Positions 1 through 37,600 of a DNA stretch of 37,600 nt are shown in pieces. The stretch's first letter is position 1; every line of letters starts with the position of its first letter. A program made the position numbers and the translations under genes. The notes beneath the pieces are model-generated. The model saw only the letters and a program-made list of their open reading frames with translations. It was not told where the DNA came from and did not search any database. Location of the stretch: positions 1 to 37,600 of the forward strand of contig CAJCIM010000204.1 of the NCBI GenBank assembly GCA_903970395.1. Direction: 5' to 3'. The DNA is from Acidobacteriaceae bacterium (GTDB lineage: Bacteria; Acidobacteriota; Terriglobia; Terriglobales; Acidobacteriaceae).

Positions 1-1
1 T

Positions 2-241
2 GAGGTTGGCGTGTGGGATGCCGAGGCCGCCAAGCTGATGGGCGAGAAGGCGGGCAGCTTCAAGAACCCGGAGGAGCGCGCCGAAGCCGAATCTCGTGCG
101 AAGGCGATTGTGCTGGCAGCGACGCACTACAACGATCCCGCGATCATTGCGCAGGCCAGCGAAGACTGCCTGGGCGCGATGAAGGGGCTGGCTGTTGGGA
201 TGATTGAAGACGCGGACATGATGCAGAACCGGGGCTGGTAG
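2..241 (+). CDS. Unknown protein, C-terminal part (5' end outside window)
   Basis: The reading frame is open from the first complete codon of the window to the TAG at 239-241, so this is the last 79 or so residues of a longer gene. A GTG at 11 is in frame, but nothing like a ribosome binding site can be judged there. The visible part is acidic, rich in Ala and Glu, apparently all helical, with one Cys near its middle and no membrane segment. It ends in the residues MMQNRGW. I do not recognise the family. The next gene starts 33 bases downstream on the same strand, so the two could be co-transcribed. Confidence 0.55.
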   Translation, partial: EVGVWDAEAAKLMGEKAGSFKNPEERAEAESRAKAIVLAATHYNDPAIIAQASEDCLGAMKGLAVGMIEDADMMQNRGW

Positions 242-274
242 TAGCTTCACCATCCATCGGCAAAGAGGTGAGCT

Positions 275-781
275 GTGCGATTAGCCGCTTCACAGTTTCA
301 TATTCCAGCGGTACGCGAGCAGGCAGTGAAGACGCTGGCGGCTGGTCAATCTGTTACGTTGACAGCTCCTCTGCGTGTGGCACCAGTTATAGGCGGCTCG
401 ATCTCCGCGGTGGGCGAGGCGATCGATACGGGTCCAGCAACGGACATCCTTTATGGGTTGAAGGCAGCCGGTGTGCGGTTCAGCAAACCAACTGCCGACA
501 GCATCACAGGGATGGCCGCACCGCTGAATATGGCTGCTGCTCTGGCCAGGGATGCGGCTATCGAGCACCTAAAGAGTCTTCATCCAACTTTGGGTGCGGT
601 GCTTGGAACTGCTTTCACGATCTTTGATCAGATTGAAACGGTGTCGGTGGTGAAAGTTGGCGACAAGACGGTGGGAACCATTGTCGTTACAGCTGTTGGT
701 GGGCTGCAACGCCACTTTATGCTCAGACCGCACATCGATAAAAATTACGTCGAGATCGGCATCCAGGAACACCACGCATAA
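275..781 (+). CDS. Hypothetical protein, 168 residues
   Basis: The gene starts with GTG at 275, preceded by AAAGAGGTGA about five bases upstream, a good Shine-Dalgarno match. The predicted 168-residue protein has no signal peptide and no clear membrane helix. The middle (about residues 55-105) is Ala-rich and helical. The C-terminal third alternates short hydrophobic stretches (VSVVKVGDKTVGTIVVTAVGG), suggesting beta strands, and ends in His-His-Ala. I do not recognise the fold or family. It follows the truncated gene closely on the same strand and faces the leftward small membrane genes across a 75-base gap. It is taken as real because of the ribosome binding site and because the opposite-strand frames here are broken up. 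Confidence 0.6.
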   Translation: MRLAASQFHIPAVREQAVKTLAAGQSVTLTAPLRVAPVIGGSISAVGEAIDTGPATDILYGLKAAGVRFSKPTADSITGMAAPLNMAAALARDAAIEHLKSLHPTLGAVLGTAFTIFDQIETVSVVKVGDKTVGTIVVTAVGGLQRHFMLRPHIDKNYVEIGIQEHHA

Positions 782-856
782 GATTAGATGACGTACTGAA
801 AGCGGGCTCTGTAGACCAGGGGAAAGTCACAAAGCCCTTCGTGCTTCTGCAAAGAC

Positions 857-1036
857 TTACTTGCGGACGATGAGGTAGATGATGGGGACGATGGGGCAGC
901 AGAAGAAGGTGCCGATGGCCCATAGTATAGAGTTGCTGTCGGCGCGCCTCTGAGCGTCGTTGTAGACCCAGATGGCGACGAGCAGCGTGATGACGAAACC
1001 GGTAATACCAAAGCCGAAGTGAAGTAGATGGAACAT
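857..1036 (-). CDS. Small integral membrane protein, 59 residues
   Basis: This short gene reads leftward from ATG at 1034-1036 to TAA at 857-859, with AGGAGC five bases before the start. The protein has two hydrophobic helices, at about residues 8-24 and 37-57. Between them is a hydrophilic turn with the sequence YNDAQRRADSNS. The second helix contains a Cys-Cys pair and ends in YLIVRK. The layout, with an Asp-Ala-x-x-Arg turn, Trp at the start of helix 2 and Tyr-Leu-x-x-Arg at the end, resembles small PLDc_N-like (phospholipase D nuclease N-terminal-like) membrane proteins. That likeness is by eye only. It lies ten bases after the DUF2752 gene on the same strand, so the two probably form an operon. 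Confidence 0.7.
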   Translation of the reverse strand: MFHLLHFGFGITGFVITLLVAIWVYNDAQRRADSNSILWAIGTFFCCPIVPIIYLIVRK

Positions 1037-1046
1037 ATTGCTCCTA

Positions 1047-1421
1047 CTAGTAGGGAAGATTGTTTACGACTAACATCACAACGAGAGCAGCCGCTACAGT
1101 CTTGTGCACCGCAGGCTGATGGAACAACCCAAGCCTCTGCTGCGACCAGGCCCAGAAAAATAGCACAGGATAGACGAGATAGATAACGCCGACGGCTATC
1201 CAAGAGAAAGGATTCAAGTGAGGCTTTTGTCCGTGGAGTATATCGGTAAAGTCGCGGGTCATTCCACAAAAAGGGCAGTTGAGGTGAAAGAAGGTGTGGA
1301 AGACGCAGCTGGGGCCATGCGCGAGCACCGAAGGCGGAGCGAAGCTCAGGAGCGCGGTAGCGGCGATGATACCGCCTAAAATAAAGAGATGGATCCGCGC
1401 TGCGGAGTTTTCGGCTTGCAT
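1047..1421 (-). CDS. DUF2752 family membrane protein
   Basis: The 124-residue protein carries the motif CPFCGMTRD (residues 49-57), the hallmark of the DUF2752 family of small membrane proteins of unknown function. Hydrophobic helices lie at about residues 11-30, 71-92 and 104-120. A short conserved loop with Cys39, His-Leu-Asn and the CxxC lies between the first two. The ATG at 1419-1421 has GAGGAG seven bases upstream. The spaced Cys residues suggest metal binding or a redox role, but none is established. It is the first gene of a leftward pair with the 59-residue membrane protein. Family assignment is fairly sure; function is unknown. Confidence 0.8.
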   Translation of the reverse strand: MQAENSAARIHLFILGGIIAATALLSFAPPSVLAHGPSCVFHTFFHLNCPFCGMTRDFTDILHGQKPHLNPFSWIAVGVIYLVYPVLFFWAWSQQRLGLFHQPAVHKTVAAALVVMLVVNNLPY

Positions 1422-1507
1422 CGATGTTCTCCTCTCTGCGCGCCAGGACGGCGTAAGGTGATGGAAGGGCTTGCAGCCAAGTTACTCGATAGGAGAGCGA
1501 AGGGCAA

Positions 1508-2125
1508 TTGAAGAATGAACCTGTGACGATCGGTGTACTGGCTCTGCAGGGGGCGTTTGACGTCCATGCGAAGCGGCTGCAGGAGCTGGGCGCGGTGGTG
1601 CGGCTGGTAAGGAAGCCGGAGGAACTCGCGGGGCTAGATGGGCTGGTGATTCCGGGGGGAGAGTCGACGACGTTTTTGAAGAACCTGGAGCGCGTAGGAT
1701 TCTATGACACGCTCGAGGCGTTTGTGCAGTCGCATCCTGTGTTTGGGACGTGCGCGGGGTGCATCCTGATGGCGAACGAGGTGGCGAACCCGCCGCAGAG
1801 GTCGTTTGCGGTGCTGGATGTCGCGGTGGAGCGGAATGCGTATGGCCGCCAGAATGACTCCGTGATCTTGAACGAGCAGACTTCCCTGCCCGGCGGCCCG
1901 GTGGAGATGGTGTTTATTCGCGCGCCGAGGATCTCGCGGGTCGGTGGTGGAGTGGAGGTGCTGGCAGAACGCGATGGGCATCCGACGCTGGTGCGCGAAG
2001 GGCGGCTGCTGGCGGCGACGTTTCATCCGGAGCTGACGGAGGATCCACGGGTGCATGCATATTTTCTGGAGATGGTGGAGGAGGCGAAGGGGGACCAGAA
2101 GAGGAGTAGAGAGGTAACGGGGTAG
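1508..2125 (+). CDS. pdxT: Pyridoxal 5'-phosphate synthase glutaminase subunit PdxT
   Basis: PdxT hydrolyses glutamine and passes ammonia to PdxS, which makes pyridoxal 5'-phosphate from ribose 5-phosphate and glyceraldehyde 3-phosphate. The class I glutaminase triad is visible: Cys82 in FGTCAGCIL, and His173 and Glu175 in FHPEL. The oxyanion-side motif PGGEST is at residues 49-54. The N-terminus IGVLALQGAF and the 205-residue length fit the family. The start is TTG at 1508; no ATG in frame precedes the conserved N-terminus, and AGGAGAGCGAAGGG lies upstream. The usual Gly-Leu/Met after CAG is replaced by Gly-Cys. The partner pdxS is not in this window, so the two genes are split in this genome. 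The C-terminal tail (KRSREVTG) is encoded by a purine-rich GAGGAGTAGAG repeat and may not be conserved. Confidence 0.95.
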   Translation: MKNEPVTIGVLALQGAFDVHAKRLQELGAVVRLVRKPEELAGLDGLVIPGGESTTFLKNLERVGFYDTLEAFVQSHPVFGTCAGCILMANEVANPPQRSFAVLDVAVERNAYGRQNDSVILNEQTSLPGGPVEMVFIRAPRISRVGGGVEVLAERDGHPTLVREGRLLAATFHPELTEDPRVHAYFLEMVEEAKGDQKRSREVTG

Positions 2126-2234
2126 TGAGTAAGGAGTAGTGAAGGTGGGGTGCGTCGAGCTGAAGAGCAACCCATTCAAAGCCAGACGATAACCGCCGCA
2201 GGGCCATATCGGCAACGGCCTACAATTGTTGGTG

Positions 2235-2999
2235 ATGGCTCCTGTGCAGACAATGGATGCGGTGCGGTGGGGGTGGTATCTGCCGCGGGATGGCGCTCTG
2301 CATGGGCCGGCGCTCGATGCGCACCTGATGCTGAATCTTTGGATTGCGCTGGGGCTGCTGGTGCTGGCGCACATCGTGTTGCTGGTGGGGTTGATGGTGC
2401 GGCGCAGGCGCGCGCAGATGCCGGTGGTGGTGCTGGAATGTCTGCCGCTGCTGGTGTTAACGGTGTTGTTTGCATGGCTGGCGGGGCGGTCGGAACATCT
2501 CTGGGCAGCGCAGCGCTATGTGGGCGCGGCCCCGGCGGCGATGCAGGTGGAGGTGACCGGCGAACAGTTCGCATGGTATTTCCGGTATCCCGGGGTGGAT
2601 GCAGCGTTTGGACGGACGAAGCTGCAGTTGGTGTCGGCGGCGGAGGGGAATCCGCTGGGGATCGACCCTGGCGATGCCAAGGGTAAGGACGATGTTGTGA
2701 CGAGCCAGCTGGTGCTGCCGGCCGGGCGCGAGGTCGACCTGACGCTGCGGGCTCTGGATGTGATCCATGGGTTTTCCGCGCCGGAGATGCGATTGAAGCA
2801 GAATGCGGTGCCGGGGCAGACGTCGCATATTCACTTCACTCCGACAGTGCCGGGTGAATACGCGATTCTGTGCACGCAGGTTTGCGGGATGGGCCACTAC
2901 AGGATGCAGGCGACTCTGCGTGTGCTGCCAGCGGCGGAGTTCGATGCGTGGCTGAAGGGGCTTGAGGCGGCGAAGCTCGCGAACGAGGTGCAGCGGTGA
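2235..2999 (+). CDS. coxB: Cytochrome c oxidase subunit II
   Basis: This subunit takes electrons from cytochrome c through a binuclear CuA centre on the outer side of the membrane. Two membrane helices lie at about residues 33-55 and 65-84, followed by the periplasmic cupredoxin domain with EQFAWYFRYPG. The CuA ligands are all present: His178 in DVIHGFS, and Cys213, Cys217, His221 and Met224 in CTQVCGMGHYRM. Gln215 stands where the aa3-type family has the Glu that also ligates Mg. There is no fused cytochrome c domain. The start is uncertain: ATG at 2235 is preferred, but in-frame TTG (2226) and GTG (2232) are possible and no strong ribosome binding site is seen. Its stop overlaps the subunit I start, so translation is likely coupled. 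Confidence 0.93.
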   Translation: MAPVQTMDAVRWGWYLPRDGALHGPALDAHLMLNLWIALGLLVLAHIVLLVGLMVRRRRAQMPVVVLECLPLLVLTVLFAWLAGRSEHLWAAQRYVGAAPAAMQVEVTGEQFAWYFRYPGVDAAFGRTKLQLVSAAEGNPLGIDPGDAKGKDDVVTSQLVLPAGREVDLTLRALDVIHGFSAPEMRLKQNAVPGQTSHIHFTPTVPGEYAILCTQVCGMGHYRMQATLRVLPAAEFDAWLKGLEAAKLANEVQR

Positions 3000-4732
3000 A
3001 GATGTTCGCGACCGGGCATCGCGCGGTTGGGTTTGGATATCTGGCGATCTCCGTGATTGCGGTGACGGTGGGGACGCTGCTGTCGCTGGTGATGCGGCTA
3101 CATCTGACGTGGCCGGATTGGCCGCTGCCATTGCATGGGCCGGTGCTGCCAGAGGAGTACCTCGCGGTGGTGACGATGCATGGGACGCTGATGCTGTTCT
3201 TCGTGGTGACGGTAGCTCCGACGGCGGGGTTTGGGAACCTGATTCTACCGGCGCAGATTGGGACGCGGAGGATGGCGTTTCCGCTTCTGAATACGCTGGG
3301 GATGTGGACGATGGCGCTGGCGCTTGTAGTGCTGCTGGCGGCGTTCGCTGTGCCGGGAGGTGCGCCGATTGGGGGGTGGACGGCGTATCCGCCGCTGTCG
3401 GAGAGTGTGCTGGCGGGGCCTGGTCAGGGGCTGGGAATGGACCTTTGGCTGGCGAGCATTGCGCTGTTCTGCGTGGCTGGGACGATGGGCGCGGTGGTGA
3501 CACTGACGACGATTGTGAAACGTCGCTGCGAAGGAATGACGTGGGAACGGTTGCCACTGACGGTGTGGGCCTGGTTTACGGCGGCTCTGCTGAGTGTACC
3601 GGCGTTCAGCGTGCTGCTGGCGGCGCTGGTGCTGCTGTTCTGTGATCGTCATCTGCAGAGCGGATTTTTTGTGCCGTCACAGGAGTGGATGAATGGGGTG
3701 ATGATTGAGCACCACGGCGATGGGTCACCGCTGCTGTGGCTGCACCTGTTCTGGTTTTTCGGACATCCCGAGGTGTATATTGCGGTGTTGCCGGGGATGG
3801 GGCTTGTGTCGATGGTGATTGCAAACTTTGCGCGGCGGCGGGTGTTTGCGTACAGGCTAATGATTGCGACGACGCTGCTGATTGGGCTGCTGGGGATTCT
3901 GGTCTGGGGACACCATATGTTTGTCGCAGGGTTGAATCCGTTTGCGGGGACAGTGTTCAGCGTGTCGTCGCTGGCGATTGCTCTGCCTTCGGCGGCAAAG
4001 GTGCTGAGTTGGCTGGCTACGGCGTGGGGATCGCGCGGTGTGCGCGGCCGGATGGCGACGCCGATGCTGTTTGCGCTGGGTTTTGTGTCGTTCTTCATCG
4101 CAGGCGGCCTCACTGGACCGATTCTGGCTCAGCCGATTCTGGATGAGTATCTGCACAATACGTTCTTTGTGATCGCGCACTTTCACCTGGTCATGTCGAT
4201 GGCGGCGATTCTGGGGCTGTTCTGCGCGATCTACTACTGGTATCCGCTGCTGTTTGGGCGCAAGCTGTCGGAGTCGCTGGGGCGGTGGCACTTCTGGCTG
4301 ACGCTGCTGGGGGCGTACGCGACGTTCCTGCCGATGTACATTACTGGGCTGGGAGGCGAGCCGAGGCACTATGCGCAGCTGAGTGGGATTGCCGGGCCTG
4401 GGGCTCGGCTGCTGGCGTTGACAATGCCGTTGCAGCGGCATATTACGTTCTCGGCGATTGTGCTGATGTCGGCGCAGGTATTGTTCTTCTGGAATGTGCA
4501 GATGACGGCGCGCAGGCCGAGGCTGGCGGAGGAGAATCCCTGGCAGGCGACGACGCTGGAGTGGGCACCGGGGGCGATGGACGGCGATGATGACGATGAG
4601 ACGCATCCAAGAAGGCACGCGTATCGTAATCCTTGCGTGTACGGTGAAGACGGCGAAGGATTTTTGCCACAATGGAGCGAGGATGCTTCTCTCCACAGGT
4701 TTCCGATTCCGCTGAAGACGGAAGCGGAGTAA
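2996..4732 (+). CDS. coxA: Cytochrome c oxidase subunit I
   Basis: This is the catalytic haem-copper subunit that reduces O2 to water, 578 residues with about 12 membrane helices. Haem a ligands are His62 (TMHGTLMLFF) and His397, and the haem a3 ligand is His395 (AHFH). CuB ligands are His257 (GHPEVY, with Tyr261 for the His-Tyr link) and His306-His307 (WGHHMF). Glu259 of GHPEV marks an A1-type oxidase, and the K-channel lysine is Lys335. Odd residues: Arg92 replaces the D-channel entry Asp in the ...DMAFPR... motif, Asn388 replaces the Mg-site Asp of the HD-T-Y/F motif, and His458 replaces the second Arg of the haem-propionate PRRY motif. GTG at 2996 overlaps the subunit II stop. A polar C-terminal tail follows ENPWQATTLEW. 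Confidence 0.95.
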   Translation: MKMFATGHRAVGFGYLAISVIAVTVGTLLSLVMRLHLTWPDWPLPLHGPVLPEEYLAVVTMHGTLMLFFVVTVAPTAGFGNLILPAQIGTRRMAFPLLNTLGMWTMALALVVLLAAFAVPGGAPIGGWTAYPPLSESVLAGPGQGLGMDLWLASIALFCVAGTMGAVVTLTTIVKRRCEGMTWERLPLTVWAWFTAALLSVPAFSVLLAALVLLFCDRHLQSGFFVPSQEWMNGVMIEHHGDGSPLLWLHLFWFFGHPEVYIAVLPGMGLVSMVIANFARRRVFAYRLMIATTLLIGLLGILVWGHHMFVAGLNPFAGTVFSVSSLAIALPSAAKVLSWLATAWGSRGVRGRMATPMLFALGFVSFFIAGGLTGPILAQPILDEYLHNTFFVIAHFHLVMSMAAILGLFCAIYYWYPLLFGRKLSESLGRWHFWLTLLGAYATFLPMYITGLGGEPRHYAQLSGIAGPGARLLALTMPLQRHITFSAIVLMSAQVLFFWNVQMTARRPRLAEENPWQATTLEWAPGAMDGDDDDETHPRRHAYRNPCVYGEDGEGFLPQWSEDASLHRFPIPLKTEAE

Positions 4733-4778
4733 TCTTGTTGCAACAGACGCTAGTTGGAAACGCAATGGGGGGACGCCA

Positions 4779-5564
4779 ATGCCGACCATCCTGACACCGC
4801 CGGAGATCGACCGGAAGCGAGACCGCCATGAGGGCGACGAAGGCACTGGCAACGGCACTGGCAATGGCCAGAAGCCTCCTACCGACAAACGCACCGGCGG
4901 CAATGGTGACGGCGACAACTGGGACAATCATCCGCAGGGGCATCGCGGGCCGCGAGAGCGACTGTCGGCGGCGCGGGTAGGTTTGTTCTTCGCACTGGGC
5001 GGTGACCTGATGTTCTTCGTTGCGCTGGTAAGCATCTTCTTTGTCAACAAAGAAAGCGGGCACTTCGACGCGTACAGCCACTACATCAACGAGTGGCTGC
5101 CGACAGCGATTCCTTCGATCCTGTGGCTGAATACGGGCGTGTTGCTGCTCAGTTCGGTGTCGGCGGAGATTGCACGGCAGGGGATGTTCGACGAGCGCAG
5201 AACGATGGATGAGTGGTTTGGGCTGGGGCGGCCAGTCTCGAACCGCGCGAGTGCGTGGCTGGCGGTGACGCTGTTGTTCGGCGGGATCTTCCTAGCCGGG
5301 CAGTGGATTGCGTGGCAGCAGCTGAGGGCGCAGCATGTGTTCTTCAGCTCCAGCATGAGCAGCCACTTCTTTTACCTGATTACGGTGACGCATGCGGCGC
5401 ATCTGTTTCTGGGGTTGGGAGCGGTGGTAGGTGCGCTGCTGGTGCTGCGGCGGTCGCGGTCGATGCTGACCCGGCAGGTGTTAGTGGATGGCACGGTGTG
5501 GTATTGGCATGTGATGGGCGTGCTGTGGCTGTTCCTGTTTGTGCTGCTGGAGTTTGGGCAGTGA
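4779..5564 (+). CDS. coxC: Cytochrome c oxidase subunit III
   Basis: Subunit III stabilises the oxidase core in the membrane. The C-terminal 190 residues hold five hydrophobic helices with family motifs: GGDLMFFVALVSIFFV, SHFFYLITVTHAAHLFLG and the final WYWHVMGVLWLFLFVLLEFG. The family's conserved Glu in the first of these helices is Asp here. The first 60 or so residues are an unusual hydrophilic stretch rich in Gly, Asn, Asp, Lys and Thr, with repeated Gly-Thr-Gly-Asn units. It has no counterpart in ordinary subunit III and is probably a disordered cytoplasmic extension. ATG at 4779 is the only reasonable in-frame start. The gene lies 46 bases after subunit I and overlaps the next small gene by the GTGA at 5561-5564. 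Confidence 0.93.
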   Translation: MPTILTPPEIDRKRDRHEGDEGTGNGTGNGQKPPTDKRTGGNGDGDNWDNHPQGHRGPRERLSAARVGLFFALGGDLMFFVALVSIFFVNKESGHFDAYSHYINEWLPTAIPSILWLNTGVLLLSSVSAEIARQGMFDERRTMDEWFGLGRPVSNRASAWLAVTLLFGGIFLAGQWIAWQQLRAQHVFFSSSMSSHFFYLITVTHAAHLFLGLGAVVGALLVLRRSRSMLTRQVLVDGTVWYWHVMGVLWLFLFVLLEFGQ

Positions 5565-5782
5565 GCCGCGCTTCTCTGATGCGCTGGCTTACGCTGAGTG
5601 GGCTGGTGCTGTTTCTCTTCCGCGTTCAGGCGATGGGACAAGGGTGCGCGCAGTGTCTGGATAGCACGCGGGCGACGCCGCCCAGCATGCAGGCGGCCTA
5701 TAGGCATGCGATTTATTTACTGGGTGGGGCGGGGATGATGCTGTTTGTGGGTGGGGTGGTGCTGCTGCGGCGGTCGCGGTAG
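5561..5782 (+). CDS. 73-residue CxxC membrane protein at the end of the oxidase operon
   Basis: Translation from GTG at 5561, which overlaps the subunit III stop (GTGA), gives a 73-residue protein. It starts with a hydrophobic segment (about residues 9-25) that could be a signal peptide or membrane anchor. A short outside-facing segment follows with the CxxC motif GCAQC (Cys29 and Cys32) and then the stretch DSTRATPPSMQAAYR. It ends in a second hydrophobic helix and RRSR. The coupled start and the cysteine pair next to a CuA subunit suggest a small accessory part or a copper-handling or redox factor of the oxidase. This is inference from position; I know no named family. The longer frame beginning at 5213 is a read-through into subunit III in another frame. 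Confidence 0.75.
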   Translation: MSRASLMRWLTLSGLVLFLFRVQAMGQGCAQCLDSTRATPPSMQAAYRHAIYLLGGAGMMLFVGGVVLLRRSR

Positions 5783-5795
5783 GCGAGATTTAATG

Positions 5796-5842
5796 TCGGG
5801 CCTTCAGCCCTGGGCTGGTATATGGCCGGGCCGTTGGTCCTA
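5796..5842. repeat. Possible dispersed intergenic repeat (GGGCCTTCAGCCC-type)
   Basis: In the 137-base gap between the oxidase operon and the convergent dehydrogenase gene lies a GC-rich block. It contains the inverted repeat CAGCCC-T-GGGCTG (5805-5817), followed by GGCCGGGCCGTTGGTCC. The mirrored GGGCC / GGCCGGGCC units look like a fragment of a non-coding repeat family scattered in acidobacterial genomes. Only one copy is in this window, so the repeat status is unproven. It could also act as a terminator for the two convergent units. Confidence 0.3.
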
Positions 5843-5919
5843 AACGCAAAGGTCAATCGCTGGCGACTACTACTCTACGCGGGCTGACGTGCGAGCGATT
5901 ATGTCATCGGAGCCGAGTC

Positions 5920-7011
5920 TTACGGCTTCAGGACGATCTTCATCGAATCGGGTTGTGGATTGGAGGCGAGGTGGACGGCCTTCGCGGCTTCGTCGAGCGT
6001 GAAGCGGTGGGAGATGAGCTTGGTTAGGTCGAGCTTGCCGGAGCGGTAGCCCTCGAAGACGAGGTCAATGCCCTCCTGCTGGATGGCGACCGAGGCGGAG
6101 TAGGAGCCCATAAGGGTCTTCTCGTCCATGCAGACGGCGGCGGGGTCGAAGGGGGCGGTGCCGTGCTGTGTGCTGGCGAAGAGCATGACGCGGCCGCCTG
6201 GGCGGATGGCTTTCATCGCGGTGGCTATAAGGGCGTCGGCACCGACAGCGACGAGGGCGACGTCGGCGCCGCGGCCTTCTGTGGCGGACTTGCAGGCGGC
6301 TACGACATCTCCGCGGGCATCAAGTGGATGATTCAGGCCGAACTTGGCGGCGATGGCGTGGCGTTCGGGGTACATGTCCGAAGTCAACACGGTTGCGCCC
6401 GTTTGCGCGGCGAGTGCGGCCAGAAGAATGCCGATGCTTCCCTGCCCGATGACCAGGACCGTCTCGTCGGGCTGGAGGTCGAGGAGACTAATGGCCTTGA
6501 AGCAGGTGTTTACGGGCTCGATGAAGGCGGCCTGCTCGAATGGGATGTCGTTGGGGATGTGGATGAGGCCTGCGGGTGTTACACCGTCACCGACGATCCA
6601 GTCCATGACGCGGATGTACTGTGCGAAGCCGCCACCTGCGGGTTCGCCGACGCCGGCTGTGGTGCCGACTTTCTTGTAGGTCTCGCACTGCGCGAAGGTG
6701 TGTTTACGGCAGTAGAAGCAGTGCCCGCAGGGGATGTGGTGGAAGGCCATGACGCGGTCGCCGATGGAGAAGCCGCGCACGTTGTCGCCGATCGCGGCGA
6801 CGGTGCCGGCCATCTCGTGACCGAAGACGCGCGGAGCAGAGTGCGAACCGGTGTGGATCTTTTTGAGATCGGTGCCGCAGATGCCGCAGGTGTCGATGCG
6901 GACGAGGACTTCGCCGGGGCCGATGGCGGGGACGACGGCGCTCTCGGTTACGACGGTGTCTACGTCACGGTAGACCGCGGCCTGCATAGTGCTGGGAAGT
7001 GTCTCTCGCAT
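5920..7011 (-). CDS. Zinc-dependent alcohol dehydrogenase family protein
   Basis: This 363-residue medium-chain dehydrogenase/reductase oxidises an alcohol or polyol, or reduces a carbonyl, with NAD(P). The catalytic zinc site is Cys42 (TCGICGTD) with His65-Glu66 (GHE). Structural zinc ligands are Cys95, Cys98, Cys101 and Cys109. The Rossmann dinucleotide loop is IGQGSIGILLAALAA. The overall pattern is closest to sorbitol/threonine-dehydrogenase-like members, but the substrate cannot be read from sequence. The ATG at 7009-7011 is 26 bases after the stop of the nucleosidase gene, so the two are probably one leftward operon with the nucleosidase first. An in-frame Met at residue 9 is a possible alternative start. 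Confidence 0.88.
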   Translation of the reverse strand: MRETLPSTMQAAVYRDVDTVVTESAVVPAIGPGEVLVRIDTCGICGTDLKKIHTGSHSAPRVFGHEMAGTVAAIGDNVRGFSIGDRVMAFHHIPCGHCFYCRKHTFAQCETYKKVGTTAGVGEPAGGGFAQYIRVMDWIVGDGVTPAGLIHIPNDIPFEQAAFIEPVNTCFKAISLLDLQPDETVLVIGQGSIGILLAALAAQTGATVLTSDMYPERHAIAAKFGLNHPLDARGDVVAACKSATEGRGADVALVAVGADALIATAMKAIRPGGRVMLFASTQHGTAPFDPAAVCMDEKTLMGSYSASVAIQQEGIDLVFEGYRSGKLDLTKLISHRFTLDEAAKAVHLASNPQPDSMKIVLKP

Positions 7012-7037
7012 GTGGTGCCGTTGTTTTCCTTCTGCTT

Positions 7038-7724
7038 CTAGGATACCTGTTCCGCTGCGATGATCTGCGCGAGATGCGCGTGCAGGCGTTGCAGAGCAAG
7101 GTTGCTGTTACGTCCGAGTTCTGCGGCCTTCGACCAGGTTGCCGGGCGTAGCGCCGTGTGCAGAGCGAAGGCAGCGGTGCGGAACTCCCCTTGTGGGGTG
7201 GAGAAATGGTTGAGGCCTGCGAGTTCGAAGTCGTGTGCATCGGAGATGGCCTTGATGGCTCGGAAGCGCAGACCATGTGCGGTGGCGAGACGAGCGACGG
7301 TGGCGGCTTCCATGTCCACCATTACGGCGTTGTAGGTGGCGGCAAGGCGCTGCTTCTCGTGCGTGCTGGCGATGGTGTCTGTTGTCGCGAGGATGTTTGG
7401 TTCCGATGACGAGGTGGTGAAGCGCTCGCCGGTGTTGGTCGCGACGACGGTACCTGCTTCAGCGAGTTCGCCGGGGCGCAGAGAGCCCGTGCAGGAGCCA
7501 GCTAGGCCGATGGAGATCAGCGTTGTGACGTGAGCGGCGGCCAGTGCTGCTTCGACGGCCAGTGTGACCCGCGCGGAACCCATGCCCGCCGCGACGACGA
7601 TGGCGTGCGGCAGTGTGTGGAGATAGATCTTACGACAGAGGAGATGCGGATCGGGTTTGGTGCCACGGACGAGTGCGGCGATCTCGCGTGGGAGCGCGGC
7701 GATGATGGCGAGCGATGCGGACAT
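7038..7724 (-). CDS. Phosphorylase-superfamily nucleosidase, HpnG-like
   Basis: The 228-residue protein belongs to the purine nucleoside phosphorylase / MTA-SAH nucleosidase superfamily. GLAGS at residues 73-77 fits the conserved glycine loop. VDMEAATVA (137-145, Glu139) is the ribose-binding motif, and KAISDAHD (158-165) holds the catalytic Asp. Two identities are possible. One is MTA/SAH nucleosidase. The other is HpnG, which removes adenine from adenosylhopane. The long C-terminal tail after the SD motif (a Leu-Arg-Pro segment, then ELGRNSNLAL) is more like HpnG than MTA nucleosidase, and hpnH lies 10 kb away. The TACAAT at 7734-7739 (read on the - strand), nine bases before the ATG, could be a -10 box giving a nearly leaderless transcript. 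Superfamily is sure; the HpnG call is tentative. Confidence 0.8.
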   Translation of the reverse strand: MSASLAIIAALPREIAALVRGTKPDPHLLCRKIYLHTLPHAIVVAAGMGSARVTLAVEAALAAAHVTTLISIGLAGSCTGSLRPGELAEAGTVVATNTGERFTTSSSEPNILATTDTIASTHEKQRLAATYNAVMVDMEAATVARLATAHGLRFRAIKAISDAHDFELAGLNHFSTPQGEFRTAAFALHTALRPATWSKAAELGRNSNLALQRLHAHLAQIIAAEQVS

Positions 7725-7751
7725 GCAATGCTTATTGTACGAGGCGCATAG

Positions 7752-8831
7752 CTAGTGACGCGGCTTACGCGTGGGCGGGGGGCAGGTGGACTCGCGAACG
7801 ACGAGCTCGGGGTCGACCATTAACGGCTTTGCAGGGACGTGGTCTGGAGATGCAGCGATCTGGCGGATAAGGGCCTCCGCGGCAAGGATTCCCATGGTAC
7901 GCAGCGGCTGGCGTACGGTGGTTAGGCCGGGGTTCTGGAAAGCGGCGGACTGCACGTCGTCGAAGCCGACCACAGAGACGTCCTGTGGTACGCGCAGGCC
8001 GGCCTCCCGCAGCGCGCGAATCGCGCCGATGGCGGAGACGTCGTTGAAGGTGAAGAGAGCGCTGAAGGATGTGTTGGAATCTAGCAGGCTCTGCGCGGCG
8101 AAGTAACCAGGTTCACTCGTGGGGGCGTCGCCTTCGAGCTGCGCAATGTGCTTGGGGTTGAGCTTGAGGCCTGCCTTGGCGGCGGCGTGGCGGATGGCCT
8201 GCCAACGCGGTTCGGTGTCGGAGCTGAACTGCTGACCTTTGATGATGGCGATGTCGGTGTGACCCAGTCCGACGAGGTGGTCGAAGGCGAGTTCTGCAGC
8301 GCGACGGTGATTGAGGACGATGTTGGTGACGCCCTCCTGCTGCAGTGGGCAGGATACGGTAACGGTAGGGAGATGTGAAATCTCATGCAACACAGTATCG
8401 ATTGCGATCATCCCATCGACTGAACGTTCTTCAAACATCATCATGGAGCGCTCAATCAGCTCTGATCGATGGTGATGGCTGTTGAGGAAGTAAAAGTATC
8501 CTGCTTGCAACAGTGCGTGCTCGATGCCAGCGAGCACTAGCGTTGCGTAGCCCTCGGAGACCTCCGGCACAAGGACGCCGACCGTGAGAGAGTGCCCGCG
8601 CTGCAGGCTGCGCGCGAGCACATTGGGGCGATAGTTGAACTGCTTGGCCGCAGCGAAGATGCGGTCCTGTGTTGCCTTAGGGATAGACTTTGCGGCGGGG
8701 ACGCCGTTGAGGACGCGAGAGATGGCGGCTGGGGAGAGTCCGAGATGTGCTGAGAGCGTGGCAAGCGAGGCCGGCGCACCGGGGCGACCGGAGTTAGCGG
8801 GCGGTTTTCGTGTTTTGAGAGATTTGGACAC
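7752..8831 (-). CDS. LacI-family transcriptional regulator
   Basis: This is a sugar-responsive repressor of 359 residues. The N-terminal helix-turn-helix (residues 21-48) contains ASLATLSAHLGLSPAAISRVLNG followed by the hinge-helix region YRPNVLARSLQ. The rest is a periplasmic-binding-protein-like effector domain, with VGVLVPEVSEGYA at its start and the usual VPQDVSVVGFDD near the end. The 20-residue basic N-terminal extension is longer than usual. It starts with GTG at 8829-8831 without a good ribosome binding site. It is transcribed away from the TonB-dependent receptor, and a CAAACGTTTG palindrome with central CG, typical of LacI operators, lies in the gap. It probably represses the receptor and glycosidase genes and is released by a sugar. 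Confidence 0.92.
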   Translation of the reverse strand: MSKSLKTRKPPANSGRPGAPASLATLSAHLGLSPAAISRVLNGVPAAKSIPKATQDRIFAAAKQFNYRPNVLARSLQRGHSLTVGVLVPEVSEGYATLVLAGIEHALLQAGYFYFLNSHHHRSELIERSMMMFEERSVDGMIAIDTVLHEISHLPTVTVSCPLQQEGVTNIVLNHRRAAELAFDHLVGLGHTDIAIIKGQQFSSDTEPRWQAIRHAAAKAGLKLNPKHIAQLEGDAPTSEPGYFAAQSLLDSNTSFSALFTFNDVSAIGAIRALREAGLRVPQDVSVVGFDDVQSAAFQNPGLTTVRQPLRTMGILAAEALIRQIAASPDHVPAKPLMVDPELVVRESTCPPPTRKPRH

Positions 8832-8884
8832 CGGAGTGAAGTCTTACACAAGTTGGCAGGGTTCGCAGAGGTGCAAAACCGGAG

Positions 8885-8914
8885 TTGACACACGTTCTCA
8901 AGAAGGTAGATAGT
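8885..8914 (+). promoter_or_regulatory. Predicted sigma70-type promoter for the TonB-dependent receptor
   Basis: A perfect -35 box TTGACA is at 8885-8890. Possible -10 boxes follow: GATAGT at 8909-8914 (18-base spacer) or TAGATA at 8907-8912 (16-base spacer). Transcription would start near 8920 and leave a leader of about 90 bases before the receptor ATG at 9013. The -10 match is mediocre. Confidence 0.5.
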
Positions 8915-8923
8915 TTTTGCTGG

Positions 8924-8937
8924 CTCAAACGTTTGCC
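8924..8937. promoter_or_regulatory. Predicted LacI-family operator (CAAACGTTTG)
   Basis: The 10-base perfect palindrome CAAACGTTTG (8926-8935) has a central CG step, as LacI-family operators do. It sits just downstream of the predicted -10 box and start site of the receptor promoter, where a bound repressor would block transcription. The LacI-type regulator is encoded immediately upstream and divergently. Confidence 0.55.
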
Positions 8938-9012
8938 TAGGAGCGTGAAGTTACCAGCTGTCGGGCAGCTTGTGTAAGCAAGCCGTTGAGTCAGGTTTTC
9001 TACGGAGGCAAT

Positions 9013-12000
9013 ATGCAGCAGGTGGATCGCAGTACCCTCAACCTTCGGAATAGAGCCATGACGCTCTGCCACGGTTGGGCGAAGGCGGCGGTGATGGTGT
9101 TATTGTTCGGCATCCTCGCAGGCGCTGCGCAGGCTCAGTACAGAACGTCGATTCAGGGCGTGGTCACGGACCCGGATGGCGCTGTGATTCCCGGAGCTAA
9201 GCTGACTCTGGTAGACAAGGCGAACAATGCGACGCAGGTTCGAACCAGCGGCGATGACGGCGTCTACAACTTCAATGCCCTAGCTGCCGATTCATACAAG
9301 CTGACCGTGGAGAAAAGTGGCTTCTCGACGAAGGTGCTGGATAACCTGCAGTTGATTCCGGAGCAATCAAACTCTGTGACTGTGAAGTTGACGCTGGGTG
9401 CGGTGGATACGAGTGTGACTGTCGATGCTTCGACCACACCGGCAGTCGACACCGAGACTGCAAATATCGGCGCGACAATCACCAGTAATGACATTCAACA
9501 TACTCCCTCTTTCAATCGCGACGTATTTACGCTGACTCAGCTGGCTCCAGGAACGATCTCCGATGGATCGCAGGCTTCCGGCGGCGGTGTGTATCAGCTC
9601 GGCGCGAACCAAGGGCCAGGTGGAAGTGGTTCGAGCGGGCAGTCGCCTACTGAAAACGGGCCGCAATCGAATGCCAATGGTGGACAGTACGAGACGAACG
9701 GCATCACGATCGACGGCATCAGCACTGTGAGTGCGGTGTGGGGCGGTACGACTGTCATCACTCCGACAGAGGACTCGATCGATAACGTGCGCATTGTGAC
9801 GAACGACTACGACGCCGAGAACGGACGCTTCAGCGGCGCGATGACGATGGTGACCTCGAAGAGCGGTACGAACCAGCTCCATGGGAGTACTTTTATCGCG
9901 ATCCATCGGCCAGGGCTGAATGCGTTCAACCGATACTCCGGTGGTGGCACGCCAATTCGCGACAACAAGGATTTCAATCAGTACGGCGGTAGCCTTGGCG
10001 GGCCGATCCTGAAAGATAAGATCTTCGCGTTCTTTGCCTTTGAAAGCGCACCCGCGAATGCAAATGATGTGACGACAGGATGGTACACAACACCAGCATT
10101 CGCTGGGCTTGCGCCGACAGGTAGCGTTGCATCGACGTTCCTTAACTTCCCAGGAAGCAAGGTAAACAGCACAGGCATCGTTACCACGAACGAAAGCTGC
10201 GTGAACGTTGGCTTGCAGGAGGGTGTGAACTGCAACACGATCGCGGGACAAGGGCTGAACCTTGGTTCTCCTCTAACGACCGCGCTTCGAACACAGGACC
10301 CCACAGCCACAGGCACCCCACAGAATCCAGGAGTTGGAAGTGGCATCAATACAACCACTGCTGATATTGCGGACTACATTGCGGTGAATCCGTCGAGCAC
10401 CTACTACCGGCAGTTCAACGGCCGAGCCGATGCGAACGTGACATCGAAGGACCACTTTGCATTTGCGATTTACTGGGTGCCACAGGGCTTTACACAGTAT
10501 GAGAATGGCAACCGCGCCTACAACAATTTCAGCCACAACCAAATCAACGACGCGTTTTCGGTGATCTACAATCACACGTTCTCGCCGACGTTCCTGAACG
10601 AGGCCCGCGCCAATGCGGCGGGCTATCGCTGGAACGAAATCTCTTCGAATACGCAGGCACCGTTTGGCTTGCCAAATGCAGCGATTGTCGATGTAGCTCC
10701 CGGTCTGCCGAATTCGACGCTTGCGGCATCATTCGGTTCGCAGCTACCAAGCGTGTTGAACCAATGGACTTTCGGTTACAAGGACGTGGCTACTAAAATT
10801 CTCGGCCAACACACGGTGAAGTTCGGCGGCGAATATACGAGCCTGCACTATCTGAACCAGAACATCAATCGTCCGAGTTACAACTTTTACAATATCTGGG
10901 ACTTTCTGAATGATGCCCCTTCAGCGGAGTCTGGCGGATTCAATCCCTTTACGGGCGTTCCGCAGACTGCGCGTGAGGATGATCGAGAGAACCTATTCGG
11001 CGGGTTTATCCAGGACGATTGGAAGGCACGCACAAACCTGACCCTGCATGCAGGTCTGCGGTACTCCTACTTTGGACCGCTGTACGACAAACAAAACGAC
11101 TTACCGATCGCTCAATTCGGGTCGGGCGCGGCAGGCTATACCGGATTGACGGTGAAGCAGGGCGGCAATCTCTGGAACCCGCAGAAGGGCAACTTCGGTC
11201 CACAGCTAGGCTTCAACTGGTCTCCAACCATGTTCAAGAACGCTGTGACAGTGCGCGGCGGGTATGGACTGAACTTCAATCAGGAAGAGATCTCCATTAC
11301 CGCGAATACGTTCAATAATCCGTCTTCGGTAAACCGTCCTAACTTTGCCTATGCGAGCCCGACGAATCCAGGTACCGGCGGCGCGGACATCGTCTATGGA
11401 GTCTCCAGCAGCCCGACAAACCTGTTCGGTTTCGCTGCAAACCCCAACGCGGTTACGACGTATAACACTGCCGGTCTGCCGACTGCAGGCAACACCAACG
11501 TTACGCTCTTCGGCAATGGCCAGGGACAGCTATCGACACAGTATGCACATCATTTTTCACTCGATACGGAGTACCAGTTTCTGCATGACTGGCTGGTGGC
11601 ATCGGTTGGATATCAAGGGAGCCTGTCACGCCACACGATCGCACATGAGAACCCGCTTGCGCCAGCTGCCGTGGCAGGAGTTGCACAGAATTCTCTCGTG
11701 ACCGGTGGCGACTACTGGACCAACGAAGGCAGCGGCAATAATAATGCTCTGCTGGTTGAGTTGAAGCATCCGTTCTCGCACCAGTTCTCGGCAGACGCGC
11801 AGTTCATGTTTGCGAAGAGCATGGATACAGACGGTTCGGGCCCCTACTTCGAAGATGAGTACTTCCCTGAGGGAGCCGGCTATTCGTATGGGCGGTCGGA
11901 CTTCAATATCAGCAAGTCGCTGAAGATCTTCGGGCTGTGGCAGCCGGTGATCTTTCATGGAGACCACGGCTGGCTGGAGAAGATTGCCGGCCAGTGGTCG

Positions 12001-12615
12001 GTGAGCGGAATTCTGAACCTGCACACCGGTCTGCCATGGACGCCGAACTATGGCATCTCCGATTCGCTGTACTGCGCACAGTGCGGATACTACAACCTTC
12101 GCCCGCAGTATCTTGGTGGAGCGAAGCACAACCACAGCAATGTCGCATTTGAGGCACTGCCAACGTCCAGTGCCAGTAACTTCTCCAACATTCTGGCGAA
12201 CCAGGCCACGACGACTGCGACAGTGAACGGCACAGCGAATACTGTTGTGGCGTACTCCAATCAGTACTTCAATGTGCCAAACTTCTATCGTGCTATCCAG
12301 GCCAGCAACGGCACCGGCTTCCCTGCCAACAACCTCGCGCTTCCAGGTCTTCCAGGAGCGGATCGCAATACCTTCGATGGCCCGAACTATCGGGATCTCG
12401 ATATGTCGATCGCCAAGGGGTTTGGAATTCCAAGCAACAAGATACTGGGGAGCAGCGCCAAGCTTGAGATCCGCGCGGACATCTTCAACATCTTCAACCT
12501 GCTTAATCTAAATCCGGGGAGCATCACCAATGGCATCAACTCTCCTAACTTCGGTCAGGATGTGACCGCTCTGGGTGGACGAACCATCACCTTCCAGGGG
12601 CGGTTCAGCTTCTAA
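9013..12615 (+). CDS. TonB-dependent receptor with N-terminal carboxypeptidase-regulatory-like domain
   Basis: This 1200-residue outer membrane protein is of the large Oar-like type abundant in Acidobacteriota. It probably imports or binds a glycan fragment. A signal peptide ends near residue 41 (GAAQAQ). A carboxypeptidase-regulatory-like beta domain follows at about 45-125 (IQGVVTDPDGAVIPGA), then a plug region (about 145-270, with TNGITIDG) and a long beta barrel ending in the C-terminal Phe of GRFSF. The start chosen is ATG 9013 because GGAGG lies five bases upstream; an in-frame TTG at 8986 is less likely. No SusD partner is present, as is usual for this phylum. The LacI regulator upstream and two glycosidases downstream point to carbohydrate use. 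Energy would come from a TonB/ExbBD-type system. Confidence 0.93.
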   Translation: MQQVDRSTLNLRNRAMTLCHGWAKAAVMVLLFGILAGAAQAQYRTSIQGVVTDPDGAVIPGAKLTLVDKANNATQVRTSGDDGVYNFNALAADSYKLTVEKSGFSTKVLDNLQLIPEQSNSVTVKLTLGAVDTSVTVDASTTPAVDTETANIGATITSNDIQHTPSFNRDVFTLTQLAPGTISDGSQASGGGVYQLGANQGPGGSGSSGQSPTENGPQSNANGGQYETNGITIDGISTVSAVWGGTTVITPTEDSIDNVRIVTNDYDAENGRFSGAMTMVTSKSGTNQLHGSTFIAIHRPGLNAFNRYSGGGTPIRDNKDFNQYGGSLGGPILKDKIFAFFAFESAPANANDVTTGWYTTPAFAGLAPTGSVASTFLNFPGSKVNSTGIVTTNESCVNVGLQEGVNCNTIAGQGLNLGSPLTTALRTQDPTATGTPQNPGVGSGINTTTADIADYIAVNPSSTYYRQFNGRADANVTSKDHFAFAIYWVPQGFTQYENGNRAYNNFSHNQINDAFSVIYNHTFSPTFLNEARANAAGYRWNEISSNTQAPFGLPNAAIVDVAPGLPNSTLAASFGSQLPSVLNQWTFGYKDVATKILGQHTVKFGGEYTSLHYLNQNINRPSYNFYNIWDFLNDAPSAESGGFNPFTGVPQTAREDDRENLFGGFIQDDWKARTNLTLHAGLRYSYFGPLYDKQNDLPIAQFGSGAAGYTGLTVKQGGNLWNPQKGNFGPQLGFNWSPTMFKNAVTVRGGYGLNFNQEEISITANTFNNPSSVNRPNFAYASPTNPGTGGADIVYGVSSSPTNLFGFAANPNAVTTYNTAGLPTAGNTNVTLFGNGQGQLSTQYAHHFSLDTEYQFLHDWLVASVGYQGSLSRHTIAHENPLAPAAVAGVAQNSLVTGGDYWTNEGSGNNNALLVELKHPFSHQFSADAQFMFAKSMDTDGSGPYFEDEYFPEGAGYSYGRSDFNISKSLKIFGLWQPVIFHGDHGWLEKIAGQWSVSGILNLHTGLPWTPNYGISDSLYCAQCGYYNLRPQYLGGAKHNHSNVAFEALPTSSASNFSNILANQATTTATVNGTANTVVAYSNQYFNVPNFYRAIQASNGTGFPANNLALPGLPGADRNTFDGPNYRDLDMSIAKGFGIPSNKILGSSAKLEIRADIFNIFNLLNLNPGSITNGINSPNFGQDVTALGGRTITFQGRFSF

Positions 12616-12643
12616 CTACCTTTTCCCAGGTCTTTAGAGAAGA

Positions 12644-12673
12644 GGCAGGGCAAGCCTTCGCGATTGCCCTGCC
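12644..12673 (+). terminator. Hairpin after the receptor gene
   Basis: A perfect 10-base-pair stem, GGCAGGGCAA (12644-12653) with TTGCCCTGCC (12664-12673), and a 10-base loop lies 28 bases after the receptor stop. No T-run follows (GTCTTCGG), so it may be a partial terminator or a 3' mRNA-stabilising hairpin that lowers glycosidase expression relative to the receptor. Confidence 0.6.
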
Positions 12674-12764
12674 GTCTTCGGCACACTGTAACGCTTGGTG
12701 CGCTGCTCTGCCCGTCTGCCAAAAACACGAATCCTCCAACTGGACCGAATTACCAAGGATCATC

Positions 12765-14351
12765 ATGAGTTGTCTCCGAACGTTGAACCGATTTGTTCTG
12801 TGTGCTCTTCCCTCTCTCGCCTTGCTGTGGAGCACGGCTTTGGCGGCGCAGGAGAAGATCACTATCGATGCGCAGGCGCAGACGACGCCCTTTCCTCACT
12901 TCTGGGAGCAGACGTTTGGATCGGGGCGCGCTGTTCTGGAGCTGCGTGATGACTATCGCAAAGACCTGCGCGCGGCGAAGCAGGCCACGGACTTCAAGTC
13001 CGTGCGGTTTCATGGAATCTTCAATGATGAGGTCGGGCTTTATGACCCGGATAGGCAGACGAAGAATCCTGGTCTTGCGGCGCAGGCCGCGAACGATGCT
13101 TCCGTCTACAACTTCACTTATGTTGATCAGATCTACGACAGCCTGCTCGACAACGGCGTGAGGCCGTTTGTTGAGCTGAGCTTTATGCCGAAGAAGATGG
13201 CGGCTGATCCCAATATGCTGCACGCGTTCTGGTACAAGCCGAACGTGTCGCCGCCGAAGGATTATGCTGCTTGGGATGCGATGATTCGTGCATTTGCGCA
13301 GCACCTGGTGGAACGTTACGGCATCGACGAAGTGGCGACGTGGAAGTTTGAGGTGTGGAACGAGCCGAACCTCGACTTCTGGGGCGGACGTCCGAATCAA
13401 GCGACGTACTTTGAGCTGTATGACCACACGGCGCGTGCTCTGAAGTCTGTGTCCCCACGCATAGAGGTAGGTGGACCGGCGACGGCGCAGGCCGCCTGGG
13501 TGACGCCGTTCCTGGAGCATACGAAGGCTGAGAATGTTCCGGTGGACTTCGTTTCGACGCATGTCTATGCGAACGATCGTGCGCAGGATGTGTTCAAGAC
13601 AGACGAAGACATTCCGCGCAATGTGATGGTGTATCGCTCGGTGAAGAAGGTGCATGAGGAGATTGAGCACTCGGCGTATCCTCATATGCCGCTGATCTTC
13701 TCCGAGTACAACGCGAGCTATGCAAACGAGCCGAACGTTACTGACTCGACGTACATGGGTCCCTGGCTGGCGAACAACATCCGGCTTTGCGATGGGCTGA
13801 CGGAGAGCATGAGCTACTGGACGTTCTCCGATGTATTCGAGGAGCAGGGCGTGCCGCGCACACCGTTCTATGGTGGCTTTGGATTGATCGCGAGCGATCA
13901 TATCGAGAAGCCGGTGTTCAATGTCTTCAGCATGCTGCATCAGCTTGGCGACCGTCGGATTGAGGTGAATTCTGATTCGGTGCTGGCGACGAAGAGCCCA
14001 GATGGGAAGCTCGAAGTGGCGCTGTGGGACTATGCTCCGCCGACGGGGACTGGGGCCGATTACACGATGCCGAGTGGAACTGCAGGACCGGCGAAGACGT
14101 TCGATCTGCAGATTGAACACGTTGCTGCGAACGCACCGGTCGAGGTGCTGCGCGTCGATGACGATCACGGCAATGTGTTGAAGGCCTATGACACTATGGG
14201 GAGGCCGAAGGGCAGCCTGACGCGCGATCAGATTGCGAAGCTGCGAGCAGCAGGCAAGATGGCACCTCCAGAGCGGCTGCACCTGGATCACGGTAGACTG
14301 CAACTGACGGTGCCGGCACATGGGCTTGCCGTTGTCATCGTGGGGAGGTAG
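12765..14351 (+). CDS. Secreted glycoside hydrolase family 39 protein (beta-xylosidase-like)
   Basis: GH39 enzymes are retaining (beta/alpha)8-barrel glycosidases, mostly beta-xylosidases. The 528-residue protein starts with a signal peptide ending near Ala27-Ala28 (TALAAQE). The acid/base Glu200 is in FEVWNEPNLDFWGG, and the nucleophile Glu314 is in IFSEYNAS. The FVSTHVYAN stretch before it also fits the family. A C-terminal beta domain follows from about residue 395. ATG 12765 has AAGGAT upstream. It lies 149 bases after the receptor, across a hairpin, and only two bases before the next glycosidase gene, so at least those two are one operon. The exact substrate cannot be told from sequence. 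A 534-residue frame on the opposite strand is a shadow. Confidence 0.9.
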   Translation: MSCLRTLNRFVLCALPSLALLWSTALAAQEKITIDAQAQTTPFPHFWEQTFGSGRAVLELRDDYRKDLRAAKQATDFKSVRFHGIFNDEVGLYDPDRQTKNPGLAAQAANDASVYNFTYVDQIYDSLLDNGVRPFVELSFMPKKMAADPNMLHAFWYKPNVSPPKDYAAWDAMIRAFAQHLVERYGIDEVATWKFEVWNEPNLDFWGGRPNQATYFELYDHTARALKSVSPRIEVGGPATAQAAWVTPFLEHTKAENVPVDFVSTHVYANDRAQDVFKTDEDIPRNVMVYRSVKKVHEEIEHSAYPHMPLIFSEYNASYANEPNVTDSTYMGPWLANNIRLCDGLTESMSYWTFSDVFEEQGVPRTPFYGGFGLIASDHIEKPVFNVFSMLHQLGDRRIEVNSDSVLATKSPDGKLEVALWDYAPPTGTGADYTMPSGTAGPAKTFDLQIEHVAANAPVEVLRVDDDHGNVLKAYDTMGRPKGSLTRDQIAKLRAAGKMAPPERLHLDHGRLQLTVPAHGLAVVIVGR

Positions 14352-14353
14352 CA

Positions 14354-15643
14354 ATGGTTCGACGCGAGTTTCTTCGCGTGTTGGCAGGTACCGCGGCTGT
14401 GCTGGCAGTACCTGCGGTGGCTTCGTCTGCGAAGAGCTTTACACTGCGGGCGGATGACGATCAGTTTCTCGACGATATGGAGCGGCGCGGGTGCCTGTAC
14501 TTTGTAGAACAGGCGAGCCGGGCAAATGGACAGGTGCTGGATCGCGCCGCGGCAGTGAGCGATGGCAAGATTGATCCGCGTCGCATGGCCAGCATCGCGG
14601 CAACGGGCTTTGGGTTGTCAGCGCTGTGCATTGCGGACAAGCGTCGATATCTTCCACACGCGGCGCTGCTTGAGCAGGTGCAACGGACGCTGCGCTTCCA
14701 CGCCGACCGTTTGTACAACAACCACGGCTTCTTCTATCACTTCAGCGATGTTGAGACCGGCGAGCGCTTTGCGAAGAATGAGGTGTCGTCGATCGATACA
14801 GCGTTGCTGCTGTGCGGTGTGCTGACGGCGCGGGCGCACTTCAGCGAGAGCGCCGAGGTGCATCATCTGGCCACGAAGATTTATGAGCGTGTGGACTGGC
14901 CGTGGATGCTGAATGGCGGCAAGACGTTCTCGATGGGATGGTTCCCGGAGAATGGTTTTCTTAACGCGCGGTGGAACCACTACTGCGAGCTGATGATGAT
15001 CTATCTGCTGGCGCTGGGTTCGCCAACACATCCGATCGACCCCAGCTGCTGGGACGCGTGGGAGCGGCAGCGGATGCGCTATGCGGGGTTTGACTACATC
15101 GGCGGGAACGATCCGCTGTTTGTGCATCAGTACAGCCATGCGTGGTTTGACTTCCGCGGCAAAAAAGACAAGTACGCGAACTACTTTGAGAACTCTGTTA
15201 CAGCGACGCGGGCGCATGAGTTCTTCTGCGTGAACCAAGGCCAGCCATACTCACGCGACTACTGGGGGATCAGCGCGTCTGACTCGGTGCATGGATACAC
15301 CGCGTGGGGCGGGCCTTCGACGACAGGCGCAAGTTATGGAGGCGTCGATGGGTCAGTGGTACCGAATGCTGCGGCGGGATCACTTCCCTTTCTACCGCAA
15401 GAGTGCATGCGTGTGCTCCGTTCGCTGAAGGAGAACTATGGTGAACAGGCGTGGGGACGATATGGACTCTGCGATGCGTTTCATCCGCAGGCGAAGTGGT
15501 ATGACCCGGATGTACTTGGAATCGATCTGGGGATCGGCGTGGTAATGGCCGAGAACCTGCGCAACGGATTTATATGGGAGACGTTTGCGAAGAACCCTGA
15601 GGTGGCTGTGGCGATGCAACGCGCGGGGTTTCACGCTGGCTGA
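14354..15643 (+). CDS. Glucoamylase-family (PF10091 / GH144-like) exported enzyme
   Basis: The 429-residue protein begins with a twin-arginine-like signal, RREFLRVLAG followed by a hydrophobic stretch ending PAVASSA, so Tat export is likely. The rest is an alpha/alpha-barrel-type sequence with the family pattern: DQFLDDMERRGCLYF near the start, SSIDTALLLCGVL, WFDFRGKKDKYANYFENS, YWGISASDS-x-x-GYTAWGGP, and the late ...LGIDLGIGVVMAENLRNGF. This pattern fits the PF10091 Glycoamylase domain, whose characterised members include GH144 endo-beta-1,2-glucanases. It starts two bases after the GH39 stop and is translationally close-coupled. The substrate is therefore probably a beta-linked glucan or oligosaccharide, but this is inference. 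Its stop is three bases from the convergent hpnA stop. Confidence 0.87.
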   Translation: MVRREFLRVLAGTAAVLAVPAVASSAKSFTLRADDDQFLDDMERRGCLYFVEQASRANGQVLDRAAAVSDGKIDPRRMASIAATGFGLSALCIADKRRYLPHAALLEQVQRTLRFHADRLYNNHGFFYHFSDVETGERFAKNEVSSIDTALLLCGVLTARAHFSESAEVHHLATKIYERVDWPWMLNGGKTFSMGWFPENGFLNARWNHYCELMMIYLLALGSPTHPIDPSCWDAWERQRMRYAGFDYIGGNDPLFVHQYSHAWFDFRGKKDKYANYFENSVTATRAHEFFCVNQGQPYSRDYWGISASDSVHGYTAWGGPSTTGASYGGVDGSVVPNAAAGSLPFLPQECMRVLRSLKENYGEQAWGRYGLCDAFHPQAKWYDPDVLGIDLGIGVVMAENLRNGFIWETFAKNPEVAVAMQRAGFHAG

Positions 15644-15646
15644 GCT

Positions 15647-16654
15647 TCATCTAAGTGACTTGGGTGGCGCAGGGGCGTAGCCGTTGGCAATGAACCATGC
15701 ACATGCGGCGCGGAGAGCGCTGTCGACGCTCATCACGTGGAGGCCGAGGTCGCGCTTTGCCTTTGCGCTGCCGGCGAACATCATCTTGCGGCCCATGCGG
15801 ACAGCTTCCACGGTGGCACGGGGTTCTTTGCCGCGAAGTTTGCCGGTGATGGTCTCGTCGAAAAAGGCGAATGCCATAGCGACGGCGTGCGGAACCCTCA
15901 TCGTCGGTGACGGCAGGCCGGTGATCGCTGCTAGTCGGTCGAGGATCTGCTTGAGTGTGAGGTTTTCGCCACCCAAAATGTACCTCTCGCCGGGGGTGCC
16001 GCGATCAAGCGCGACGAGGTGCAAGCGCGCGATCTCTTCCACGTCGACGAGGTTGAGGCCGGTATCGACGTAGGCTGGAAAGCTTTTATTGAGGAAGTCG
16101 ACCACGATGCGGCCGGTGGGAGTGGGCTTGGTGTCGAGCGCGCCGATGGGGGTGGTGGGGTTGAGGATAATGATGTGCTGGCCGCTGCGAGCGGCTTCGA
16201 TGGCGACCTGCTCGGCCAGCCACTTGGAGCGCTTGTAGTGACCGATCATATCGGCTTCGGAGACGGGAGCGTTTTCGTCAACGATGGTGCCGTCGTACTT
16301 GAAGCCCATGGTGGCGACACTGGAGGTGTAGACGACGCGCGGCACGCCGACCTCGCGGGCGAGACGCAGCAACTCGCGTGTACCCTCGACGTTAGCCTTA
16401 TACATCTCGGATGGATCGGGCACCCAGAGGCGGTAGTCTGCTGCGACGTGGATGAGGGCGTCACAATCCTGGAGCGCAGAGGCAAACGTTGCAGGGTTGC
16501 GGAGATCGCCGGTAACGACATCTGCGTTTTTGGGAAGATGGTTGCGGTTAGAGGTTGAGCGCGAGAGAAGGCGAAGCTCGGCTCCCTGCTGTGCAGCGAG
16601 CCGAGCTACATGCGTGCCAACGAAACCCGTGGCACCGGTGATGAAAAGCTTCAT
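15647..16654 (-). CDS. hpnA: Hopanoid-associated sugar epimerase HpnA
   Basis: HpnA is an extended short-chain dehydrogenase/reductase (NAD-dependent epimerase/dehydratase fold) found in hopanoid clusters; its exact reaction is not settled. The 335-residue protein has the N-terminal Rossmann motif GATGFVGTH (residues 7-15). It also shows HVAADYRLWVPDP and YTSSVATMGF, both typical of HpnA, and the catalytic Tyr and Lys in HYKRSK. The start is ATG at 16652-16654, six bases after the stop of the 152-residue gene. It is the last gene of the leftward operon ispH-shc-hpnH-unknown-hpnA, whose end abuts the glycosidase gene from the other strand. Confidence 0.9.
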   Translation of the reverse strand: MKLFITGATGFVGTHVARLAAQQGAELRLLSRSTSNRNHLPKNADVVTGDLRNPATFASALQDCDALIHVAADYRLWVPDPSEMYKANVEGTRELLRLAREVGVPRVVYTSSVATMGFKYDGTIVDENAPVSEADMIGHYKRSKWLAEQVAIEAARSGQHIIILNPTTPIGALDTKPTPTGRIVVDFLNKSFPAYVDTGLNLVDVEEIARLHLVALDRGTPGERYILGGENLTLKQILDRLAAITGLPSPTMRVPHAVAMAFAFFDETITGKLRGKEPRATVEAVRMGRKMMFAGSAKAKRDLGLHVMSVDSALRAACAWFIANGYAPAPPKSLR

Positions 16655-16660
16655 GCTAGG

Positions 16661-17119
16661 CTAGTCGAGCTTCTCCGGCTCGATCTGGATGTTGGTCTCG
16701 CCGGCGGCCTTCTTCTCCCAATATTTCTTGACCCACGCATCGAAGGTCTTGCCGGCGGCGGTATCACGGCCGGAGAAGCTGAGCGCAGCGATGTCGGCAT
16801 AGCTGACCATGACGCGCTCGTAGGTTTGACCATCCTTGGGCGTCGGCATGATGCGGACTACGGAGGCCTGGAGCGTGGGCTCGGAGCGGCGGTCGTAGAG
16901 GTAGCCCTCGACTGTGCTGCCGTCCTTGCGGGTGATGGTGACGTCGCCGCGGTAGTCGAAGGCCTTTTCGAGAGCGTCGCGCACCTCAGCTTCGGAGGCG
17001 AGTGCAGGAATCCAGCCTTCGAGGTTCTCGCGCTCACGACCAGCGATGTGTTCTAGATCATCGGCGGAGACCTGCTGCAACTGCTCGATCTTCAGGTGTT
17101 CCTGCTGTGCTGTAGACAT
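16661..17119 (-). CDS. Uncharacterised protein inside the hopanoid operon, 152 residues
   Basis: The start is ATG at 17117-17119 with AGGAG upstream, two bases after the hpnH stop. The frame runs further upstream into hpnH, but that part is Arg-rich shadow. The protein is soluble with no signal peptide. Residues 1-60 look helical and acidic (QLQQVSADDLEHIAGRE). Residues about 63-118 form a likely beta-rich domain: DYRGDVTITRKDGSTVEGYLYDR, then SVVRIMPTP and RVMVSYADIAALSFSGRD. This resembles an Sm-like small barrel, where strand - KDGS - strand is typical. The last 30 residues are charged (KKYWEKKAAGE). I know no named hopanoid gene like this. Its place between hpnH and hpnA suggests a role in side-chain assembly or in regulating or scaffolding the pathway. 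Confidence 0.82.
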   Translation of the reverse strand: MSTAQQEHLKIEQLQQVSADDLEHIAGRERENLEGWIPALASEAEVRDALEKAFDYRGDVTITRKDGSTVEGYLYDRRSEPTLQASVVRIMPTPKDGQTYERVMVSYADIAALSFSGRDTAAGKTFDAWVKKYWEKKAAGETNIQIEPEKLD

Positions 17120-17121
17120 GA

Positions 17122-18279
17122 TTAGTCTCCTGCCATGCTGCCGACGTTGGCGTCGAGTGTGGTGGTGACGACGACCGGTGTAGGCGCGTTGCCGATCTGT
17201 ACCAGCGGTGAGTGGCCTTCCGGCTTCCACTCGTTCAGGATCTTCTGCGCATCGGCGTCGGGGTAGAGCGATGGGAACATGTACTTCTTCGCTGTAGTGA
17301 TGAAGCCTTTGAGCGAACCGAAGTTGTAGTCGACGGCCGAGGCCTCGTGACCGGAGTGAACCATGCAATTGGCGCAGCGCGGGTTGCCGCTTTTGGCGCC
17401 GTACTCTTCCCACTTGGTGGCTTCGAGCATCTCGTCGAAGGTGTCAGCGTAGCCGTCCTGCAGGAGATAGCAGGGCTTTTGCCAGCCGAAGATCGAGTAG
17501 GTGGGCATGCCCCAGGGGGTGCACTCGAAGTTCTGCTTGCCCATCAGGTACTCGGAGAAGAGCGGATGGGTGTTGAACTGCCAACTCTTGTTGCGGTTCG
17601 ACAGGATAGCGCGGAAGAGGCGACGCGACTTGGCCTTGCCGAGGAAGTGGTTCTGGTCGGGAGCCTTATCGTAGGTGTAGCCGGGCGAGACCATCATGCT
17701 CTCGACACCAGCCGCCATGAGCTGATCAAAGTGCCGGCGAACCGAGTTGGGATCGGCACCGTCGAAGAGCGTGGTGTTGGTGGTGACGCGGAAGCCCGCG
17801 GCGACTGCGGCGCGGATACCTTCCATGGCGATGTCGTGGCCACCCTCGCGGCAGACTGCAAAGTCGTGGTGCTCCCTTTCGCCGTCGACGTGCACCGAGA
17901 AGCTGAGGTATTTGGACGGCTTGAAGAGGTGAAGCTTTTCTTTAAGGAGCAGCGCGTTCGTGCACATGTACACGTACTTCTTGCGCGCAACGAGGCCGGC
18001 AACGATCTCCGGCATCTGCGGGTGCAACAGCGGCTCCCCGCCGGGGATGGACACCATCGGCGCGCCACACTCCTCTACAGCCCTGAAGCACTGCTCGGGA
18101 GTGAGCTGGGCCTTGAGGATGTGCGCGGGATATTGGATCTTGCCGCAACCGGCACAAGCCAGGTTGCAGCGGAAGAGAGGCTCCAGCATCAACACCAGAG
18201 GATAGCGCTTGCGGCCCGAGAGCTTCTGCTTCAAGACGTAGGTCGCTACGGTGAACATCTGTGAGACGGGTACTGCCAT
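17122..18279 (-). CDS. hpnH: Adenosyl-hopene transferase HpnH (radical SAM)
   Basis: HpnH joins the 5'-deoxyadenosyl group of S-adenosylmethionine to diploptene, giving adenosylhopane, the first step of side-chain synthesis. The radical SAM cluster motif is C38-x3-C42-x2-C45 (RCNLACAGC), followed by SIPGGEPLLHP (the GGE motif) and SVHVDGEREHHD. A second group of cysteines near the C-terminus (CANCMVHSGHEA) is also typical. The N-terminus MAVPVSQMFTVATYVLKQK matches the family. The 385-residue length is close to usual, with a C-terminal tail of about 45 residues. It starts 51 bases after the shc stop in the same leftward operon. Confidence 0.95.
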   Translation of the reverse strand: MAVPVSQMFTVATYVLKQKLSGRKRYPLVLMLEPLFRCNLACAGCGKIQYPAHILKAQLTPEQCFRAVEECGAPMVSIPGGEPLLHPQMPEIVAGLVARKKYVYMCTNALLLKEKLHLFKPSKYLSFSVHVDGEREHHDFAVCREGGHDIAMEGIRAAVAAGFRVTTNTTLFDGADPNSVRRHFDQLMAAGVESMMVSPGYTYDKAPDQNHFLGKAKSRRLFRAILSNRNKSWQFNTHPLFSEYLMGKQNFECTPWGMPTYSIFGWQKPCYLLQDGYADTFDEMLEATKWEEYGAKSGNPRCANCMVHSGHEASAVDYNFGSLKGFITTAKKYMFPSLYPDADAQKILNEWKPEGHSPLVQIGNAPTPVVVTTTLDANVGSMAGD

Positions 18280-18330
18280 GAGGGTGGACTCCTTCGGTAA
18301 GGTTGCGGCGAACGATACGCTTGCAGTGCG

Positions 18331-20364
18331 CTACGCGTCGAGTTCGCCGCGTTCCATTGCCTTGCGGTAGGTGGTAAGTGCAAGCAGCGGAAAATACTGC
18401 TTGTACAGGTGGTAGCCGAGATAGAAGACTGTCGGGAAGCCGGTGCCGGTGTAGTAACTCTCACCATGACGGCCGGGAGCGAGTTCGTCCCAGCTGCCGT
18501 CCTCGTGCTGGCGTTCGATCAGCCAGCGAATGCCCTTGGCGACAGAGTCGGAACGAGTATCGTTGGCGGCCAGCAGGCCCAGCAGAGCCCATGCGGTCTG
18601 CGAGGGGGTCGAGGGTCCTGTGCCGCGCAGGTTTGGATCGTCGTAGGTGCCGCAGGTCTCACCCCATCCACCGTCAGCGTTTTGCACCATGCGAATCCAT
18701 TCAGCAGCCTGCTGCACGGCGGGCTCCAGATAGGAGTACTCCATCGCCTGCAGACCACGCAGAACGAGGAAGGTGCCGTAGAGGTAGTTCACGCCCCAGC
18801 GGCCAAACCACGAGCCATCAGACTCCTGCTCCTTGAGGATGAACTGCACGGCCTTTTCGACGCGCTTGTCGCGGCGGGTGTAGCCGTAGCTGGCGAGCAT
18901 CTCGAGGATGCGGCCGGTGATATCCACCGTCGGCGGATCGATCATCGCGTTGTGATCGGCGAACGGGATCGACTCAAACATCTTCTTGGTGTTGTCCTTG
19001 TCGAAAGATGCCCAGCCGCCGTTCTTGCACTGCATGGCGAAGACCCAATCGATGGCCCGCTGGGAGACCTCGTGCTGGTAACGCTCGCGGGGGTTGTCGA
19101 CGGCCTTTAGCGCCAGCAGCACCTCGCCGGTGTCGTCGACATCGGGCTGATGATCGTTGTTGAAGAAGAAGCACCAGCAACTGGCGTCGACGTTTTTGAC
19201 GTTGTGCGACCAGTCTCCTTTGTAGCGGATCTCCTTGGAGAGCAACCAGTCGGCGGCTTTGATAAGCCGCGGGTCGCTCTTGGGCAGGCCAACGTCGCCG
19301 AATGTGGAGAGCACCTGCGCGGTGTCCCAAACGGGTGAGAAGCAGGGCTGCATGCGGAATGTGGGTGTCGGGTACTCAGGCGTGCCATTGGGGCAGTCGA
19401 TACCTAGCTTCTCGAACTCATCCATCGCACGGATCACCTGCGGGTCGTCCTTCGAGTAGCCAAGGCAGTTCAGCGCGACGATTGCATTGAGCATCGCGGG
19501 ATAGATTGCGCCAAGACCGTCAGAGTTCTCGAAGTGCTCTAGCATCCAACGCTCTGCCTTCTTCAGTGCCTTCTTGCGCAGCGGACGCAGGTGAACCCGT
19601 TCTGCCCAGTGGGCGACACGGTCGGCAAATAAGAAGACGTTCTTCCAGGAGAAGATGTACTTCTTGTCCCACGGCAGATGGAGGTTCGCAGCGTTACGGC
19701 CACCGACGAAGAGTTCGTCGATCTGTTGCTCAGGCGCCAGCTTACGGAAGGGTTTGTTCGCGTAGATGATCGACAGCGGCACAAGAATCGCGCGAGACCA
19801 CGCGCTGATCTGGTAGATGTTGAAGTAGAACCAGTCAGGAAAGAGGATAATCTCGGGCGGGACTGCCGGGACGGCATCGTAGTCGTACTGGCCGAGGGTG
19901 CAGAGGTAGATCTTGGTGAAGGTGTTGCAGGCGACGACGCCGCCAAGGGAGAGGACGTTCTCGCGGGCACGGACGAGAACCGGGTTGTCGGCGTTCCAGC
20001 CCATAAGTTTGAGGGCAAGGTAGCACTTGACGCCGTAGTTCACGTTGGAGGGGCCGCCGGGGTAGAGACTCCAGCCGCCGTCGGCGTTCTGGTGGCGGAG
20101 GATCTCGTTGGTGCAACGCTCGAGACGGCCTTTATCGCCGGTGCCAAGAAGGGTGTGGACGAAGATGTAGTCGGCCTCGAGCATCGAGTCGGCCTCGAGC
20201 TCTCCGCACCAGTAACCGTCTTCGTGTTGCTGGCCGAGCAGCCAGTTCACTGAACGGTCGATGCCATCGATAACTTTCCCCAGAGACAGATCGAGACGGC
20301 CAAAACGTGGCTGTTTGGCAGCTTCTGAGGTAGCTGCCTGCGAATTGAATGGCGATGTGTTCAT
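18331..20364 (-). CDS. shc: Squalene-hopene cyclase
   Basis: This enzyme cyclises squalene to hopene and hopanol, the core of hopanoid membrane lipids, and sits in the inner membrane monotopically. The 677-residue protein has the catalytic acid motif D408-V-D-D411 in QPDVDDTGEV. Several QW repeats are present: WLLGQQHEDGYW, HQNADGGWSLY, AMQCKNGGWASFD, KEQESDGSWFGRWG and VQNADGGWGE. The cyclase stretch WFGRWGVNYLYGT is also present. The start is ATG at 20362-20364, with no strong ribosome binding site. It lies 92 bases after ispH. Squalene synthesis genes (hpnC, hpnD, hpnE) are not in the window. Confidence 0.96.
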   Translation of the reverse strand: MNTSPFNSQAATSEAAKQPRFGRLDLSLGKVIDGIDRSVNWLLGQQHEDGYWCGELEADSMLEADYIFVHTLLGTGDKGRLERCTNEILRHQNADGGWSLYPGGPSNVNYGVKCYLALKLMGWNADNPVLVRARENVLSLGGVVACNTFTKIYLCTLGQYDYDAVPAVPPEIILFPDWFYFNIYQISAWSRAILVPLSIIYANKPFRKLAPEQQIDELFVGGRNAANLHLPWDKKYIFSWKNVFLFADRVAHWAERVHLRPLRKKALKKAERWMLEHFENSDGLGAIYPAMLNAIVALNCLGYSKDDPQVIRAMDEFEKLGIDCPNGTPEYPTPTFRMQPCFSPVWDTAQVLSTFGDVGLPKSDPRLIKAADWLLSKEIRYKGDWSHNVKNVDASCWCFFFNNDHQPDVDDTGEVLLALKAVDNPRERYQHEVSQRAIDWVFAMQCKNGGWASFDKDNTKKMFESIPFADHNAMIDPPTVDITGRILEMLASYGYTRRDKRVEKAVQFILKEQESDGSWFGRWGVNYLYGTFLVLRGLQAMEYSYLEPAVQQAAEWIRMVQNADGGWGETCGTYDDPNLRGTGPSTPSQTAWALLGLLAANDTRSDSVAKGIRWLIERQHEDGSWDELAPGRHGESYYTGTGFPTVFYLGYHLYKQYFPLLALTTYRKAMERGELDA

Positions 20365-20456
20365 GATGGAAGCGCTTAAACCCGTTCTCTTCGTTCGAAT
20401 TGAAGTCTTAACGATTGGATGAAGCTACAGGCGAAGCAACATCAAAAATTGCTGGA

Positions 20457-21476
20457 TCAGACAGTTGCCGTGAGACGTGGAGCAGCGGCGATGGCGGACA
20501 CGATCTCCGGCGGCAGGCCGAAGCGGACGTTTTCAGGCATCACTTCAACCTCTTCAACCGAACCGTAGCCGCGGCTCTGCAGATAGGCAACGACCTCCTG
20601 CACGAGGATCTCAGGGGCAGATGCGCCAGCGGTGATCGCCACTGTAACAACGCCCTCCAGCCAGCTGGGCTGGATGTCTTCTGCTTTGTCGATGAGGTAG
20701 GAGTTGGTGTCCAGGTTCTTGGAGACTTCAACCAGGCGATTGGAGTTCGAGCTGTTGCGCGAACCGACTACGAGGACGAGATCGGCACCGTGCGCGACGT
20801 TCTTGACGGCAGTCTGGCGATTCTCGGTCGCGTAGCAGATATCCTGCGCATGTGGGCCGACGATGTTGGGAAATTTCTTCTTCAGCGCCTCAATCATGTA
20901 CCGCGCCTCGTCGAGCGAGAGCGTGGTTTGCGTAAGGTAGGCAACCTTGTTCGGATCGGGGACGACCAGCGCCTCAACCTCTTCCACCGTGGAGACGACC
21001 TGCGTTACATCGGGCGCCTCGCCCTGGGTACCTTCAACCTCTTCATGGTCGCGGTGACCGACAAGTACGAGAGAGTAGCCTTGTTTGGCAAATTTGATGG
21101 CTTCGACATGCACCTTGGTAACCAGGGGGCAGGTGGCGTCGATGACCTTCAGGCCACGTTCCTTGGCCCGGTCGCGGACGGCCGGGGAGACGCCGTGCGC
21201 TGAGTAGATGACGCGGGCTCCGGCAGGAACTTCGTCTAACTCGTTGACAAAAATAGCGCCCTTTTGAGCCAGGTCGTTGACGACATAGCTGTTGTGGACG
21301 ATCTCTTTGCGGACGTAGATCGGCGCACCGAAGGTATCGAGGGCGATCTGAACGATATCAATCGCGCGGACAACGCCTGCGCAGAAGCCACGTGGCTTCA
21401 GCAGCAGAACGCGCTTGTTGTCGGATTGGCTGGTCGGGGATGTCGCGGCTACGGGGTCTGAGGTCGGAAAGCTCAC
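20457..21476 (-). CDS. ispH: 4-hydroxy-3-methylbut-2-enyl diphosphate reductase IspH
   Basis: IspH makes isopentenyl and dimethylallyl diphosphate in the last step of the MEP pathway with a [4Fe-4S] cluster. Its three cluster cysteines are Cys32 (PRGFCAGV), Cys116 (DATCPLVTKVH) and Cys214 (DICYATENRQ). Substrate-binding His61 (VHNSYVV), His94 (YSAHGVSP), His144 and the EVEGT motif are present, as is the SSNSNRL motif near 240. The 339-residue length includes about 20 extra N-terminal residues. The start is GTG at 21474-21476. It is the first gene of the leftward hopanoid operon, so precursor supply is tied to hopanoid synthesis. A TATACT box lies six bases before the GTG. Confidence 0.96.
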   Translation of the reverse strand: MSFPTSDPVAATSPTSQSDNKRVLLLKPRGFCAGVVRAIDIVQIALDTFGAPIYVRKEIVHNSYVVNDLAQKGAIFVNELDEVPAGARVIYSAHGVSPAVRDRAKERGLKVIDATCPLVTKVHVEAIKFAKQGYSLVLVGHRDHEEVEGTQGEAPDVTQVVSTVEEVEALVVPDPNKVAYLTQTTLSLDEARYMIEALKKKFPNIVGPHAQDICYATENRQTAVKNVAHGADLVLVVGSRNSSNSNRLVEVSKNLDTNSYLIDKAEDIQPSWLEGVVTVAITAGASAPEILVQEVVAYLQSRGYGSVEEVEVMPENVRFGLPPEIVSAIAAAPRLTATV

Positions 21477-21482
21477 CCTCTA

Positions 21483-21488
21483 AGTATA
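21483..21488 (-). promoter_or_regulatory. Candidate -10 box of the hopanoid operon
   Basis: Read on the - strand, TATACT ends six bases before the ispH GTG, so a transcript from it would begin at or next to the start codon and be leaderless. No convincing -35 box is seen 16-18 bases upstream. It may be chance, or translation could begin elsewhere. Confidence 0.3.
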
Positions 21489-21614
21489 CAGCGTTTGAAG
21501 GGCATGGTGCCTAGGATTGAACCGTGTGTGGTGCAAAACCGTGGGTACGGAAGATGAGCGAGGAACGCGCCTGAGACCGGTTGCTCAGCTACAAACTCCA
21601 GCCTCAGACTTGGT

Positions 21615-21755
21615 CTATGCACACGAGGCGTGCTTGCAGTCGCATCGAATCAAGGTTGTTCCCGCGCTGTCCTCGCATATCTGGGAGCAGAAGCGCTTGC
21701 CATCGGGCACGGTGCATAAACAGAGCTGGTGAGCGCACTTTTTCAGTTCGGACAT
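21615..21755 (-). CDS. Metallothionein-like cysteine-rich protein, 46 residues
   Basis: Read leftward from ATG at 21753-21755 to TAG at 21615-21617, this gene encodes 46 residues with eight cysteines: positions 7, 12, 14, 23, 27, 38, 40 and 45. The pattern is KKCAHQLCLC, then FCSQIC, then CDCKHASC, with histidines at 9 and 42. This is the pattern of bacterial metallothioneins, which bind Zn, Cd or Cu through Cys and His: CxH...CxC near the start, a CxxxC middle, and a CxC...HxxC end. AAGGAGGG lies about ten bases before the ATG. The gene follows the response regulator by 87 bases on the same strand and could be a third cistron or have its own promoter. No metal-sensor gene is next to it. The frames on the other strand (21517-21732) are shadows. 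Confidence 0.8.
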   Translation of the reverse strand: MSELKKCAHQLCLCTVPDGKRFCSQICEDSAGTTLIRCDCKHASCA

Positions 21756-21832
21756 AAGGGGAACCCTCCTTGATTCCTGAGCGGTTGGAGGGCGTCTGCT
21801 GGGCTGGAGTTGTACGAAGCGTAAACGGATCG

Positions 21833-21860
21833 CGTACTTCGCTTAGATCTCGCAAGTACG
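21833..21860. terminator. Weak hairpin at the 3' end of the response regulator gene
   Basis: CGTACTT (21833-21839) and AAGTACG (21854-21860) form a 7-base-pair stem with a 14-base loop across the response regulator stop codon. No T-run follows in the direction of transcription. It may weaken read-through into the metallothionein-like gene, or may be chance. Confidence 0.25.
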
Positions 21861-22493
21861 TAGGGCATAACGTACGAGATCAGCGATGGACTGGAAGCCG
21901 AGCTTACGGTTGATGTTGATACGGTGAGACTCCGCGGTGCGCACGCTGATCTGCAACCGGCCAGCGACCTCTTTATTACTTAGGCCGTCGGCGAGAAGCC
22001 GCAGCACTTCGCGTTCGCGATCGGTAAGAGTTGGCTCTGTGGAAGTACGCGATGATCGTTTCGCAACGCCCGGAAGCAACGCCCCCATTGCGAGATCGGA
22101 TACTCGTTTGGCGAAGAAACGGCCCTTGGCAGCTACCGTCTCTACCGCCTGAAGCAGGTTGCGATCGGCATCGCTCTTGAGAACCAGCCCCCTGGCGCCG
22201 GACTGGAGCACATCCTGGATGACCATCTCCGATTCGTGCATAGTGAGCACGATGACGCCGGTCTGGGGAGAAGCCTTTCCTATCAGCCTGGCAGCCTGTG
22301 GGCCATTCATCTCCGGCATGGAGTAGTCAAGGATCGCAACGTCGGGTTTCAGCGTTGTGGCCATCTGCACGGCTTCTGAGCCGTTGCCGGCCTCTCCGAC
22401 GATCTCCAGGCCGTCGTGCGTTGCTAGCAGGTCGCGCACACCCCTGCGGATGAGCATGTGGTCGTCAGCGATAAGAACGCGCAAGGTTTCCAT
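21843..22493 (-). CDS. NarL/FixJ-family response regulator
   Basis: This 216-residue two-component regulator has an N-terminal receiver domain with acidic pocket Asp10-Asp11 (VLIADDH), phosphorylation site Asp56 (AILDYSMPEMNG) and Lys106. A LuxR-type helix-turn-helix follows at about residues 150-212 (LTDREREVLRLLADGLSNKEVAGRL followed by SVRTAESHR). The start ATG at 22491-22493 is chosen because AAGGAG lies upstream and METLRVLIADD is the normal receiver start; the longer frame is read-through. It starts five bases after the histidine kinase stop, so the two form a leftward operon and surely a pair. The target genes are unknown; the metallothionein-like gene just downstream is a possible one. 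Confidence 0.94.
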   Translation of the reverse strand: METLRVLIADDHMLIRRGVRDLLATHDGLEIVGEAGNGSEAVQMATTLKPDVAILDYSMPEMNGPQAARLIGKASPQTGVIVLTMHESEMVIQDVLQSGARGLVLKSDADRNLLQAVETVAAKGRFFAKRVSDLAMGALLPGVAKRSSRTSTEPTLTDREREVLRLLADGLSNKEVAGRLQISVRTAESHRININRKLGFQSIADLVRYALRTCEI

Positions 22494-22498
22494 ATAAG

Positions 22499-23593
22499 TC
22501 AGCTCCTTACCGGGACAGCTGCCCGTAGTATTGTTTCGGCTGCGGAGCAGTCGATGGTGAGGCACCCACCCAACCGCTCCAGGCGTTCTCTCATTCCGCT
22601 GATGCCGACTCCGCTGCGGCTGCGGTAGGCCTCAAGAAGCAGGTGTCGCGTGGGACTATCACCGTGGTCGCATATCTCCAGCTCCAGCCATGCCTCTGTA
22701 TGCCGGAGGGTTACGTTGGCCTCTGCACTGCCGGAGTGGCGAAGAACGTTCGCGAGGCCCTCCTGCAGCACCCGGTAGATGGCGATCTCGGCCTCGTCGG
22801 CGAAACGTCCCAGGCCATCGCTCATCTTCAGATGAACATGGATCCCGCTCCGCTCCTCGAAGCCTTCGACCATCCAGGGCACAGCCAACGCCAGACCACC
22901 TTTGCCCAGCAACGGCGGATGCAGGAGGTAGGCTGCGCTTCGAATTCGGGCGGAACACTGGGAGGCTATCTCGCGGGTCTCATGAACCAGGGCCTTGAGC
23001 TGAGTTTGAGGCTCGCCTTGATCGTCGATCAACTTCGACAGCCGTGCGAGGTTCCAGTTGAGAACGGCAAGTTCCTGCGAGGTGGAGTCGTGAAGATCGC
23101 GTGCGAGTCTACGGCGCTCCTCCTGCTGGAGGTTCTCCAACTGGTCGGAGATGGCGCGGAAGGCCTGTTGAGCGCGGTTACGCTCGGTGACGTCCTGATA
23201 GATGCCGTAGACCCCGGCGAGTTCGCCATCGACGATCAGCGGGATGCCGTAGATCTCAACATCGATAGTGAGCCCGTCGCGACGTCGGCGCTGCGCAACG
23301 GTGTGAACCTTGGCGCCCTGGAGAACCGCGCGCGTCAGCTGGCTGGCGTGTTCGGACATCTCCGGACTGGCAATGAGTGCATCGATATCTTCCGATGCCA
23401 ACTGCTTAGGCGTGTACTGAAAGAGCTTCTCGAACGCCGGGTTACACATGGTGAACCTGTGATGCGCATCGAGAACGATGATGGGTATGGGACTGTTTTC
23501 AAGTAGTGCGCGCAGGTAGGTGGCTGACGGCTCAGCGTTCCCGCCTGGGGTGGCGAGAACGCTATGGGTCAAGAGAAAGTCCTGATCGATCAT
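22499..23593 (-). CDS. PAS-domain sensor histidine kinase (HisKA_3 / NarX-like)
   Basis: This 364-residue kinase has no membrane segment, so it is probably cytoplasmic. A PAS domain spans about residues 25-135 (ENSPIPIIVLDAHHRF ... GVYGIYQDVTERN). The phosphoacceptor His168 is in the HisKA_3 motif RRRLARDLHDSTSQEL. The HATPase domain includes the N-box region YRVLQEGLANVLRHSG and the G-box GVGISGMRERLERLGG. ATG at 23591-23593 is preferred over the upstream ATG at 23629 because GAGG lies before it. The signal sensed by the PAS domain is unknown; no haem- or flavin-binding Cys or His was identified. It is first in the operon with the response regulator. Confidence 0.93.
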   Translation of the reverse strand: MIDQDFLLTHSVLATPGGNAEPSATYLRALLENSPIPIIVLDAHHRFTMCNPAFEKLFQYTPKQLASEDIDALIASPEMSEHASQLTRAVLQGAKVHTVAQRRRRDGLTIDVEIYGIPLIVDGELAGVYGIYQDVTERNRAQQAFRAISDQLENLQQEERRRLARDLHDSTSQELAVLNWNLARLSKLIDDQGEPQTQLKALVHETREIASQCSARIRSAAYLLHPPLLGKGGLALAVPWMVEGFEERSGIHVHLKMSDGLGRFADEAEIAIYRVLQEGLANVLRHSGSAEANVTLRHTEAWLELEICDHGDSPTRHLLLEAYRSRSGVGISGMRERLERLGGCLTIDCSAAETILRAAVPVRS

Positions 23594-23743
23594 TGGAACC
23601 TCGATCACCGTGCCCGCCAGAGTAGGCAAACAGGTGTAGGCGCTCCTGATATCTAAAATCTCAGGTTGTCAGAATTATAACGAAGGTCACATGTAAGCAT
23701 GCAACTAGTCGCGTTACGATTCCGTCGTTCGCCTACAGTCTTT

Positions 23744-24781
23744 TCATTTTCCTGGCTCCGTGAAGATGTTCTTTGGCAGCATCGCGTGCACGCCAACGTT
23801 GCCGTCAACCAACTGCGTGATGTCCATATCCACAGCAACGCTGGACAACATGTAAGCGTCATCGCGGGTCATATGCTTCTCTTCGACCAGGTAGTCGATC
23901 ATGTCGCGGAGGGCATGCTCGGTAGCTTCCTTGAGGTCGGGGCTGAAACCCATGGTGATGAAGTGCGTCGGCGTCTCAGCACGTGGCCAGAGCAGCGGCT
24001 TGTTCTTGATGACTGTGAACCGGAAGGTGCCTGTGAGGAAGGTCTCCATCGCCGTGATGTCGACTTCGCCGTTGCCCTGCCCCGCGTGTCCGTCGCCGGC
24101 GACAAAGAGCGCTCCCTTGGTGGCCACGGGAATGTAGAGGGTGGTGCCTGCGACGAGTTCTTTGTTGTCCATGTTGCCGGCGTGAGCAAACGGCGGGGCG
24201 CTGTCGACCCGGCCCTGCCCCGGTCCAACACCCATACTGCCGAAGAACGGATGCAGCGGGATATCGATCCCGGGCGCGAAGTGGCCGATCATCTTTTCGC
24301 GGTCAAGTGGGATGATGCGCTGACGGCTGTAGGGAAACTCCATGGGCAGAAAGCCGCGGTGAAGACCGAAGCCGTTACAGGCAAAGTTGGCGTCGATGTT
24401 GATTTTGAGGATCTCGACCTTGAGAACATCACCGGGCTCGGCCTCTGTAATGTCGACCGGGCCGGTGAGGATGTGGCCGCCTGGACCTTTGTCAGCTTCA
24501 GGGTAGTTCTTGTAGACCTCTTCGTTGTACGCGGGAATGTCTTCAGACTTGATACCGCGCGCGACGAGGCGATCGGTGGGGCCACAGGTGGAGAGCGTCT
24601 GCAGGGTGACCGTGTCGCCGCTGTGGACCGTAATTGCAGGCTTGGCATTGGCTGCATAGTGGCCCCACTCCACGGTCTTGGAGGTGGCGAAAACAGTGTG
24701 GTCCTGGGCTGCGAGCGACAGCGTTCCAAGAGACGCGGAGACGAAAACTGAAAGGCCTGCTGCAAAAAAGAGACGGCGCAT
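23744..24781 (-). CDS. Exported acetamidase/formamidase family protein
   Basis: The acetamidase/formamidase (FmdA/AmdA) family hydrolyses short amides to the acid and ammonia. The 345-residue protein has a signal peptide (RRLFFAAGLSVFVSASLGTLSLAAQ), so it acts outside the cytoplasm, unlike classical formamidases. Family features are GHILTGPVDITEAEPGD, the acidic metal-site region HPFFGSMGVGP, the APPFAHAGNMDNKEL segment, and VAGDGHAGQGNGEV. The start at 24779-24781 (ATG) places the signal peptide correctly and has GAGG upstream; the longer frame is read-through. It follows the outer-membrane barrel gene by 95 bases on the same strand. The physiological amide is unknown. Confidence 0.88.
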   Translation of the reverse strand: MRRLFFAAGLSVFVSASLGTLSLAAQDHTVFATSKTVEWGHYAANAKPAITVHSGDTVTLQTLSTCGPTDRLVARGIKSEDIPAYNEEVYKNYPEADKGPGGHILTGPVDITEAEPGDVLKVEILKINIDANFACNGFGLHRGFLPMEFPYSRQRIIPLDREKMIGHFAPGIDIPLHPFFGSMGVGPGQGRVDSAPPFAHAGNMDNKELVAGTTLYIPVATKGALFVAGDGHAGQGNGEVDITAMETFLTGTFRFTVIKNKPLLWPRAETPTHFITMGFSPDLKEATEHALRDMIDYLVEEKHMTRDDAYMLSSVAVDMDITQLVDGNVGVHAMLPKNIFTEPGK

Positions 24782-24876
24782 GAAGAGAACCTCATAGAGG
24801 AGATATCTCTTAGTAAAGCACCGAATTCCCACGATTGGCGCGGGCTCCGTAGTTTCACGGAGCCACCCGCGTTGAG

Positions 24877-26355
24877 TTATTTTGCCGCTGCCCGCTGCTT
24901 GATGCCCCACTTGTAGACCAGTTCGAGGTATCCGAAGTTCGCTGACTTCCCTGCCGGATAATCGGCCGCGATCACGGACTTGCCGTACGAGTGCGCGTAG
25001 TAGAGATTCAGCGCGAGTGAGGGGATGATCTGGTAGTCGGAGCTAATGTCGGCCAGCGTCGCAAAGCTGTTGTGCCCGCCCGATGCGCGACCCGTGTAGC
25101 CGAAGACAAAGTGATCGAACGCGCCGCCACCCTGATACCAGAGGTCACTACTCGAGGTGAGTTGCAGGAAGTGCAGGTCCGAACGCAGTTCGAGCTTTCT
25201 GCCGGGGTTGTCGATCACCTGCACGAACTCATCGCGGTTGTTCATCTCGTTAAAGAAGGGGAAGCGCGCGTAGATACGGGGTGTGGTGAGCCCTTGGAAG
25301 TAGGTGTTGTGCTTGTCGTCCGTAGGATTGTTGTCGCCGGTGCTGCGGAAGAAGCCGCCTCGCGCCCAGGGCTTCGAGGCCACACTGTTGAATCGGTAGC
25401 CGGCCTCCACCGAAGCAGCGCCTGCGTGCTGATCGAGAGGGCCCCATTGGCCGTTCTGGAGCACGCCAAAGAAGACTACGTCAAAGCTGCCCGGGCCCGC
25501 AGGAATAGTGGTAAGAAAGTCCGCGCCGTAGCTGCCGATGCGGATGTTCCTGTGGTCGGCCTGACGGACGGCGAGCGCGCGGTTGTCGGTCTTTACGACT
25601 CCGGTGCGCCCGTCGTGGTAGCCCATCGCAAAGACGCGCCAGATGAAGTGCTCTTTGAAGTCGTGCTTCGTATAAGCCAGGTACTGGACGTCAACATTCA
25701 GCTCTGGGTTCGCATTCATGTTGAAGACGCCCTGGGTCGGGCGACCTGCCATCGCGGCGATGTCCCAGGAGCCCTTGCCGTAGTGACCGTCGACGCCGTC
25801 AAAGCTGCGCTGGCCGTTGGAGAAGGTAAAGTTGCCGATGAGATGCTGCTGCATACGGTTGGCCTGCAGCCATACCAGTGACGGATCTTTTGGAGTGGTT
25901 TCGGTACCATCGAAGAACTCAAAGCGTCCGATGCGAAGGGATGTGTCAGGCCCTTTGCCGTGGTACCGGAGAAACGCCCCGCGCAGCGATACCGCGGTTG
26001 GCAGGGTGTTGGTGTTCGCCGCATAGTACGTGCCTCCAAGACCAAGCTGGCCTTGCGCGGAGACGGGAGAGATAGCCGTGTTCGGCACATCGAAGACATC
26101 ATTCTGTGAGGCCTCAAGCTGCCAGTCGAACTGCTTGATGCGCTGTGCGACGCTGAAGCGCAGCATCTGCTCTACATAAGGGTAGGTAGAGGTATAAGGC
26201 GGGGCGCTGTACCAGTCGTTGGCGTCTGTACGTGTGCGGTTGTAGACGTTCACGCTGATGGGCGATGTGGAGGTATTTGGAGACTGCGCGTTGAGCGCGC
26301 CCGCGCAAAAGCATGCGGTGAGCAGTGCGCTCAGAAGATTGAAATTAAAGCTCAT
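24877..26355 (-). CDS. Alginate-export-type outer membrane beta-barrel protein
   Basis: The 492-residue protein has a signal peptide (LLSALLTACFCAGALNAQ). The rest is an alternating, aromatic-rich pattern of about 16-18 predicted beta strands. It includes LRIGRFEFFDGTE, DVFFGVLQNGQWG-like strands and the C-terminal FGYLELVYKWGIKQ. This pattern fits the alginate export (PF13372) barrel family, which in this phylum often serves as a general small-molecule channel. ATG at 26353-26355 is chosen from the signal peptide; the frame continues upstream without function. It would be transcribed before the amidase-family gene, so the pair may take up and hydrolyse one compound. The last residues (RAAAK) lack the classic terminal Phe. 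Confidence 0.8.
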   Translation of the reverse strand: MSFNFNLLSALLTACFCAGALNAQSPNTSTSPISVNVYNRTRTDANDWYSAPPYTSTYPYVEQMLRFSVAQRIKQFDWQLEASQNDVFDVPNTAISPVSAQGQLGLGGTYYAANTNTLPTAVSLRGAFLRYHGKGPDTSLRIGRFEFFDGTETTPKDPSLVWLQANRMQQHLIGNFTFSNGQRSFDGVDGHYGKGSWDIAAMAGRPTQGVFNMNANPELNVDVQYLAYTKHDFKEHFIWRVFAMGYHDGRTGVVKTDNRALAVRQADHRNIRIGSYGADFLTTIPAGPGSFDVVFFGVLQNGQWGPLDQHAGAASVEAGYRFNSVASKPWARGGFFRSTGDNNPTDDKHNTYFQGLTTPRIYARFPFFNEMNNRDEFVQVIDNPGRKLELRSDLHFLQLTSSSDLWYQGGGAFDHFVFGYTGRASGGHNSFATLADISSDYQIIPSLALNLYYAHSYGKSVIAADYPAGKSANFGYLELVYKWGIKQRAAAK

Positions 26356-26680
26356 CGGAGACTTCCCTTTGATAGGAGATAGAGATGGGGAGATCGGACA
26401 CGTGCGCTGCTGTGGACTGGCGGACGTGCAAGCAGCGATTTGGCGCAGAGTGACGAGGCACCAGGCATGATCCTTCAATATCGTTCGCAACGCCTTCAAG
26501 ACTTTGCGGAAGTTGGTATGTCAATGAGATATAAACACAAGGGGTTGACGGAGACATCCACCTTTTGGACGAGTCTCGCATCTGGCAGTGGAAAACGAGT
26601 TGCGCCTTGCCCGCAGGCTGGTCAGGTAGCATCGTTCGTATAGTCTTCAAATACTCTTTGCCGGAAAGGCTTTTGCGCGG
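26356..26680. other. Divergent intergenic region with no gene seen
   Basis: These 325 bases separate the leftward barrel gene from the rightward amidohydrolase gene. Frames here are extensions or shadows without ribosome binding sites. A TTGACA -35-like hexamer reading leftward is at 26519-26524, and TATAGT (26639-26644) reading rightward could be a -10 box; neither has a good partner. GC skew on the + strand changes sign close to here. No dif-like site was recognised. Confidence 0.5.
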
Positions 26681-28702
26681 ATGCATAGATCTCTCGCTGT
26701 TGTTATCGGAGCAGTACTTGTCAGTGTTGCTCTCCCCGCTCAGCAGACACCTCTTGTTATCGAACATGGTGTGTACGGTGTACACCTCATCCAGCGGACG
26801 ATCGGCAGCGAAGAGTACGACATCACCGACCTTGGGACGCATCGCCAGCTTTCGGTCACGATTAACACCTCCGACAGAGGCATGAAGCGCAAGAGCACGA
26901 CCGCTCTCGACTACCTGCCCAGCCTCACCCCGACGCGTCTCGAGCAGCACAGCATTACCCCCGCGACAGCCACAGCTGCCGCCGTGGACAATATTTCGCT
27001 CACCGAGATTACGGGCGGCAAGGTCACCGTCCGCGAGGGCGAGACATCACGCAACTTCGTCAAGCCCGCTGTCGGATTCACCGGCTTCGCGAGCATGCCT
27101 GCAGCGGTCCAGATGATGATGATGCGTTACTGGCTGCATCACCATAGGCCGCCACAGCTAACGTTGTTGCGTGCCTCCGCGCAGGCGCTGCCGGCGGAGA
27201 TCCGTCCCGTCGGTCATGATGTATTCACCGTGAACGGCGAGATCGTGCGCCTTACCCGCTACACCGTAGCCAACCTTATCTTTGGCCGTGAGGTGCTGTG
27301 GATGAACGATCATGAGCGCGTCGCCGCCATCATGACCTTTGCCGGTGGCCTTCCGCAGGAGGAGATCCTCGACGAGTACAAGTCCGCCTTCGATCCTCTC
27401 TTCCAGAGCGGCGTGCGGCAGGAGATGCTCGATCTGGCAGCGCTAACCCACGCTGTGCGCCCGCTCGCTGCGGGCACGTTTGCCATCGTTGGCGCGCGGC
27501 TCATCGACGCTACCGGTGCGCCGCCGGTCGAGAACTCTGTCGTCATCGTCCGCAACAACCTCATCGCTGCTACTGGCCCAGCAGGGTCGGTACGTGTTCC
27601 TCCCGGCATCCGCGTCATCCATGCGACTGGTCAGTCTATTCTGCCTGGTCTGTGGGAGATGCACTCGCACTACTCAGGCGTTGAGTTCGGCCCGGCGCTT
27701 CTTTCCGCAGGCGTCACTACGGCGCGCGACTGCGGAGGCGAGTTTCAGTTTCTTCTCGCCGTGCGTCATGCCATTGATGAGCAACATCAACTCGGCCCGC
27801 GGCTTCTGCTCGCCGGGCTGATTGATGGCACCAGCCCGGACGCCTTCGGGCTGTTCACGGCGGCCACTCCCGGCGAGGGCATGGGGGCCGTCGATATGTA
27901 TGCAGATGCACACTTCGACCAGATCAAGGTCTACACGCAGATTCAGCCGGACGTACTGCGCGCCATCGCCGACGAGGCCCACAAACGTGGACTTACGGTT
28001 ACCGGGCACGTTCCTGCCGCAGTCAACAGCTTTGAGGGTGTTGCCGGCGGCATGGATCAGATCAACCACCTGCAGTTCGTCACACGCTCCATGGTGCCAG
28101 AGGATTCCAAGGGACAGTTCACGCTCGCGGATCTTGACTCTGACCGCGCAAAACGCCTTATCGCGTTGCTTGCAGAGAAGCACATCGTCATTGACCCCAC
28201 TATCGGCTGGGGCGAGATGGCCGGGCACCCACGCAACATCTCCACCGCGTCCTTCGAACCGGGCGTCAATGCCGCGCCGTTCCCTCTGGCGTGGCGCTAT
28301 AACAACATCGGCATCGCAGGCATGGACGAGACCAAGTTCCACGAACGTATGAGCGCGAACCTCAAAGTCATCGGAGCTCTCTTCCAGGCTGGCGTTCCCA
28401 TCGTTGCCGGCAGCGATACCAACCTCATCGGCTACGGCCTCGACCGCGAGCTTGAGCTCTACGTCCAGGCCGGCATGACTCCCATGCAGGCTATCCAGTC
28501 GGCCACCATCGTGCCCGCTCGTGTGATGCACCACGACGCCGACTCCGGCACCATCGAGCCCGGCAAACGCGCCGACCTCGTCCTTGTCAACGGAGATCCG
28601 CTCACCAACATCAGCGATCTACGCGGCGTGACCAGCGTTGTCGCCAACGGCCGCGTCTACGACAGCAAAGCCATCGCCCGGACGGTTGGGTATCATCGCT
28701 GA
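26681..28702 (+). CDS. Exported amidohydrolase-family metalloenzyme with long N-terminal region
   Basis: The 673-residue protein has a signal peptide (residues 1-21, SVALPAQQ). It then has a roughly 240-residue region of unknown fold, with Gly-rich beta-like stretches and an MMMM-RYWLHHHRPP patch. The C-terminal 410 residues are an amidohydrolase (imidazolonepropionase/prolidase-like) barrel. Its metal ligands are His328 and His330 (EMHSHYSG), Lys416 (IKVYTQ), His443 (TGHVPA), His463 (INHLQF) and Asp579 (AGSDTN). The family's GTIEPGKRADLVLVNGDPL motif is near the end. ATG 26681 has GGAAAGG upstream. It is probably a periplasmic peptidase-, lactonase- or amidase-like enzyme; the substrate is unknown. 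Its stop is 20 bases from the antisense tRNA-Ser. Confidence 0.88.
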   Translation: MHRSLAVVIGAVLVSVALPAQQTPLVIEHGVYGVHLIQRTIGSEEYDITDLGTHRQLSVTINTSDRGMKRKSTTALDYLPSLTPTRLEQHSITPATATAAAVDNISLTEITGGKVTVREGETSRNFVKPAVGFTGFASMPAAVQMMMMRYWLHHHRPPQLTLLRASAQALPAEIRPVGHDVFTVNGEIVRLTRYTVANLIFGREVLWMNDHERVAAIMTFAGGLPQEEILDEYKSAFDPLFQSGVRQEMLDLAALTHAVRPLAAGTFAIVGARLIDATGAPPVENSVVIVRNNLIAATGPAGSVRVPPGIRVIHATGQSILPGLWEMHSHYSGVEFGPALLSAGVTTARDCGGEFQFLLAVRHAIDEQHQLGPRLLLAGLIDGTSPDAFGLFTAATPGEGMGAVDMYADAHFDQIKVYTQIQPDVLRAIADEAHKRGLTVTGHVPAAVNSFEGVAGGMDQINHLQFVTRSMVPEDSKGQFTLADLDSDRAKRLIALLAEKHIVIDPTIGWGEMAGHPRNISTASFEPGVNAAPFPLAWRYNNIGIAGMDETKFHERMSANLKVIGALFQAGVPIVAGSDTNLIGYGLDRELELYVQAGMTPMQAIQSATIVPARVMHHDADSGTIEPGKRADLVLVNGDPLTNISDLRGVTSVVANGRVYDSKAIARTVGYHR

Positions 28703-28722
28703 TTCCTTCGATTGTAAGGTTG

Positions 28723-28812
28723 TGGCGGAGGGAGAGGGATTCGAACCCCCGTAGCCCGTTAGGGCTAAGCGGTTTTCAAGACCGCCTGTTTCAACCACTC
28801 ACACATCCCTCC
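28723..28812 (-). tRNA. tRNA-Ser (anticodon UGA)
   Basis: Read on the - strand from 28812. The acceptor stem GGAGGGA pairs with TCCCTCC. The anticodon arm is GCGGT-CTTGAAA-ACCGC with anticodon TGA. The long variable arm typical of tRNA-Ser is TAGCCC-TAAC-GGGCTA. The T arm contains GGTTCGAATCC. The discriminator G and the CCA end are encoded (28723-28726). Length is 90 bases. Confidence 0.96.
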
Positions 28813-28847
28813 GCAGGGATGGCACTCATCTAAGAATACCAGCAGCG

Positions 28848-30539
28848 TTAGACACTCTGCTTCAACATCTGCTCCGCGTGGCGCAGTGAGGTGTCACTGA
28901 CCTTCGCTCCGGAGAGCATTCGCGCTATCTCTGTGGTGCGCTCCTCGGGCTTCATCAGACGGATGCTGGTCTGGGTGCGGCCACCCTTCTCCGCCTTCTC
29001 GATGAGGAAGTGCTGATCGGCGAACGCGGCGATCTGAGGCAGGTGCGTGATGCAGATGACCTGCTGCGCACGCGATAGGGTCTTCAGCTTCTGACCTACG
29101 GCCTCGGCCGCACGACCACCGATGCCGATGTCGATCTCGTCGAAGACCAACGTGCGTGGCAGTGGGAGACCGCGCTTCTTAGCGTGCGCCGCAACACCCT
29201 CTTCAACGGACACCTTTAGCGCCAGCATCACGCGGCTCATCTCGCCGCCCGAGGCGATCTCCGTCAGCGGCTTCACCGGCTCACCGGGGTTCGTTGCGAT
29301 GCGGCACTCGATGCTGTCCCATCCGTGCTGCGTCCATGAGTCTTCCGTCTCGTTTGGCTTCACATCAATCTGAAACCGTGCTTGCATCGCAAGGTCGTTG
29401 ATCTGTTTCTCTGCGATACCGCCGAGCTTCTCAGCGGCCTTGGTGCGCTCCGTTGTCAGTTTGCGCGCAGCTACTATGTACTTTGCCGCGGCGATGGTCA
29501 GATCCTTCTCCAGCTCCACCAGCCGCGCATCGCGGTTTTCAATGTCGTTGAGCTTCTGCGCGGCCTCTTCGCCAAACGCGATCACTTCGGCTAGCGTCGT
29601 TCCGTACTTTCGCTTAAGCCGATCGAGCGCCGCGAGTCTGTCTTCAATCTCCGCCAGCCGCTCAGGAGAGGCCGTCACCTGCCCCGCAAACGCACGCAGG
29701 GTGGAGGTCGCATCCTCGACCGCAGCCTTGGCCGTGGCGATCTGCTGTGCCGTCTCAGCAAACTGCGGATCGAACTTCGCGAGGTCCTCCACATGCCGCA
29801 GTGCGCCGCCCAGCAGAGATTCAGCCGAAACCTCACCCTCGTACAACAGCTCCTGGGCTGCATTTGCACCGGTAAACAGCCGCTCCGCATTGGCGAGCAC
29901 GCGTTTCTCCGTCTCAAGCTGCACGTCTTCTTCGGCATCCGCTATTGCTGCCGCCGCAATCTCCTTCGCCTGAAAGCTCCAGAGGTCCATCAACCTTGTG
30001 CGGTCCTGCTCAGCGTTGCGCAGCTCTTCAATCTGCACTCGTAGAGCGCGCCACCGCGCAAAGTGCGTGGCAACGTCCTCGCCGTGCAGATCGCCAAAGC
30101 GGTCCAACAGCAACCGTTGCTGCTCCGCGTCAAACGCCACCAGCGTCTCGGACTGCGCATGGACCAGCGCCAGTTCAGGCGCCAACTGCCGCAGCACCGT
30201 TACCGTTGCCGGCTGGTTGTTGACGAATACCCTTCCCTTGCCGTTTGTCCCAATCTCTCGGCGGATCAAAATTTCATCGTCCGCAGCGTCAATGCCGTTG
30301 CGCTCCAGTATCTCTTCAGCACCGGGCGTGGACTCGAAGACGCAGCCGAGAACGGCCTTTTCCGCGCCAAAGCGTACCATGTCGCTGCTTGCCTTGCTGC
30401 CCAGCAGAATAACCAGTGCGTCGATAAGAATCGACTTGCCAGCACCGGTTTCGCCCGTAAGCAAGTTTAGCCCCGGCCCGAAGACCGCGACTGCGTGGTC
30501 GATAACGGCATAATTTTCTGCGCGGAGCTCCAGCAGCAT
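28848..30539 (-). CDS. recN: DNA repair protein RecN
   Basis: RecN is an SMC-like ATPase acting in double-strand break repair and recombination. The 563-residue protein has Walker A GETGAGKS (residues 29-36) after the typical start MLLELRAENYAVID. Two coiled-coil segments lie around about 160-225 and 295-370. The ABC signature is IASGGEMSRVMLALK and Walker B is LVFDEIDIGIGG, followed by RAQQVICITHLPQIAAFAD. The start chosen is ATG at 30537-30539; an in-frame TTG at 30611 would add 24 non-conserved residues. It stands alone, divergent from tolQ. Confidence 0.96.
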   Translation of the reverse strand: MLLELRAENYAVIDHAVAVFGPGLNLLTGETGAGKSILIDALVILLGSKASSDMVRFGAEKAVLGCVFESTPGAEEILERNGIDAADDEILIRREIGTNGKGRVFVNNQPATVTVLRQLAPELALVHAQSETLVAFDAEQQRLLLDRFGDLHGEDVATHFARWRALRVQIEELRNAEQDRTRLMDLWSFQAKEIAAAAIADAEEDVQLETEKRVLANAERLFTGANAAQELLYEGEVSAESLLGGALRHVEDLAKFDPQFAETAQQIATAKAAVEDATSTLRAFAGQVTASPERLAEIEDRLAALDRLKRKYGTTLAEVIAFGEEAAQKLNDIENRDARLVELEKDLTIAAAKYIVAARKLTTERTKAAEKLGGIAEKQINDLAMQARFQIDVKPNETEDSWTQHGWDSIECRIATNPGEPVKPLTEIASGGEMSRVMLALKVSVEEGVAAHAKKRGLPLPRTLVFDEIDIGIGGRAAEAVGQKLKTLSRAQQVICITHLPQIAAFADQHFLIEKAEKGGRTQTSIRLMKPEERTTEIARMLSGAKVSDTSLRHAEQMLKQSV

Positions 30540-30697
30540 CTGGTCAGGATCTCTTTCACCGAGAGCATAGCAGGAGGCGCTCTGGATAGCTGATGCCAAA
30601 GTTGCATCCAAGTGAAAGCAGGGGGGCTTCGAACCATATCGGGTTCATCCGGCCTGCGCCGTGCAAATCGCAACGGTACACTAGATGATAGACGCTT

Positions 30698-31480
30698 ATG
30701 ACCCTGCTTGCCCTCGCCCTCCTCCTCCAAGACGCGACGTCATCTCTCCCCGACTCCACTGCCACTCCGCCCGCTGCTAACAACAGCAGCGCCATCGTTG
30801 AGATGGTCCACAACAGTGGTCCGATCGCGCTTACGGTGCTGGGGATACTGCTGATTGCCAGCATATTCTCCTGGGCAGTCATGCTGTCCAAATGGCGTGC
30901 CTTCGGCGCGGCGGAGAAACAAAACGGCCGCTTTTTGCGGGCCTTCCGCAAGTCCGGCCGTCTGAGCGAGATCTCGAACGTCGCTGATCAGTTCAAGCCC
31001 AGCCCCCTCGTTGCGGTCTTCCACGAGATTCACGACGAGTACCAGCGCCAGAGCGGCGGTCGTGGTGTTCCGCCCAACCCAGCCGCACTGGAGCGCGCCG
31101 CGCTTACCGCGTCTAGCGAGGCACTCACGCAGATGGAGCACCGCCTCACCTGGCTGGCAACCATCGCGCAGTCGGCCACGTACGTCGGACTTTTCGGTAC
31201 GGTGATGGGCATCGTGGACGCGTTCCATGGGCTCGGTACCGCCGGAGCGGCCACACTGCGCGCAGTTGCCCCCGGTATCTCGGAGGCGCTGATCACCACC
31301 GCCGCCGGCCTCGTTGTCGCCGTGCCTGCTCTCGTCGGCTACAACCAGCTCACCGCGCGCCTGCGCGAGTTTGCCGCGCGCATGGACGACTTCGGCCGCG
31401 AGCTACTCAACGCCATCGAAAATGCTGCGCTCTTCCAGCCACAGCAGCAACAGGACGAAACCCGCCGGAGGTCCAGCTAA
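30698..31480 (+). CDS. tolQ: MotA/TolQ/ExbB proton channel family protein (TolQ)
   Basis: TolQ forms with TolR the proton-driven inner membrane motor of the Tol-Pal envelope system. The 260-residue protein has three membrane helices at about residues 42-65, 152-180 and 195-220. The family segment TYVGLFGTVMGIVDAF, and GISEALITTAAGLVVAVPALVGYN with the conserved Thr pair in the pore, are present. It has a longer N-terminal outside segment than classic TolQ. It is followed two bases later by tolR and starts the cluster tolQ-tolR-tolA-tolB-pal-cpoB. It could also serve as ExbB, since a large TonB-dependent receptor is in the same window, but the context favours Tol. Confidence 0.92.
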   Translation: MTLLALALLLQDATSSLPDSTATPPAANNSSAIVEMVHNSGPIALTVLGILLIASIFSWAVMLSKWRAFGAAEKQNGRFLRAFRKSGRLSEISNVADQFKPSPLVAVFHEIHDEYQRQSGGRGVPPNPAALERAALTASSEALTQMEHRLTWLATIAQSATYVGLFGTVMGIVDAFHGLGTAGAATLRAVAPGISEALITTAAGLVVAVPALVGYNQLTARLREFAARMDDFGRELLNAIENAALFQPQQQQDETRRRSS

Positions 31481-31482
31481 CC

Positions 31483-31890
31483 ATGGCCTTCACCTCGCGT
31501 GGCCGCACCCAGACGGCCCTGGCCGACATCAACATCACCCCGCTCGTGGACGTGGTGCTGGTGCTGCTGGTGATCTTCATGCTCACCGCACCGGTGCTGC
31601 AGTCAGGCATCGTCGTCGCCGTGCCACACACGCGCACTGTGAACCAGCTCACCGAAGAGCACATGGTCGTCACCATCGACAAGGACCAGAACGTCTTTCT
31701 GCAGGACAAGCAGGTGAACATCCACGACCTCGCCAGCCTGCTCGCCAACAACCCAAGGGAGACCAAGCGCGTGGTATATGTGCGCGCGGATGAGAAGGTC
31801 CCCTTCGGCGCCTTCGCGTCGGTCATGGACGCCGTCAAGCAGGCGGGAATCACCAACATCAGCATCGTCACACAGCCCGTACGCCAGTAA
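31483..31890 (+). CDS. tolR: ExbD/TolR family biopolymer transport protein (TolR)
   Basis: TolR is the single-pass partner of TolQ. The 135-residue protein has a short cytoplasmic N-terminus and one membrane helix (residues 17-40) with the proton-carrying Asp in ITPLVDVVLVLLVIFM. A periplasmic dimerisation domain follows (VVTIDKDQNVFLQDKQVN ... RVVYVRADEKVPFGAFASVMDAVKQAGITNISIVT). ATG 31483 lies two bases after the tolQ stop, with GGAGG inside the end of tolQ. Confidence 0.94.
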   Translation: MAFTSRGRTQTALADINITPLVDVVLVLLVIFMLTAPVLQSGIVVAVPHTRTVNQLTEEHMVVTIDKDQNVFLQDKQVNIHDLASLLANNPRETKRVVYVRADEKVPFGAFASVMDAVKQAGITNISIVTQPVRQ

Positions 31891-31911
31891 TCGCAACAAG
31901 CAAGATTAACG

Positions 31912-32706
31912 ATGAGCACCTACGCCAATACGCGCGAATCCCAACCGTTTGACCGCCTCGGCCGCGGCCTCACGTGGGCTATCGCGCTGCACGCCACAGC
32001 TGCCGCCGCACTGGCAGGCTGGGCTATAGCCAGTCACGTCCACGGCCCCAAGTGGGGGGACAACGTGCAACAAACAGGCTCCATCCAGGCCAGCATGGTC
32101 TCTGCCATCCCCCTGCCGCCAAAGGCTGCGCCTGTCGATAAGAATGTCCTCGCCTCTGACAACGTAACGCCGGTTCCCGCGCCACAGCCGAAAGAGACCA
32201 CGCAACCTCCGCCTCGCCCCGATGACATCCTCCTCAAAGGCAAGACGCCAGACAAAGCCGTTCCCAAGCCTGCCGAGGTCATAGCCCCCAAACACCCGCA
32301 ACCGACCCCGGTCACCCCCAAGGCTGCCAGCGGAGACGCCGCCACACAGCTGCCTCAGTCCATCACGCAGCTCAAGAACGGCACCGCCACCGTCACCGTC
32401 GAAGACAAGACCTTCGGTCAGCGGTATAGCTACTACCTGCGCGTAGTCAGCCAGCTCGTCAATCAAAACTACAACCCCAACGAGGCCGATCCGCGGGCCT
32501 CGCAAGGCCATAGCGTAGTCCTTCGCTTCTACATCCAGGCCGACGGCACCGTATCCGATCTGCACATCGAAACCCGCAGCGGCTCCTCGTCGCTCGATCA
32601 GGCCGCGATGCGTGCCATTCAGCGCGTCGACTCCTTCGGACCTCTTCCACCTGGCTCCAGTAGCCAGCTCCCCATCGAGTTCAAGTTTGATTACCATCAG
32701 TCCTGA
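31912..32706 (+). CDS. tolA: TonB/TolA-like energy transducer
   Basis: The protein spans the envelope between TolQR and the outer membrane. Its 264 residues comprise a short cytoplasmic N-terminus and one membrane helix (about 22-40, AIALHATAAAALAGWAI). A Pro/Lys-rich periplasmic linker (about 60-150) follows. The C-terminal domain has TonB_C-like features: VVLRFYIQADGTVSDLHIETRSGS, then the AAMRAIQRV helix and a last strand PIEFKFDYH. The position between tolR and tolB makes it the functional TolA. The C-terminal domain is of TonB type, though, and the linker is Pro-rich, not the long Ala/Lys helix of enterobacterial TolA. Confidence 0.82.
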   Translation: MSTYANTRESQPFDRLGRGLTWAIALHATAAAALAGWAIASHVHGPKWGDNVQQTGSIQASMVSAIPLPPKAAPVDKNVLASDNVTPVPAPQPKETTQPPPRPDDILLKGKTPDKAVPKPAEVIAPKHPQPTPVTPKAASGDAATQLPQSITQLKNGTATVTVEDKTFGQRYSYYLRVVSQLVNQNYNPNEADPRASQGHSVVLRFYIQADGTVSDLHIETRSGSSSLDQAAMRAIQRVDSFGPLPPGSSSQLPIEFKFDYHQS

Positions 32707-32754
32707 CAACAACGGCAACCCTCTTTGTAACCTGACATTGGAGCCCCGAGAACG

Positions 32755-34101
32755 ATGAAAGCATCACGCCAAGGCCTAGTCTTCACCACCTTCAGCACTC
32801 TGCTCGCGCTGTCTATCCTTCCTGCAGCCCACGGTCAGGATTGGAACGTCCTCGAGACGGGCAAGAGCGCCTCCGCTAGCACGCGTCTCGCTGCAGCTGA
32901 CTTAAAACCCACGGGTGGCGCGGCTGACGAGGCCAAACACACCTTCGACGCGACGCTCTACGCGGACCTCGCTTCAGCCGGTCTCTTCGATCTCGTCTCC
33001 AAGAGCCAGAACCCGCAGGCCACGCCCGGCAGCCAGAGCGAGATGAACCTTGGTCAGTGGGCGGCGGCCCCAGCCAGCGCCGCCTATGTCGCCTTCGGCA
33101 ACTTCGCCGCGCAAAACGGCAAGATAGTCGTCAACGGCTTCTTAGACGATGCAAAGAATGCCCAGTATCCGCAGATTTTCACCAAGCTTTACAACCAAGA
33201 CGACAGCGCCGAGGGCGCTCGCCAGGCCGCGCATGAGTTCGCCGACGATATTATCCTTCGCCTCGCCGGCACCGCTGGCATCGCTGAGACCAAGATCTTC
33301 TACACCAAGAAGGACGGCCTCAACAAAGAGATCTGGATGATGGACTACGACGGCGCGAACCAGCACCAGCTGACGCACCTGGGCGCCATCTCCATCGGCC
33401 CGCGCGTCTCGCCGGACAACTCGCGCATCGCGTTCAGCACACTGGATAAAAACGGCTTCCAGATCAAGGTGTACTCGCTGCTGCTGGGCCGCATCGTCGC
33501 GTTCAGCTCAGTCGGCGGCACCAATCTGTCCCCCGCGTGGGCACCCAGCGGTCAGCAGCTCGCCTTCTCCAGCTCACGTACAGGCGATCCCGAGATCTGG
33601 GTCTCCGATCCTGCAGGCTCTCTGGCCCACCGCATTACATCGTTCGCCGGGCCAGACGTGTCCCCCACCTGGAACCCCAAGACCGGCGCGCAGATCGCCT
33701 GGGTCAGCGGCCGCAGCGGTCTGCCGCAGATCTACATCATGGATGCGGACGGCTCCGGCGTCATCCGCTTGACCGACGGCGGCTACGCCAGCTCTCCTTC
33801 ATGGTCGCCCAACGGCCAGTTCCTCGCCTTCGCCTGGGACCGCAAGTATGGCCCCGGCGCACCCGGCGGCCAGGACATCTACGTGATGGAGATCGCCACC
33901 AAGAAGTGGATCCAGCTGACCCACGACATCGGTCGCTGCGACTTCCCATCCTGGTCGCCGGACGGCCGTCATGTCGTCTTCGCCAATGATCCCGACGGCC
34001 GCGCCGAGCATACGCGCGTGATGTCCATGCTCGCCGACGGGACGCAGAAGCGCGCTCTTACCGGCGCTGGCGCAGATATGCCGAACTGGAGCTGGAAGTA
34101 G
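32755..34101 (+). CDS. tolB: Tol-Pal system beta-propeller protein TolB
   Basis: TolB is a periplasmic protein that binds Pal and links it to TolA. The 448-residue protein has a signal peptide (LLALSILPAAHGQ). An N-terminal alpha/beta domain (about 30-175) includes YVAFGNFAAQNGKIVVNGFL and the HEFADDIILRLAGT helix. A six-bladed propeller follows, with repeated PSWSPDG-type motifs: ISPRVSPDNSRIAFS-like, LSPAWAPSGQQLAFSSS, VSPTWNPKTGAQIAW, SPSWSPNGQFLAFAW and FPSWSPDGRHVVFA. It lies 48 bases after the tolA-like gene. An AGCCCCGAGAACG leader precedes the ATG. Confidence 0.94.
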   Translation: MKASRQGLVFTTFSTLLALSILPAAHGQDWNVLETGKSASASTRLAAADLKPTGGAADEAKHTFDATLYADLASAGLFDLVSKSQNPQATPGSQSEMNLGQWAAAPASAAYVAFGNFAAQNGKIVVNGFLDDAKNAQYPQIFTKLYNQDDSAEGARQAAHEFADDIILRLAGTAGIAETKIFYTKKDGLNKEIWMMDYDGANQHQLTHLGAISIGPRVSPDNSRIAFSTLDKNGFQIKVYSLLLGRIVAFSSVGGTNLSPAWAPSGQQLAFSSSRTGDPEIWVSDPAGSLAHRITSFAGPDVSPTWNPKTGAQIAWVSGRSGLPQIYIMDADGSGVIRLTDGGYASSPSWSPNGQFLAFAWDRKYGPGAPGGQDIYVMEIATKKWIQLTHDIGRCDFPSWSPDGRHVVFANDPDGRAEHTRVMSMLADGTQKRALTGAGADMPNWSWK

Positions 34102-34240
34102 GCAGACGCCAACCCGCGAACCTATTAGAATCGGAATTGAGTCGCATCCCGATTAGATGCCTCTATGTAATCAAGTAACATTAATTACTCTCGGTGCATC
34201 CGAGTAACCTAACAAGACTTTCAGGAGAAACAAGAACGCT

Positions 34241-35005
34241 ATGAAAACCCAACGATCGCGGGGCATGACACCAGCCTGGGCAGTGGCCGCACTTGCAATC
34301 AGCGCAGGGATGATGGTGGTAACCGGCTGCCACAAGAAGACCAGCACCCCACCCGCGGCGATGGCGCCGACCGAGAGCGCAGCTGCGCCAACGGCAACCA
34401 TCTCGGCCGATCCGCTCTCCATCGATCTCGGTCAGGCGGTCGTGCTCAACTGGCGCACCACGAACGCCAGCAGCGTCTCCATCGACGGCATCGGGAACGT
34501 GCAGGTCAACGGTACGCAGACTGTCTCTCCATCCAGTTCCACCAACTTCCACCTCGTCGCCAAGGGTGACGGTGGCACCACGGACGCCAGCGTTCGCGTG
34601 ACCGTACGCGTTCCAGTAACTCCGACTGCTCCCTCCGGTGAGGGTGACATGGGCAGCGATGCTCTCTTCCACTCGCACGTGCAGGACATCTTCTTCGATT
34701 ACGACAGCTACGAGCTCCGCTCCGATGCGCAGGCCTCCGTGACTGCCGCTGCGGCCTACCTGAATGCCAATCCGAACATCAAGGTGCTCATCGGCGGTTA
34801 CTGCGACGATCGCGGATCGGCAGAGTTCAACATCACGCTTGGCGAGAACCGCGCCAACGCTGCAAAGCAGGCCTTGGTAGCTGCTGGCGTTCCTGCTGGC
34901 CGCATCCGCGTCGTCAGCTACGGTAAGGAACGCCAGTTCTGCACGGAGGAGACTGAAAGCTGCTGGCAGCAGAACCGCCGCGACCAGTTCTCTATCGACC
35001 GCTAA
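34241..35005 (+). CDS. pal: Peptidoglycan-associated lipoprotein Pal with an extra Ig-like segment
   Basis: Pal anchors the outer membrane to peptidoglycan. The 254-residue precursor has a lipobox VTGC, so Cys30 would be lipidated. The C-terminal OmpA domain (about 140-254) has IFFDYDSYELRSDA, the peptidoglycan-binding segment GGYCDDRGSAEFN-x-x-LGENRAN, and SYGKERQFCTEETESCWQQNRR. Between anchor and OmpA domain lies a segment (about 48-125) with the strand pattern of an Ig-like fold: ATISADPLSIDLGQAVVLNW, then ASSVSIDGIG and ASVRVTVRV. Classical Pal does not have it. AGGAGA lies upstream of ATG 34241. Two cysteines in the C-terminal loop could form a disulfide. Confidence 0.92.
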   Translation: MKTQRSRGMTPAWAVAALAISAGMMVVTGCHKKTSTPPAAMAPTESAAAPTATISADPLSIDLGQAVVLNWRTTNASSVSIDGIGNVQVNGTQTVSPSSSTNFHLVAKGDGGTTDASVRVTVRVPVTPTAPSGEGDMGSDALFHSHVQDIFFDYDSYELRSDAQASVTAAAAYLNANPNIKVLIGGYCDDRGSAEFNITLGENRANAAKQALVAAGVPAGRIRVVSYGKERQFCTEETESCWQQNRRDQFSIDR

Positions 35006-35009
35006 AAGC

Positions 35010-35097
35010 TGAGTAGTAGACAAAAGAAAGAGGAGTAGAGGAGCAGAGCAGATGACCGAAAGGTCTACTGTCTATTCTCTACTCCTTTCCTCTTAGC
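35010..35097. repeat. Imperfect inverted repeat rich in GAGTAG / CTACTC
   Basis: Between pal and cpoB, the left arm (about 35010-35041, containing AGAGGAGTAGAG) pairs imperfectly with the right arm (about 35070-35095, CTCTACTCCTTTCCTCTT). GGAGTAGAG / CTCTACTCC is a perfect 9-base core. A small inner GACC-GAAA-GGTC hairpin (35055-35066) sits in the loop. A similar AGAGGAGTAGAG run is at 2098-2112, so this may be a dispersed repeat. It could end or process the mRNA between pal and cpoB. Confidence 0.5.
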
Positions 35098-35129
35098 CTT
35101 CAAGTACCATCAATGTCTGAGGAGCTTTC

Positions 35130-36116
35130 ATGTCCAGCTTGACCTTCCGCTCGCCTTCGTTTCGGTTCGCCGCCGCCGCCCTGCTCTTTTGCGGACTCGC
35201 CGTGCCCCGCGCCCATGCCGTCAGCAAGGAGATGATCCAGCTGCAGACGCAGATCCAGCAGCTGCAGGACGCCATCGCTCGTCTGCAGCAGTCCAACGAC
35301 GAGCGCATGGGTGTGCTCAAGGACCTCGTGCAGCAGACCGCCGACTCGGTCAACAGGATGTCGGTGGACGTCAACGGACTCAAGCTGGCCATGCAGAACC
35401 AACAAGAGGCACTGGGGGCCAAGAGCGACCAGCTCTCCGGCCAGGTGCAGGCCATGAACGACTCCATCGACGAGTTGAAGGCCCGCCTCGCCCGCATGGA
35501 GAAGGCCCTTGGCAACATCCAGAGTCAGCAGCAATCCACCGCCGCTATCCTGAGCAATTTGCCCCAGAGCCAGGGCGGAGCGGCTCAGCCCAACAACGCG
35601 CCCTCCAACGCTGCCCCCACCAATGGCAACGGTGTAACGCCCGGCCCGGCGCCTACTCAACCGCTGCCAACAGCCGACGCGCCTCAGCCCAGTGCGTCTG
35701 CTCCACCGCCTGCAGGCCCTGGCCCTTCCGCGCAGGACATGTACCGCACCGCGTACAGCGACTATATGTCGGGCAAGTATCCTCTCGCAGCGTCAGAGTT
35801 TGGGGACCTCATTAACGCCTATCCAGACGACAACCTCTCCGGCAATGCCTACTTCTATCAGGGCGAGATCGCGCTCCGCACCCAGAAGCTAGCCGCTGCC
35901 GTAAAGGACTACGATCACCTGCTAGAGCGCTACCCTGATAACACCAAGATTCCTGCGGCGCACCTTCACAAGGGTGAGGCAATGCTCGCGGAAAAGCAGA
36001 CTGACGGCGGGGTGCGCGAACTGCGCGCGCTGATTCAACGTTTCCCCAACTCACCAGAGGCAACGCAGGCGCGCCAGAAGCTCGCCTCAATGCATATCCC
36101 AGCTTCTCCTAGATAG
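35130..36116 (+). CDS. cpoB: Tol-Pal system protein CpoB (YbgF)
   Basis: CpoB coordinates Tol function with peptidoglycan synthesis at the division site. The 328-residue protein has a signal peptide ending AHA (residue about 30). A coiled coil (about 32-140) follows with heptads rich in Gln and Leu (QLQTQIQQLQDAIARLQQ), then a Pro/Ala/Asn-rich linker (about 148-200). The C-terminal TPR repeats (about 205-325) include MYRTAYSDYMSGKYPLAASEF and YDHLLERYPDNTKIPAAHLHKGEAM. This order matches the family. It is separated from pal by a repeat element and ends three bases before the convergent DapA-family gene. Confidence 0.92.
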   Translation: MSSLTFRSPSFRFAAAALLFCGLAVPRAHAVSKEMIQLQTQIQQLQDAIARLQQSNDERMGVLKDLVQQTADSVNRMSVDVNGLKLAMQNQQEALGAKSDQLSGQVQAMNDSIDELKARLARMEKALGNIQSQQQSTAAILSNLPQSQGGAAQPNNAPSNAAPTNGNGVTPGPAPTQPLPTADAPQPSASAPPPAGPGPSAQDMYRTAYSDYMSGKYPLAASEFGDLINAYPDDNLSGNAYFYQGEIALRTQKLAAAVKDYDHLLERYPDNTKIPAAHLHKGEAMLAEKQTDGGVRELRALIQRFPNSPEATQARQKLASMHIPASPR

Positions 36117-36119
36117 CCG

Positions 36120-37157
36120 TTAGTTCCGTAGACTGCCCAGCGCCTGTTCCACTCGCGACTTCGCCGCAGCATCCAGCGGCAACCGCGGAAGCCGCGGAAC
36201 CCCGCCATAGTAGCCGTTCCAGTCGCAGCCATACTTGATGCCAGCAATGCCCAGTTTGGACATCAGCACATCCGGTTGCACAAGGCGCTGCTGCTTCTCC
36301 GCAGCCAACTTTGGATTGCCATCCTTGAACGCCGCCAGCGCCTCGTAGACACCCTGCGGCATCGCTGCTGCCAGATCCGGCATCGCACCGGCGGTACCAG
36401 CTTCCAGCAATGCGACCATGCCCTGCACACGGCCCGCACCCATCACCTGGAAACCAACAGTCTTCATCCGCGTCTTGATCGCAGGCTTAGGAGGCGCAAT
36501 GGCTAACGCCGTACCGCCAGTCAGCAACTCCGCCGAGACAAAATTCGCACCACCTGCTTCGCTTTCTATCTTCAACATGCGGCGAGTCACAGGCGCAAAC
36601 ACGGTCGTCACGGTCACCTCGCGCTTCACCTGAGCAGTTGCAGCAGCAATCTCACGATAACGCTCCACCGTCAGCTCATCGTCATAGACGCCGATCACAT
36701 TCGGATGCGCCGCCAGCTCTGCAATCGCACTCACTGGCAAAGCGCGGCCAGCCTGGCTGTGCAGCAGCACCGGCAACGCGGCGTGGTCGGCGATCGTACG
36801 GAAGTGCAGCAGCGTCGCAGCAAGATCACCAGGCCATGCGAACCGCGGAACCCGCACAAGCAGCGCATCGAATCCTGCAGCATCGACCTCTTCGGCAAGC
36901 TTCAAAGCCGCATGGACGCTCTCGCATTCCACCGCAGCGATCAGCACCTTCTCCTTCGCGGCGAATTCTGCAACTGCGACAAGCGACTCGCGTGCCTCGT
37001 CATCGGTAAGCGCTGCGCCTTCGCTCGCCAATGCCACCAACCCGGCAACCGGCGTCAACGAGTAGCGCGCAACATTATGCTCCAGCTTGCGCAGATAGCT
37101 GGCACCATCACGATAAAACGGACAGGTCAGCGGTACAAAAAGGCCTTGTAGCAGCAT
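36120..37157 (-). CDS. DapA-family (dihydrodipicolinate synthase-like) protein lacking the Schiff-base lysine
   Basis: The 345-residue protein shows the overall pattern of the DapA / N-acetylneuraminate lyase barrel: GLFVPLTCPFYRDG at the start, TPVAGLVALASEGAALTDDEA, then AHPNVIGVYDDE. Three family positions differ. The GTTGE loop reads ALASEG (residues 42-47). The Tyr of the YY-N region is missing (RVPRFAWPG). The Schiff-base Lys of the GIKD/E motif is Tyr158 (IGVYDD). It therefore probably cannot work by the usual mechanism and may be a divergent lyase or a non-enzymatic relative. ATG at 37155-37157 is chosen; the longer frame adds 29 non-conserved residues. It lies 46 bases after the carB stop and may be co-transcribed with it. 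Confidence 0.8.
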   Translation of the reverse strand: MLLQGLFVPLTCPFYRDGASYLRKLEHNVARYSLTPVAGLVALASEGAALTDDEARESLVAVAEFAAKEKVLIAAVECESVHAALKLAEEVDAAGFDALLVRVPRFAWPGDLAATLLHFRTIADHAALPVLLHSQAGRALPVSAIAELAAHPNVIGVYDDELTVERYREIAAATAQVKREVTVTTVFAPVTRRMLKIESEAGGANFVSAELLTGGTALAIAPPKPAIKTRMKTVGFQVMGAGRVQGMVALLEAGTAGAMPDLAAAMPQGVYEALAAFKDGNPKLAAEKQQRLVQPDVLMSKLGIAGIKYGCDWNGYYGGVPRLPRLPLDAAAKSRVEQALGSLRN

Positions 37158-37203
37158 GTAAATCCGATCCCAGCTTTTCAGGCCGCGAGAACTCTCAAGC
37201 CCA

Positions 37204-37600
37204 TTAGGCGGGAGAGAGAGCTCCCTTCTGTGCCATAGCCGCATGTGCGGCGTGAAGCTCCTGCAGACACTCGACCGAGCTCCGAGCCGACTGTAAAGCT
37301 TCGATGCCTTCCACCGCCGCGCGAGCAGCAGCCAGCGTAGTGATCATCGGCACCCGGGCTGCGACCGCGGCTCGGCGCAGCGCCTGTTCATCGAATACGG
37401 CACCTTGTCCCGTGGGTGTGTTCACTATCAGATGAATGCGCTCGCTCTTGATCAGATCGACCACATTGGGTCGGCCCTCGTCCACCTTGTACACCCGCTC
37501 GACCTGCAGGCCTGAGGCCTCCAGAACGGCCGCAGTGCCGTGGGTGGCCACAATGTGGAAACCGGCATTGGCGAACTTCTTGGCCAGCGGAACTACACCC
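37204..37600 (-). CDS. carB: Carbamoyl-phosphate synthase large subunit, C-terminal part (5' end outside window)
   Basis: The frame is open to the end of the window, so only about the last 130 residues are seen. They form the MGS-like allosteric domain: [21 protein letters not shown], then [29 protein letters not shown], then [25 protein letters not shown]. CarB makes carbamoyl phosphate for pyrimidine and arginine synthesis, and this domain binds the regulators (UMP and ornithine in enterobacteria). The C-terminal tail after the domain is short. The NTPTG motif and Thr-His-Gly-Thr loop make the identity clear. Confidence 0.93.

Follow-up and report, generated by a model that had tools for sequence, protein, structure and literature searches.

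The small protein ORF152, encoded between hpnH and hpnA in the hopanoid operon of a bacterium from the Acidobacteriaceae, a family of soil bacteria, is probably a dedicated, non-catalytic partner of HpnH, which carries out the first step in building the side chain of hopanoid lipids in bacteria. As we picture it from sequence comparison and structure prediction, a small Sm-like barrel with two flanking helices would probably dock on the C-terminal tail of HpnH, contacting its PLVQI stretch, and would most likely hold the enzyme where diploptene is made and kept, at the membrane beside the squalene-hopene cyclase; alternatively, its job may be to hand the adenosylhopane product on. In two lineages, HpnH and ORF152 have merged into one chain. 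The original prediction had offered scaffolding of HpnH as one option, and the core of that idea, a dedicated partnership, is carried by two fusions, adjacency to hpnH in all copies examined and a motif in the HpnH tail, whereas physical binding is something we infer.

The gene and its operon

The window, that is, the whole stretch of 37,600 nucleotides that was analyzed, holds ORF152 among the following features:

15647..16654, minus strand: hpnA, hopanoid-associated sugar epimerase (TIGR03466, 457 bits against a cut-off of 368)
16661..17119, minus strand: ORF152 (very probably ug3), 152 codons plus stop
17122..18279, minus strand: hpnH, radical SAM adenosylhopane synthase (TIGR03470, 520 bits against a cut-off of 225)
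17125..17331, minus strand: C-terminal tail of HpnH past the TIGR03470 match (residues 317-385), with SPLVQI
17127..17131, minus strand: Shine-Dalgarno sequence AGGAG of ORF152, within the final hpnH codons
18331..20364, minus strand: shc, squalene-hopene cyclase (TIGR01507, 704 bits against a cut-off of 431)
20457..21476, minus strand: ispH, 4-hydroxy-3-methylbut-2-enyl diphosphate reductase (NCBIfam score above the cut-off)

The operon order is ispH-shc-hpnH-ORF152-hpnA, all genes lying on the minus strand and running in one direction. The ATG of ORF152 (17119) lies 2 nt past the end of hpnH, and hpnA starts 6 nt past the ORF152 stop; the original prediction had the bounds of the gene and both gaps right and gave no strand, which is minus. 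The spacing is likewise consistent with its suggestion that ORF152 is made together with the side-chain enzymes. The strong ribosome binding site that it described is found before ORF152, where AGGAG, 7 nt ahead of the start, makes a good Shine-Dalgarno sequence, but not before hpnA, for which the nearest GGAG lies 18 nt upstream of the start. ORF152 is a real gene and a chance reading frame is excluded, because a scan of genome contigs found relatives encoded in 419 stretches (the best 80 of which were retained) and because a Shine-Dalgarno-like tetramer stands within 16 nt upstream of 106 of the 127 distinct ORF152 genes from the loci fetched, with start codons picked by script, whereas 14% of random 16-mers contain one.

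The gene is very probably ug3, which the accessible portions of Sinninghe Damste et al. (2017; PMC5462960) describe as being of unknown function, located directly behind shc-hpnH in hopanoid cluster B of subdivision 1 Acidobacteria, and absent in subdivision 3. This identification goes by position and taxon rather than by the locus tags of the published figure, and ORF152 is found behind shc-hpnH also in Terriglobus roseus and Acidobacteriaceae KBS 83, both named subdivision 1 strains. The label "undescribed", under which the protein was first proposed, is therefore too strong for the gene, very probably noted in 2017, but holds for the protein, for which those portions of the paper report neither a sequence nor a fold, a fusion, a tail or a role. 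A literature search covering mainly openly accessible papers found no further published work on ORF152 beyond ug3; as far as that search reaches, the predicted fold, both fusions and the link between tail and ORF152 are new. Elsewhere in the window, a phosphorylase whose best match is HpnG (7041-7724, minus strand; 77 bits, below the cut-off of 187) lies beside a 363-aa zinc-type alcohol dehydrogenase (5923-7011, minus strand) that recalls ug2, a protein of about 350 aa described beside hpnC in the accessible portions of the same paper (PMC5462960).

Adjacency to hpnH and distribution

First, each of the distinct ORF152 genes (127 of 127) has hpnH as its immediate upstream neighbor on the same strand or as part of one reading frame, with a median gap of 2 nt (100 nt or less in 119 of the 127, 217 nt at most, and a 4-nt overlap in 17). 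hpnA, present in 104 loci and always on the same strand, keeps a variable distance, within 300 nt in 94 of the 104 and about 1 kb from ORF152 in two loci (L018 and L075) that preserve the adjacency to hpnH. ORF152 is tied to hpnH more than to hpnA, since hpnH always adjoins it and the distance to hpnA varies. Could ORF152 nevertheless be a chance passenger of the operon whose housekeeping role has nothing to do with it? Gene order can indeed be preserved by descent within one clade, but family-wide co-occurrence with HpnH, the two fusions, and the persistence of ORF152 beside hpnH in those very loci where hpnA has moved away render this reading scarcely credible.

Profile matches to ORF152 occur in 52 of 396 Acidobacteriota genomes, namely 49 of its own family, one of family f37 (G240), a fragment in G275, and G230, whose match (E 0.009) looks spurious, as does a weak second match in G010. 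We take it that all own-family genomes of the sample (49 of 49) carry ORF152, because the non-matches listed, sorted by kinship, start with class-mates. HpnH is present in 99 of the 396 genomes, including the identical 49 own-family genomes and G240, so the check run on hopanoid operons across Acidobacteriota found ORF152 not absent from related operons. No ORF152 turned up in 49 of these 99 HpnH genomes, with the DNA behind each of the 49 checked, and the HpnH genomes outside the own family are mostly without it; conversely, no ORF152 without HpnH was seen among the loci examined. In an earlier sample ORF152 occurred in 33 of 61 relatives, and the five own-family genomes without it there likewise have no HpnH and are 54-89% complete, so that their absence is soft. 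HpnH is likewise missing from the 14 genomes of family f2, which belongs to the same order, the class-mates G055, G056 and G059 have HpnH and no ORF152 match, and in family f37 the ORF152 domain is confined to one of 15 genomes (G240). The profile scan covered Acidobacteriota, and absence beyond that phylum is not inferable from it. No relatives of ORF152 were found in plasmids; 36 stretches of viral contigs fit a pattern, of which none was confirmed as a relative; and ORF152 does not accompany the six HpnHs encoded on plasmids of Pseudomonadota and Streptomyces.

The match in G275 (L148:3-416, minus strand) is a contig-end fragment, without any Pfam domain, in which about 100 aa of other sequence precede the beginning of a similar barrel domain (AFDYRGNVTLSL..GEALEGFLF); one of 12 genomes of its order matched, by this same fragment, from which the barrel domain may exist outside HpnH contexts. 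In G032, a partial ORF152-like piece (L114:3340-3441, minus strand) sits downstream of the intact gene at a distance of about 0.7 kb and, with about 35 residues, 71-74% identity and an internal stop, is a degraded duplicate. Terriglobus roseus DSM 18391 carries the stretch ispH-shc-hpnH-ORF152-hpnA in two copies about 460 kb apart (L057, NC_018014.1 2321001-2331450; L059, NC_018014.1 2781520-2791969), which are 99.98% identical over 10,450 aligned bases, reaching both ends of the compared loci.

Fusions of HpnH and ORF152

Second, the two proteins occur as single chains. One in-frame fusion, of 509 aa, is encoded on the complete chromosome of Acidobacteriaceae bacterium ZG23-2 (L105, repeated as L151), and another, of 487 aa, is found in G051 (L111), the one genome that represents family f3, another family of the same class. 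Because the two sit at different places of the HpnH tree, which comprises 67 of 175 distinct proteins, they most likely stem from two separate events. The HpnH part of L111 is grouped among HpnHs of the window's own family (97/93 for the seven-member group, 91/14 for the precise position of L111), a placement that suggests transfer. Repeated fusion of a stand-alone protein to one enzyme is classical evidence that the partners, here ORF152 and HpnH, cooperate. Among the loci examined, ORF152 was seen fused neither to HpnA nor to a DNA-binding domain. In the same tree, one clade (100/99) holds the ORF152-positive HpnHs together with eight HpnHs of family f37 that go without ORF152.

A tail motif in HpnH that accompanies ORF152

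Third, the HpnHs that go with ORF152 carry a distinctive tail. Those with a separate ORF152 extend at least 58 residues beyond CxxCMVHxG, and L-[VI]-x-[IL] lies 45-49 residues past this anchor in 125 of 125 assessable ORF152-associated HpnHs, fusions included (L-[VI]-x-I in 123 and LVQL in two; mostly PLVQI). From residue 21 on after the anchor, the motif is found in none of 57 HpnHs without ORF152, a set made up of 48 from the phylum sample, three further class-mates and six from Pseudomonadota and Streptomyces; 50 of them end before the motif position, and seven (L185, L275 and five proteobacterial ones) have a tail of at least 58 residues but no motif. L065, with ORF152, and L226, without it, have no CxxCMVHxG anchor and were left out. 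The pattern does appear 17 residues past the anchor in L183 (LVSI) and L165 (LVSL), both without ORF152, at a place within the end of the core and not in the tail. Shuffled tails contain L-[VI]-x-[IL] in 3.7%.

Both fusions retain the motif ahead of the joined ORF152 domain, which suggests that the putative contact is important even when the partners are covalently joined. Since the HpnHs with ORF152 share one clade with most of family f37, the association between tail and ORF152 rests on few evolutionary events. A single case bears on the reverse path: in G317 (L185), of the same genus as G240, ORF152 was not detected and the HpnH tail equals that of G240 in length and has no LVQI, as may happen when loss of the partner is followed by loss of its docking site.

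Other HpnHs end differently. That of G055 (L275), without ORF152, has a 77-residue tail rich in Asn, Gly and His from which the motif is absent; five proteobacterial HpnHs (L266, L267, L269, L270 and L271) share a different tail of 62-92 aa with a common QRPAExVFSxHV stretch; and the Streptomyces HpnH (L268), like most ORF152-less HpnHs of Acidobacteriota, stops soon after the core. HpnH tails thus fall into lineage-specific types.

Correlated evolution within the operon

In the 61 loci with a complete set of the five genes, ORF152 and HpnH distances correlate at r 0.435 once IspH, SHC and HpnA are regressed out, a value that none of 999 permutations reach; the residual correlations of ORF152 with SHC, HpnA and IspH are 0.06-0.11. 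Adjacency alone is a poor explanation of this, because HpnH and its other neighbor, SHC, show a residual correlation of 0.06. The subtypes of HpnH do not agree: within one the values are 0.27 for ORF152 with HpnH and 0.40 with SHC, and within the other they are 0.02 with HpnH and 0.50 with HpnA. Overall, the distance correlation weakly supports a partnership of ORF152 with HpnH.

The tracking of HpnA in that second subtype, together with the location of ORF152 between HpnH and HpnA in the window, would suit a protein that performs or assists a later step, for example the conversion of ribosylhopane to bacteriohopanetetrol, whose enzyme is called unknown in the accessible portions of two papers (PMC5462960; PMC12583986). 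However, ORF152 is missing from many HpnH lineages, its fusion partner in the loci examined is HpnH and not HpnA, and no catalytic or cofactor family is recognized in it, with a cysteine of any kind in just 17 of 117 members; a role in a later step is accordingly quite improbable. The lack of a match to an enzyme family and the scarcity of cysteines are also why we take ORF152, as a partner of HpnH, to be probably non-catalytic.

Sequence family and predicted fold

Searches of ORF152 against Pfam, NCBIfam, PHROGs and PDB sequences gave nothing over the cut-off, neither a known hpn family, in keeping with the original prediction, nor an unrelated household family. An AlphaFold2 model built with 28 homologues (mean pLDDT 68, pTM 0.49, about 73-91 in the barrel) predicts a helix at 43-54, strands at 59-64, 69-78, 87-92, 103-106 and 110-115, and a C-terminal helix at 126-138. 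The N-terminus (1-38) is variable and of low model confidence, residues 16-38 and the last eight being unreliable, and the conserved motifs are FDYRGD and F-[ST]-G-[RK]-D-x-A-x-G. A model of the fusion (pTM 0.60) has the same order of helix, five strands and helix; its residues 355-401, with the PLVQI stretch, have pLDDT below 50, and no docking is visible.

Foldseek returned no match at E 0.001 or better for the ORF152 model; ribosomal chains head its list, and Sm-like proteins (2e12, SmAP and Hfq) come next at probabilities of up to 1.00. VIA-align ranks the WYL domains of DriD and PafBC first (Z 8.1-8.6), then Hfq and 2e12 (Z 7.8-7.9), although values near 8 may just reflect the common arrangement of small barrels. 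With fair confidence we assign ORF152 the fold of an Sm-like barrel, without implying membership in a named family. The small barrel of the original prediction therefore stands as a predicted fold, but not as a significant sequence match nor as a Foldseek hit at E 0.001 or better.

Two further candidates were rejected. The C-terminal helix, with its aromatic face of F126, W129, V130, Y133 and W134, was considered for membrane binding, but its hydrophobic moment, 0.42 over 125-136, drops to 0.19 over 125-140, which is too weak. Membership in DUF6982 (PF22478) failed, the L111 domain scoring 12.3 bits against a gathering cut-off of 24.5, the best E among 28 members being 0.09, and hhalign against 13 members giving a probability of 9.8%.

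In DriD and PafBC, the WYL domains are barrels that sense ligands or nucleic acids, and it is conceivable that ORF152 is a sensor or regulatory subunit whose WYL- or Sm-like barrel binds a small molecule, such as a hopanoid, SAM or a nucleoside product, and thereby adjusts HpnH activity. That the best structural alignments are to these domains speaks for this reading, and fusion to an enzyme would suit a regulatory domain; we still consider it unlikely, given that the Z of about 8 is perhaps mere small-barrel likeness, that Pfam gives no WYL match, and that no fusion to a DNA-binding domain occurs in the loci examined. The Sm-type small barrel, for its part, is a fold best known from RNA biology, and ORF152, with its predicted helix and five strands like those of Sm proteins and Hfq, might instead bind RNA in the manner of Sm, Hfq or ROF and regulate hpn mRNA or termination. 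Among the Pfam matches below threshold, ROF comes up most often (in 3 of 28 members, with a best E of 0.078), while unrelated models reach 0.013-0.014 in one or two members. But the protein is acidic (pI 4.9; median 5.05 over the 117 family members), is linked to a single enzyme gene, with whose product, HpnH, it is fused in two cases, and has no significant match to Hfq, LSm or ROF, so that an RNA-binding role is very improbable; the shared fold is in itself uninformative about RNA. The suggestion that ORF152 links RNA or ligand sensing to hopanoid synthesis thus found nothing in its favor beyond that fold, in a protein that is acidic and fused to an enzyme rather than to a regulator.

Proposed role

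If ORF152 is a partner subunit of HpnH, what might it do? HpnH adds a 5'-deoxyadenosyl radical to diploptene (PMC12583986, accessible portions), and since diploptene is a hydrophobic lipid, ORF152 may position HpnH or pass substrate or product. The chemistry itself presumably needs no partner of this type, because the same portions of that paper cite expression work in E. coli with the HpnHs of Streptomyces and Zymomonas (PMC12583986). A bolder version, which we regard as rather unlikely, is that Acidobacteriaceae have a two-subunit side-chain enzyme in which a recruited Sm-type barrel grips the C-terminal peptide of HpnH and organizes SHC, HpnH and HpnA/HpnG at the membrane, possibly as a ring with several HpnH copies.

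HpnH commits hopenes to C35 bacteriohopanepolyols, which serve as molecular fossils and biomarkers. Should the partnership hold, a lineage-specific subunit of HpnH would partly explain how a water-shy substrate is handled, and ORF152 would be a clear knockout target in cultivated Granulicella, Edaphobacter or Terriglobus.

Comparison with known systems

To ROF (PF07073) and DUF6982, the likeness of ORF152 amounts to sub-threshold matches in three and two of 28 members, respectively, far below the cut-offs. WYL regulators such as DriD and PafBC give the best VIA-align scores (Z 8.1-8.6 over 69-77 residues), but ORF152 has no Pfam WYL match and no DNA-binding domain in its 152 aa. The Sm/Hfq/LSm proteins share with it the predicted helix and five-stranded barrel, as exemplified by 2e12 (XC5848; Foldseek probability 1.00, E 9.6e-3; Z 7.8 over 74 residues), whereas ORF152 differs from them in having no significant sequence similarity, in being acidic, in carrying an extra C-terminal helix and in being tied to an enzyme. 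If our reading is correct, ORF152 would be a case in which the small-barrel fold was recruited as the partner of a lipid-acting radical SAM enzyme.
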